From the NCBI GenBank assembly GCA_009692425.1, contig SHZF01000036.1:1-47401 (forward strand): DNA of 47,401 nucleotides, written 5' to 3'. A program made the translations under genes and the position numbers. Each line of letters begins with the position of its first letter. Within the stretch, counting starts at the first letter, position 1. The notes below the pieces were generated by a model. It saw only the letters and a program-made list of their open reading frames with translations. It ran no database searches and was not told where the DNA came from. This DNA is from Myxococcales bacterium. GTDB taxonomy: Bacteria > Myxococcota_A > UBA9042. Positions 1-47,401 of this stretch are shown piece by piece.

Positions 1-61
1 GGAGTGTGCAAGTTCTGAGCGTCCCGCCGCACGGGGCCTGGGGCGCCTCGCAGCGACTTTG

Positions 62-1360
62 TCAGGGAGTGCCCTTGTCATCGAGCGCCGCGCGCAACTG
101 GTTGGCAAGGTCCAAGACACCCCCGCCACCCATCACGATCGTCTGCTTCGGTGGGCGGCTGTGCACATCGAGTCCGGCACGCGGGTCCACGCCGAGCACT
201 GCCGCGCCGACCCGTTGGGGCAGCACCGATGCCGCGTCGGGCAACGCGTCGGGCAGGTCGAGCGGCACACCTGCTGGCAGCGCGGCCGCCTTGGCTGCAT
301 CGGTGTGGCGCGGCGCGGGCCGCTGGCGAGCGGCAGGCGGAGGCGACGCGCGGCGCGGGTGCTCGACGTCCGGGGGCGTCCACGCCGGTCGGCGCACCCG
401 CCCACGCTCGAGAGCTTCGCGCATCGAGCGGGCATCTTGCCAGCGATCCTCCGGGTCCTTCTGCAGCGCACGTGTGAGCGTGGCCACCACGGCATCGTTG
501 ACCGGGGTGCGGGCGGCCCTGCGCACATCGGGCACCGGACTGTCGAGGTGGGCCTGCATGATCGCGACCGAATTGTCGAACGGAAACGGCACGTCGCCGG
601 CCAGGCACCGGTACATGACGATGGCCAGCGAATACAGGTCGCTGCGGCCATCGACGTCGCGGGCCTCGCACTGCTCGGGGCTCATGTAGGCCGGTGTGCC
701 TACGGCCATCCCCGTCGTCGTGAGCGCAGAGCCACCCGTCCACGCCACGCCGAAATCGACGACCTTGACGGTACGGTCGCCATCGCCGAAGTCGGCCAGC
801 ACGATGTTCGCCGGCTTCATGTCGCGGTGCACCAGACCGTGCGCGTGGGCCTCCTGCAAGCTGCGCAACACGGGCGCAATCACGTCGATGGTCTCCGCTT
901 CCGTCATCACGTTGCCGGCCTCGAGACGCTCCTGCAGCACGGCTTCGAGCGACGGCCCGTGCAGGCGCTCCATCGCGATGTAGAACGCGCCCCCAGGCGT
1001 CTGGCCGACATCGAAGACGCGCACCGTGTTTGGGTGCTGCAGCGCGGCCGTCACGCGCGCCTCGCGGAAAAAACGCCGCACCTGCTGGTCCGACTCGCCG
1101 TCGAAGTCCGAGCGCATCACCTTGAGCGCGATTTCCTGGCCCGTCGCCGTATGGCGCGCACCGAAGATGCTGCCGTAGCCGCCCTTGCCGATCGTGTCGA
1201 TGATTTCGTAGCGCCCACTGACGACATCGCCGGGACGCAACAGTACCCGCGGGTCGAATCTGACGAGGGCGACCGTCTGCGCTGCGTCGTCCGGGCAGGC
1301 CGATGCGAGCGTGCGGCGGCCGCAATGGGGGCAGAACCTGCGATCACTGCGGTCGGCCAT
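62..1360 (-). CDS. Cytoplasmic serine/threonine protein kinase with N-terminal Cys motif
   Basis: Hanks-type Ser/Thr kinase of 432 residues. Visible: N-terminal CPHC (Cys10, Cys13) with a further Cys22, resembling a zinc ribbon but lacking a clear fourth ligand; glycine loop GKGGYGSIFG at 58-67; ATP-anchoring Lys80 in IALK; catalytic HRDMKPAN with Asp180; DFG at 202-204; APE-like SPE near 227. The region after about residue 315 is Pro/Ala-rich and has no hydrophobic helix, so the kinase should be soluble, unlike many bacterial kinases with one membrane span. The start is the ATG preceded by GGAAGGAAA. It is transcribed divergently from the S51-like gene starting at 1476. Substrates cannot be inferred. 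The first 61 bases of the window hold nothing recognisable. Confidence 0.93.
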   Translation of the reverse strand: MADRSDRRFCPHCGRRTLASACPDDAAQTVALVRFDPRVLLRPGDVVSGRYEIIDTIGKGGYGSIFGARHTATGQEIALKVMRSDFDGESDQQVRRFFREARVTAALQHPNTVRVFDVGQTPGGAFYIAMERLHGPSLEAVLQERLEAGNVMTEAETIDVIAPVLRSLQEAHAHGLVHRDMKPANIVLADFGDGDRTVKVVDFGVAWTGGSALTTTGMAVGTPAYMSPEQCEARDVDGRSDLYSLAIVMYRCLAGDVPFPFDNSVAIMQAHLDSPVPDVRRAARTPVNDAVVATLTRALQKDPEDRWQDARSMREALERGRVRRPAWTPPDVEHPRRASPPPAARQRPAPRHTDAAKAAALPAGVPLDLPDALPDAASVLPQRVGAAVLGVDPRAGLDVHSRPPKQTIVMGGGGVLDLANQLRAALDDKGTP

Positions 1361-1475
1361 TTTCCTTCCCTCGTGCGGCCCCGCAGCGTAGCGGGGCGCG
1401 CGGCGACCTTGCAACCGGGTGCCCGGCGTGGTCCACTGCCGAACGCGCGCCGCGTCGGACTGGCTTGCCTGCTGC

Positions 1476-2459
1476 ATGTGCCCATCTCCAGAATTGCCTG
1501 ACAGACCGCGGGGATACATCATTCCCATCGGAGGAGCCGAGGACAAGGTGGCGGACCGCGTCATCCTGCGCCGGTTCCTCGACCTGTGCGGCGGCTCTGC
1601 GGCACGCATCGCGGTGATCCCGACCGCAAGCGAGCTTTCGGCCACGGGGAAGAAGTACGAAGAGGTGTTCCATCGCCTCGGCGCGCGCCACGTCAAGGAA
1701 CTGCCGTTTCGCAACCGCGCCGACACGGAGCGGCGCGGCTGGCTCGACTGGCTGGCGGAGTCTGACGGCATTTTCCTGACCGGTGGCAACCAGTTGCGGC
1801 TGTCGACCATTCTCGGTGGTACCGAAGTTGCCCAGATCCTGCGGCGCCGGAACGCGCGCGGGGTCCACGTGGCCGGTACGTCTGCCGGCGCGGCGTTCGT
1901 CAGCGAACACATGATCGCCGGCGGCAAGACTGGTTCGACACCGCGGGCTGGCGAAGTCGTGCTGGCACCGGGCCTCGGCCTGACCAACCGGATCATCGTC
2001 GACCAGCATTTTCGCGAGCGCGATCGGCTGGGCCGGCTGCTGGCCGCGATCGCGTACAACCCGTTCGTGCACGGCCTCGGCCTCGACGAGAATACGGCCG
2101 CCTTCATCGACGCCAACAACCGCATTGAGATCGTTGGCCACGGCGGCATCACGGTCATCGACGTCAACCGGCTGGAGCACTCGGGCATGGCAACGGCCGA
2201 GCCGGGCACGCCTGTGAACCTGATCGGCATCAAGCTGCACGTGCTCACCCACGGTGCGCGTTACGACCTGGAGAGCCGCGTCGCGCATCCACCGCCGGGG
2301 CTCGACGCGACGCCCGACGAAGATGAAACGCCAGAGGAAGACGAGACGCCAGAGGAAGACGAGACGCCAGAGGAAGACGAGACGCCCGGCGCAACCGCCG
2401 TCGTGGCCCGCGCGGGCGGCCAGCGCCACGAACTCGCCGACCGCGTCAAGGCCAGGTAG
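1476..2459 (+). CDS. Cyanophycinase-like S51 serine peptidase
   Basis: About 327 residues. Resembles cyanophycinase (CphB, peptidase family S51), which hydrolyses cyanophycin to beta-Asp-Arg dipeptides. Support: IPIGGAEDK near residue 18, the FLTGGNQ segment near 100, the nucleophile motif GTSAGAAF (Ser136), then DQHF near 177 and GLGLDENTA near 201. No signal peptide is evident. The ATG at 1476 lies just before the homologous start; a GTG at 1419 would add 19 unlike residues. The tail is acidic (PEEDET repeats) and was probably not part of the ancestral enzyme. The next gene, 6 bases on, encodes a second S51-like protein. No cyanophycin synthetase is in the window, so the true substrate is uncertain. 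Confidence 0.85.
   Translation: MCPSPELPDRPRGYIIPIGGAEDKVADRVILRRFLDLCGGSAARIAVIPTASELSATGKKYEEVFHRLGARHVKELPFRNRADTERRGWLDWLAESDGIFLTGGNQLRLSTILGGTEVAQILRRRNARGVHVAGTSAGAAFVSEHMIAGGKTGSTPRAGEVVLAPGLGLTNRIIVDQHFRERDRLGRLLAAIAYNPFVHGLGLDENTAAFIDANNRIEIVGHGGITVIDVNRLEHSGMATAEPGTPVNLIGIKLHVLTHGARYDLESRVAHPPPGLDATPDEDETPEEDETPEEDETPEEDETPGATAVVARAGGQRHELADRVKAR
2310..2381 (+). repeat. 18-base tandem repeat inside the cyanophycinase-like gene
   Basis: Three identical 18-base units (2328-2345, 2346-2363, 2364-2381; ACGCCAGAGGAAGACGAG), preceded by one degenerate unit at 2310-2327. They encode an in-frame acidic hexapeptide repeat (T-P-E-E-D-E). The unit length is a multiple of three, so copy-number change would keep the frame. 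Probably slippage-prone. Confidence 0.95.
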
Positions 2460-2465
2460 CACGCC

Positions 2466-3389
2466 ATGCCCGTCGGCGTCATGCTCGGGCCGCAACGCAA
2501 GGCCATCACCGTCCCCGACGAACTGCGGCGCCATGGCGTCACGGGGCGCATCGCCACGATCACGGCGGGTTGGCAGGAGCGCGAGGCCGAAGACGACGAA
2601 CTGCGCGCGGCCCTCGGCCACCGCACCGTCAACTTGCGGCTGCACAAGCGGGTCGACGATGTGTTCGAGGCCGACCCGGAGTTGTTCACGATCCACCGCG
2701 CCCGCCAGGACCGGCTGCGCCAGCTGCGCGAACTGTATGCACTGCGGCTCGACCACGCGCTCGACGCCGTGCGCGCCCTGATGGACCGCCACGAGCCCGC
2801 CGAACTGCTGCAGCCCGAAATCGAGGACGCCATCGGGTACGTGCGCAGCCTCGACGCCTGGCACCTGGAGCGGATTGTGCAGGCGCACACCGCCTTCGAA
2901 GCTGCGGCCCGGCCACTCGAGCGCCCCGCCGTGCGCAAGGAGCGCGCCGAAGTGCTCGCCGTGCTCGGGGAGTGTGAGGCGGTTGCCGTCGCGGGCGGGC
3001 ACGTGTCGACGCTGTTGAATCGAATGCGCCTGCTTGAACTCACCGAGACGCTGCGCACCAAGGTCGTCGTCGGCTGGTCGGCCGGGGCAATGGTGTTGAC
3101 CGACCGCGTGGTGCTTTTCCACGACCGCCCGCCGGAAGGCCCTGGCAACGCCGAAGTGCTCGATCTTGGCTTGGGTGTGCTGCCTGGCGTGGTGGCGCTG
3201 CCCCACGCATCGAAGCGGATGCGGGTTGATGACGTACGCCGCATGTCACTGTTTGCGCGTAGGTTTTCTCCCTCGCTGTGCGTCGCGCTCGACCCGTGGA
3301 GTCGCGCGCGGTTTGGCGGCGGCGCGTGGTCGGCCGAGCCCGGCACGCTGCACGTGGGCCAGGACGGAGAGCTGCAGCCGTTGTTGTGA
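2466..3389 (+). CDS. S51 / class I glutamine amidotransferase-like protein
   Basis: 307 residues. A second, divergent member of the S51/peptidase E-like fold: VAVAGGHVSTLLNR near residues 173-186 is followed by the nucleophile elbow VVGWSAGAMVL with Ser205, and HASKRMR near 245. The N-terminal half is largely helical and charged, unlike classic cyanophycinase. No signal peptide is visible. It starts 6 bases after the upstream cyanophycinase-like gene, so the two are almost surely co-transcribed and may share a peptide or amino-acid polymer substrate (inference). It could instead be a catalytically altered relative; the Ser is present, but I cannot place the remaining catalytic residues with confidence. 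Confidence 0.75.
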   Translation: MPVGVMLGPQRKAITVPDELRRHGVTGRIATITAGWQEREAEDDELRAALGHRTVNLRLHKRVDDVFEADPELFTIHRARQDRLRQLRELYALRLDHALDAVRALMDRHEPAELLQPEIEDAIGYVRSLDAWHLERIVQAHTAFEAAARPLERPAVRKERAEVLAVLGECEAVAVAGGHVSTLLNRMRLLELTETLRTKVVVGWSAGAMVLTDRVVLFHDRPPEGPGNAEVLDLGLGVLPGVVALPHASKRMRVDDVRRMSLFARRFSPSLCVALDPWSRARFGGGAWSAEPGTLHVGQDGELQPLL

Positions 3390-3445
3390 TGGTTGCGCCG
3401 CCGCCGGGGCGCAGGTTAGGGTGCGCGCCCGCGCGCGAGGCTTGC

Positions 3446-4153
3446 ATGTCGTTCCTGCACTGGTTTTTCGATGTTTTCCTGCACCTCGATCAGCATATCG
3501 TGCAGTGGGCCAACCAGTTTGGTGGCTGGCTCTACGCAGTGTTGTTCGGCATCGTGTTTGCTGAGACGGGCCTCGTCGTTACGCCGTTCCTGCCCGGCGA
3601 TTCGCTGCTGTTCGCCGTTGGCGCGCTGACTGCACTGCCCGGTTCGCCCCTCGAACTGTGGTCGACGATGGCCCTGCTGATCGTCGCGGCCATCCTCGGC
3701 GACGCCGCGAACTACGCGATCGGCCGCCGGCTGGGGCCGCGGGTCTTCCAGCGCGACGACTCGCTGTTGCTGAACAAGAAGCACGTCGAACGCACCCACG
3801 CCTTCTACGAAAAGCACGGCGGCAAGACGATCATCTTTGCGCGCTTCGTGCCGATCATCCGCACGTTCGCGCCCTTCGTCGCCGGCATCGGTGCGATGGG
3901 CTACCGCAAGTTCTCGATGTACAACGTGGCCGGCGCCATCCTGTGGGTCGCCTCGTTCACCGCAGCGGGGCATCTTTTCGGCCAGGTGCCGGCCGTGAAG
4001 CGCAACTTCCAGTACGTGATCCTGGCCATCATCATCGTGTCGATCCTGCCGGGCGTGATCGAGGTGCTGCGCGCTCGTGCCGCCGCCAAGGGGCTGCGGC
4101 AGGCCGACGGGGCAGCCAAGGCCGCCACTGCACCCCTGCCCGCGTCCGAGTAG
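3446..4153 (+). CDS. DedA-family inner-membrane protein
   Basis: 235 residues with several hydrophobic segments. DedA/SNARE-associated family features: FAETGLVVTPFLPGDSLLF near residues 37-55, GDAANYAIGRRLG near 86-98, FYEKHGGKTIIFARFVPIIRT near 117-137, then GIGAMGYRKF and a C-terminal hydrophobic helix. Members are linked to envelope homeostasis, and some flip undecaprenyl phosphate or other lipids. The start is ATG with GAGG five bases upstream. The tail after the last helix is Ala/Lys-rich. It lies in the same-direction run with the S51-like pair and the EamA transporter. Confidence 0.93.
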   Translation: MSFLHWFFDVFLHLDQHIVQWANQFGGWLYAVLFGIVFAETGLVVTPFLPGDSLLFAVGALTALPGSPLELWSTMALLIVAAILGDAANYAIGRRLGPRVFQRDDSLLLNKKHVERTHAFYEKHGGKTIIFARFVPIIRTFAPFVAGIGAMGYRKFSMYNVAGAILWVASFTAAGHLFGQVPAVKRNFQYVILAIIIVSILPGVIEVLRARAAAKGLRQADGAAKAATAPLPASE

Positions 4154-4162
4154 GCGTACTTC

Positions 4163-5053
4163 TTGGCCCCCGGCGCCGGCGAGGCGATGGCCATCGCGTG
4201 TGCCGCGTGCTGGGCCACCTCGGTGGTGCTTTTCCGTCGCGTGGGCACGATCGATCCGCGCGCGCTGAACGTGCTGAAGAACCTCGTCGCGATCGTCTTG
4301 CTCCTGATCACGCTCGCCCTGATGGGGCAGGGTCTCGACCGTGGGCGTTCCGACGCGGACTGGGCGCGGCTGGTGGGCTCGGCGCTTCTCGGCATCGCAT
4401 TGGGCGACACGCTGTTTCTCGCGGGCCTGCAGCGCATCGGCGGTTCTGTCGCCGCCGTCGTCGACTGCGCCTATTCGCCGACCGTCGTGCTGCTGAGCGT
4501 GCTGGTGCTGGGTGAACCCCTGCGTGGCAGCTTGCTGGCGGGCGGGGCGCTCGTCGTGTGCGGGCTCGGCGTCGTGTCGTGGCCGGAGCGGGCGACCACC
4601 TTGCCGCCTAGCGCTCGCGTCGATTTCGGCGGCGTGCTGCTGGCGCTGGCGGGTGTCGTCGCCACCGCGATCGGAGTCGTGATGGCCAAGCCCGCGCTCG
4701 AGCGCAGCGACCTCGTCGAGGCGACGACCGTACGGCTGGTCGTGGCACTGGCGTGCCTGCTCGTGTGGCAGGCTGCGACGGGCTCGCTGCGCGACTCGCT
4801 GGCCATCTTGAAGCCGCAGCCGATGTGGCGCATTGCAGTGCCGGCGGCGGTGTTGTCGACGTACGTTTCGATGTTGTTGTGGCTTGGGGCCTTCAAGTGG
4901 ACGCTCGCCTCGCGCGCGGCGCTGCTCAACCAGATGGCCACGGTGTTCCTGCTCGTGCTGGCTCGCACGGTGGGCGGCGAGGTCGTGCCACTGCGGCGCT
5001 GGGTGGGCGCGGGCATCGCCGTGGCGGGCGTCGTCGTCGTGGTGCTGTGGTGA
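4163..5053 (+). CDS. EamA/DMT-superfamily transporter
   Basis: 296 residues and about ten hydrophobic helices in two EamA halves. Typical features: GEAMAIACAACWATSVVLFR at the start, GDTLFLAGLQRIGGSVAAVVDCAYSPTVVLL near the end of half one, and ALLNQMATVFLLVLA with a final AGVVVVVLW helix in half two. Probably exports or imports a small metabolite; the substrate is unknown. The TTG start is chosen because it retains the Gly-Glu that usually opens EamA helix 1; the alternative is ATG at 4187. It begins nine bases after the DedA stop codon, in the same reading frame. Confidence 0.9.
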   Translation: MAPGAGEAMAIACAACWATSVVLFRRVGTIDPRALNVLKNLVAIVLLLITLALMGQGLDRGRSDADWARLVGSALLGIALGDTLFLAGLQRIGGSVAAVVDCAYSPTVVLLSVLVLGEPLRGSLLAGGALVVCGLGVVSWPERATTLPPSARVDFGGVLLALAGVVATAIGVVMAKPALERSDLVEATTVRLVVALACLLVWQAATGSLRDSLAILKPQPMWRIAVPAAVLSTYVSMLLWLGAFKWTLASRAALLNQMATVFLLVLARTVGGEVVPLRRWVGAGIAVAGVVVVVLW

Positions 5054-5058
5054 TGAGG

Positions 5059-5078
5059 GGGGAAGGTTGTCCGGTGGA
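5059..5078 (+). repeat. Possible 20-base relic of the dispersed intergenic repeat
   Basis: Nineteen of 20 bases match one end of the intergenic repeat at 28280-28429 (bases 28404-28423). Like the full copies, it lies within a few bases of a stop codon, here that of the EamA gene, but in the opposite relation to the gene's strand. It may be chance. Confidence 0.3.
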
Positions 5079-5199
5079 GCATGGCGGTCTGGCGGCATGG
5101 CGGTCACGCAGGCTTGACCCGCACCCGGAGCGGCCCGATCCTGTGCCCACGCGCCGGTCCGGCACCCCCTGCCCGATCTGGCCGCCCGTCGAGGTTCCC

Positions 5200-5709
5200 G
5201 TGCGCGCGCCGCTCCTGCTCTTGGCACTCGTCCTCTCGGTGACCCTGGCCACTGCGGCCACGGGAGCGCCCATTGCGCTCGCAAAGGGAGCCCCCGTCGC
5301 GCCCGAAAAGACGGTGTGGGGCCGCCTGATCGCCGCCAACGGCGTGGGCATCGAGCTCTCCAAGCCATCGATCGTCGTCGGTTCCAGCCCTGCCGCCGAC
5401 GCCGTGCTGGCCGATCGCACCGTGTCGCCCCAACACGCGCGGCTGACGTACGCCGACGGCCGTGCCTTTCTCGAAGACCTCGGCTCGAAGTACGGCACCC
5501 TGGTCGCCGGCAGCGCCGTCAAGAAGGGCGACAAGCCGCGCCCCATCGCCCAGAAGACCGACCTCGCGTTCGGCGCCGTGTCGTACACGTTCGAGTTCGG
5601 CGTGCGGCCCGCCCTGATTCCGCCGCTGCAGGCATTGCCCACGTCGAAGGGCAAGACCAAGGCCGCGACACCCAAGACAGCTCCCGCCAAGGACACCAAG
5701 CCGAAGTGA
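5200..5709 (+). CDS. Exported FHA-domain protein
   Basis: 169 residues from a GTG start with GAGG five bases upstream. An N-terminal hydrophobic stretch (APLLLLALVLSVTLATAATG) looks like a cleavable signal peptide. A forkhead-associated domain follows at about residues 45-130: VVGSSPAADAVLADRTVSPQH, then the GSKYGTLV loop. FHA domains normally bind phosphothreonine, so export of one is unusual. The tail is Lys/Ala/Thr-rich. An ATG at 5053 overlapping the EamA stop would give a longer protein with an unlikely N-terminus. Its stop overlaps the start of the next gene (TGATG), suggesting translational coupling to the molybdenum-enzyme genes. Confidence 0.85.
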   Translation: MRAPLLLLALVLSVTLATAATGAPIALAKGAPVAPEKTVWGRLIAANGVGIELSKPSIVVGSSPAADAVLADRTVSPQHARLTYADGRAFLEDLGSKYGTLVAGSAVKKGDKPRPIAQKTDLAFGAVSYTFEFGVRPALIPPLQALPTSKGKTKAATPKTAPAKDTKPK

Positions 5710-6323
5710 TGCCTGGCGCGCCGCACCACGGCAATCGCGATGGTGCCCCGCTCGATGCGACGCGGGCCCGCCGCATCGCCATCGTGCGCTTCCACCTGAA
5801 CGGCGAGCCGACCGCCGTCGCCGTGCCGGTCCACTGGACGCTGCTCGAACTCGTCCGCTACACCGTTGGCCTGACCGGCACCAAGCAGGGCTGCGACAAG
5901 GGCGACTGCGGCACCTGTACGGTGCGACTCGACGGTGACCCGGTGCTGTCGTGCTTGACGTTGGCGGTCGAAGCCGAGGGCCGCGCCGTCGAGACCGTCG
6001 AGGGCCTCGGCGTCGGCGGCGAGGCCCACCCGCTGCAAGACGCCTTCGCCCGCCTGGGCGCCGCCCAGTGCGGCTTTTGCACGCCGGGGATGCTGATGTC
6101 GGCGTCGGCCTGGCTCGACGTGTTGGCGCTGGCCGACGACCCGACGTTCGACCGCGCCACCATCGCGCGCGTCCTCGGCGGCAACCTGTGTCGGTGCACC
6201 GGCTACACGAAGATCATCGACGCCGTCGAAGCGGTCGCCCGCGAACTGCTGGCCCGCCGGGAGGAGAGCGATGCACCCGTTGGCGCGGATGCACCGGACA
6301 GCCAGCGCGCGGTGGCCCCGTGA
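5709..6323 (+). CDS. [2Fe-2S] small subunit of a xanthine oxidase-family reductase (HcrC-like)
   Basis: 204 residues carrying two [2Fe-2S] clusters. The plant-ferredoxin-type cluster is bound by Cys62, 67, 70 and 82 (GCDKGDCGTC, then SC). The helical-bundle cluster is bound by Cys121, 124, 161 and 163 (QCGFCTPGM and NLCRCTGY). In this family the subunit passes electrons between the FAD subunit and the molybdenum site. The start ATG overlaps the FHA stop by one base, and the gene end overlaps the large-subunit GTG by four bases. Given the large subunit, it probably belongs to a 4-hydroxybenzoyl-CoA reductase-like enzyme. Numbering assumes ATG at 5709; the first 22 residues are probably a non-conserved extension. 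Confidence 0.92.
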   Translation: MPGAPHHGNRDGAPLDATRARRIAIVRFHLNGEPTAVAVPVHWTLLELVRYTVGLTGTKQGCDKGDCGTCTVRLDGDPVLSCLTLAVEAEGRAVETVEGLGVGGEAHPLQDAFARLGAAQCGFCTPGMLMSASAWLDVLALADDPTFDRATIARVLGGNLCRCTGYTKIIDAVEAVARELLARREESDAPVGADAPDSQRAVAP

Positions 6324-8746
6324 GCGCCGGCGTCGGCGGATCAGCCGGCCAGACCGTCGGCGGAACTCCCGGCAGAATCGTCGGCGGCCGCCACGGCAAG
6401 ATCGACGCCATTGACGCGATGGTCGGCGCGACAAAGTACACCGACGACCTGTCGTTGCCGCGCATGCTCCACGCCAAGCTCGTGCGCTCGCCGTACGCCC
6501 ACGCCCGCATCGTGCGGATCGACACGAGCCGCGCGGAGGCCTTGGAAGGCGTACACGCCGTTATCACCGGCGCTGACATGCCGGAGCGCTATGGCGTGAT
6601 CCCGTGGACGCCCGACGAGCAGGCCTTGGCCGCGGACAAGGCGCGCTTCGTGGGCGATGCGGTGGCCGCCGTCGCTGCCGTCAGCGAGGAGGTCGCGGCC
6701 GCCGCGTGCCAGTTGGTGCATGTGCAGTGGGAAGTGCTGCCGGCCCTGACGACACCCGCCGCTGCGCTCGCGAGCCCGCTGCGCATCCATGAGGCGAACA
6801 AGCACGGCAACGTCACGAAGCACGTCCACCTCGACTTCGGCGACGTCGATGCCGGCCTGCGCGACGCGGCGCTGGTGGTCGAAGGTCACTACGGATTCCA
6901 CGGCTCGACGCACGCCCCGCTGGAGCCACACTGCGCGATCGGCTGGCAGGACGCCGCCGGCCTGCTCACCGTTTGGTCGTCGACCCAAGTGCCGCACTAC
7001 CTGCACCGCGAACTCGCCAAGGTGCTCGGCCTGCCCGCGCATCGGATTCGCGTGATCCAGCCGGCTGTCGGCGGCGCGTTCGGCGGCAAGTCGGAGCCGT
7101 TCGACCTCGAGTTCGCGGCCGCCCTGCTGGCCATCCGCACCGGGCGGCCGGTGAAATTGCTGTACACGCGCGAAGAGGTGTTCCTTGCGCACCGCGGCCG
7201 CCATCCGTTCGACATGCACTACCGCACGGGTTTCGCCGCAGACGGTCGCATCCTCGCGGTCGATGCGAAGTCCGTGCTCGATGGCGGTGCGTACAGTTCG
7301 TTCGGGCTCGTCACGACGTACTATTCAGGCCAGCTGCTGGCGTCGCCGTACGTGTTCGGCGCGTACCGGTTCGATTCGACGCGGGTCTACACGAACAAAC
7401 CTGCGTGCGGACCCAAGCGCGGGCACGGCTCTGTGCAGCCCCGCTTTGCCATCGAGGTGCAACTCGACAAGGCTGCGCGCGCCCTGGCCATCGACCCGAT
7501 CGAACTGCGCCGCCGCAATTTCATCGGCGCCGACAGCCGCACCATCAACGGTTTCCACGTCGGTTCCAACGGTTTCCTCGAATGCCTCGACAAGGTGGAA
7601 GAGGCCTCGGGCTGGCGCGCCCGCCGGGGCCACCTGCCGCGCGGGCGCGGGCTTGGCGTGGCCGGCTCGACGTACATCAGCGGCACGAACTACTGCATCT
7701 ACCCGAGCGACCTGCCGCAATCGGGTGTCCAGTTGTGCCTGGACCGATCGGGCCGCGTGCGCGTGTTTGCCGGGACGTCGGACATCGGCCAAGGCTCGAC
7801 GACCATGCTCGCCACGCTGGTGGCCGACGAGTTGGGGGTGGCGCTCGACGACGTGCGCGTGCTCGCCGCCGACACCGACCTGACCCCCGTCGACCTGGGC
7901 GCCTACAGCAGTCGCATCACGCTGATGGCCGGCAACGCCGCGCTGGTGGCCGCGCGCGACCTCTCCGGCAAGGTCAAGGCGGCCGTCGCCGAAAAGTGGC
8001 AGTGCGCGGCCCGCGACATCGTCCTGTGCGACCGCCGCGCCCAACGGCTCGACGACCCCGCCGTGCACGTCTCGATTCAACAGGCGTTCCAATGGGCCGA
8101 GGCGAAGTTCGGCACGCTCGGCAGCGTCGGCTCGTACGACACCCCGCGGCAAGACGTGCACGGCGACTACCGTGGCGGTACGATCGGTGCCAGCCCCGCG
8201 TACTCGTTTACGGCCCATGTCGTCGAAGTCGAGGTGGACGAAGAAACCGGCGACGTGCGCGTGCTGCACTGCTGGTGCGCGCACGACTGCGGCAAGGCGC
8301 TCTCGCCGGTGCTCGTCGAAGGCCAGATCGAGGGCAGTGTGTACATGGGCCTCGCCGAAGCCCTCCTGGAGCACCACGAAGCCATGCCGTCCGGGCTGCG
8401 CGACGATGGCCGCCGCCGTGACCCCGGGCCGGGCCGCGACGGCTTGCTGATGGCCTCGAGCCTGCTCGATTACCGCATGCCGACCGCGCTCGATGTGGGC
8501 GAATTCCATGCGCTGATCGTCGAGCATCCCGACCCGCGCGGCCCGCACGGCGCCAAGGAGGCCGGCGAGGGGCCGCTCCATTCGGCGATCCCGGCGCTAT
8601 GCAACGCGATTTTCGATGCGGTCGGCGTGCGCATCGACGAGCTGCCGGTTACGCCGGCCAAGATTCTGGCCGGGCTGCGGGCCCAGCGGGCAGCGGCGGC
8701 GAATGCACATCGACCGATGCCTGCGACCCCAACGGGGAGCCAGTGA
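6320..8746 (+). CDS. Molybdopterin large subunit, 4-hydroxybenzoyl-CoA reductase alpha-like (HcrA-like)
   Basis: 808 residues, xanthine oxidase family. It carries the molybdenum cofactor motifs GGAFGGKSE near residue 252 and GTSDIGQGSTT near 490, and the catalytic Glu near 750 in AKEAGEGPL. Several stretches look specifically like 4-hydroxybenzoyl-CoA reductase alpha: DAKSVLDGGAYSSFGLVTTY, NKPACGPKRGHGSVQPRFA and TDLTPVDLGAYSSR. That enzyme reductively removes the para-hydroxyl of 4-hydroxybenzoyl-CoA during anaerobic aromatic breakdown. No other benzoyl-CoA pathway gene is in the window, so the substrate could differ. The GTG start overlaps the small subunit (GTGA). The FAD subunit lies about 6.6 kb downstream at 15371. 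Between residues 400 and 450 the protein has a Gly/Arg-rich linker. Confidence 0.88.
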   Translation: MSAGVGGSAGQTVGGTPGRIVGGRHGKIDAIDAMVGATKYTDDLSLPRMLHAKLVRSPYAHARIVRIDTSRAEALEGVHAVITGADMPERYGVIPWTPDEQALAADKARFVGDAVAAVAAVSEEVAAAACQLVHVQWEVLPALTTPAAALASPLRIHEANKHGNVTKHVHLDFGDVDAGLRDAALVVEGHYGFHGSTHAPLEPHCAIGWQDAAGLLTVWSSTQVPHYLHRELAKVLGLPAHRIRVIQPAVGGAFGGKSEPFDLEFAAALLAIRTGRPVKLLYTREEVFLAHRGRHPFDMHYRTGFAADGRILAVDAKSVLDGGAYSSFGLVTTYYSGQLLASPYVFGAYRFDSTRVYTNKPACGPKRGHGSVQPRFAIEVQLDKAARALAIDPIELRRRNFIGADSRTINGFHVGSNGFLECLDKVEEASGWRARRGHLPRGRGLGVAGSTYISGTNYCIYPSDLPQSGVQLCLDRSGRVRVFAGTSDIGQGSTTMLATLVADELGVALDDVRVLAADTDLTPVDLGAYSSRITLMAGNAALVAARDLSGKVKAAVAEKWQCAARDIVLCDRRAQRLDDPAVHVSIQQAFQWAEAKFGTLGSVGSYDTPRQDVHGDYRGGTIGASPAYSFTAHVVEVEVDEETGDVRVLHCWCAHDCGKALSPVLVEGQIEGSVYMGLAEALLEHHEAMPSGLRDDGRRRDPGPGRDGLLMASSLLDYRMPTALDVGEFHALIVEHPDPRGPHGAKEAGEGPLHSAIPALCNAIFDAVGVRIDELPVTPAKILAGLRAQRAAAANAHRPMPATPTGSQ

Positions 8747-10527
8747 TGCGTGGTCGATGCGGGTCAATCGTGGTGGGGCTCGTGCTGGCCGCAGGCGTGG
8801 CTCCGGGCAGCGCCATCGCGCAGACCGTGCGGGTCGTGCCGCCCGACATGGCGCCGGTGCTAGAACGCATGTTCCCGCCGGGTGCCGCCGACCAGCCCGC
8901 AGGGATGGAATTCCTGGGCGTGCGCGTCGAGCGGGACCGCGTCGTCGTCCAACTCCGCCCCGGCGCGACGGCGGCGCCGATCGAGGTCGCGCTCGCGGCG
9001 GGTGCCAGCGAATCGACGCTGCCGTTTGCGTTGGCGGACCCCGCGGCGCCGGACCCGCTCGGCCATGCGGCGGCGGTGCTGGCGTTGGCGAATGCGCGCG
9101 GAGCCTCCTTTCGTTGGCTCGTCGCAGGTGCGGACCCCGGTGTCGCAGCGGGTGCCCAGGGGACCGCGGCCGGGTCACGGGGCTCCGCAGCGCCCATCGA
9201 CCTGCCGGGCCTCGCGACTTTTGATGCCGCGTGGGCGGCCGGCGACGACTCGCGCGCTGCCGTGGTGCTTGCCACGCTCCGACAAGCTTGGCCCCCCGAA
9301 CGCACAGACCCCCACCTCGCCTGGGAACTCGCCGTACGCTTGGAGAGCCGCGCGGATTCGACCGGCGCACGCGACTACCTCCACGCGGCACAGCAGCGGC
9401 TTGCGGCTGCGGCTCCGCGGGCAGATGTAAGCGACGGGCGCGTGCGGGCCGCCGTGCAGTACGCGCTGGGGGACGAAGCCGGCGCGCGGGCCACGCTGGC
9501 CACGTGCGTCGCGACCACGCGCGCGAGCCCCACCCGCTGCGGGCTCGACGCGCTGGCGACGCTCGCCGAAGCGCGCCGCGACTGGTCTGCCGCGGCTCGC
9601 CTGCGCGACGAGATGCTGGGCGATGGCGCCGGGGCTGACGCGGGCACGCTCGCCGCCCGCGCCGCATTGGCGGGTCGGCTCGGCGATCTCAATGGCGAGC
9701 GCCGCTGGGCCGAGCGCGCCGTGCAGCGCAGCCCGGACGACCCGGGCGCTCTCACGATGGCCGCGTCGGTCGCCTTTCGCGCGGGCGCCTTCGAAGACGC
9801 CATGCGCAGTTACGAGCGGCTGTACCGGCTCGACCCCCAGCGCCCCGGGACGCTCGGGCACCTGTCGGGCGTGTTCAACCGGATGGGCGGCGCGGCACGC
9901 ACGGGCACCACCGACGGCAAGGACTATGCCCGCGTGGTCGAAGGGCTGCGCGTGCGGGCCGTGGGAGGCGACATCGTGGCGCGCTTCTTGTTGGCGGTCG
10001 CCAAGTTCTACGAGCAGCGCTTCGATGACGCCATCGCCGATTTGACCACCCTGGCGCGCGACCTGCCGCACGAGGCGCGCGTGCCCATCTACCTGGCGAT
10101 GGCGCACCACTGGCTGGGCAATGCTACTGAAGCAGAGCGGTTTTCAGCCGAGGCCGTGCGCATTGGCCCCGCCGACCCCGACGTGTACTACGTGCGCTCG
10201 CAGGTGCGGCGGGCGCGCGACCCGCATGCCGCGGCCGACGACCTCGAGCGCTACATCCGCATGAGCGAACACGACGGCGCCATCCACTTTCGGGACAAGA
10301 CCGAGCGCGTGCGCAAGGAACTCGACGCGCTGCGGCGGGGCGAACTGCCGCCGGCGTGGGACCATCCCGGTGGCCCGGAGGCTGTCGAGCGGCTGCGGGG
10401 TCCCGGTCGGCTGGCGCTGGTGGGCGGCGCCGTCATCGCGCTGGTGGGCGGGCTGTGGTGGTTGCGGCGGCGCGGCGCGCGACGTGGTCCACACAGCAGC
10501 GATCAGGCCACATCCGCCAAGTCTTGA
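8746..10527 (+). CDS. Exported tetratricopeptide-repeat protein with C-terminal membrane anchor
   Basis: 593 residues. A signal peptide is followed by an Ala-rich N-terminal domain, then several TPR-like helical pairs: the clearest are at about residues 300-420 (ERRWAERAVQRSPDDPGAL; AFEDAMRSYERLYRLDPQRP) and 400-520 (HHWLGNATEAERFSAEAVRI). One hydrophobic helix near 553-572, followed by Arg residues, should anchor the C-terminus in the membrane with most of the protein outside the cytoplasm. The start overlaps the reductase large-subunit stop (TGATG), with GGGGAG six bases upstream. Its last 25 bases overlap the end of the convergent ferritin-like gene. Function unknown; TPRs suggest a scaffold role. 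Confidence 0.82.
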   Translation: MRGRCGSIVVGLVLAAGVAPGSAIAQTVRVVPPDMAPVLERMFPPGAADQPAGMEFLGVRVERDRVVVQLRPGATAAPIEVALAAGASESTLPFALADPAAPDPLGHAAAVLALANARGASFRWLVAGADPGVAAGAQGTAAGSRGSAAPIDLPGLATFDAAWAAGDDSRAAVVLATLRQAWPPERTDPHLAWELAVRLESRADSTGARDYLHAAQQRLAAAAPRADVSDGRVRAAVQYALGDEAGARATLATCVATTRASPTRCGLDALATLAEARRDWSAAARLRDEMLGDGAGADAGTLAARAALAGRLGDLNGERRWAERAVQRSPDDPGALTMAASVAFRAGAFEDAMRSYERLYRLDPQRPGTLGHLSGVFNRMGGAARTGTTDGKDYARVVEGLRVRAVGGDIVARFLLAVAKFYEQRFDDAIADLTTLARDLPHEARVPIYLAMAHHWLGNATEAERFSAEAVRIGPADPDVYYVRSQVRRARDPHAAADDLERYIRMSEHDGAIHFRDKTERVRKELDALRRGELPPAWDHPGGPEAVERLRGPGRLALVGGAVIALVGGLWWLRRRGARRGPHSSDQATSAKS

Positions 10528-12041
10528 GGGCGCACCTTGGGCAGCAGCGCAGGCGCGTCGGGGGTCGTTGCGGCTTCACCCGCCAGCAGTCGCGCCGCAC
10601 ACGGCCGCACCACTTCGGCCAACACGGCCGCAGCAATCCGATCCGCGCCACCTGCCGGCAAACGCCCCCATGCCATGCGCGCGCTGTCCGGCACCCCGGC
10701 CAGCCCGGTGTCGCGCCCGGGGTCGTACGGCGGCTCGCGTGTGGCGTCGGCAAACGCCGTGCGCACAGCCGACTGGACCGCGGGCTCGCCCTGGCGCCAT
10801 GCCCACGCCACGAAGCGCCAAGCCAATTCTGCGTGGTTCGCCTCGTCCTCGGCGACGGCCCGCAGCGCTGCACGCAAACCCGCGTCTCGTGTCGTGCGGG
10901 CCGTCGCGGCTGCCTGGGCCGCCGCCAGCGTCTCGCCCACGCAACCTTCGCGCACCGCCGCTGCGGCTGCTTCGGCAAGGTCGCGCACGGTCATCCCGCG
11001 CAGGTCCAGCGCGCCCGGGCCGAGCGCCCGCCCATCGAGGCGTTGCGCGACGCCGAAGCACAGTTCTGCGTGGCCCACTTCGTCGCGCACCGCGGTCGCC
11101 GCCGCCCGCACGAGATCGGCGGGAGCGCCGCACGCCGCGAGTTCCAGTCCGAAGCGCTGAAAACTCGCGATGGCCGCGTGCTCGTCCAGCCCATCCCGCC
11201 GCCACGCGTCGGCAAGCGCAGCGACTTGCGCCGACGTCAGCGTGGGCTCTTGCACTGGCATCGGCATTTGCGCCGCGTGCACGCCAAGCCAGTCTGCGGA
11301 CGCGACCAGCGCGGCGACGCGAGTTTCACCATCGACGACCAGGGGCCGGCCGCAGCAGGCACCCGTGCAGTACCAGTAGCAGCACTTGTCGCCTTGCAGC
11401 AGAGGTTGGCCGACGGCTGCGTTGCAGCAACTGTTCTTGACGAACTCGACGTGCGGGCAGCCGTCGGGCGGCAGTGGGCCGTCGTACTTCTTGGGCGTGC
11501 CGTCGCCGCCGAAGGGTGGGTTCTCGATGTTGGCCTTCAACTGTTCGGCGCTGTAGCAGACCTGCGTGGCCTGGCCGAACGTGCACAGGCCGGCACCGTC
11601 AGCGGCGCTCGCATCCACGCTCGCCACGTCGGCCGGGCCGGCATCCGCCGGGCTCACTGCATCGACAAGCGCATCGGGCTTGGCGTTCGCGGCAGCATCA
11701 AGGGGTGCCGGACCGGCGTCCTTCGCATCGCTGGTCGCTGCCGCATCGACGGGGACGGAGGCATCGACTGGCCCGGGCGCATCGGCGCGCACGGCGACAT
11801 CGGCACGCCCTGGGGTGTCGATGGTGGGGGCGTCTGTGCCCGTCGCGGCATCGGTGCCCGGTCCCGTGTCTGCGCTCGCGGCCGTTTCGGCGCTCCCTGC
11901 TGCATCGGCCTGCGCGGCCGTCTCAGTGGCGGCGGCGTCCATCGCTGCGGCCGGGGTCGCCGGCGGAGGTGCGGCGCACGCGGGAATGGCAAACCCCAGC
12001 GCGGCCAGGATGCGGTTGCGCAGGTTCGATGAGTCACGCAT
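10503..12041 (-). CDS. Ferritin-like domain lipoprotein
   Basis: 512 residues. Signal peptide with a plausible lipobox (FAIPAC, Cys22), then a long Asp/Ala/Thr-rich linker to about residue 150. A cysteine-rich patch at about 155-235 follows (GLCTFGQATQVC, NSCCNAAVG, KCCYWYCTGACCG). The C-terminal half is a ferritin-like four-helix fold with paired carboxylate/His motifs typical of diiron binding: DEHAAIASFQRF, RDEVGHAELCF, REGCVGE and EDEANHAELAW. Such domains could bind iron or act as oxidases; which is unknown. The protein is presumably displayed at the outer membrane. Same strand as the PHP metallohydrolase gene, 67 bases downstream of it. The Cys-rich patch might bind another metal (inference). 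Confidence 0.8.
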   Translation of the reverse strand: MRDSSNLRNRILAALGFAIPACAAPPPATPAAAMDAAATETAAQADAAGSAETAASADTGPGTDAATGTDAPTIDTPGRADVAVRADAPGPVDASVPVDAAATSDAKDAGPAPLDAAANAKPDALVDAVSPADAGPADVASVDASAADGAGLCTFGQATQVCYSAEQLKANIENPPFGGDGTPKKYDGPLPPDGCPHVEFVKNSCCNAAVGQPLLQGDKCCYWYCTGACCGRPLVVDGETRVAALVASADWLGVHAAQMPMPVQEPTLTSAQVAALADAWRRDGLDEHAAIASFQRFGLELAACGAPADLVRAAATAVRDEVGHAELCFGVAQRLDGRALGPGALDLRGMTVRDLAEAAAAAVREGCVGETLAAAQAAATARTTRDAGLRAALRAVAEDEANHAELAWRFVAWAWRQGEPAVQSAVRTAFADATREPPYDPGRDTGLAGVPDSARMAWGRLPAGGADRIAAAVLAEVVRPCAARLLAGEAATTPDAPALLPKVRPQDLADVA

Positions 12042-12108
12042 AAGGTCGCCCTCTTCGCAATTCCTTGATCAATTGCCGCTGCGCCCGCCGCCGCGTCTGG
12101 CCAGCCGG

Positions 12109-15100
12109 TCAGTGCTCGAGTTCGTGCTTCTCGAATTCAGCGCGCAGGTGCGGCCATGCCGCGCGCAGCGAGGCAAACACGGGCAGGCCGAAGCCTCGAC
12201 GCTGCCACGCCCCACTGGGAACCGCGCCATGCGGGGGCGGCGGCGGGGGCGGCGAGGGCGGCGGCGGCACGGCCTTCGGCACGCGCGGCAGTGCCGTCTT
12301 GTCGTAGCCGCCGCCATCCTGATCGACGTAGATCGGATTGGTGAACGCAAACGGCTCCGCGCTGCGCTCCGACACCAACGCCACCGGCAGCTTCGACTTG
12401 CCATGAACCGTCACGACGAACCATGCGTCGGCTTTGACTTCCTCGACGAACGTCACGACCTTGACCCAGCGCTTGGCCCCCGGCTCGACGCCCGGCTTGA
12501 GGTCGCTGGCTGGTTCGAGCACGAAATCGGTGCGCTGGCGCGGCTTGGGCGGTGTCTTGTTCGCCTCGCCCGGTTTCGGCACCGTCGTCGTGACATCGCG
12601 CAGCAACTCGACGGCGCCGAACGGCATCCATTCGGGAGCCTGAACCTCGACCTCGATTGTCACCGCTGTGGCTCCCGCCGGCAGCTTCAGCGTGTCGCCG
12701 ACGAGGGCCGTGGCCACGCCGGGGGCCGCCACCTTGACCCGCACGAACGGCCCGTTCGTCCCGACGGCGCGGCCCGCGTTGACGTCCCGCGCGAACAGCC
12801 GCCCATCGAAGCCCGTCACCGTCGCAGGCGCCGTCATCCGCACCCAGGTGCGCGGCCCGCCCGATTGCGACGACGTCCAACTGTGCGTGTCGGAGACTGC
12901 CGTGCCGGTCCAGCGGATGCCGCGCGACAGCAGCGTCATCCACCAGGCGCCGTTGATGGAGAACCGATCGGTGCCGTAGCCGTTGAGCAATTCGATAGCG
13001 GTGAAGCTGGTCGAGAACAACCCCGTGTCCATGCCGGGCTTGAATCCGCCGGGCACGGGCGGCATCCGGAACGCGGTCGGGTCGGCGAACGTCTTGCCCG
13101 TCAGCGCATCGAACTCGACCACCTTGAGGTAGCCGCCGTCGGGGTGATTGATCTGCGCCACGCGGTCGGGGTCGCCGCCCAGCAGCACCTTGGCGATCTG
13201 GTCTGGCGTCAGGTTGGGGCCCGCGCCACCGCCCCAGTCCGGCGCACCGCCATTGACGTCCGAGACCTGCACCGGCAGCGGAAAGCCATTGAAGTGGCCG
13301 TAGTCGAAGGTGGTCAACTCGACCCCCGGGATCGACGCCAAGAGACTGCCTCCGCCCGCCAGCGCGATCACCGGCGCGAAGTCCGTGATGAAGTCATGAT
13401 CGGTGCTGACGACCACATCGACGCCCTCGCCCAGGAACGACAGGATGCGGTCGAGGTTGGGCACCGGCGCGTCGGGCGAGTTGATGGCGTGCACGTGGAA
13501 GTCGCCCGACAGCCAGCCTGCCGTGTCGATCACCTTGTACAGCGTCGCAGCCACGTTGACGCTGGTCTGCGGCGTCGCTCCGCCAATAGCGGTCGCGGAG
13601 TCCGGCACCACCACCACCTGGCCGCCCGTGGCCGCCGCATCCTGGGGCCACAGCGAGTACGTCGGGCCGCGGGCGACGGAGACCCGGTACGTGCCGGGAG
13701 CCAACCGAACGTCCAGCTTGCCGGACGGCGGAACGAATTCGATGGTCGCGATATCAGTGGCCTTCTTGTCGAACGTGATGTCGCGGTGCTGCGATTCCGG
13801 GGTGTCGGGGCACGGGCCGACGCATTTCACGGTGACCTTCGCGGGCAGGGGTTCGCCTGCCGCTCCCACCACCGTCAGCAACAGGTGGCCTTCGCGCGAA
13901 AACACTGCGTCCTTGGCGGCCACCGACTTGCCCGCCGGCACCTCGATGCTCGGCACCGTGACTTGCTGGCGGCCGGGCGCATCCGCCGAAAACGAATACG
14001 TTCCAGGAGGAACGGCGCCGCCGAAGTGGCCGTCCTTGTCGGTGACGAACTGGGTGCGCGCCCGCTTGGCCCCATCGAGCGCAGACAGCCGCACACCGGC
14101 GATGCCCTTGCCATCCACATCGACCGCGCGGCCAGTGACCTTGCCGGTCGGCACCCCACGCGCCTGCCACAACGGACCCGTCAACGTCGACAGGTCGCCG
14201 CTGCCGACGACGACCTCGTGGCGCGTTGTCGCGATCTGCCCGGGCGCCACCCGGAAAGCCCCCGACTTCTTTGCGAACTCCTCCTTGCTGGACAAAAGCA
14301 GGCCCATCGGGTCCGTCGTACCGAACAGCGTGCCCGCGACGCCGCTGATTGCGAGGTACGACCCGCCCGGCCCGCCTGCGATGGGAGCGGGCGACAGCAT
14401 GTGGCTCGACTGCTCGCCGCGAAATGCAATAAACTCCATCGGTTCTGCCGCCAGCCCGCCGTAGCCGAAGCCCTTCAGCGACGAGAGCGGGTTGTAGAAC
14501 TGCACCGCGCCGCCCGAGTCGATCAGTTCGCCGACCTCGGTGACGACCGGTGCGCTGCCGTCGTTGCGAAAGGCCGTCAGCACCGTCATCACGGGCGAAT
14601 CCGGGCGCAGCACGAAGTAGCGCGTGATCGTCAGCGGCAGGTCTTCGTCGGCGTCGACCGGCAGGTCGATCTCGCCTCCCACGAAGCCCGCGATCAGGCC
14701 TTGGAGGTGGATGAAGTCGTCGACCGTGTCTTCGCCCGTCACGGCCAGCACGGCGGCGCCGCCGTCCTTGCCCGAACGCAGGATGTCGAAGCGCACGGGC
14801 CGCAGCGTGCGGCCGAGGTGGAAAAACAAGCACTGTTCGCCGAGCGCGTCCTGCCCCTCCATGCCGGCGGGTCGCACGATGTCGGCGTCGAGCACGGTGC
14901 CGCCCCACGGGCACGGGCCGATGTGGCGGTCGTCGCCCTGGATCACGTAGCGCACGGAGCCGTTGCCGATTGCGAAGTCGCCGAGCTTGCCCTGGGCTGC
15001 GGGACCGCCGATCAGGTCCGCACCTGCCTCGATGCGCCGCACGTATGCGCCCTTGTGCTGGGTGTCGCCGATGTGCAGCGCGAGGTCGATACCGACCGGG

Positions 15101-15303
15101 TCGCCCGGCTGCGGGGGCGCTTTGGGCACATCGGGCACGCTCGCGACGTCCGGCGCGGCAGCGACGGTATCGGTCGGCGCTGGCGTCTCCTCGGCGCACG
15201 CCGCGAGGCTGGCGACCGCAGCAGCGGCGAGCGCGCAAGGAAACAACAGGCGCGGCGCGCGGGGCGGGCGGGGCTGGGCGGGCGCAGGCTGGGCAGTTCG
15301 CAT
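12109..15303 (-). CDS. CehA/McbA-type PHP metallohydrolase lipoprotein
   Basis: 1064 residues. Arg-containing N-terminus, hydrophobic stretch and lipobox-like SLAAC, then an Ala/Pro/Asp linker. Central region has two carboxypeptidase-regulatory-like beta segments (GKVTGRAVDVDGKGIAGVRL; PAGKVTVKC-type strands). The PHP metal-dependent phosphoesterase core begins near residue 600: SGDFHVHAINS, EGVDVVVSTDHDFITDF, a GVELTT strand and a late VSDTHSW. CehA/McbA are carbamate-insecticide hydrolases of this fold; natural substrates of the many secreted homologues are unknown. The C-terminus has a proline run (about 14 of 17 residues) and a charged tail. Divergent from the FAD-subunit gene with only 67 bases between starts. 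Confidence 0.85.
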   Translation of the reverse strand: MRTAQPAPAQPRPPRAPRLLFPCALAAAAVASLAACAEETPAPTDTVAAAPDVASVPDVPKAPPQPGDPVGIDLALHIGDTQHKGAYVRRIEAGADLIGGPAAQGKLGDFAIGNGSVRYVIQGDDRHIGPCPWGGTVLDADIVRPAGMEGQDALGEQCLFFHLGRTLRPVRFDILRSGKDGGAAVLAVTGEDTVDDFIHLQGLIAGFVGGEIDLPVDADEDLPLTITRYFVLRPDSPVMTVLTAFRNDGSAPVVTEVGELIDSGGAVQFYNPLSSLKGFGYGGLAAEPMEFIAFRGEQSSHMLSPAPIAGGPGGSYLAISGVAGTLFGTTDPMGLLLSSKEEFAKKSGAFRVAPGQIATTRHEVVVGSGDLSTLTGPLWQARGVPTGKVTGRAVDVDGKGIAGVRLSALDGAKRARTQFVTDKDGHFGGAVPPGTYSFSADAPGRQQVTVPSIEVPAGKSVAAKDAVFSREGHLLLTVVGAAGEPLPAKVTVKCVGPCPDTPESQHRDITFDKKATDIATIEFVPPSGKLDVRLAPGTYRVSVARGPTYSLWPQDAAATGGQVVVVPDSATAIGGATPQTSVNVAATLYKVIDTAGWLSGDFHVHAINSPDAPVPNLDRILSFLGEGVDVVVSTDHDFITDFAPVIALAGGGSLLASIPGVELTTFDYGHFNGFPLPVQVSDVNGGAPDWGGGAGPNLTPDQIAKVLLGGDPDRVAQINHPDGGYLKVVEFDALTGKTFADPTAFRMPPVPGGFKPGMDTGLFSTSFTAIELLNGYGTDRFSINGAWWMTLLSRGIRWTGTAVSDTHSWTSSQSGGPRTWVRMTAPATVTGFDGRLFARDVNAGRAVGTNGPFVRVKVAAPGVATALVGDTLKLPAGATAVTIEVEVQAPEWMPFGAVELLRDVTTTVPKPGEANKTPPKPRQRTDFVLEPASDLKPGVEPGAKRWVKVVTFVEEVKADAWFVVTVHGKSKLPVALVSERSAEPFAFTNPIYVDQDGGGYDKTALPRVPKAVPPPPSPPPPPPPHGAVPSGAWQRRGFGLPVFASLRAAWPHLRAEFEKHELEH

Positions 15304-15370
15304 GGCGCGAGAAGGTACGCGGCCGACGTCCCCCACACAAGCGCAGTTTCCAGCCCCGGGGCGTTCGCCT

Positions 15371-16396
15371 ATGCTGCCGCCGATGCTGCGACTGCCTGCC
15401 CTCGACGTGCACCAACCCGCCAACCTGGCCGACGCACTCGCCCTGCGCGAACAGCTTGGCCCCGGCGCGCGCTGGGTTGCCGGCGGCACCGACTTGCTGC
15501 CCAACCTGAAGCTGCACATGGTCGATGCCGAGCACCTCGTTTCCCTGCGCGCACTTGCCGAACTCCATGGGATCACCGTCGATGCCGCGACGGGCGAACT
15601 CTGCATCGGTGCCGCCACCCGGCTCGCCGACCTCGCCGCGGACCCGGACGTGCTTGCCCACGCGCCGGTGCTTGCGTTTGCCGCGGGGCGCGTGGCCAGC
15701 CCGCAACTGCGCAACATGGGCACGCTCGGCGGCAACCTGTGCCTCGACACGCGCTGCCGCTACATCAACCAGTCCGAACTGTGGCGCGAGGCGCTTGGCG
15801 GTTGCCTGAAATCGCACGGGACGGAGTGCCACGTCGTGCCGGGCGGGCAGGGCTGTGTGGCCGCGCTCTCGTCGGACACCGCACCGGTCCTGATCGTGCA
15901 CGGTGCCGCGATCGATGTGCTCGGGCCCCACGGGGCGAGTCGGTCGGTGGCGGTCGCGGACCTCTACGACACGGACGGCCTGCAGCATGTGCGGCTCGAA
16001 GATGGCGAGGTGCTCGTGCGGGTGCGGGTGCCGCGCCAGCCCGCGACGGCGCGCCATGCCTACCGGAAGTGGGCAGCACGGGCGTCGATCGATTTCCCGC
16101 TCGTGTCGGTGGCACTGCGGCTCGACCTCGCAACAACGGGACTCGATCTGGCCAGCGCGACGGGAACGGCGACGCTTGCCGGCGGGCAACTCGCGGTCGG
16201 CGTGCTCGGACCCCGGCCACGGGTGCTCGACCTCGGGCGGTTCGCGGGTCGACCGGTCGATGAGGCGCTGGCGTTGGAACTCGGCGACTTCGCCTTTGCG
16301 CGCTGCCACCCGCTGCCGAACGTGCCGTACGACGCGGCCTACCGGCGCGAGCGGTTGGCGGTCGAGGTGCGGCGGGCGGTGCGCGGGATGGCGTAG
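15371..16396 (+). CDS. FAD-binding subunit with extra [4Fe-4S] loop, HcrB-like
   Basis: 341 residues; molybdopterin dehydrogenase FAD-binding family. FAD motifs: WVAGGTDLLPNLK near residue 35 and NMGTLGGNLCLDTRC near 115. After that, a loop contains Cys129, 145, 153 and 162 (CRY, CLK, CHV, CVA). The spacings of 16, 8 and 9 equal those I recall for the four [4Fe-4S] ligands in Thauera HcrB (Cys122, 138, 146, 155). This loop is the hallmark separating 4-hydroxybenzoyl-CoA reductase from ordinary xanthine dehydrogenases, and fits the HcrA-like subunit at 6320. The start could also be ATG 15383. Convergent with valS, 29 bases apart. Confidence 0.88.
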   Translation: MLPPMLRLPALDVHQPANLADALALREQLGPGARWVAGGTDLLPNLKLHMVDAEHLVSLRALAELHGITVDAATGELCIGAATRLADLAADPDVLAHAPVLAFAAGRVASPQLRNMGTLGGNLCLDTRCRYINQSELWREALGGCLKSHGTECHVVPGGQGCVAALSSDTAPVLIVHGAAIDVLGPHGASRSVAVADLYDTDGLQHVRLEDGEVLVRVRVPRQPATARHAYRKWAARASIDFPLVSVALRLDLATTGLDLASATGTATLAGGQLAVGVLGPRPRVLDLGRFAGRPVDEALALELGDFAFARCHPLPNVPYDAAYRRERLAVEVRRAVRGMA

Positions 16397-16425
16397 CGGC
16401 GGGTTGCCCGTTGCGTGCCTTGTGA

Positions 16426-19107
16426 CTAGGCGGCAACTTCGACGCGCACCCGCAACCCCGACGTGCCGACCGCGATGCCGTCGTCTACCACATCGTGTCG
16501 CAACGTGCGTCCGCGCACCGTGGCGAGAAAGTCGCGTTCGACCGCGGCGTACGCCTCCCAGCCTGCGCCTGACACCACTACTGCATCGAGCACGCGCCCG
16601 CCACCCAACTGCTGGGCCGTCTTTGCCGCGCGCGCCGCCGTCACGAGTTCGCCGAGCCGGACGCCGAGCGCTTCGCCTTCGAGGTCCCTCATGCCGCCGA
16701 ACACATCGACGACGCCGGTCTGGGCCGACTCCGGCCACGCCGCCACATGCACGCTCACCGGCGCGTCCGGGCCAAGCAGCGGCCGCACCGCCTTGTCGTA
16801 GAGCTCCTCGGTCAGGAAGGGCACGACGGGCGCGAACAACCGCAGCAACGTCCAGGTGCCGTCGCGCAGCGTCACCCGCGCGGCCTCGACCTCCCCCGCG
16901 GTGAACGCGACCACAGCGCCGTCCGCGGCCGATCGGAAGCGGTCTTTCACCATCTCGAGGTAGGCGTCGCACCAGTCGGCCCAGAAGAACTGTTCGACGG
17001 CGCGCAAAGCCTTGCTGTACTCGTACTCCTCGAAAGCCTGCGTCGCCTCGTGCACCACCGCCACCAGCCGGCTGCGTATCCAGCGATCGGCCGGCGTCGG
17101 GGCCTCGGCCACACTGCCGGGCTGCCAGCCATCGAGGTACATCAGCGCGAACCGCGAGGAATTCCACAGCTTCGTCAGCAGGCGCTTGCCCCCTTTGACG
17201 TCCTCCTCGTTCCAGCGCAGGTCGTGGCCCAACGTCGCGCCGGCGGCCCAGTAACGCAGTGCATCGGCCGAGTACTTTGCAATGATTTCTGCCGGGTCGA
17301 CGAAATTCCCGGCCCGCTTCGACATCTTCTTGCCAGTGCGGTCCAGGCCCCAGCCCGAGATCATCACGTCGCGCCACGGCAATCCGTCCGTGTGCAGGTG
17401 CGATTTCGCGACCGAGTAGAAAAGCCAAGTGCGGATGATCTCGAACGCCTGCACGCGCACACCCATCGGGTAGATCGCCGGCCGTGCCCGATCGCGTTCC
17501 GGGGTGGCGGGGCCCTGCACGTCGTCCCACGCGGCCCAGTTCGCGTTGAGCAGGGGCGTCAGCGATGACGTCATCCACGTATCCATCACATCGGGCTCGG
17601 GCCGGAACGACGCACCTCCGCACGCCGCGCAATGCGCCAGCGGGCACGGTGTCATCAGCGGATCGATCGGCAGGCTTGCTTCGTCGGCAAAAGCCGGCGC
17701 ATTGCAAGCATCGCAGAACCACAGCGGAAACGGCACGCCGTAGAAGCGCTGGCGGCTGATGTTCCAGTCCCACCGAAGGTTCTCGACCCAGTGCTCGTAG
17801 CGGTCGCGCATGAAGTCGGGGAACCAGCGCAGTTCGCGGCCGCGCTGCAGCAGTTCCTCCTTCAGGTCGAGCAGGCGGATGAACCACTGGGGCGCCACCT
17901 GGATTTCCACCGGCGTAGAACACCGCTCGTGCAGGCTGGCCCGGCTGACGTTGGCGCGGACGCCGAGCAGGTGGCCGTGGGCGCGCAACAGGTCGACCGC
18001 AGCCGCGCGCGCCTCGCTGTACACGTTCGAGCCCTTCGCTTGCACATGCACACGCTTCCCGTCGAGGTCCGGCAGATGGGGTGTCACCATGCGGCCCTGG
18101 CGGTCGAGCAGGATCACGGTGTCGAGCTTGTGCGTGCGCCACTTCGCGATGTCCTCGGAGTCGCCGAACGTGCACACCATCATCAGGCCGCTGCCGAAGT
18201 CGGGGTCCACACTGGCGTCGCGCACGAGCGGCACGGTCCGATACGAGTCCTCGGTCACCGCGCCACCGATGCTGCCGTCGGCGTTCGTTGCGTCGGACCG
18301 CTCGAATCGCAGTTGCGTCAACGGCACCCGGAAGCGCAACCCATCCAGACCGGCAAAGCGCTTGTCGTCGGGGTGGCACGCCAGCGCCACGCAGGCCGGC
18401 ACCAGTTCAGGCCGCGTCGTCTCGATCACGGCGGCTGCGGTCGGCGCGGCACCCACCAGCGACTCCGGCGCCAGGTCGAAGCGCACGCTGTGCATCGGTC
18501 GGTCCTGCTCTTCGCCCGGCTCGACGTCGGCCTGGGCCAGCGCCGTCGCGCACGCCGGGCACCACAGGATCGGGTCCTCGCGCCGCTCGAGCCGCCCCTG
18601 CCGCACGAGGTCGAGAAAGGACTTCTGCGCATGCCGCACCGCGCGCGGCTGGATGGTCGAATACGTCATGCGCCAGTCGACGCTCAGCCCGAGCGCGCGC
18701 CACAGGTCTTCGTACACCTTGGCACCAGCGCGGGTCTCCTGCAGGCACAACTCGACGAACTCGGCGCGCGTGATCTTCGCCTTGTTGACCTTGTGCTTCT
18801 GCTCGACGTAGCGCTCGGTCGGCAGGCCGTTGTCGTCGAAGCCCATCGGGTAGAAAATGGCCTTGCCGCGCATGCGCTGGAAGCGCACGACGAACTCCGC
18901 CTGGCTGTACGACATGGCGTGGCCGACGTGCAGGTGCGCGGCGCTGACGTACGGCGGCGGCGTATCGACGCTGAACACGTTGCCGGCGCGGGCCGCGGGG
19001 CTGGCGGGGTCCCAGCGGTGCAGGCCGAGCTCTTCCCAGCGCCGCAGCCAGTGCGCCTCGGCGGCGGCGGGCTCGTAGGTCTTGGGCAGGAGGTCGGCGC
19101 TGGACAT
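16426..19107 (-). CDS. valS: Valyl-tRNA synthetase, archaeal-type
   Basis: 893 residues. Charges tRNA-Val with valine. Class I signature DTPPPYVSAAHLHVGHAMSY (HIGH variant HVGH at 60-63) and GKKMSKRAGN near 593. PMGFDDNGLPTERYVEQ and the zinc-type pairs CPAC, CDAC and CAAC are typical of the archaeal-like ValRS branch also found in some bacteria such as Rickettsia, not of the usual bacterial form. The C-terminal tail is short and lacks the long coiled coil of bacterial ValRS. Start ATG 19107 has GAGG a few bases upstream; the reading frame continues upstream but without homology. The 151-base gap to the divergent gene at 19259 holds both promoters. Confidence 0.93.
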   Translation of the reverse strand: MSSADLLPKTYEPAAAEAHWLRRWEELGLHRWDPASPAARAGNVFSVDTPPPYVSAAHLHVGHAMSYSQAEFVVRFQRMRGKAIFYPMGFDDNGLPTERYVEQKHKVNKAKITRAEFVELCLQETRAGAKVYEDLWRALGLSVDWRMTYSTIQPRAVRHAQKSFLDLVRQGRLERREDPILWCPACATALAQADVEPGEEQDRPMHSVRFDLAPESLVGAAPTAAAVIETTRPELVPACVALACHPDDKRFAGLDGLRFRVPLTQLRFERSDATNADGSIGGAVTEDSYRTVPLVRDASVDPDFGSGLMMVCTFGDSEDIAKWRTHKLDTVILLDRQGRMVTPHLPDLDGKRVHVQAKGSNVYSEARAAAVDLLRAHGHLLGVRANVSRASLHERCSTPVEIQVAPQWFIRLLDLKEELLQRGRELRWFPDFMRDRYEHWVENLRWDWNISRQRFYGVPFPLWFCDACNAPAFADEASLPIDPLMTPCPLAHCAACGGASFRPEPDVMDTWMTSSLTPLLNANWAAWDDVQGPATPERDRARPAIYPMGVRVQAFEIIRTWLFYSVAKSHLHTDGLPWRDVMISGWGLDRTGKKMSKRAGNFVDPAEIIAKYSADALRYWAAGATLGHDLRWNEEDVKGGKRLLTKLWNSSRFALMYLDGWQPGSVAEAPTPADRWIRSRLVAVVHEATQAFEEYEYSKALRAVEQFFWADWCDAYLEMVKDRFRSAADGAVVAFTAGEVEAARVTLRDGTWTLLRLFAPVVPFLTEELYDKAVRPLLGPDAPVSVHVAAWPESAQTGVVDVFGGMRDLEGEALGVRLGELVTAARAAKTAQQLGGGRVLDAVVVSGAGWEAYAAVERDFLATVRGRTLRHDVVDDGIAVGTSGLRVRVEVAA

Positions 19108-19258
19108 GGAGCCTCGGCGGGGCGGCGATGGGGGCGCCAGCGTAGGGCATGGCGGCGGCGGGGTGCAACGGCTGGGTGCGGCGGTCCGTCGCGAGACCGT
19201 CGTCGTTCTATGAGCGCGGGCGTGGTAGACTGTCGGCCCGCCACCGCGAGGCCCCGCC

Positions 19259-21328
19259 ATGCGCCGCACCGTCCTGCCCCTCCTCCTGCTCGCCATGCTG
19301 TTGCCCACAACGGCCGTCGCCGTGCCGAAAACCCTGAGCCTGCAAGGGTACTTGCGTACGTCCGGCGGCGCGCCCGTGCCCGACGGCGACTACGGCCTCA
19401 CCGTGCGCTTCTACGACAAGCAGGTGGGCGGCGCCGAACTGTACTCCGACCTGTCGCCCGGCGTGAAGGTCCAGGGCGGCGTGTTCGACATGACTGTCGG
19501 CGTCGTCAAACCATTGGACCTCCAAGCATTTACTACGGCGCAGGCCACGTGGGTCGGCGTCTCGATTGGGACAGAACCCGAACTGCCGCGCGCTCCGCTC
19601 CACGCTGTGCCCTATGCCGTGCGCGCGCTGGTGGCCACGCAACTGGCGTGCAGTGCGTGCGTCGGCGCGGCCCAACTGGAGCCCGGCGTGCTCGCGGGCC
19701 TGACGAAGTCCGGCGAACTGGCCAAGGTCGCCACCAGCGGCCTTTTCGCGGACCTGACCGGCGGCCCGGACCTCACTGCGTACGCCAAGCTGGGCGAACT
19801 GGCCAAGGTGGCCAAGACCGGCGCGTTTGCTGACTTGACCGGTGGCCCCAATCTCAGCGCCTACGCCAAGCTTGCGGACCTCGGGCCCTATGCGAAGGCG
19901 GTCGAACTCGCGGCAGTGGCCACCAGCGGCTCCTACACGGACCTCAAGGGCACGCCCGACCTCAAGCCCTATGCCAAGATCGCAGACCTGCCCGGCGTCG
20001 CGCAGACCGGCAAGTTTGCGGATCTGAACGGTATCCCCCCGCTGGCGCAGCTCGGCAAGGCGTGCGGCTCAGGCCTGTTCGTGCGCGGACTGCTGGCCGA
20101 CGGCGCGCTCGACTGTGCCGTGCCCGAGGTCAAGGTGACGCTGCCGCCCGACGGGCTCGCCGCGGTTTCGAACGGCGCGCTGACCAACGTGTTCGTCGTG
20201 GCGAGCGCGAAGACACCGGCCGCGCCCATCCCCGACAACAGTCCGCTGGGTGCCACCGACGAACTCGACGTGCCCGACGTCGGCACCGTGCAGTCGCTCA
20301 CCGTGAGCGTCAAGGTGTTGAATTCAGACATTTCTGGCTTGACCGTCAAGCTGTATGACCCGAACCTCAAAACGTACGTGCTCCACGACAAAAGCGGCAA
20401 CGGCGGCGTGCTCGACACGACCTATCCGCAACCGAGCATGCCCGTGAGCGGCGATCTCGGCGGCTGGATCGGCAAGAATCCGAAGGGCAAGTGGCGGCTC
20501 GAGGTCATCGACTCAAAGTTCTTCAACAACAAGGACGACGGCCAACTCGTCGCGTGGAAGGTCACGACCCAGGCCGTGTCGGCGCAGAACGTCGAGGTCA
20601 AGGGCGATGTGGCGGTGTTGGGCGCGGTGCTGCCGGGAGCCTTCCGCTTCCCCATCGGCGCGGCGGCGCCGTTCGCGTGTACGCCCGACAGGCTCGGCTT
20701 TGCCTACCTCGAAACGGGCTCGACCGACCTGAAGGTCTGCCGCGGCGGCAAGTGGACGGCGGCCGTCTTCCGCGAGTGCGGCAACGGCGTGGTCGAGGCG
20801 CCCGAGGCGTGTGACGATGGTGCCGCCAACTCCGACGCGCCGGGCAAGTGCCGGACGACCTGCCTCAAGCCGGCGTGCGGCGACAAGATCATCGACCCCG
20901 GCGAGCCGTGCGACGACGGCAATGATGTCACGACGGACGGCTGCGACGCCTGCAAGATTCCGTGCGCGAACGGGTATCTCTACAACAGCGTGTGTTTGCG
21001 CGCGGTGGTCCAGACGACCAACGGCAACCAGCCCCCGGCGGGCTGCACGCCATACCAGCCAGCGGTCAAGTGGGGGCAGCCCGAGTACCTTGCGATCTGC
21101 AACTACTTCTCGCCCAAGCTGGGCAAGACCGTGAACTGTGCCGCCGTCGATACGGATGCCGACGGCGGCCTGTGCAACAACTACCAGGCGTTGCTGTCGT
21201 GGGAAGCGAACTCGAGCCCCGACATCTGGCTCCACAGCGCGTCGTTCACCTGGAACCCGAAGAACGGCGCGAACAACTGCAACCTGGTCAGTGCCGGCGA
21301 CGACATCGTGGTGTACGCCTGCAAGTAA
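19259..21328 (+). CDS. Secreted modular protein: tail-fibre-like repeats, P/Homo B domain and Cys-rich repeats
   Basis: 689 residues with a clear signal peptide (LLLLAMLLPTTAVA). Residues about 25-130 resemble the beta domain that often precedes tail-fibre-like repeats. Residues about 140-265 are degenerate repeats of the phage-tail type, each ending AKVATSGLFADLTGGPDL or similar. A P/Homo B-like beta-sandwich spans about 330-440 (SLTVSVKVLNSDISGLTVKL; LGGWIGKNPKGKWRLEV), seen elsewhere attached to proteases but here without one. Two CGNGVVEAPEACDDG-type repeats cover about 506-565. The last 110 residues contain six Cys and no known motif. GAGG precedes the ATG by seven bases. Likely extracellular adhesion or display; inference only. 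Confidence 0.82.
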   Translation: MRRTVLPLLLLAMLLPTTAVAVPKTLSLQGYLRTSGGAPVPDGDYGLTVRFYDKQVGGAELYSDLSPGVKVQGGVFDMTVGVVKPLDLQAFTTAQATWVGVSIGTEPELPRAPLHAVPYAVRALVATQLACSACVGAAQLEPGVLAGLTKSGELAKVATSGLFADLTGGPDLTAYAKLGELAKVAKTGAFADLTGGPNLSAYAKLADLGPYAKAVELAAVATSGSYTDLKGTPDLKPYAKIADLPGVAQTGKFADLNGIPPLAQLGKACGSGLFVRGLLADGALDCAVPEVKVTLPPDGLAAVSNGALTNVFVVASAKTPAAPIPDNSPLGATDELDVPDVGTVQSLTVSVKVLNSDISGLTVKLYDPNLKTYVLHDKSGNGGVLDTTYPQPSMPVSGDLGGWIGKNPKGKWRLEVIDSKFFNNKDDGQLVAWKVTTQAVSAQNVEVKGDVAVLGAVLPGAFRFPIGAAAPFACTPDRLGFAYLETGSTDLKVCRGGKWTAAVFRECGNGVVEAPEACDDGAANSDAPGKCRTTCLKPACGDKIIDPGEPCDDGNDVTTDGCDACKIPCANGYLYNSVCLRAVVQTTNGNQPPAGCTPYQPAVKWGQPEYLAICNYFSPKLGKTVNCAAVDTDADGGLCNNYQALLSWEANSSPDIWLHSASFTWNPKNGANNCNLVSAGDDIVVYACK

Positions 21329-21344
21329 GGCACGAGAATCGCGG

Positions 21345-24300
21345 TCAAGGCGTGGCCACGCAGTTCGCAACGGCTGTGAACTTGCACTTGCCCGTCGCCC
21401 CGTCGCACGTGTCGGCCGTGCAGCTGTCGAAATCGTTGCAGGCCATGGCGTTCCACGTCACCCGCCGGATGCGGTGGTTCGACGTGTCTGCCACCGCGAG
21501 GCTGCCCGCGCTGTCGAACGCCACGCCCTGTGGCGCGCTGAACATCGCCTTGTTTGCCGGGCCATCGCCCCACGCGTACTGGCCGGTGCCCGCGATCGTC
21601 CACACGGTGCCGTCGGGCTTGACGCCGCGCAGGCGATGGTTGTCCTTGTCCGCCACGATCACGAAGCCCGCGGGCGACCACGCGACATCTGCGGGATTGT
21701 TGAATTTCGCCACCGCCGCGGGGCCGTCGGCCATGCCCGCATAGGTGCCCGCGACCGTCGTCACCATGCCGTCGGGTGCCAGTCGGCGCACGCGGTGGTT
21801 GCCCGTGTCGGCGAACCACAGGCCGCCCTTGTCGTCCATCGCAAGACCTTGAGGTCCATTGAGTTGTGCCAGCGCGCCGACCGCGTCCTTCCACCCCTTC
21901 GCGCTGCCGGCCACCGTCGTGGTCTGTCCGGTCACCATCACCTTGCGGATGCGGTTGTTGAACTGGTCCGCGACGTAGAGTACTGCCTTGCCATCGAGCA
22001 CGAGGTCGGTGGGCCCGTTGAAGCGCGCACCGGTGCCGCTGCCGTCCTGAAAGCCAGAAAATCCGTCACCTGCCAGGGTCGACACCATGCCCTGCGGCGT
22101 GATTCGGCGGATCCGGTGGCCCTGCGACTCCGCCACGTAGACGGTGCCGTCCTTGGCGACCACGACACCTGCGGGGCCGTTGAACTGGGCAAAGGCTCCC
22201 GGCCCATCGAGGCCGCCCGGCGCCCCGGTGCCGGCCCACGTCGTCACTTTCGTGTCGCCGCCACCCTTGCCGTCGAATGTGACCTTGCGGACGCGGTGCC
22301 CCTGCCAGTCCGCCACGAAGATGGACCCGTCCGGTCCCCACGCGGCGTCACGCGGCAAGAGGAAGCTGGCGAGGTTCCCGGGGCCATCCTGGCTGCCGGG
22401 CATGCCGGAACCCGCGGCCGTCGCCACGTCGCCCTGTGCGCCCACTTCACACTGGCCGGACACGCAGTTCTCGTCTGCGGTGCACGCGGTGCCGTCGTCA
22501 CAGGCCGCATCCAGTTCGCCGTGCTCGCACGCTCCGGTCGCGCCCGCGCAGTAGTCGACCGTGCAGGCGTTCGCGTCGTCACAGGACGCTGTCGAGCCGA
22601 GGCACGCTCCCGCGCTGCTGCAGACGTCTGCCGTCGTGCAGGCGTTCCAGTCTGTGCACGGGCCGCCCGGTGCGATAGGCGGGAAGTTGCAGGTCGCGGC
22701 CTTGGCGTCGCACACGTCCTGAGTGCACAGCTTGCCGTCCCAGCACGTCACCGCGTTCGGAGTCAGGCGGCGCACACGGTGGTTGCCCGTGTCGGCCACC
22801 AGCAGGCTGCCGCCGGCTTCGATCGCGATCGCCTGCGGGCCCACGAAGGCGGCACTTTTCGCATTGCCGTCCACCCACCCGGTGTACTCGCCACCCAGGG
22901 TAGAGACCACACCGTCCTTGCGCACGAGACGCACGCGATGGTTGTCGCGGTCTGTCAGGATCAGGCTGCCGCCGCCGACCGACGACCACGCGATGCCGTG
23001 CGGCGCCGACAGCTTCGCCTTCGGGCCGGGGCCATCGACGTACCCGAACGAACTGCCGGCCACCGTCACGACCTGCCCTTCCGGCCCGAGGCGCCGCACG
23101 CGGTGGCCCGTCGACTCGCTAAACCAGAGCGTGCCGCCGGGGTCCATCGCCAGGCCCATCGGCCCGTCGAGCACGGCCTGTGCGGCCGGGCCATCCTTCC
23201 ACCCCTTGAGTCCGCTGCCGGCTACCGTCGAGACGACACCCGCCTGCAGCTTGCGGATGCGCTGGTTGCCAAAGTCGGCGATGTACACGGTGCCCGCGGC
23301 GTCTACCGCGACGCCCGTCGGATTCTGGAAGCGCGCCTTGCCCGCCGGCCCGTCTGCGAACCCCGGCACGCCGTCGCCCGCCACCGATGTCACCTGGCCG
23401 ACCGCATCGATCTTGCGCACGCGCTGCCCCTGCCACTCCGCCACGAAAAGCCCGCCGCCTTTGTCGAGCGCGATGCCGCGCGGTTGGTTGAACTTCGCCT
23501 GCGTGCCCAGGCCGTCGGCGTGGCCCGGCGTGCCGCTGCCGGCCCACAGCGTCACGGCGCCGTCCGGTCCGATGCGCCGCACGCGGTGGCCGGCGAACTC
23601 GGTCACGAACGCGAACCCGGCGCCGTCCACGGCAATGCCGCCCGGCTCGACGAAGCTCGCCTTGTCTCCGGGGCCGTCGATCCCGCCCGGCTGGCCCGAG
23701 CCCGCGACCGTGGTGACCGTCCCCGACGGGTCGGCCACGCACTGGCCGGCACTGCACTGGTCGCCCTTCGTGCACGCTGAGCCGTCGTCGCACGGCCCGG
23801 TCAACTGGGCGTGGGTGCAACTCCCCGAGGCCTTCGCGCAGCCGTCCGACGTGCACGGATTCGCGTCGTCGCAGTCCTTCTTCGGGTGCGCGCACAGCAC
23901 CGTCTTGGGGTCGCACGTGTCGTCCGTGCACGGGTCGGCATCGACGCAAGCGATGGTGTCCCAACCGGAACCGTTCGCCTTGCACGTGGCCGGCTTGCCA
24001 TCGACGCACGCCTTTTGGCCGACGCTGCAGGCCTTGTCGGCGCACGCACCCGCGTTGCAGAACTTGCCCTGCGCGGCGCAGTCCGCCAGCGTGGTCTGCT
24101 TCGTGCCGGTCGCGTTGCAGGCGAGCGCGATGCCGCCTTGGCACGTGGCCTGACCGGGCTCGCACACCTTGGGCAGGCAACCGCCGCCGTCGCAGGCCTC
24201 GCCCGCCGGGCAGGCCGTCTGCGTCCAGGTCTTGCCGTCTGCGCACGTGGCAACCAGCCCCGCCTCGCACTTCGTCGCACCCACGTTACAGCCCACGAGC

Positions 24301-24914
24301 GCGCACTTGCCGGCCACGCATTGTTGACCGGCGGCAGCACAGTCGACCACGGCAGCCGCACCGCTGCCGTCGGCCGCGCACAGCTTGACGACGGCGCCAT
24401 CGCAAGACGTCGCGCCCGGGGCACACGCCAGCGCCTCGCACTTGCCGGCCTTGCACTTCGCCTGAGCGCCGCACGCTTGCGGTACCCACAGGCCGTCGGC
24501 GCCGCACGCCGCCGCGGTCGCGGCATCGACGCACTGCAACTCGCCAGGCTGGCAGTTGCCGCACGTGTGCTTATCCACGATGCAGATGCCCGTCGCGCAG
24601 TCCACGTGCTTGTCGCAGGGCTGGCCCGTGGCCGCCAGAGGGACATCCGGGGCTGCCGTGTCGCCGTCGCTCGCAACTGTTTCCTTGGGCGCCGCCGCAT
24701 CGACCTGGGCCGGCGCAGTTTCCGCGCCCGTGCTCGCATCGCTCACCGTCGTTGCATCACTCGACAAGACCGGCAGCGTGTCGCTGTCGGAGCACGCCCA
24801 GCCCAGCGCAGCCAGCCCAAACAACATCGCATGCCGCGCGCCCCACTTCTCGCCGCGCCATTGGAGGATCAGGGCGCACCATCGCAGTGCCGGCGCCGTC
24901 CATGTCACTGCCAT
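21345..24914 (-). CDS. NHL-repeat lipoprotein with two six-bladed propellers
   Basis: 1189 residues. A long N-region precedes a hydrophobic stretch and lipobox-like LGWAC (Cys41). Residues about 75-390 are Cys-rich short repeats (CAAQGKFCNAGACADKACS type and CDDGSACTKGDQC). Two blocks of six NHL-like blades follow, about 400-720 and 828-1155. Each blade runs VTTVAGSG, DGPG, ARFNGPTGVAVD, VYVAD and NHRIRRI. Each block is followed by a Cys-rich linker (CWDGKLCTQDVCD; CNDFDSCTADTCD). NHL propellers bind protein or RNA partners, or carry extracellular enzymes; no catalytic motif is visible. Start ATG 24914 is chosen for its AAAGGAG five bases upstream; ATG 24827 would give a shorter signal peptide. 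Convergent with the previous gene, 16 bases apart. Confidence 0.85.
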   Translation of the reverse strand: MAVTWTAPALRWCALILQWRGEKWGARHAMLFGLAALGWACSDSDTLPVLSSDATTVSDASTGAETAPAQVDAAAPKETVASDGDTAAPDVPLAATGQPCDKHVDCATGICIVDKHTCGNCQPGELQCVDAATAAACGADGLWVPQACGAQAKCKAGKCEALACAPGATSCDGAVVKLCAADGSGAAAVVDCAAAGQQCVAGKCALVGCNVGATKCEAGLVATCADGKTWTQTACPAGEACDGGGCLPKVCEPGQATCQGGIALACNATGTKQTTLADCAAQGKFCNAGACADKACSVGQKACVDGKPATCKANGSGWDTIACVDADPCTDDTCDPKTVLCAHPKKDCDDANPCTSDGCAKASGSCTHAQLTGPCDDGSACTKGDQCSAGQCVADPSGTVTTVAGSGQPGGIDGPGDKASFVEPGGIAVDGAGFAFVTEFAGHRVRRIGPDGAVTLWAGSGTPGHADGLGTQAKFNQPRGIALDKGGGLFVAEWQGQRVRKIDAVGQVTSVAGDGVPGFADGPAGKARFQNPTGVAVDAAGTVYIADFGNQRIRKLQAGVVSTVAGSGLKGWKDGPAAQAVLDGPMGLAMDPGGTLWFSESTGHRVRRLGPEGQVVTVAGSSFGYVDGPGPKAKLSAPHGIAWSSVGGGSLILTDRDNHRVRLVRKDGVVSTLGGEYTGWVDGNAKSAAFVGPQAIAIEAGGSLLVADTGNHRVRRLTPNAVTCWDGKLCTQDVCDAKAATCNFPPIAPGGPCTDWNACTTADVCSSAGACLGSTASCDDANACTVDYCAGATGACEHGELDAACDDGTACTADENCVSGQCEVGAQGDVATAAGSGMPGSQDGPGNLASFLLPRDAAWGPDGSIFVADWQGHRVRKVTFDGKGGGDTKVTTWAGTGAPGGLDGPGAFAQFNGPAGVVVAKDGTVYVAESQGHRIRRITPQGMVSTLAGDGFSGFQDGSGTGARFNGPTDLVLDGKAVLYVADQFNNRIRKVMVTGQTTTVAGSAKGWKDAVGALAQLNGPQGLAMDDKGGLWFADTGNHRVRRLAPDGMVTTVAGTYAGMADGPAAVAKFNNPADVAWSPAGFVIVADKDNHRLRGVKPDGTVWTIAGTGQYAWGDGPANKAMFSAPQGVAFDSAGSLAVADTSNHRIRRVTWNAMACNDFDSCTADTCDGATGKCKFTAVANCVATP

Positions 24915-24953
24915 CCTAGCTCCTTTCCCGTTGCTGGCGCCGCCGCCCATCAG

Positions 24954-27900
24954 CTACTTGTCATTCGTTGAACAGATCACCCATCCGGTCACGAGCACGC
25001 TGTTCACCTGATCGTTCCACTGGCCATAGTCGCACTTGTTCGTCGCATACGAATACAGGCGGTAGGCGGTGCTGTTGTCGCCGTTCGGCTCGAACGCCTC
25101 GCAGTTCGCGTTGTTCGTCGAACTCAGCCAGAACGTGCAGGGTACGCCCTTGCAGATGCCTTGCCAGTTGTTCAGGCCGGTTGCGCCATTCGTCTTGGGG
25201 AAGACGTTCACGAGGTTCGGCACCGCGCCACCGTTCCAGGCCCGGATCGCGTTGGCGTGGGCCTGGGAGCGCGGCACCACCACCTCCATGCCGAACTGGG
25301 CACACGCGGCGGCGTAAGGCTCCTGCTTGCCTTCGAGCGCCGTGCCTTCGTAGCGTAGCCACGTGTAGGGGCCGCCGGGCGTTGCCATGTCGCAGTACGC
25401 CACCACCGCCGGCTTCGCGCCGATGGGGCCGTCGATATCGATCGTGTACTTGCCGCTCTGCGCATTCGGATCGACCGCCGCCTTGACTGCCGCGCACGAC
25501 GGCGCCGACTGCGAGGTGCACGCCTTGCCGTTGCCCGCGTACCCGGGCTTGCACGCACACGTGTTGGCGCCCGGCGTGTTCGTACAGATTGCGGTGAAGT
25601 GGCAGCCGCCGTTGCTGGTCTTGCATTCATCGACGTCGGCGCAGGCCTTGCCTTCGCCACTGTAGCCCGGCTTGCACGCGCAAGTGTTCCCGCCCGGCGT
25701 GTTCGTGCACACCGCGTCCGCATGGCAGCCGCCGTTGCCCGTCTTGCACTCATCGACATCGCCGCACGTCTTGCCGTCGCCGACGTAGCCAGGCTTGCAC
25801 AGGCACGTGAAGCCGCCGATCGTGTTCGTGCACGTGGCCTGGGGGCTGCAACTCGAGTCGCCGGTCTTGCACTCGTCGACGTCCGTGCACAACTTGCCGT
25901 CGCCGCTCCAACCGCCTTTGCAGGCGCACGAGAAGTTGCCCACCGCATTCGTGCACAGGGCGCTCGGGTGGCATGGCGGCACGCTGGCCTTGCACTCGTC
26001 GGTGTCCTGGCACTGGCCGCCGCTCGCTTCGAAACCGACGCCGCAGCCGCACTTGAAGGAGCCGGGTAGGTTCGTGCACAAAAGCGCCCCGCACGGGCTC
26101 GGCTTCTGCTGGCACTCGTCGACGTCGGCACACACCTTGCCATCGCCGCTCCAGCCGGCCTTGCAGGTGCACGTCGCTGCGAGGTTCGTCCCGAGGCTGC
26201 ACGTGGCCAGGGCGTGGCAGCCCGCCGCCCCGCTCGCGCACGCATCGGCGTACGTGGCGACATTGCGCACGAACCAGCCGCTCGCGCCCACCAGATCACA
26301 CGCCACACTAGCGAACCGGAGGCGCACGCGAAAAGCCTTGCCGGCCACGGCGAGCGCCACTTTGACTGGCTCCCAATTCGCATTGGGCGCCGGCGCCGCT
26401 TTCGAGCCCGGGGGCGCCACGACGAGCGCGACCTGCCACGACGCGCCGGCGTCTTTCGACGTTTCCACGTGTGCCTTCACCGAGGCCGCCGGCCACTTGC
26501 CAGCATGCTCGAACACCAACCAGATTGGCGTCTTGCTGGCTACGTCCGTCGCGTCGAATTGCGGGCTCGTCGCGGTCGCCAGCACCTGCGTCTGGGCGGC
26601 GCCGCACACGAGGTCCTTGCCGTTGTTGAGGTTGAGCGCGCACTGCGTCGGCGCCGCGGCGAGGTCGACGGGCGTCTTGTCCACCTTCCAGCGCACGGCC
26701 GGCGCCGCCTTGGAGCCTGCCAGAGGGCCGCCGTCGTGCTGCAACGACCACAGCGCATTCTGGGTCGCGCCACACGCCATCGGGACCACCAGCGGCAGGC
26801 TCGCCTTGCCGCAATTCGGGTCCACCACCGCCACCGCGACGCAGCCCTTCTTGCCGTCGCACGCGTCCGTCGTGCACGGCGAGCCGTCGTCGCAGTCGGC
26901 CTTGTCGCCGACGCACTGGCCGAGATGGCACTCGTCGTCCTTCGTGCACAGGTTGCCGTCGTCGCAGGCCTGCTCGGCGAACCCGTGGTCGCAGCCCACC
27001 GCCTTCTTGCAGGTATCGGTCGTGCAGGCTGCGCCGTCGTCGCAGTCCTTCGGCACCCCGCCGCATTGGGCGCCTGCACACACGTCGGCTGCCGTGCAGG
27101 GTTCCCCGTCGTTGCACGGCGCGCTGTTCGGCTTCGCCACGCAACCGGCCTTGACCGTGTCGCACGCGTCGTCGGTGCAGGGGTTGCCGTCGTCACAGGG
27201 CTTGGCCTGGCCGAGGCACGCGAGGTTGGCGCACTGGTCGCCGAGCGTGCACGGGTTGCCGTCGTCGCACGCCGCCGCATTCGGCACATGGGTACACCCC
27301 ACCGCTCCGAGCGCACCGCCGCAACCGTCGGCGGTACACGTCACGTCGTCCGCGCAGGCCGCGGCCGTCGGCTTGCCATCGGATTCCTTTGTTTCGTCGA
27401 TGGCGCCGTCACAATCGTCGTCGATGCCGTTGCACAGTTCGGCGCCCGCCGGCTTGGCGGAGCACGTCGACAAGCCCGCCGCCGAACAACTCCGCGCTCC
27501 GCCACACTGCGGGGCCGCCCGCGTGCCCGGCAGGGGGGCCAGGCCGACGAAACAGGGTGTCGCCGCCGCCGCCGCAATGGCCGCGGCACTGCACGTGCAG
27601 ACGCGGCTCTCCGGCACACAGTGGCCCTGCTTCGTGCCATCGACCGCGAGAACGGGCGCACAAATGTGGCCCGCCGCGCATTGCGCCGTCTCCTTGCACG
27701 CCGCCGCGCAGAAGAAGCCACCGCGCCCCTCGTTGCCCTCGACGTCGACGCAGCCACCGGTCGGGCCGAGGCCAGCGCAATCCGCCGCATTCGCACACGG
27801 TCGGCAGTTCGGATTGTCCTTGGGCAGGCACACCTTGGCGATGCCGATCGGCTGGCCGGTCGCATCCGTGAGGACCACCTGGTTGCACGCGAAACCTGCC

Positions 27901-28163
27901 GCGCACGCATCGCCCGCATTGCACGAGTTCGCGCAGACCTTGCCGCCCGGTGCCGCGGCGCACGCCCCCGACTTGCAGGCTGAGTCGCTGCCGCACGCGC
28001 AGCCGGCCTGACCTGGGCACGCCAGGCCGAGGTCGCCGCTGCCGTCGAAGGCAAAGGTGGCCACGGTATCGGGGTCGCCAGCAACGGGCTCTGCGGTGCA
28101 TCCGACTACCGCAGCGACGCACGCCGCCGTTGCCGAGCCGAGAACCGCGGCGCCCCACGACAT
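24954..28163 (-). CDS. EGF- and fibrinogen-like surface lipoprotein
   Basis: 1069 residues. Signal peptide with lipobox-like VVGC, then Cys-rich modules to about 290, a MopE-like ELCNGIDDDCDGAIDE motif and six CDDGNPCTDDACD repeats to about 450. A beta-rich domain without known motif covers 460-640. Six EGF-like modules follow (about 640-885); five begin DVDECK, the calcium-binding EGF signature. The last 180 residues open like a fibrinogen-related domain (SGKYTIDIDG, VAYCDMATPGGPYTWLRYEG). Such module mixes suggest calcium-dependent adhesion at the outer membrane. The start was set at ATG 28163; ATG 28238 is in frame but adds a charged segment. It lies 39 bases upstream of the NHL lipoprotein gene, so they may be one transcript. 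Confidence 0.82.
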   Translation of the reverse strand: MSWGAAVLGSATAACVAAVVGCTAEPVAGDPDTVATFAFDGSGDLGLACPGQAGCACGSDSACKSGACAAAPGGKVCANSCNAGDACAAGFACNQVVLTDATGQPIGIAKVCLPKDNPNCRPCANAADCAGLGPTGGCVDVEGNEGRGGFFCAAACKETAQCAAGHICAPVLAVDGTKQGHCVPESRVCTCSAAAIAAAAATPCFVGLAPLPGTRAAPQCGGARSCSAAGLSTCSAKPAGAELCNGIDDDCDGAIDETKESDGKPTAAACADDVTCTADGCGGALGAVGCTHVPNAAACDDGNPCTLGDQCANLACLGQAKPCDDGNPCTDDACDTVKAGCVAKPNSAPCNDGEPCTAADVCAGAQCGGVPKDCDDGAACTTDTCKKAVGCDHGFAEQACDDGNLCTKDDECHLGQCVGDKADCDDGSPCTTDACDGKKGCVAVAVVDPNCGKASLPLVVPMACGATQNALWSLQHDGGPLAGSKAAPAVRWKVDKTPVDLAAAPTQCALNLNNGKDLVCGAAQTQVLATATSPQFDATDVASKTPIWLVFEHAGKWPAASVKAHVETSKDAGASWQVALVVAPPGSKAAPAPNANWEPVKVALAVAGKAFRVRLRFASVACDLVGASGWFVRNVATYADACASGAAGCHALATCSLGTNLAATCTCKAGWSGDGKVCADVDECQQKPSPCGALLCTNLPGSFKCGCGVGFEASGGQCQDTDECKASVPPCHPSALCTNAVGNFSCACKGGWSGDGKLCTDVDECKTGDSSCSPQATCTNTIGGFTCLCKPGYVGDGKTCGDVDECKTGNGGCHADAVCTNTPGGNTCACKPGYSGEGKACADVDECKTSNGGCHFTAICTNTPGANTCACKPGYAGNGKACTSQSAPSCAAVKAAVDPNAQSGKYTIDIDGPIGAKPAVVAYCDMATPGGPYTWLRYEGTALEGKQEPYAAACAQFGMEVVVPRSQAHANAIRAWNGGAVPNLVNVFPKTNGATGLNNWQGICKGVPCTFWLSSTNNANCEAFEPNGDNSTAYRLYSYATNKCDYGQWNDQVNSVLVTGWVICSTNDK

Positions 28164-28279
28164 GCGGCGAGGCCCGATACTTGCCGACTCACGGTGCGGT
28201 TCCACGATGCGGCCTCCAGCGCCCACAGCGCCCCGCATGGTATGCTGCGGGGCGGGGCGGGACAAGCAACCGGTGCGTC

Positions 28280-28429
28280 CCCGATCCGTCACCTTCGGCG
28301 TATTTCGTCGTTGCCGTCGTCGGTTGGCGGTTCGACGTACCCTTTTGGGCGCGTTCACCGCGAACCTTCTACTCGCCTAGAACTACATCCGAATTCGTCG
28401 TCCGGGGAAGGTTGGCCGGTGGATGCTGG
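28280..28429 (-). repeat. Dispersed intergenic repeat, copy A
   Basis: About 150 bases sharing the same order of blocks with 41822-41970. A 41-base core is identical (28302-28342 here; 41844-41884 there), flanked by weaker but clear similarity, including CGAATTCG and GGGGAAGG blocks. The core carries CGTCG/CGACG arms (28306-28310 and 28333-28337). It begins 34 bases after the stop codon of the GGDEF gene (minus strand) and fills most of the 300-base gap to the EGF lipoprotein gene. No protein is supported in it. It may act in transcript ends; the rest of the gap shows nothing clear. Confidence 0.85.
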
Positions 28430-28463
28430 GCGTGCGCGCCACAGGCGAAATTCCTGGCAGCGT

Positions 28464-29579
28464 TCAGGTGGTCGACGAGGGCTCCAGCGTCTTCGACTGG
28501 ACGGCGTGGAACTTGCCCGTGCTCATGACCCGGTTGCGGCCGGCGTGCTTGGCGTCGTACAGCGCCTGATCGGCTGCCGCGTACATGGCGAGCGCGACGT
28601 CGTCGGTGCTGCCCGCGCTCGCCGGCAAGACGGTGACGCCAAAGCTGACCGTCACCTTGACGTGCTCTGCGTTCGCGACGCTGGCCTCCACCGCGCCGCG
28701 CACCGTCTCGGCCACCGTACGGGCCGCGGCCTCGTCGGCACCTGGCAATAGGATGGCGAACTCCTCTCCGCCGACCCGAAACACGGCGCCTGCCGCACAG
28801 ACGCGTTCGTGGAGCACGCCGGCCACGCGCCGCAAGACGGCGTCGCCGACCACATGGCCGTGCTGGTCGTTGATGACCTTGAAGCGGTCGAGATCGCCGA
28901 TCACCAACGCCAGCGGGGAGCGGCGGGTCCGCGCGACGTCGATCTCGTCTCCGAGCGCGCGGTCGAAGCTGCGGCGATTGCCCACGCCCGTGAGCGAGTC
29001 CGTGGTCGCCTGCCCGTGCAACCTGCCGACCAGCAGGTCGACCTCAGCCCGCAAGCGATACACGACGGCGCCGACCAGTGCGAGCGCCGCGACGTGCATG
29101 CCCCACCGCACCGAGCGCTCATCGCCGACGTCGCCCAGGTACAGGCTCGCGCCCACGCCGACCGCGACGCTCAGCAAGTGTACGACGACGTGGGGCACCC
29201 GCAGGAAGCACGCGGCGTACACGACGCACCAGAAGTAGTAGGGCAGCAAGGGCATCGACGCGCCGGCGAACGCCACGTTGGCCAGCGTGATCGCGAGCAC
29301 CGCGTACCCGAGGTAGAGTGGATACAACCACGCCGGCGTGCGCCCGCGCAGCCCGACCAGGCTGGCCGTCAGGACCGCGAACCCCGCCGTCAGGGCAAAA
29401 CCCGCCGTCCGATCGAACGATGCCGCCAGGGGCGACAGGCACAGCGCGATGCCCGTCACGGTGGCACACCCGTACAGGATGGCTCCGGCCCGCGTCTGAG
29501 CATCGGGCCCGCGCAACGGCGACGCTGCCCATGCCGCGGACGTCTGATGGGGCGCGACGGGAGGCCTGGCCAGGATCAC
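28464..29579 (-). CDS. Membrane-bound GGDEF diguanylate cyclase
   Basis: 371 residues. Six hydrophobic helices cover about residues 25-180 (ILYGCATVTGIALCLSPL; YPLYLGYAVLAITLANVAFA; VVHLLSVAVGVGASLYLG). The GGDEF domain covers about 195-355: DSLTGVGNRRSFD, VIGDLDRFKVINDQHGH and active-site RVGGEEF near 269-273. It should make cyclic di-GMP from two GTP. The usual RxxD inhibitory site five residues before GGEEF is absent, so product feedback may be lacking. The GTG start is the first plausible codon before the helices; no strong ribosome site precedes it. Divergent from ppdK, 162 bases apart. Confidence 0.85.
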   Translation of the reverse strand: MILARPPVAPHQTSAAWAASPLRGPDAQTRAGAILYGCATVTGIALCLSPLAASFDRTAGFALTAGFAVLTASLVGLRGRTPAWLYPLYLGYAVLAITLANVAFAGASMPLLPYYFWCVVYAACFLRVPHVVVHLLSVAVGVGASLYLGDVGDERSVRWGMHVAALALVGAVVYRLRAEVDLLVGRLHGQATTDSLTGVGNRRSFDRALGDEIDVARTRRSPLALVIGDLDRFKVINDQHGHVVGDAVLRRVAGVLHERVCAAGAVFRVGGEEFAILLPGADEAAARTVAETVRGAVEASVANAEHVKVTVSFGVTVLPASAGSTDDVALAMYAAADQALYDAKHAGRNRVMSTGKFHAVQSKTLEPSSTT

Positions 29580-29714
29580 CTCAGCGTCGCGGCGGGTGGG
29601 GAGAACTGAAGCGAAGTGTGTCCTCTGGGGTAAACCGGCACAACAGCAAACTGGATCGCCTCCCTCGCTCACGCCGTTCGCCGGCGACTGGACACGCCCG
29701 CGACCGCGCGCGAT

Positions 29715-29736
29715 CCTCCGCGCCTCGCAGCGGAGG
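29715..29736 (+). promoter_or_regulatory. Hairpin that pairs with the ppdK ribosome-binding site
   Basis: CCTCCGC (29715-29721) pairs perfectly with GCGGAGG (29730-29736) across an 8-base loop. The right arm contains the GGAGG ribosome site of ppdK, five bases before its ATG. Folding would hide the site, so translation may be controlled by RNA structure (inference). Confidence 0.55.
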
Positions 29737-29741
29737 CCTCC

Positions 29742-32399
29742 ATGACCCAGCACGTCTACCTGTTCACCGAGGGCCGCGCGGCGATGCGGACGCTGCTCGG
29801 CGGAAAGGGCGCAAATCTTGCGGAGATGACCCGGATCGGCCTGCCGGTGCCACCCGGCTTCACGATCACGGCGGCGACCTGCCTGGCGTATGGGCGCGGC
29901 GGCGGCACCTTCCCCGAGGGACTGAACGAGCAGGTCGAGACGGCGCTGGCGGTGGTCGAAGGCCTCGTCGGGCGCCGTTTCGGTGCGGCCGAGCGGCCGC
30001 TGTTGGTCTCGGTGCGTTCGGGCGCCGCCGTGTCGATGCCCGGCATGATGGACACCGTGCTGAACCTCGGCCTCAACGATGCGACCGTGCTGGCCCATGC
30101 GCGCGACACCGGCGACGCCCGCTTTGCGTGGGACTGCTACCGCCGCTTCTTGCAGATGTTCGGCAGCGTCGTGCTCGGCGTGGCGCATCACGAGTTCGAG
30201 CACGTGCTGGCGGGGTTCAAGGCCCGCCTCGGGGTCCAGGCAGACACCGACCTGGCACCCGCCGACTTGCAGGAACTCGTCGCCGCGTATCAGGCGTTGA
30301 TCGTGGCAGAGGCCGGCCAGGCGTTTCCGCAGGAGCCCCGCGCCCAGCTCGAAGCCGCCCTGCGTGCCGTGTTCGGTTCGTGGGACAATCCGCGTGCCAA
30401 GGTCTACCGCCGCGTCCACAAGATCGCCGACGACATGGGCACCGCGGTCAACGTGCAATCGATGGTGTTTGGCAACATGGGGCAGACGTCGGCGACCGGC
30501 GTCGTCTTCACCCGCGACCCGTCCACGGGCGAAAAGACCGTCCACGGCGAGTACCTGCTCAACGCGCAGGGCGAAGACGTCGTGGCCGGCATCCGCACGC
30601 CGCATCCGATCGCACAGATGCAGGCCGAACTGCCCGATGCCTTTGCGGAACTCTACGCGACGAGCGAGCGCCTGGAGGCACATTTCGGCGACATGCAGGA
30701 CATCGAGTTCACGGTCGAGCGCGGCAAACTGTGGATGCTTCAGTGCCGCACGGGCAAGCGCGCGCCCGGTGCCGCGATCCGCATCGCGGCCGACTTCGTG
30801 CGCGAGGGCAAGATCGACAAAGCCCAGGCGGTGTTGCGCGTGACACCCGAGGACCTCCAGAAAGCGATGCACCCGCGCATCGATCCCGCCGCCGCCCTCG
30901 ACGTGATCGCGCGCGGCCAACCGGCGAGTCCCGGCGCGGCCCAGGGCCAGCTCTGCTTCGACCCCGACGAGGCGGTGCGCCTGCACGCGGCCGGCGGCCA
31001 GGTCCTGTTGGTGCGGCCCGAGACGACGCCCGACGACATCCACGGCATGGTGGCGTCGACCGGCTTCGTGACCACACGCGGCGGCACCACCTGCCACGCG
31101 GCGATCGTGGCGCGCGGCATGGGCAAGCCGTGCGTGGTGGGGTGTGCCGATCTGCACATCGACTTCGACGCCGGGCAACTGCACGTCGGCGCTCGCACCA
31201 TCGCCGCCGGGCAATGGCTGACGATCGATGGCGGAGATGGACGCATCGTGGTCGGTCGCGCGCCGCTCGTCGATGCCTCGATGTCCGGCGATTTCGCAGA
31301 GTTGCTGGGATGGGCTGATGAATTCCGCCGCTTGAAGGTGCGCGCCAACGCCGACAACCCGCCGGACGCCGAGAAGGCCCGCGCGTTCGGCGCCGAGGGC
31401 ATCGGGCTGTGCCGCACCGAGCACATGTTCGGCCAAGGTGGGCACCATCCGGAGCGCATGGCCGTCGTGCAGCGCATGATCCTGGCCGACACGCAGGTTG
31501 ACCGGCAAGCCGCGCTCGACGAGCTCTTCCCCATGCAACGCGACGACTTCGACGGCATCTTGCGCGCGATGGCGCCGCACCCGGTCACGATCCGCCTGCT
31601 CGACCCGCCGCTGCACGAATTCCTGCCGGCCGCAGAAGACCTGGCCGTGGCCGTGGCCGTGGCCCGTGCCGAGGGACGCGCCGCGCCGCGCGAGGAGAAA
31701 CTGCTCGCCGCCGTGCGCCAACTTGCCGAAGTGAACCCGATGCTCGGGCTGCGCGGCGTCCGACTCGGCCTCGTGATGCCAGAGGTCTACGAGATGCAGG
31801 TGCGGGCGCTGATCACCGCTGCGGAAAATCTCCACATGCAGGGAATTCCTGTACGCCCCGAGATCATGATTCCGCTCGTCGGCCACGTCGAGGAACTGCG
31901 GCGCATGAAGGCCATGATCGATCGCATCACCGCAGAACTGCAACCGAACGTCTCGTTCCAGGTCGGCACGATGATTGAGGTGCCGCGCGCCGCGCTGACG
32001 GCCGGGGCGATCGCCGGGATCGCGGAATTCTTCAGTTTTGGTACGAACGACCTGACGCAGATGACCTGGGGCTACAGCCGCGACGATGCCGAAGGGGGAT
32101 TCCTGGCGCAGTACGTCGCCGACAAGGTACTGGCGGTGAACCCGTTCGTGTCGATCGACCGCGACGGTGTGGGCCGCTTGATCCAGATGGCGTGCGTCGA
32201 GGGACGTGCGGTGCGACCCAACCTCCACCTCGGCATCTGCGGCGAGCACGGCGGCGACCCCGACAGCATCGCGTTCTGCCATGCGGCCGGACTGGACTAC
32301 GTGTCGTGCTCCCCTTACCGCGTCCCCGTCGCCCGGTTGGCTGCGGCGCAGGCGGCGCTGGCCGCGGGCGGCGCAAAGGCGTCCACGTCTGCCGTATAG
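29742..32399 (+). CDS. ppdK: Pyruvate, phosphate dikinase
   Basis: 885 residues, normal length. Interconverts pyruvate, ATP and phosphate with phosphoenolpyruvate, AMP and pyrophosphate. The N-terminal nucleotide domain has LLGGKGANLAEM, SVRSGAAVSMPGMMDTVLNLG and NKWDN-like FGSWDNPRA. The phosphohistidine is His452 in GGTTCHAAIVARGMGKPCVVG. The C-terminal PEP-utilising barrel carries GIGLCRTEHMF, then EFFSFGTNDLTQMTWGYSRDD and catalytic Cys833 in LGICGEHGGDP. A GTGGCC tandem (31646-31663) makes a short Ala-Val run near 635. GGAGG precedes the ATG, but can pair in a hairpin. The stop at 32399 is followed by a 496-base gap. Confidence 0.97.
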   Translation: MTQHVYLFTEGRAAMRTLLGGKGANLAEMTRIGLPVPPGFTITAATCLAYGRGGGTFPEGLNEQVETALAVVEGLVGRRFGAAERPLLVSVRSGAAVSMPGMMDTVLNLGLNDATVLAHARDTGDARFAWDCYRRFLQMFGSVVLGVAHHEFEHVLAGFKARLGVQADTDLAPADLQELVAAYQALIVAEAGQAFPQEPRAQLEAALRAVFGSWDNPRAKVYRRVHKIADDMGTAVNVQSMVFGNMGQTSATGVVFTRDPSTGEKTVHGEYLLNAQGEDVVAGIRTPHPIAQMQAELPDAFAELYATSERLEAHFGDMQDIEFTVERGKLWMLQCRTGKRAPGAAIRIAADFVREGKIDKAQAVLRVTPEDLQKAMHPRIDPAAALDVIARGQPASPGAAQGQLCFDPDEAVRLHAAGGQVLLVRPETTPDDIHGMVASTGFVTTRGGTTCHAAIVARGMGKPCVVGCADLHIDFDAGQLHVGARTIAAGQWLTIDGGDGRIVVGRAPLVDASMSGDFAELLGWADEFRRLKVRANADNPPDAEKARAFGAEGIGLCRTEHMFGQGGHHPERMAVVQRMILADTQVDRQAALDELFPMQRDDFDGILRAMAPHPVTIRLLDPPLHEFLPAAEDLAVAVAVARAEGRAAPREEKLLAAVRQLAEVNPMLGLRGVRLGLVMPEVYEMQVRALITAAENLHMQGIPVRPEIMIPLVGHVEELRRMKAMIDRITAELQPNVSFQVGTMIEVPRAALTAGAIAGIAEFFSFGTNDLTQMTWGYSRDDAEGGFLAQYVADKVLAVNPFVSIDRDGVGRLIQMACVEGRAVRPNLHLGICGEHGGDPDSIAFCHAAGLDYVSCSPYRVPVARLAAAQAALAAGGAKASTSAV

Positions 32400-32418
32400 C
32401 GTCCTCGCGGCGCCCGAT

Positions 32419-32433
32419 GCCTCAAAGTGAGGC
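32419..32433 (+). other. Short inverted repeat after ppdK
   Basis: GCCTCA (32419-32424) and TGAGGC (32428-32433) form a perfect six-base inverted repeat with a three-base loop, 20 bases after the ppdK stop. There is no T run after it, so it is a weak terminator candidate, or a protein-binding site. Confidence 0.4.
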
Positions 32434-32499
32434 AGTCGCGCTGGGTGGGCTGCGCTGCGTCCCTATCTGAGACAATCGGCCGGGCTGGGGACGAATCCT

Positions 32500-32519
32500 C
32501 GTGAAGAGGCGTGAAGGGC
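32500..32519 (+). promoter_or_regulatory. Tandem 10-base direct repeat upstream of a sigma-54-like promoter
   Basis: CGTGAAGAGG (32500-32509) is followed directly by CGTGAAGGGC. The pair lies about 70-80 bases upstream of the GG of the putative -24 element. That distance suits an enhancer-binding activator site (inference). Confidence 0.35.
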
Positions 32520-32579
32520 GCGCCGGGGATTCCCAACAAAATCCAATGCTATCAGGTGGATGTGTTTTTGTGGAATGAT

Positions 32580-32595
32580 TGGCACGGCTCATGCA
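32580..32595 (+). promoter_or_regulatory. Near-consensus sigma-54 promoter
   Basis: TGGCACG at 32580-32586, four spacer bases, then ATGCA at 32591-32595. The sigma-54 consensus is TGGCACG-N4-TTGCA/T, so there is one mismatch, with correct GG-to-GC spacing. It sits in the least GC-rich patch of the window. No protein-coding gene starts downstream on this strand for over 1.7 kb; the intrinsic terminator at 32821-32860 is the next element. Expected transcript start is about 32606. Confidence 0.6.
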
Positions 32596-32605
32596 TGTTC
32601 TTCCA

Positions 32606-32860
32606 TGTGGAGCGAGCAGAATCCCTATGACTTCCATGAACCCTTTCCAACACGTCCTCACAAACCGTCGGCAACGCCAGTTGCCGGCATCCCACTGGTG
32701 CGCGGCGCGGTCCGAGCCTTGGTCGACGGCCCATCGATAGGGAGTGGCCCACCGACAATCACCCGATTGCTTGACCTTCCCGCCCGCATCCCTTCCACCC
32801 CTCCTCTCTCTCCAAACCCTCTGGCCGCCGTGACGAAAGTCCGGCGGCCAGTTTGTTTTT
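32606..32860 (+). ncRNA. Candidate sigma-54-dependent small RNA, about 255 bases
   Basis: Inferred from a sigma-54-like promoter at 32580-32595 and a strong intrinsic terminator ending near 32860, with no supported gene between. Visible structure: a CGGCAAC/GTTGCCG hairpin with GCCA loop (32669-32686); a CCACT/AGTGG pairing (32692-32696 with 32743-32747); and a pyrimidine-rich stretch at 32790-32813 containing CCTCCT, which could pair with ribosome-binding sites. The nearby minus-strand Nudix gene ends at 32896, so the terminator could also serve it. No match to tmRNA, SRP RNA or RNase P was recognised. The 5' end is only an estimate. The remaining part of the 32400-32895 gap shows the listed repeats and nothing else clear. 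Confidence 0.45.
32821..32860. terminator. Intrinsic terminator hairpin
   Basis: A perfect nine-base stem, CTGGCCGCC (32821-32829) with GGCGGCCAG (32843-32851), closes a 13-base loop and is followed by TTTGTTTTT on the plus strand. This is the clearest terminator in the window. The T run makes the plus strand the main direction; the hairpin also lies 36 bases past the Nudix stop on the minus strand, though without a good T run there. Confidence 0.8.
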
Positions 32861-32895
32861 CGGCGGGCGTATTTTTCCAACGACGTCTTGTCGCC

Positions 32896-33420
32896 TCAGC
32901 GCAGCTTGCGCACTGCCCGCCGCACCGACTCGTCGGCTTCGAGGCCGGCCACGTCGTCCCATGCCACCCAGCGGGCGGCCTGCGCGTCCGAGGCCGCCCG
33001 CACTGCCAGCGTCCGCGCCTGGAACACGTAGCGCACGTCGTAGTGGAGGTGATCCGGTTCCGCGCGGCGGGCAGGAATCCTGTGGATGTCGAGGTCGAGC
33101 AGGCGACCCTCAGGGGCCAGATCGGCAGAGTGGAGTCCGGTTTCTTCTTCCACTTCGCGCCGTGCCGCCGCATGCACGTCCACGTCGCCCGGCTCCACGT
33201 GCCCACCGGGCTGGAGCCAGCGCAGGAGCTTGCCATGCCAGATCAGGAGCAGGCGGCTGCCGTCGGGTGCCACGATGAATGCCGAGGCGGTGAAGTGGCC
33301 CGGCACGAAGTGGTCCCGCGCAAACGGGGTCCGGCTCGTCGCGAGCAGGGTCGCCATCGCGTGCCGATGCGCCGCCTCCAGTGCGTCGCCGGGCTGCACG
33401 CCGTCGAGTTCGCGCTGCAA
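32896..33420 (-). CDS. Nudix hydrolase
   Basis: About 174 residues from a TTG start. Nudix enzymes hydrolyse nucleoside diphosphates linked to another group. The Nudix box is QPGGHVEPGD followed by AARREVEEETGL, matching GX5EX7REUXEEXGU. Upstream, FARDHFVPGHFTASAFIVAP is typical of one Nudix subgroup with a short helical N-terminus, which favours a longer start than ATG 33357; GTG 33399 is another option. The substrate is unknown. Same strand as the MlaE-type permease, whose stop at 33444 is 24 bases upstream. Confidence 0.85.
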   Translation of the reverse strand: MQRELDGVQPGDALEAAHRHAMATLLATSRTPFARDHFVPGHFTASAFIVAPDGSRLLLIWHGKLLRWLQPGGHVEPGDVDVHAAARREVEEETGLHSADLAPEGRLLDLDIHRIPARRAEPDHLHYDVRYVFQARTLAVRAASDAQAARWVAWDDVAGLEADESVRRAVRKLR

Positions 33421-33443
33421 GCCGGCAACGCGCCGGTCGACGC

Positions 33444-34277
33444 TCAGGCCTTGCCTTTCGGGAACCACACCATCCACAGCGTCGTGATGACATAGTCGGA
33501 CAGAAAGATGAACACCGAACTCGTCACGACCGTGCTCGTGGTCGCCAGTCCGACGCCGCGGCTGCCGCCGGTCGCGTGAAAACCTTTGTAGCTCGCGATC
33601 GCGCCGATCACCGCGCCAAACGTGGTCGCCTTGACGAACAGGCATAGGATGTCGGCGGGACTTACCCACAGATAGATGCGTGAAAAGAAAGCCGCTTCAT
33701 CGACGCCCAGCACGCGGGTCGCGACCAGATACGCGCCCACCAGGCCGATCGCGCAAAACCCCGCAGCCAACATCGGCATCATCGCGATGCAGGCGACGAG
33801 GCGCGGGGCGACGAGGTAGTGGACGGGATCGACCGCCATCGTCTCCAACGCGTCGATCTGCTCCGTCACGCGCATCGTGCCCAGTTCCGTGCACATGGCT
33901 GAGCCCACGCGCCCGGCGACCATGAGCGCGCCCATCGTCGGCGCCAGTTCGAGAATGAGGGCGAGCGCGACCGAACCGCCGATCAGGCTCTTGGCATTGA
34001 AGATGTCGAAGGCGACCGCGGTCTGGATGGCGAACACCGCGCCGGTGAACAGGCCCGTCAGCAGCACGATGCCTGCGGAGCCGACACCGACGAATTCCAT
34101 CGTTGTGATGTAATTGCCGTAACGCCAGGGTCGCTGCACCGACGCCCACAAGGCCCGTGCGGCGAACAACACCACGGCCCCGAGCCCGTCGAGCCCGTCG
34201 ATGGCCGGGCGCGCAAGCCAGCCGGACCACGAGCGCGGGTGCAGCAGCGAAGGCGTGGCGGGGGCGGTTTCGGCCAT
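33444..34277 (-). CDS. MlaE-type ABC transporter permease
   Basis: About 277 residues with five to six hydrophobic segments. MlaE/YrbE family features: FVGVGSAGIVLLTGLFTGAVF, LILELAPTMGALMVAGRVGSA, and the conserved MRVTEQIDALETMAVDP loop. In the Mla system this permease moves phospholipids between the inner and outer membranes with an ATPase (MlaF) and an MCE protein (MlaD); neither lies within the window. ATG 34331 would extend the N-terminus by 18 residues; neither start has a clear ribosome site. Divergent from cobA. Confidence 0.9.
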   Translation of the reverse strand: MAETAPATPSLLHPRSWSGWLARPAIDGLDGLGAVVLFAARALWASVQRPWRYGNYITTMEFVGVGSAGIVLLTGLFTGAVFAIQTAVAFDIFNAKSLIGGSVALALILELAPTMGALMVAGRVGSAMCTELGTMRVTEQIDALETMAVDPVHYLVAPRLVACIAMMPMLAAGFCAIGLVGAYLVATRVLGVDEAAFFSRIYLWVSPADILCLFVKATTFGAVIGAIASYKGFHATGGSRGVGLATTSTVVTSSVFIFLSDYVITTLWMVWFPKGKA

Positions 34278-34382
34278 CGGCGCGGGCTCGGACAGGTCGG
34301 CGACGTCACGGCGCCCGACGCCAGCGTGCATCGGAGCGGGCGCGCGGCAAGTTTTCGACCGGCGTGGTAGGCTGCCAAGCCC

Positions 34383-35150
34383 ATGTCGCCGCCTGACCCC
34401 GCCGAAATCGATCGCCCGCCTGCACCGACCACCGTGCACCTGATCGGTGCGGGCCCCGGTGCAGCAGACCTTGTGACCGTGCGCGGGTGGCGCCTGCTGC
34501 AACAGGCAGACGTCGTCGTGCACGACGCGCTGGTGGAGGGCGCGCTGCTCGCCGGGCTGGACGCCGAGTGCATCGACGCCGGCAAGCGCGCAGGCAACCA
34601 CGGCATCGGCCAGGACGCGATCTGCGCGCTGCTGTGCGAACGGGCGCGGTCGGGCCAGCGCGTCGTCCGCCTCAAGGGAGGCGACCCGTTCGTCTTGGGG
34701 CGCGGTTTTGAGGAGGTGCTGGCCCTTCGTGCGGCCGGCGTGCCGTGCGAGGTCGTGCCGGGAGTTTCGAGCGCGACGGCGGCACCGCTGCTCGGTGGCA
34801 TTCCCCTGACATATCGGGGTCTTGCCGATGCGTTCGCCGTCGTCTCCGCCCACCCGCGCGACGATGGCGACCTGCCCGCCTTGCCTGCGTGGCACCCGCG
34901 CCTGACCCTGATCGTACTGATGGGCGCCGCGACCCTGCCCGTGTGGGCGGCGGAGTTGTGCCGCCGCGGTTGGCCGCCCGATACGGCGGTCGCGCTGATC
35001 AGTTGGGCGGGTTGGCCGCAACAGCGGGTGTACCGCACGACGCTTGCCGCAGCGCCCGCCGCCGATGCTCCGCCTGCACCGTGTGTGGCAGTGCTCGGCG
35101 AGGTCGCGGCGTTGGGACTGCCGAGCCCATCGGCCAGTGCCTTTCTGTAG
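34383..35150 (+). CDS. cobA: Uroporphyrinogen-III C-methyltransferase
   Basis: 255 residues. Adds two methyl groups from S-adenosylmethionine to uroporphyrinogen III, giving precorrin-2 for siroheme or cobalamin. Family motifs: VHLIGAGPGAADLVTVRGWR near 18-37, VVRLKGGDPFVLGRGFEE near 98-115, VPGVSSATAAPLLGGIPLTY near 124-143, and LMGA near 178. It is followed after 16 bases by the precorrin-2 dehydrogenase/ferrochelatase gene, so in this organism siroheme synthesis is done by two separate proteins, not by one CysG fusion. Confidence 0.95.
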   Translation: MSPPDPAEIDRPPAPTTVHLIGAGPGAADLVTVRGWRLLQQADVVVHDALVEGALLAGLDAECIDAGKRAGNHGIGQDAICALLCERARSGQRVVRLKGGDPFVLGRGFEEVLALRAAGVPCEVVPGVSSATAAPLLGGIPLTYRGLADAFAVVSAHPRDDGDLPALPAWHPRLTLIVLMGAATLPVWAAELCRRGWPPDTAVALISWAGWPQQRVYRTTLAAAPAADAPPAPCVAVLGEVAALGLPSPSASAFL

Positions 35151-35166
35151 CCGCCAGCAGGTGCCG

Positions 35167-35802
35167 ATGGATGTCACAGCCGTGCCTGAAGTCCTGTGCG
35201 CCGCACTCGTGCTGACCGGCCGTCCCGTGCTCGTTGTCGGCGGCGGTCGCGTGGCCGAGCAGAAACTCGTGCGGTTGCTCGCGTGCGGAGCGCGGGTCAC
35301 GGTCGTTGCGCCGGAAGCCACGGCCGCCGTCCACGCCTGGCACGCGGCCGGCGAGGTGGCGTGGCACGAGCGCTGCTTTGTCGGAGGGGACGTCGAAGGT
35401 GCCGTTTTCGTCCTGACGGCGACAGGTCACGCAGAAGTCGATGGTGCCGTGTACGCCGCGTGTGAGGCGCGCGCCGTCCTGTGCAACGCGGCGGACCGAC
35501 CGGACCGATCGTCTGTCTGGTTGCTCGCCCAGCGCCGGCGCGGACGCATCGTGATCGGCGCCGGAACCATGGGCAGCGCCCCGGGCCTGGCCGGTCGCCT
35601 CGCCGATCTCGCGGCTGCTACCTTTACGCCGACCGTCGAGCGTGCGGTGCGGGCCTACGCCAACTTGCGCAAAGCCCGCGGCGCGGAGGCGGCCCGCGTG
35701 TGGCGCGATCTGCCGTGGGATGAGATGGCAGAACGCGAAGACCGGGCCGATGTGTTCGAGGAGCGCGAACCCGAGGCCGAGCCGAAAGCCAGCACGCCCT
35801 GA
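35167..35802 (+). CDS. Precorrin-2 dehydrogenase / sirohydrochlorin ferrochelatase-like
   Basis: 211 residues, like the N-terminal half of CysG or yeast Met8. Oxidises precorrin-2 to sirohydrochlorin with NAD and may insert iron. Rossmann motif PVLVVGGGRVAEQKLVRLL near 20-38; NAADRPDRSSVWL near 108-120 and the helical segment GSAPGLAGRLADL near 138 are typical of the family. Met at 35167 is taken as start; GTG 35161 is an alternative. Downstream of cobA and likely in the same transcript. The last 25 residues are acidic and Pro/Glu-rich. Confidence 0.92.
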   Translation: MDVTAVPEVLCAALVLTGRPVLVVGGGRVAEQKLVRLLACGARVTVVAPEATAAVHAWHAAGEVAWHERCFVGGDVEGAVFVLTATGHAEVDGAVYAACEARAVLCNAADRPDRSSVWLLAQRRRGRIVIGAGTMGSAPGLAGRLADLAAATFTPTVERAVRAYANLRKARGAEAARVWRDLPWDEMAEREDRADVFEEREPEAEPKASTP

Positions 35803-35804
35803 TT

Positions 35805-35858
35805 GAGTTCAGGCAGTCTTTCTCGAGCTCAGGCAGTCTTTTTCGAGCTCAGAACGCC
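35805..35858 (+). repeat. 20-base tandem repeat between convergent genes
   Basis: Two 20-base units (35805-35824 and 35825-35844), differing at two positions, plus a partial third (GAGCTCAGAACG). Unit two is GAGCTCAGGCAGTCTTTTTC. It fills most of the 67-base gap between the precorrin-2 dehydrogenase stop and the Kazal-like gene stop. T runs in each unit suggest a possible transcript-end role (inference). Confidence 0.8.
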
Positions 35859-35869
35859 TTGTCTCAAGC

Positions 35870-37288
35870 CTAGCACGGGCCGTCCTTCCAGCCGAACTTG
35901 CCGTTCGGGTTGTAGCATTCGGCCTGGCACTTGTTCACGTACGTCTGACCGTCGTCGCCGCACACGAACTTCTCGGTGTTCGTGCAGGAACAGAGGCACG
36001 GCCCCTTGTACTCGGTGACCCAACCGGTGACGCCCGCCGTCAAGCACTTGTACTCGTCGTTGTTCCGGAACGTGACCCACTGGCTGCCGCCCTTGCCATC
36101 GGACTTCGAAGCGCACACCTGGTTGACTACGCTGTAGTCGACGTCCGGGCAGCAGCCCTTGGCCTTGTACAGCGACGACGAGCACACGTCGTTCTTGGTC
36201 GCGCTGATGCCGTCGCAAACGCCTACCGTGGCTTCCGCCGCGCCCGCCGTGCAAGCATTGCGAAACGACTGCCCTTTGCCGCTCTTCAAGATGCCGCACA
36301 CGGGGTCGCAGTCCGGCTTGCAGATGGGCGTCTTGGCCACGTCGAAGCACGCGCCGTCACATTCCTTGATCATCTTGGCCGGCGCGCACGCGTCGCTCTT
36401 GACCTGGTCGCCGACCGGGAAGCAGCCCGGCTTCTCGCAGTTCTGCATGGCGCAGTCGTTCGTGTACGTCTTCTGGCCCGCCGCGCACACAGGCTGTAAT
36501 TTCAGCAGGTTGCATCCTCCGCCGCCCTGAGTTGTCGGCTTGGAGCACGACTGCTTGCACGGACCCTTGTAGTAGACGGGCTTGCCGTCGGCCGTCTTCT
36601 TCGCATCGACGCACTTGATCTCGCACTCCATCTTGACGGTGACCTCGACGCCCGTGGCCAACGTCGCACAAAAGCCAAGCGGGTCGGGCACGTCGGTCGG
36701 CTTGCACTCGGCGCACGACGGGCAGGCTTTGGGCAGCAAGCTCTTGCCGCCCTCACAGACCGCTACGCAATCGTTGGCGTATTGGGTCATCTTGCCAGTC
36801 GGCGACACGCCGCACACGGCAAATTCGGTGCACTTGCTCTTGCAGTTGGCGCAGCGCTGCTTGTCCGACAACGTCTTGGGGCCCGCGCACGCCGGCAGCT
36901 CGAGCGTGCTGAGCGGCGCAACGTCGGCCGTGGCGTCGACCGTCACTCCGCCGTCCACCGTGCCGGACACATCTGCCCCCGGCGTCACCGCGTCTGGGCC
37001 CGCCGTGCCATCGGTATCGACGACGCCATCTGCGGGCGCCGCCGTGCCGTCGCCCGTTGCAGCATCGGCCTTCACGTCGCCGGTGCGCGGCGACCCACCG
37101 TCTCCACTGGTCTCGGCGCGGGCGGTTGCGTCACCGCGCGGGCCGGAGTCGGGGTCTTCGCCCGCATCCTCGCCGCCGGTCGAAGTATTGGCCTTGACGG
37201 GATCCTCCGCGCACGCGACAGCGCCCAGCAGGGCAAACACGGCAAAAGAAGTGGCGACAATGAACCTGGAACAACGAGCGATACGCAT
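35870..37288 (-). CDS. Cysteine-rich lipoprotein with Kazal-like modules
   Basis: 472 residues. Signal peptide with lipobox (LLGAVAC, Cys26), then an Asp/Gly/Thr/Ala-rich linker to about 120. The remainder has many Cys in modules resembling Kazal domains: the clearest is FVCGDDGQTYVNKCQAEC near the C-terminus; others are FAVCGVSPTGKMTQYANDC, QPVCAAGQKTYTNDCAMQNC and DPVCGILKSGKGQSFRNAC. Kazal domains often inhibit serine proteases, so the protein may guard the surface against proteases (inference). GAGG lies eight bases before the ATG. Convergent with the siroheme genes. Confidence 0.82.
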   Translation of the reverse strand: MRIARCSRFIVATSFAVFALLGAVACAEDPVKANTSTGGEDAGEDPDSGPRGDATARAETSGDGGSPRTGDVKADAATGDGTAAPADGVVDTDGTAGPDAVTPGADVSGTVDGGVTVDATADVAPLSTLELPACAGPKTLSDKQRCANCKSKCTEFAVCGVSPTGKMTQYANDCVAVCEGGKSLLPKACPSCAECKPTDVPDPLGFCATLATGVEVTVKMECEIKCVDAKKTADGKPVYYKGPCKQSCSKPTTQGGGGCNLLKLQPVCAAGQKTYTNDCAMQNCEKPGCFPVGDQVKSDACAPAKMIKECDGACFDVAKTPICKPDCDPVCGILKSGKGQSFRNACTAGAAEATVGVCDGISATKNDVCSSSLYKAKGCCPDVDYSVVNQVCASKSDGKGGSQWVTFRNNDEYKCLTAGVTGWVTEYKGPCLCSCTNTEKFVCGDDGQTYVNKCQAECYNPNGKFGWKDGPC

Positions 37289-37386
37289 CGTGAAGCCTCG
37301 CGGCGCGGAGGGGCGGAGGTGCTGCGTGGAACCGGGGCGCAGAACCGATGGCGACAGTATCGCGAAAAGCGCGCCGGGTTGCCAGA

Positions 37387-38239
37387 TCAACCTGCGCCAT
37401 GGGCCGGTGCCCGGCGGCGCACGCCGTCCAGGAGGTGGGCGTGGCCCAATCCGAGACACACGGCGCGCACGGCTTCGTCGCCTGCCTGCATCCTGTCGAA
37501 GGTCGTAGCGTACGCGTGGCGCGCGATCCGTGCGCGCGCGTCGGTGTTCTTGGGGCTGGTCTCGAAAAGGGTCTCATCGCGCTCGTCGGGCTCGAGTAGC
37601 GCAAGGCCGAGGTCCGGACGGTCGGCCCGGAATCGCCGCAACCCAAGGTGGAGCTTTACGTTGTTGGCCATGCGAAAGCTCTGGTTCCAGATGGCCACCA
37701 TCCCGCGGGAGCGGATGCGCGACAACGTGGCCGCCTCGATGTCGGCATCGTCGGGGCCGCGCTCGCGCAGGCGGCGCTCCAGGTTCCACGGCACGACGGG
37801 GTTGATCACGAGCACGTGTGTGCACCCCGCGTGCTGGGCCCGGCTCACGCATCAGGCGCAACCCCAACTGTATGAGTACGCGGGGGATTGTGCGCCCGTG
37901 GCCCACGAGCTCGGGCCAGTCCGGCTGGTATACGTCGGCCCGATCCAGGCGAAAAAAAGCGTCACCCGTCGTCACCGCCTGGTAAAGCTGCGTGATCGAA
38001 ATTCCGCCGGCGACCAGTGCTGCGACCAGCGAACCGGCAGAACTGCCGACAACGACATCGAATTGTGCGACGGAAAATCCCGGGATCGCCGCTTCGAGCG
38101 CGGCCAGTGCACCAATTTCGTAGGCCGCACCCGTCGCGCCGCCCCCGCACAGGCAAAGTCCCAGGCGCCGGCCCGGCACGGGCGCCTCATCGGCGCTGGG
38201 GAGCGCTGGATCTGCGGGCGAGAGTTTCGACCGGTTCAT
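37387..38239 (-). pseudogene. Patatin-like phospholipase, internally deleted and frameshifted
   Basis: The N-terminal piece (38239 down to about 37850, roughly 130 residues) has the patatin oxyanion motif LCGGGATGAAYE and nucleophile motif GSSAGS. The frame then runs into Arg/Pro-rich nonsense. A second frame (37848 to 37387, 153 residues) resumes with the patatin C-terminal region: HAGCTHVLVINPVVP, SRIRSRGMVAIWNQ and LHLGLRRF. The usual middle third, including the catalytic DGG aspartate, is missing. Together the pieces give about 280 residues. A deletion with frameshift near 37850 is the simplest reading; an assembly error is the alternative. Its start is 159 bases from the divergent amidohydrolase gene. 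Confidence 0.75.
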
Positions 38240-38398
38240 TTGCCGTGGCGGGGCGCACGAGGCCCCTTTATGCTACTGTACCGGCCCCCGCCGGGGCGAC
38301 AAGGAATCCAGCGGGATTCCGGAGTGCTGGCCCGATCGGCCGGCGCGCTGCGACTGCGGCCACGGCAACGCGAACCGGGCACACGATGGAGGCCACTC

Positions 38399-40918
38399 TT
38401 GGGCGCAACTGCACTCCCCTTTCCGCTGCTGAAAGCCCTGACGCTGGCCACGGCTCTGGCCGCGTGCGCCCCTCCGCCGGCGAGTCAGGGCCATGCAGCG
38501 CCAAAGACCGATGGCGGCGCGACGGGCGACGGCGCATCGGGAGACTCTGGCGCACGCAACGGTTCCGACGCCCCCACGACCGGTCCGTCGTCGCCCGGTT
38601 GCGCGGCCCGCTCGGGCGACCCGACGTTGTTGCGCCTGCGCGGGACGATCTGGACCGGCACGACCGTACTGCCCGACGGCGAAGTGATGACGTCGTCGAA
38701 GACGGGCAAGATCGTGTGCGTCGGCCCCGACTGCTCCGGCGCACCCGACGCCGACAAGGCGACGATCGTGTGCACCGACGGCGTGATTACGCCCGGCCTC
38801 ATCAACCCGCACGACCACGCGAACTACAACCACCTGCCGCGCTGGAAGCACCTGAAACGCTACAAAAACCGCTATGAGTGGCAGGCGGACACGACCTACA
38901 AGGACTTCAAGAAGTCCCAAGCCGCCACGTTCTCGAAAGCGAAGTGCGAGACGATGAAGTGGGCAGAATTGCGGGCGCTGGTCGGTGGCACCACGTCGAT
39001 GCAGGGCACGTCGGGGGGCGCCTGTATCGCCGGTTGGGTGCGCGATCTCGACGACAACGGGGTGGCGAGCGGCATCGTGGGGTACCACATCGACACGCAG
39101 GTCACGAAGATCACGGGTGCGACCGACAAGACGGTCCAGTTCTGGATCAAGGGGCTGTCGACCGGTTCGTCCCAGGCCGTCGTGGTCCACGTGGGCGAAG
39201 GCATCGACAACGCCAGCCGCGACGAGTGGGATGGCCTCGCCAAGCTCGGGCTCGCCCTGCCCGGCGTCGCGCTCATCCACGCCACCGGGCTGATGGGCCC
39301 GCAGTTGGCCGAAGTGCGCCAGGCCGGCGTACGGCTGATCTGGTCGCCGCAGTCGAATCTCGACCTCTACGGGGCGACAACGCGCGTGCCGCAGGCGCTG
39401 AACCTCGGCATCGGCGTGGCGCTCGGCCCCGATTGGACACCGTCGGGCTCCGTCAACATGCTCGATGAGATGCGCTGCGCCAAGCAGTTGTCTGACAAGC
39501 GGTTCAACGGCGCGCTCACCCCAGAGACGCTCCTCAAGATGGCCACGGTCGAGGCTGCCGCCGCGGTCGGCGCGAGCGATTGGCTGGGACGCCTCGGCAC
39601 CGGCTACCTCGCCGACATCGCCGTCTTCGCTGGCAACCGCGCCCAGCCCTTCGACACGGTGCTCGCGGCGCGCCCCGAGACCGTGCAACTCGTCCTCATC
39701 GGCGGCAAGGTGCAGTACGGCGATGCGGTCCTGTTGACGGGCATCGAGCCGCCGGGCTGCGACGATCTGGTTGTCTGTGGCGCGAAAAAGCGGCTGTGCG
39801 TCAAGTCCGAAGGCATCGACAAGGGAGATCAGTCGCTGGCCGACGTGAAGGCGCACCTGGAGTCGACGCTGGCGGCGGCCAAGGCGAAGGACGGCCCGAC
39901 GGCGGACATGGCGTACGGTTACGACTTGTTTCCTTTGTATTTTTGCGGCGCCGAGGCGGACGCGATGATCAAGTGTGACGTCGGCGGCGCCAACGCGACG
40001 GAGCCGGCAGCGGGCGACGCCGATGGCGACACGAAGCCCGACGCCACCGATGTGTGTCCGAAGGTGTGGGACCCCGACCAGGGCGACCTCGACGCCGACG
40101 GTGCGGGCGACGCCTGCGATGCGTGCCCGATCGTCGCCGGGCCCGCAGCGGTGTGCCCGAAGCCAGGGCCGAAGGACCTTGACGGCGACGGCATCGAGAA
40201 CGCCGCCGACAATTGCCCCGGCACCGCCAACGCAACCCAGGCCGACACAGACAAGGACGCGAAGGGCGACGTCTGCGATGCCTGCCCCAAGGGAGCCAAT
40301 CCAGGCGACAGCCCGTGCCCATCCTTGGCGCTCGACGTGACGCAACTTACCGACCCTGCTGCAAAATACGTTGACGGAGAACTCGTGACTTTGAAGGGGT
40401 TGGTCGTGACGGCCGTGCTCGCCAAAGCGCCCGGCGCGCTGTGGGCGCAACTCGATCCCGGTGCGGCGGGTGCCGGCATCAAGGCGACGCTGACCTCGGG
40501 CCAGACCCTGCCAAAGGTGGGCCAGCGCGTGACGATCGTCGGCACCGTGTTCGATGCATTTGGCTTGCGCACGCTGGCCAACGCCAAGGTGACGGTCGAG
40601 GGCACTGCGGCCGAGCCAGCGCCGCTGAAGTTGCAGGTCACGACGCTGGCTGAAACGCCGAGCGGCTTGCCCTACCGCTCCGTGTTGGTCCAGGTGCAGG
40701 AGGTCGTCGTGTTGAGCGCGAATGCCGACGAACCCGACGACTTCGGCGAGATTGAACTCGAAGGCGGGCTGCGCATCGACGACACGTTTTTCAAGTGGAC
40801 CACCGACGTCGCGCGGCCCAAGGTCGGCGACAAGTTCAAGGCGGTGCGCGGCGTGATGACGATGACGTACGGCGCCGAGAAGTTGTTGCCGCGCTCGGCA
40901 GCGGATTTCATAAAATAA
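38399..40918 (+). CDS. Amidohydrolase lipoprotein with thrombospondin-3-type repeats
   Basis: 839 residues from a TTG start, GGAGG six bases upstream. Lipobox-like ALAAC follows the signal peptide. The amidohydrolase/cytosine-deaminase-like core covers about residues 80-470: metal ligands H138 and H140 in LINPHDHANYN, VVHVGEG, ALIHATG, WSPQSNLDLYG and ALGPDWTPSG. About 540-640 holds Asp-rich repeats (DADGDTKPDATDVCP; DLDGDGIENAADNCP) of thrombospondin type 3/OmpA-linker type, which bind calcium. The last 200 residues form an unknown beta-rich domain. The frame extends upstream, but ribosome site and lipobox fix the start. Likely an exposed hydrolase; substrate unknown. Confidence 0.85.
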   Translation: MGATALPFPLLKALTLATALAACAPPPASQGHAAPKTDGGATGDGASGDSGARNGSDAPTTGPSSPGCAARSGDPTLLRLRGTIWTGTTVLPDGEVMTSSKTGKIVCVGPDCSGAPDADKATIVCTDGVITPGLINPHDHANYNHLPRWKHLKRYKNRYEWQADTTYKDFKKSQAATFSKAKCETMKWAELRALVGGTTSMQGTSGGACIAGWVRDLDDNGVASGIVGYHIDTQVTKITGATDKTVQFWIKGLSTGSSQAVVVHVGEGIDNASRDEWDGLAKLGLALPGVALIHATGLMGPQLAEVRQAGVRLIWSPQSNLDLYGATTRVPQALNLGIGVALGPDWTPSGSVNMLDEMRCAKQLSDKRFNGALTPETLLKMATVEAAAAVGASDWLGRLGTGYLADIAVFAGNRAQPFDTVLAARPETVQLVLIGGKVQYGDAVLLTGIEPPGCDDLVVCGAKKRLCVKSEGIDKGDQSLADVKAHLESTLAAAKAKDGPTADMAYGYDLFPLYFCGAEADAMIKCDVGGANATEPAAGDADGDTKPDATDVCPKVWDPDQGDLDADGAGDACDACPIVAGPAAVCPKPGPKDLDGDGIENAADNCPGTANATQADTDKDAKGDVCDACPKGANPGDSPCPSLALDVTQLTDPAAKYVDGELVTLKGLVVTAVLAKAPGALWAQLDPGAAGAGIKATLTSGQTLPKVGQRVTIVGTVFDAFGLRTLANAKVTVEGTAAEPAPLKLQVTTLAETPSGLPYRSVLVQVQEVVVLSANADEPDDFGEIELEGGLRIDDTFFKWTTDVARPKVGDKFKAVRGVMTMTYGAEKLLPRSAADFIK

Positions 40919-41050
40919 TCGAGATGTTGTCAGGATGAGCCGCCCCCCTTTCGGCGTCGGTCGCGCATCGCTACACTGCGCGCCCTCCGCCAACGCCCGT
41001 CGGTCCTGCGCCGGCCGGGTCGGCGGTTTCATCCCAATCGGAGCCAGCCC

Positions 41051-41533
41051 TTGAAGATCGCCGCCAACACCGTCGTCACGATGGACTTTGAACTGCGCCT
41101 GACGGACGACGAAGTCATCGACTCGTCTGAGGGCGGCAAATTCGCCTTCTTGGTCGGCCACGAGAACATCGTGCCGGGCCTTGAGGTGGCGCTCCAAGGC
41201 CTGGCGTCCGGCGCCGAGCTGGTGGTTGCCGTGCCGCCCGACACCGGGTACGGCGCCCGCGACGAAGACAAGACGGCCACGATTCCGCGCGAGGCACTCC
41301 CAGACGACCTGCAACTCGAGATCGGCATCCCGCTGGAACTTGAGAACGAGGCAGGCGAGACGCTGATGGGCATCGTCAAAAGCGCGAACGGCGACGAAGT
41401 CGAACTGGACTTGAACCACCCGCTCGCCGGCGAGACGCTGCACTTTCGCGTCAAGATCGTCGATGTCAGGGTGGCAACCGCCAACGAGTTGGCGCACGGG
41501 CACGTGCACGGCGCCGGTGGTCATCACCACTGA
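41051..41533 (+). CDS. slyD: SlyD-type FKBP peptidyl-prolyl isomerase
   Basis: 160 residues. Catalyses prolyl cis-trans isomerisation and chaperones folding in the cytoplasm. Features: TVVTMDFELRLTDDEVIDSS at the start, FLVGHENIVPGLEVALQGL, the insert-in-flap region, and VELDLNHPLAGETLHFRVKI. The C-terminus is His-rich (HGHVHGAGGHHH), as in metal-binding SlyD. TTG start with GGAG seven bases upstream. Convergent with the tRNA-Glu gene, 23 bases away. Confidence 0.93.
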   Translation: MKIAANTVVTMDFELRLTDDEVIDSSEGGKFAFLVGHENIVPGLEVALQGLASGAELVVAVPPDTGYGARDEDKTATIPREALPDDLQLEIGIPLELENEAGETLMGIVKSANGDEVELDLNHPLAGETLHFRVKIVDVRVATANELAHGHVHGAGGHHH

Positions 41534-41556
41534 TGATCCCGTCGGCGAAGTAAGCT

Positions 41557-41634
41557 TGGCGTCCCCAGCGGGATTTGAACCCGCGTTAACGGCGTGAAAG
41601 GCCGGTGTCCTGGGCCGGACTAGACGATGGGGAC
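41557..41634 (-). tRNA. tRNA-Glu (anticodon TTC)
   Basis: Full cloverleaf with GTCCCC/GGGGAC acceptor stem, GTTCAAATC T-loop, anticodon TTC at 41596-41598, G at the discriminator and an encoded CCA (41557-41559). The outermost anticodon-stem pair (27-43) is a C-U mismatch, which is odd for this tRNA. Lies 41 bases after tRNA-Lys on the same strand. Confidence 0.95.
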
Positions 41635-41675
41635 GGTGCTGCGTCCGGCGCGGGGCGTGCGACCCGCCGGCCGGG

Positions 41676-41748
41676 TGAGCCGGGAGGGAATCGAACCCTC
41701 GACCAACAGATTAAAAGTCTGCTGCTCTGCCGACTGAGCTACCGGCTC
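41676..41748 (-). tRNA. tRNA-Lys (anticodon TTT)
   Basis: Cloverleaf with GAGCCGG acceptor stem, GTTCGATTC T-loop and anticodon TTT at 41713-41715. CCA is not encoded, unlike the neighbouring tRNA-Glu. First gene of a two-tRNA transcript read from the promoter at 41777-41806. Confidence 0.95.
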
Positions 41749-41776
41749 GCTTCCGCGCGGGAGGCAAGGGCCGCGC

Positions 41777-41806
41777 AGTGTACGGGTGATGGCGGCCGGT
41801 CGTCAA
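41777..41806 (-). promoter_or_regulatory. Sigma-70-type promoter of the tRNA pair
   Basis: On the minus strand, TTGACG (41801-41806) and TACACT (41777-41782) are separated by 18 bases and lie 28 bases upstream of the tRNA-Lys 5' end. Confidence 0.65.
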
Positions 41807-41821
41807 TCGGCACGGCGGCAC

Positions 41822-41970
41822 CCCGATCCGCCGCCTTTGGCGCATTTCGTCGTTGCCGTCGTCGGTTGGCGGTTCGACGTACCCGGTGTACGCCCTCACC
41901 ACCAAACTCCTAGGCGCCTAGAACTGCGCCCGAATTCGGCGTTCGGGGAAGGCTGGTTGGTGGATCCTGG
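41822..41970 (-). repeat. Dispersed intergenic repeat, copy B
   Basis: 149 bases matching copy A at 28280-28429, with the 41-base identical core at 41844-41884. It adds a perfect 12-base palindrome CTAGGCGCCTAG (41910-41921) that is degraded in copy A. It lies 21 bases after the tatA stop codon and just upstream of the tRNA promoter, the same arrangement as copy A (after the stop of a minus-strand gene, before a minus-strand transcript). Confidence 0.85.
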
Positions 41971-41991
41971 CGGAATCGACGGTTCGCGCCG

Positions 41992-42261
41992 CTACCCCTT
42001 CGACGCGTCCTTCTCCAAGCGAGTTTCGCGCGGCTGCGTATCGACCCGCGGCGTCGCATCGACCTCGTGGCGGAGCGAATCGCGTTCCGTCTCGCGCTGG
42101 GCCTTCTTGAAGTTGCCGAGCGCCTCGCCGATGCCCTTGCCGAGTTGCGGCAGCTTCGTGGCACCGAAAAGGATGACGACGATCGCCAGGATGACGAGCA
42201 ATTCCGGCATCCCCAGCATCGCATGGGCGACGGGCAGGGCAGGCAGCAGGGTGGCGGGCAT
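41992..42261 (-). CDS. tatA: Twin-arginine translocase subunit TatA
   Basis: 89 residues. Forms the pore-like component that exports folded twin-arginine proteins, including many cofactor enzymes. Single hydrophobic helix [19 protein letters not shown], then the amphipathic [19 protein letters not shown] and a charged tail. The start ATG 42261 is set by AAGGAG six bases upstream; it gives a 14-residue N-terminal extension before the usual Met (42219). No tatB or tatC lies nearby, so the other Tat genes must be elsewhere. Confidence 0.93.
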
Positions 42262-42319
42262 CTCAGGCTCCTTGGCGCAGCGGCGACCACACGAACGCAG
42301 CGCGTGCGGCACCGAGATT

Positions 42320-43150
42320 CTACCGCAGTTGCGCGGTCGCCGCCAGCAACGTCTGGAACAGGCCCGCCGCCGCGTCGTTCTCGGCGACCTTTTTCGATGG
42401 CCCTTCGCCGTCCGCCTCGTGCGTCGCCTCGTGCAGGCGCGTGGCGGCGCGGACCCGGAAGCGGCGCGCATGGACCGGTCCGTCTTCGGCAAGCAGCAGG
42501 TAGGTTGGCGGCAGGTGGCCGAGCCGCTGCAGGAGTTCTTGGACCGCGGTCTTCCAGTTCGCCGTGCCGACCGACAACCCGGCCTGTCCGCTCGCCGCTT
42601 CGAGCTGCGCAATGACGTCGGTGAGTTGGCCGGAGAGCGCGCGCACGACGACGGTCCGGGTCACCTCGTAGCCGGCGTCGAGAAACACGGCGCCCACCAC
42701 CGCTTCGAGTGCGTCGGCGAGTACGGACGGCCGCGTGCGCCCGCCGGTGTAGTGCTCGCCACGTCCGAGCCGCAACGCGGGCCCGACGTGGAGCTTTTCA
42801 GCCAACGCCGCCAGGCTCGACTCGCGCACGAGCTGCGACTTGATCACGGTGAGTTCGCCTTCCTTGCGGTCGGGCAGACGTTGGATCAGTTCGAGCGTCA
42901 CGATCATGCCGAGCACGGCATCGCCGAGGAACTCCAGCCGCTGGTTGTCGGGGCCGCCCGGATTGTGCTCGTTGCGCCACGACGGGTGCGTCAGCGCCGT
43001 GACGAGGTGGTTCGAATCCGCAAACCGATGCCCGATGCGATCGCAAAGCGCAGACATCGCGACGACCGGGTCGAACATCGGGATCGCCGGTCGCGACGGC
43101 CGCGAGGGGCGACGAATCGGTTGCGGCAGGGCGGCGTCGGTGTCAGCCAT
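42320..43150 (-). CDS. rnc: Ribonuclease III
   Basis: 276 residues. Cleaves double-stranded RNA in rRNA and mRNA processing. Catalytic signature [14 protein letters not shown] at 69-82 with metal ligands Glu73 and Asp77, and the second acidic cluster [15 protein letters not shown]-terminal double-stranded RNA-binding domain ends [14 protein letters not shown]. The first 25 residues are Pro/Arg-rich and unconserved. Its start overlaps the mnmA end by eight bases. Confidence 0.95.
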
Positions 43151-44366
43151 GACCGGCCCGCCACGGTGACCGCGCAAGCATCGGGGAGGGCGCTTCGGCG
43201 GGAGCGCAGGCGTGCGCGCGCTGGCTGTCTTTGACGATGCCACCGCCGACGACGCGGTCGCCGCAGAACAGGACGGCGCTCTGCCCAGCCGCTACGGCCT
43301 GCAAGTCCCCCAGGACCGTCACCTGGGCGGTTGCGACCCGGGCATCGACCCCATCCAACACGACGTCGACGGGCCGGCCGCGATGGCGCACCTGCACCGA
43401 CAGCTTGGCGCCGGGTGCCGGCACGGGTCCCAGCCAACGGCAGCCCGCCAGATCGATGCGGCCGACCCGCAGCGCGTCGAGAGGACCGACGACGACCGTG
43501 CCGTCGGCGTGCTTGGCCACGACGTAGCGCGCGGCGGCGGCGGGCCCATCTGTCGGGATCGGCAGGCCGCGCCGCTGGCCGATGGTAAACGCCGCGAGGT
43601 TGTCGTGCCGGCCGAGTCGGGTGCCGTCGAGCGCCACGATTGCCCCCGCAGGCGCGCCGCCGTGCTTCGCGACCCACTGGGCCGCCGTGCTCGCGCCGAC
43701 GAAGCAGACGTCCATCGAATCGGCCTTGGCCGCAACCGGGACTCCCAGCCGCTCGGCGTGTTGGCGCACCTCCGGCTTGGTCCACGCCCCGAGCGGAAAG
43801 CGCAGGAATGCCGCGGCATCCGCCGGCAGCGTCCACAAGAAGTACGATTGGTCCTTCGCCGCGTCGTCCGCACGCCGCAGCGCGATGTGGCCGTCGTGGT
43901 CCGGCTCCAGGCGGGCATAGTGGCCGGTCGCCAGCGCGGCGGCGCCCAGCGCGTGGGCCTCCCGCACGAGCCGATCGAATTTCAGGTGGCGGTTGCACTC
44001 GACGCACGGGTTCGGCGTCGCTCCGGCCTGCCACGCCGCAAGGAAGGGCGCCACGACGGTGGCAGCAAACGTCGCACGCTCGTCGATCGCGTAGTGACGG
44101 ATGCCGAGTTGGCCTGCCACGTGGCGGGCGTCGCGGGCGTCCTGCGGCGCACAACAAGTTCCTGCCTTGCGGGCACCCTCGGCCTCGGCCGCATCGACGT
44201 CGTAGAGCCGTGCGGTCAGTCCGATGACCTCGTAATCCGCCTCGTGCAGCAGGGCGGCGACGGTGCTCGAATCGACGCCCCCGCTCATGGCGACGGCGAC
44301 GCGCGCGCCGGTGGGCAGGCGCATCGCGGCGCGCACGCGGCTTACGGCGTTGGGAGTACTGGCCAT
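43143..44366 (-). CDS. mnmA: tRNA-specific 2-thiouridylase MnmA
   Basis: 407 residues. Thiolates uridine 34 of tRNA-Lys, tRNA-Glu and tRNA-Gln. PP-loop VAVAMSGGVDSS, catalytic-type cysteines in NPCVECNRHLKF and DSMDVCFVG, and the C-terminal TIGQRRGLPI segment. GGAG lies five bases before the ATG. The sulfur would come from a cysteine desulfurase, encoded 151 bases upstream on the same strand. Two substrate tRNAs are encoded about 1.5 kb away, which fits a shared role but may be chance. The C-terminal 25 residues, overlapping rnc, are unconserved. Confidence 0.96.
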   Translation of the reverse strand: MASTPNAVSRVRAAMRLPTGARVAVAMSGGVDSSTVAALLHEADYEVIGLTARLYDVDAAEAEGARKAGTCCAPQDARDARHVAGQLGIRHYAIDERATFAATVVAPFLAAWQAGATPNPCVECNRHLKFDRLVREAHALGAAALATGHYARLEPDHDGHIALRRADDAAKDQSYFLWTLPADAAAFLRFPLGAWTKPEVRQHAERLGVPVAAKADSMDVCFVGASTAAQWVAKHGGAPAGAIVALDGTRLGRHDNLAAFTIGQRRGLPIPTDGPAAAARYVVAKHADGTVVVGPLDALRVGRIDLAGCRWLGPVPAPGAKLSVQVRHRGRPVDVVLDGVDARVATAQVTVLGDLQAVAAGQSAVLFCGDRVVGGGIVKDSQRAHACAPAEAPSPMLARSPWRAGHG

Positions 44367-44517
44367 CGGGACTCCAGCTTTCGATCTTGGGCCCGCGGCG
44401 GTTTGCCGCAGTCGAACCCTCCGCAGATTGCCGGAGCGGTGTACACGGCAGGCGGTCGCGGTGTAGGCATGCTAGCGGGCACTGACGCCCACGTCCATCG
44501 GAACTGCGCCCCGAATC

Positions 44518-45663
44518 TCAGCCCTGCGCCCGCATCCGCTTCACGACCAACGCAATGACCTCGACCGCCCGCTCCACTTCCGCCGGCGTCGTCTCCAGCC
44601 CGAGCGAAAGGCGAATCGCGCTGCGTGCCCGCCGGGCGACATCGGCGCCGACTCCCGGCAGCGCCAGCAAGACATGCGACGGCTCCACGGTCCCCGAAGC
44701 GCACGCCGCGCCGGTGGCGACACACACGCCTTCGACGTCCAGGGCGCGCTGCAGGCGGCTACCGTCAACGTCGGCAAACGACACGTTGAGCGTCTGTCCG
44801 GTTTCGACGACTGGCGGGGCTGCCCCATTGCGATCGCAGCCGGGCACCGCTGCGCGCAGGCCTGCCCAGAGCCGATCGCGCAGTTGGCGCACGCTTGCCG
44901 CCGCAGCGAGCCGGTCTGCGGCATGGGCACACGCGGCGCCGAAGCCCACCATGCCGAGAACGTTTTCACTGCCACCGCGCCGGCCCCCTTCCTGGTGACC
45001 GATGATCAACGGCTCCAGCGGGACGCCCGTGCGGACATACAGCGCGCCGGTGCCAGCCGGTCCTCCCACCTTCGCTGCCGAGAACGCCGCCGTCGCGGCA
45101 CCCCATGCCCGCACATCGACCTGCACACGACCGAGCGCTTGCGTCGCGTCGATGTGGAGCCGGGCACCCCAGGCAGCGGCGAGCGCGCGCCATGCGGCCA
45201 GATCGGTCAAGACTCCGAGTTCATTGTTGGCCGCGATCACACTGAGGAAGGCCACGGGGCCTTGCGCATCCAGCGACTGTGGCGCCACGGGCGCGCCATG
45301 GGTGTCGGCCCCGGCCCAGCGGACCACACAGCCGGATTCGCGGCGGCGGCGGGCCAGCGCCATCACCGACGGATGCTCGACCCGGCTCGTGAGAACGGCG
45401 GCGTCCGCTGCCACGCCGTGCCACGCCAGCGCGTTGGCCTCCGTGGCGCCGCTCGTGAACACGATCTCCTCAGGCCGGGCACCGATCGCCGCCGCCACCT
45501 GTTCGCGCGCACGCTCCACGGCGGCGCGGGCGCGCTGACCTGCCCAGTGCACCGACGACGGGTTGCCGAGTCCGGCATCCAACGCCTCAGACAGCGCGGC
45601 GCGTACGGCCGGGAGCAACGGCGCCGCAGCGTTGTGGTCGAGGTATACGAGCGGCGCTCTCAT
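44518..45663 (-). CDS. Cysteine desulfurase (NifS/IscS family)
   Basis: 381 residues. Pyridoxal-phosphate enzyme that takes sulfur from cysteine. Features: VYLDHNAAAPLLPAV at the start, FTSGATEANALAWHG, IDATQALGRVQVDV, the PLP-lysine segment AFSAAKVGGPAG (usual SAHK here is SAAK; lysine kept) and the persulfide cysteine in ATGAACASGTVEPSHVL. GGAGG lies seven bases before the ATG. The group-II-like short loop before the Cys-SG fits NifS-type enzymes. It probably feeds MnmA and iron-sulfur cluster assembly. Confidence 0.94.
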   Translation of the reverse strand: MRAPLVYLDHNAAAPLLPAVRAALSEALDAGLGNPSSVHWAGQRARAAVERAREQVAAAIGARPEEIVFTSGATEANALAWHGVAADAAVLTSRVEHPSVMALARRRRESGCVVRWAGADTHGAPVAPQSLDAQGPVAFLSVIAANNELGVLTDLAAWRALAAAWGARLHIDATQALGRVQVDVRAWGAATAAFSAAKVGGPAGTGALYVRTGVPLEPLIIGHQEGGRRGGSENVLGMVGFGAACAHAADRLAAAASVRQLRDRLWAGLRAAVPGCDRNGAAPPVVETGQTLNVSFADVDGSRLQRALDVEGVCVATGAACASGTVEPSHVLLALPGVGADVARRARSAIRLSLGLETTPAEVERAVEVIALVVKRMRAQG

Positions 45664-45766
45664 CGGCGGCCTCCGGTTCGCTGGGGTCGGCGTTGACGGA
45701 CGCCGCGACTCGTCGTGAAATGCGCCGCCTCTGCGCGGCACCTGCGGCGTGGACGGGAGGACGATC

Positions 45767-47401
45767 TTGGCGCATTCCCACGGCATCATCCAACGCAGCA
45801 CGGCGGCCCTGTTGCTGGCGGCGTTGACGGCAAGCCCGTCCGTCGCGGGCGCCGAGCCGCCCACACTGCTCGACATCGAGGCCGGCGAAAAGCCCGCGGT
45901 GGACGCCGCCCCGGTCACCGCAGCCCCGGCCGACCCGAGCGCGACGACCCCTGCTGCGGCGCCGGCGGCTGAACCAGGTGGCCAGAAGTCGCTGCTCGAC
46001 GAACTCGACCCGGGCGGCACCGCGTCGCCGCAGCGGCCCGCATGGGATGCCCCGCCGGCCCCGGCCGCTCCCACCTACCCCTTCGTCGAACACCACGGCT
46101 ACTTTCGCTTCCGCCCCGACCTGATCTCGAACGGCCACCTCGGCCAGGCCGTCAAGCGCGAGTTGTTCGAGGGCCAGATCGTGACGACGTCGGCCATCAA
46201 GCCACCGCTGTCGCTGTGGCCCGCCAACAACGAAAACAACCCGTTCGCCGACCGCGTCGGCAAGGCGCGCGGCGAGAACAGCCTGGCCGCCGCGTCGATC
46301 CGCTTCCGCTATCAGCCCACGCTGCACCTTGCCGACACGATCCGCATCGCGGCGACCCTCGATGTGCTCGACAACTACGTGCTCGGCGGCGATCCCGACT
46401 ACGCGGGCGCGGTCAAACGGCCCGATGTGCCGCTCGTCGCCTTCGCCACCAGCACGAAGCCGGGCTCGATCGCCGTCAAGGAAGCATACGGCGAGTGGAA
46501 GACCCTGCTCGGTATCCTCCGCGTCGGCCGGCAAGCGTCGCAGTGGGGCCTCGGCATTTTCGCCAACGGCGGCGGCGGCGATGGCTGGGACGGCGCGCGC
46601 CCCACGGAATACTACGGCGGGCCGCGGTTGCCCCACGAGGGCGGTGGGCAGGACGCCGACTTCGGCAGCTATGTGGATCGATTGGCGTTCCTGACCAAGG
46701 TGGGCCCAGCGTACGTCACGCTGCTGTGGGACTATGCGTCGGCGGGCGTGCTCGGCTACGACAAGTCGCGCGTCGATGGGCAGGTGCGCGACTTTACCGA
46801 CGGCGACGACGTCAACCAGTTCGGCCTCGTGTTGTTCCAGCGGCCGCTCACGCCGCAGGAAATCGAAGCGCGCAAGTCGCGCCTGCTCGACGAGGGCCGA
46901 CCTGGCTTCGATTGGGGTGTGTACAGCATCTACCGCTGGCAGGACCTCGACGTGCAGGGCACGAAGCCGGCCAACACGTTCGACATCGACACCGCCAAGG
47001 ATGTACAGCTGATGCCGCGCAACGCCTGGGCGGCCGCATCGGATTTGTGGTTGCGCTACGAACGCCGCCTCGCCTTTTCGCGCCGCCTGCTCATCGAGGC
47101 GGAGTTCGCGGGCCTGTTCGGCAAGATCGAAGACGCGGGCACGATCGGCGGCCAGGCCCCGAAAGCAAAGGACATCCAGATGTTCGGGGGAGCCATCAAA
47201 GCCGCCTGGCAGAACGAGGGCTTCGGCATCATGATCGACACCGGGTTCGCGAGCGGCGACGACACTGGCTGCTTCGGCGTGCTCGGCGACGGCACGTGCA
47301 GCCTCGACACGGCAGCGGGGCAGGCCAACGACAAGATCCAGGGGTTCAAGTTCCACAAGAACTACCGGGTCGGCTCGCTCTTGTTCCGCGATGTGATCGG
47401 C
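45767..47401 (+). CDS. Outer-membrane-type beta-rich protein, 3' end outside window
   Basis: 545 codons, open to the window edge. TTG start with GGGAGG six bases upstream. A signal peptide (AALLLAALTASPSVAGA) is followed by an Ala/Pro/Asp linker to about residue 105. Then come beta-strand-like stretches with alternating polar and hydrophobic residues: HHGYFRFRPDLISNGHLG, EWKTLLGILRVGRQASQWGLG, FLTKVGPAYVTLLWDYA and LWLRYERRLAFSRRLLIEAEF. This suggests a porin-like barrel and recalls an uncharacterised outer-membrane family of delta-proteobacteria, but I cannot name it firmly. Divergent from the cysteine desulfurase, 103 bases apart. Confidence 0.75.
   Translation, partial: MAHSHGIIQRSTAALLLAALTASPSVAGAEPPTLLDIEAGEKPAVDAAPVTAAPADPSATTPAAAPAAEPGGQKSLLDELDPGGTASPQRPAWDAPPAPAAPTYPFVEHHGYFRFRPDLISNGHLGQAVKRELFEGQIVTTSAIKPPLSLWPANNENNPFADRVGKARGENSLAAASIRFRYQPTLHLADTIRIAATLDVLDNYVLGGDPDYAGAVKRPDVPLVAFATSTKPGSIAVKEAYGEWKTLLGILRVGRQASQWGLGIFANGGGGDGWDGARPTEYYGGPRLPHEGGGQDADFGSYVDRLAFLTKVGPAYVTLLWDYASAGVLGYDKSRVDGQVRDFTDGDDVNQFGLVLFQRPLTPQEIEARKSRLLDEGRPGFDWGVYSIYRWQDLDVQGTKPANTFDIDTAKDVQLMPRNAWAAASDLWLRYERRLAFSRRLLIEAEFAGLFGKIEDAGTIGGQAPKAKDIQMFGGAIKAAWQNEGFGIMIDTGFASGDDTGCFGVLGDGTCSLDTAAGQANDKIQGFKFHKNYRVGSLLFRDVIG

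Follow-up and report, generated by a model that had tools for sequence, protein, structure and literature searches.

A putative sigma-54-controlled, pseudoknotted small RNA family in a Myxococcales bacterium and its relatives

Background

To our knowledge, the small RNAs (sRNAs) controlled by sigma-54 are few, namely Qrr, GlmY/GlmZ and Pxr, and they tend to head life-style decisions. GlmY and GlmZ have a size of about 200 nt, and the sites of GlrR have the form TGTC-N10-GACA. The cuckoo RNAs of alpha-proteobacteria, which are short C/U-rich anti-Shine-Dalgarno sRNAs, carry their motif in hairpin loops. The Pxr sRNA of Myxococcus xanthus is 108 nt long, folds into three stem-loops and is transcribed from a sigma-54 promoter downstream of the activator gene nla19; it occurs in the Cystobacterineae, with paralogues in some species (PMC5568312). 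In Vibrionaceae the Qrr sRNAs are turned on via sigma-54 by enhancer-binding proteins (LuxO/SypG) (PMC10162802), and GlmY and GlmZ are two homologous sRNAs with sigma-54 promoters (GlrR/QseF) (PMC3844500).

The locus described here lies in a contig of a Myxococcales bacterium, of which the whole stretch of 47,401 nt was analysed (the window). Judged from sequence comparison, one gap between its genes almost certainly holds a sigma-54-controlled structured noncoding RNA. This RNA resembles Pxr in being an sRNA with its own sigma-54 promoter and paralogues in some species, but it has about 250 nt instead of 108, is pseudoknotted, and has no adjacent activator gene where Pxr has nla19. A comparison by published description revealed no similarity between the two. 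The likeness to Qrr consists in the control of sRNAs by sigma-54 and an enhancer-binding protein, whereas the region in the window has no Rfam match, the RNA has a large pseudoknotted core, and no Hfq was found in the genome. The TGTC-N9-GACA sites of the window RNA family resemble those of GlrR; GlmY and GlmZ, in contrast, are enterobacterial and act with RapZ, and no Rfam match exists for the RNA here. As in cuckoo RNAs there is an unpaired C/U-rich stretch complementary to ribosome-binding sites, which here forms a linker of a pseudoknotted RNA and is not placed in hairpin loops.

Results

The gap and its terminator

The gap is bordered by ppdK (29742-32399, plus strand), whose product has PEP-utilising domains, and by a Nudix ORF on the minus strand with its boundary at 32896, convergent to the RNA. 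The preliminary description was thus right that no supported gene lies between promoter and terminator. Among the genome contigs, relatives of ppdK came from distant phyla only (50-58% identity) and offered no useful gap. The predicted RNA extends over about 250 nt from the predicted +1 to the U tract (32606..32860, plus strand), matches the covariance model of its family with 116 bits (E 1.9e-26), and folds with a z score of -4.55, none of 200 shuffles being as good. It ends in an intrinsic terminator (32821..32860, plus strand) with a stem at 32821-32851 followed by the U tract TTTGTTTTT. This terminator had been called the strongest in the window, and our own scan agreed, with a score of 45 against 36 for the next one. 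A stock scan for sigma-70 promoters and terminators missed it because its loop is longer than 8 nt. Among the 33 members of the family a terminator was detected by scan in 31, and at the 3' end of the other pair stands a hairpin followed by a short run of U. From the single sequence alone, the claim of a small RNA gene is plausible, short of established. The strongest signals are the recurrence at 33 loci and the pseudoknot, neither of which is visible in one sequence.

Distribution and genomic neighbourhoods

A BLAST search of the gap against relatives gave matches in 11 of 53 genomes including the query genome, all belonging to one family, and the matches covered the promoter, GAGCGAGCAGAATCCCTATGACTTCCATGAAC, GGCCCATCGATAGGGAGTGGCCCA and the terminator with hardly anything between. 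With a covariance model built from 13 sequences (R1), the RNA was found in 20 of the 22 family genomes, including all 15 high-quality ones, giving 33 genes in total; 13 genomes have two copies and 7 have one. Both family genomes without the RNA are incomplete (67% and 88%). When model R2 was run over 379 genomes of the phylum, the same 33 genes were returned at 62 bits or more and the next best match had 24 bits; the RNA is therefore restricted to the family as sampled. The weak matches outside it (L125-L127 and those of 24 bits or lower) were attributed to chance, since the three inspected show neither promoter nor RNA around them. Above the gathering score, the Rfam 15 covariance models gave only two tRNAs in the window, and nothing credible emerged for the gap down to an E value of 10; the low-threshold hits, to eukaryotic lncRNAs and to a single Enterococcus sRNA model, were likewise regarded as chance. 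The RNA is a new family of a known kind, the sigma-54-controlled sRNAs, set apart from Pxr by description.

Eleven members sit downstream of ppdK on the same strand, and four further members have the Nudix/ABC-F side of the ppdK locus. Ten others are flanked by a diacylglycerol-kinase-like gene on one side and a Clp-type AAA+ gene on the other (named after the Pfam matches at L140); one of these is the second copy in the window's genome (L140:3760-4013, G000:C17), which model R1 had located at 3760-3906. In the window and at L128-L131, L149, L153, L155 and L157, the conserved gene that comes next runs convergently, and the RNA is therefore a separate transcription unit. Convergent neighbours, two neighbourhoods and a lack of coding signal are what is expected of a stand-alone noncoding unit. 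A conserved protein gene common to all loci was not found. A tree of the RNAs did not separate the two locus types into clades, and its resolution is too low for the duplication to be dated.

The sigma-54 promoter and its upstream sites

The near-consensus sigma-54 (-24/-12) site named in the preliminary description, TGGCACGGCTCATGCA at 32580..32595 on the plus strand, is indeed present with one mismatch, and places the predicted +1 at about 32606. Two such one-mismatch sites were found in the window against 1.51 expected, which is chance level. Across the family, a TGGCAY-N5-TTGC promoter with 0-1 mismatch precedes 33 of 33 members, with 25-34 nt separating it from the start of the model (51 nt in L141).

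Further upstream, the members share a palindromic activator-like site with the consensus TGTCTCANNNTGAGACA. Because this consensus was derived from the same 33 members, the fair comparison is with control stretches: at least one upstream site with at least 10 of the 14 positions was present in 33/33 members and in 6/221 controls. Most members have two sites, mostly between -90 and -260, and a spacing of about 40-56 bp within such pairs is frequent. In the window, the distal site TGCCTCAAAGTGAGGCA (32418..32434, plus strand) agrees with 12 of the 14 fixed positions and is placed at -188, and the proximal site CGTCCCTATCTGAGACA (32458..32474, plus strand) agrees with 11 of 14 at -148. If up to one mismatch is allowed, the palindrome is found only 0-6 times per genome, and many of these sites belong to the RNA genes. 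A composite of half-site and promoter gave 9 matches across the 22 genomes, of which 7 fall at these RNA genes, against 0 in the reversed control. The exact palindrome was not found in the window's own genome, owing to the degeneracy of its own sites. The tandem 10-mer CGTGAAGAGG/CGTGAAGGGC at 32500-32519, which had been suggested as an enhancer, exists as described, but it is not shared by relatives and was rejected in that role; the enhancer-like element is instead the upstream TGTCTCA-N3-TGAGACA-type site.

The genome of the window contains rpoN and 12 strong matches to sigma-54 activator domains. A scan of the neighbouring ORFs for a GAFTGA-type motif, within about 6 kb around the RNAs, gave no sigma-54 activator gene.

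Fold and covariation of the RNA

The alignment of relatives with covariance analysis, which the preliminary description had named as a check, was carried out and showed that both promoter and fold are conserved and that the fold covaries. The core of the RNA is closed by helix P1, formed by GGAGCGAG (32609..32616) and CUCUCUCC (32806..32813) on the plus strand. Both strands covary, and 7 of the 8 positions pair in the window. When 31 full RNAs were aligned independently with MAFFT, compensatory changes were found at 8 of 9 pairs of P1, which reads GAGYGAG/CUCGCUC in most members and GGUGGCG/CGCCACC in L154-L159.

A 6-bp pseudoknot is formed between UCCCUA (32622..32627, plus strand) and UAGGGA (32738-32743, plus strand), the latter lying inside the loop CAUCGAUAGGGAGUG of the apical hairpin of P3 (32728..32750, plus strand). 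The stem of this hairpin covaries at 4 of 6 pairs and has invariant C-A/U-G closing pairs; in the window it contains a single C-C mismatch. The strand UCCCUA pairs with the apical loop UUAGGG(A) in 33/33 sequences with 0 broken cells, and 4 of the 6 pairs are changed on both sides (CG to UA, UA to CG, AU to GC), although the members are related and such counts overstate their independence. None of 500 shuffles reached the score of the pseudoknot and slid controls were far lower. The pseudoknot was not built into the alignment, since its model held the apical stem only, and the independent MAFFT alignment gave the same result for it. The most conserved nucleotides of the whole RNA are those of the pseudoknot and its loop (CAUCGUUAGGGAGUG). 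The hairpin noted earlier is real and corresponds to P2 (32667..32688, plus strand), with 9 bp in the minimum-energy fold; most members have a hairpin at this place, with variable sequence.

Between the pseudoknot strand and P2 lies a C/U-rich, G-poor segment of 38 nt (32629..32666, plus strand), which is predicted to be single-stranded and is a candidate target-pairing region. Its family means are 76% unpaired, 69% C/U and 7% G, compared with 38%, 51% and 33% in the middle of the RNA. Anti-Shine-Dalgarno 6-mers number 98 across the family RNAs against 38 +/- 8 in simulated ones, an enrichment whose significance is overstated because the members are related. The motif CCTCCT, which had been proposed to mask ribosome sites, was found at 32800-32805 directly before the 3' strand of P1. 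In the models, part of the C/U stretch at the 3' end is paired. The 5' C/U-rich strand is a better candidate for target pairing than this motif.

Discussion

Proposed mode of action and alternative explanations

The earlier claim of a sigma-54-dependent small RNA gene was strengthened by the comparison, as promoter, upstream sites, RNA and terminator co-occur at 33 loci in 20 genomes and in two gene neighbourhoods. The best explanation overall, to which we give a probability of roughly 0.65, is a stand-alone, pseudoknotted trans-acting sRNA that is switched on by sigma-54 and an enhancer-binding protein and pairs with ribosome-binding sites. By analogy with Qrr, GlmY and Pxr, to which it has no sequence kinship, a single dedicated enhancer-binding protein may switch on the RNA. 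An NtrC-class protein, once activated, would bind the TGTCTCA-N3-TGAGACA-type sites, which lie about 100-200 bp upstream, and would open the promoter at 32580, and RNA polymerase would then transcribe the RNA of about 250 nt up to the terminator at 32821-32860. The core, closed by P1 and locked by the UCCCUA/UAGGGA pseudoknot, would protect and present the G-poor C/U-rich single strand, which would pair with purine-rich ribosome-binding sites of mRNAs encoded in trans and repress them. Such repression would proceed without Hfq, for which no match was found in the window's genome (96% complete assembly). The comparison shows the promoter, the RNA boundaries, the fold, the copy number and the conservation. 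The proposals on Shine-Dalgarno base pairing, on repression, on the targets and on which protein is the activator are fairly probable, and less secure than these.

The C/U-rich strands could instead bind a protein. The main rival is that the RNA acts chiefly through protein binding, as a decoy or scaffold (as GlmY does for RapZ and CsrB for CsrA) that is recognised by its pseudoknot; we consider this unlikely but worth keeping in mind. It is the main rival because conservation peaks at the pseudoknot and the loop CAUCGUUAGGGAGUG and not at an exposed seed, and the two diverged copies per genome are reminiscent of GlmY/GlmZ. On the other hand, Rfam gave no match to GlmY, GlmZ or CsrB-type RNAs, and no conserved protein gene is shared across all loci. 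Capture of a CsrA-type protein is unlikely, since the AGGGA loop varies to UGGGAA or UAGAGA with pairing retained; where a CsrB/RsmZ-type sponge has several conserved ANGGA loop motifs, this RNA has a single AGGGA loop, which lies within the pseudoknot. It is improbable that the RNA is a cis-acting leader or attenuator, in the manner of a riboswitch, with read-through into a downstream gene set by the terminator. A same-strand gene does follow some members, i.e. the ClpA/B-like AAA+ gene at the second locus type and Nudix in L138, L139, L144 and L146, but at the loci listed above, including the window, the next conserved gene is convergent, no conserved antiterminator pairing with the terminator was found, and the gene neighbourhoods are of two unrelated types.

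To two remaining readings we give hardly any weight. One is that sigma-54 controls a short protein-coding gene whose start codon is the AUG in CCCUAUG; an AUG follows UCCCUAU in 20 of the 33 members and opens frames of 8-49 codons. Thirteen members are without that AUG, the frame ends differ, and substitutions fall evenly on the codon positions (26/27/31) with no excess at the third; the coding reading was rejected on these grounds. That the RNA is the 3' UTR of the ppdK mRNA or a fragment processed from it would suit the 11 members downstream of ppdK on the same strand, yet each member has its own promoter and activator-like sites, and 10 members lie instead between the lipid-kinase gene and the Clp-like gene.

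The RNA family is unrelated to the known sigma-54-controlled sRNAs, carries a conserved activator-like site of its own, has a pseudoknot supported by covariation and is present in one or two copies across a bacterial family. Taking the trans-acting sRNA as the preferred reading, it would allow sRNA control in the absence of Hfq to be tested directly, and could lead to the activator and its signal in poorly studied bacteria.

A possible regulon and other observations

At two loci, L198 (G002:C636, promoter at 1089, plus strand) and L205 (G004:C149, minus-strand promoter near 72704), a sigma-54 promoter was observed together with the upstream site shared by the RNA genes. The genes directly behind it encode small proteins of 89-106 aa with a single membrane span, which share a PCTxRxCxxHP stretch and are 31% identical over 71 aa. 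These are possible protein members of the regulon of the RNA. A more speculative and rather doubtful extension is that the dedicated enhancer-binding protein runs a tiny regulon, to which a single pseudoknotted RNA or two of them would belong, joined in some genomes (L198, L205) by the small single-membrane-span protein. If true, bacteria without Hfq would here have a self-contained sensing circuit, with the pseudoknot as a switch that opens or closes the RNA for target or protein binding.

A recurrent near-palindrome, TGTCTCAAGTTGAAACA, was also observed in the family genomes. It was opened at one locus, L162, where it lies within the first codons of an rlmN-like gene, and was set aside as probably a coding coincidence.

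Elsewhere in the window, a serine/threonine protein kinase is encoded at 62-2248 on the minus strand; its hits to many PADLOC PD-T4-6 kinase models are probably explained by the shared kinase domain alone. Large Cys-rich secreted proteins are encoded at 21345-28358 and 35870-37459 on the minus strand and at 19259-21328 on the plus strand. They include NHL-repeat, EGF/fibrinogen-like and Kazal-like proteins as well as the TIGR02232 repeat, a Cys-rich repeat of myxobacterial type that agrees with the earlier suggestion of a myxobacterium, and are typical of myxobacteria-like genomes.
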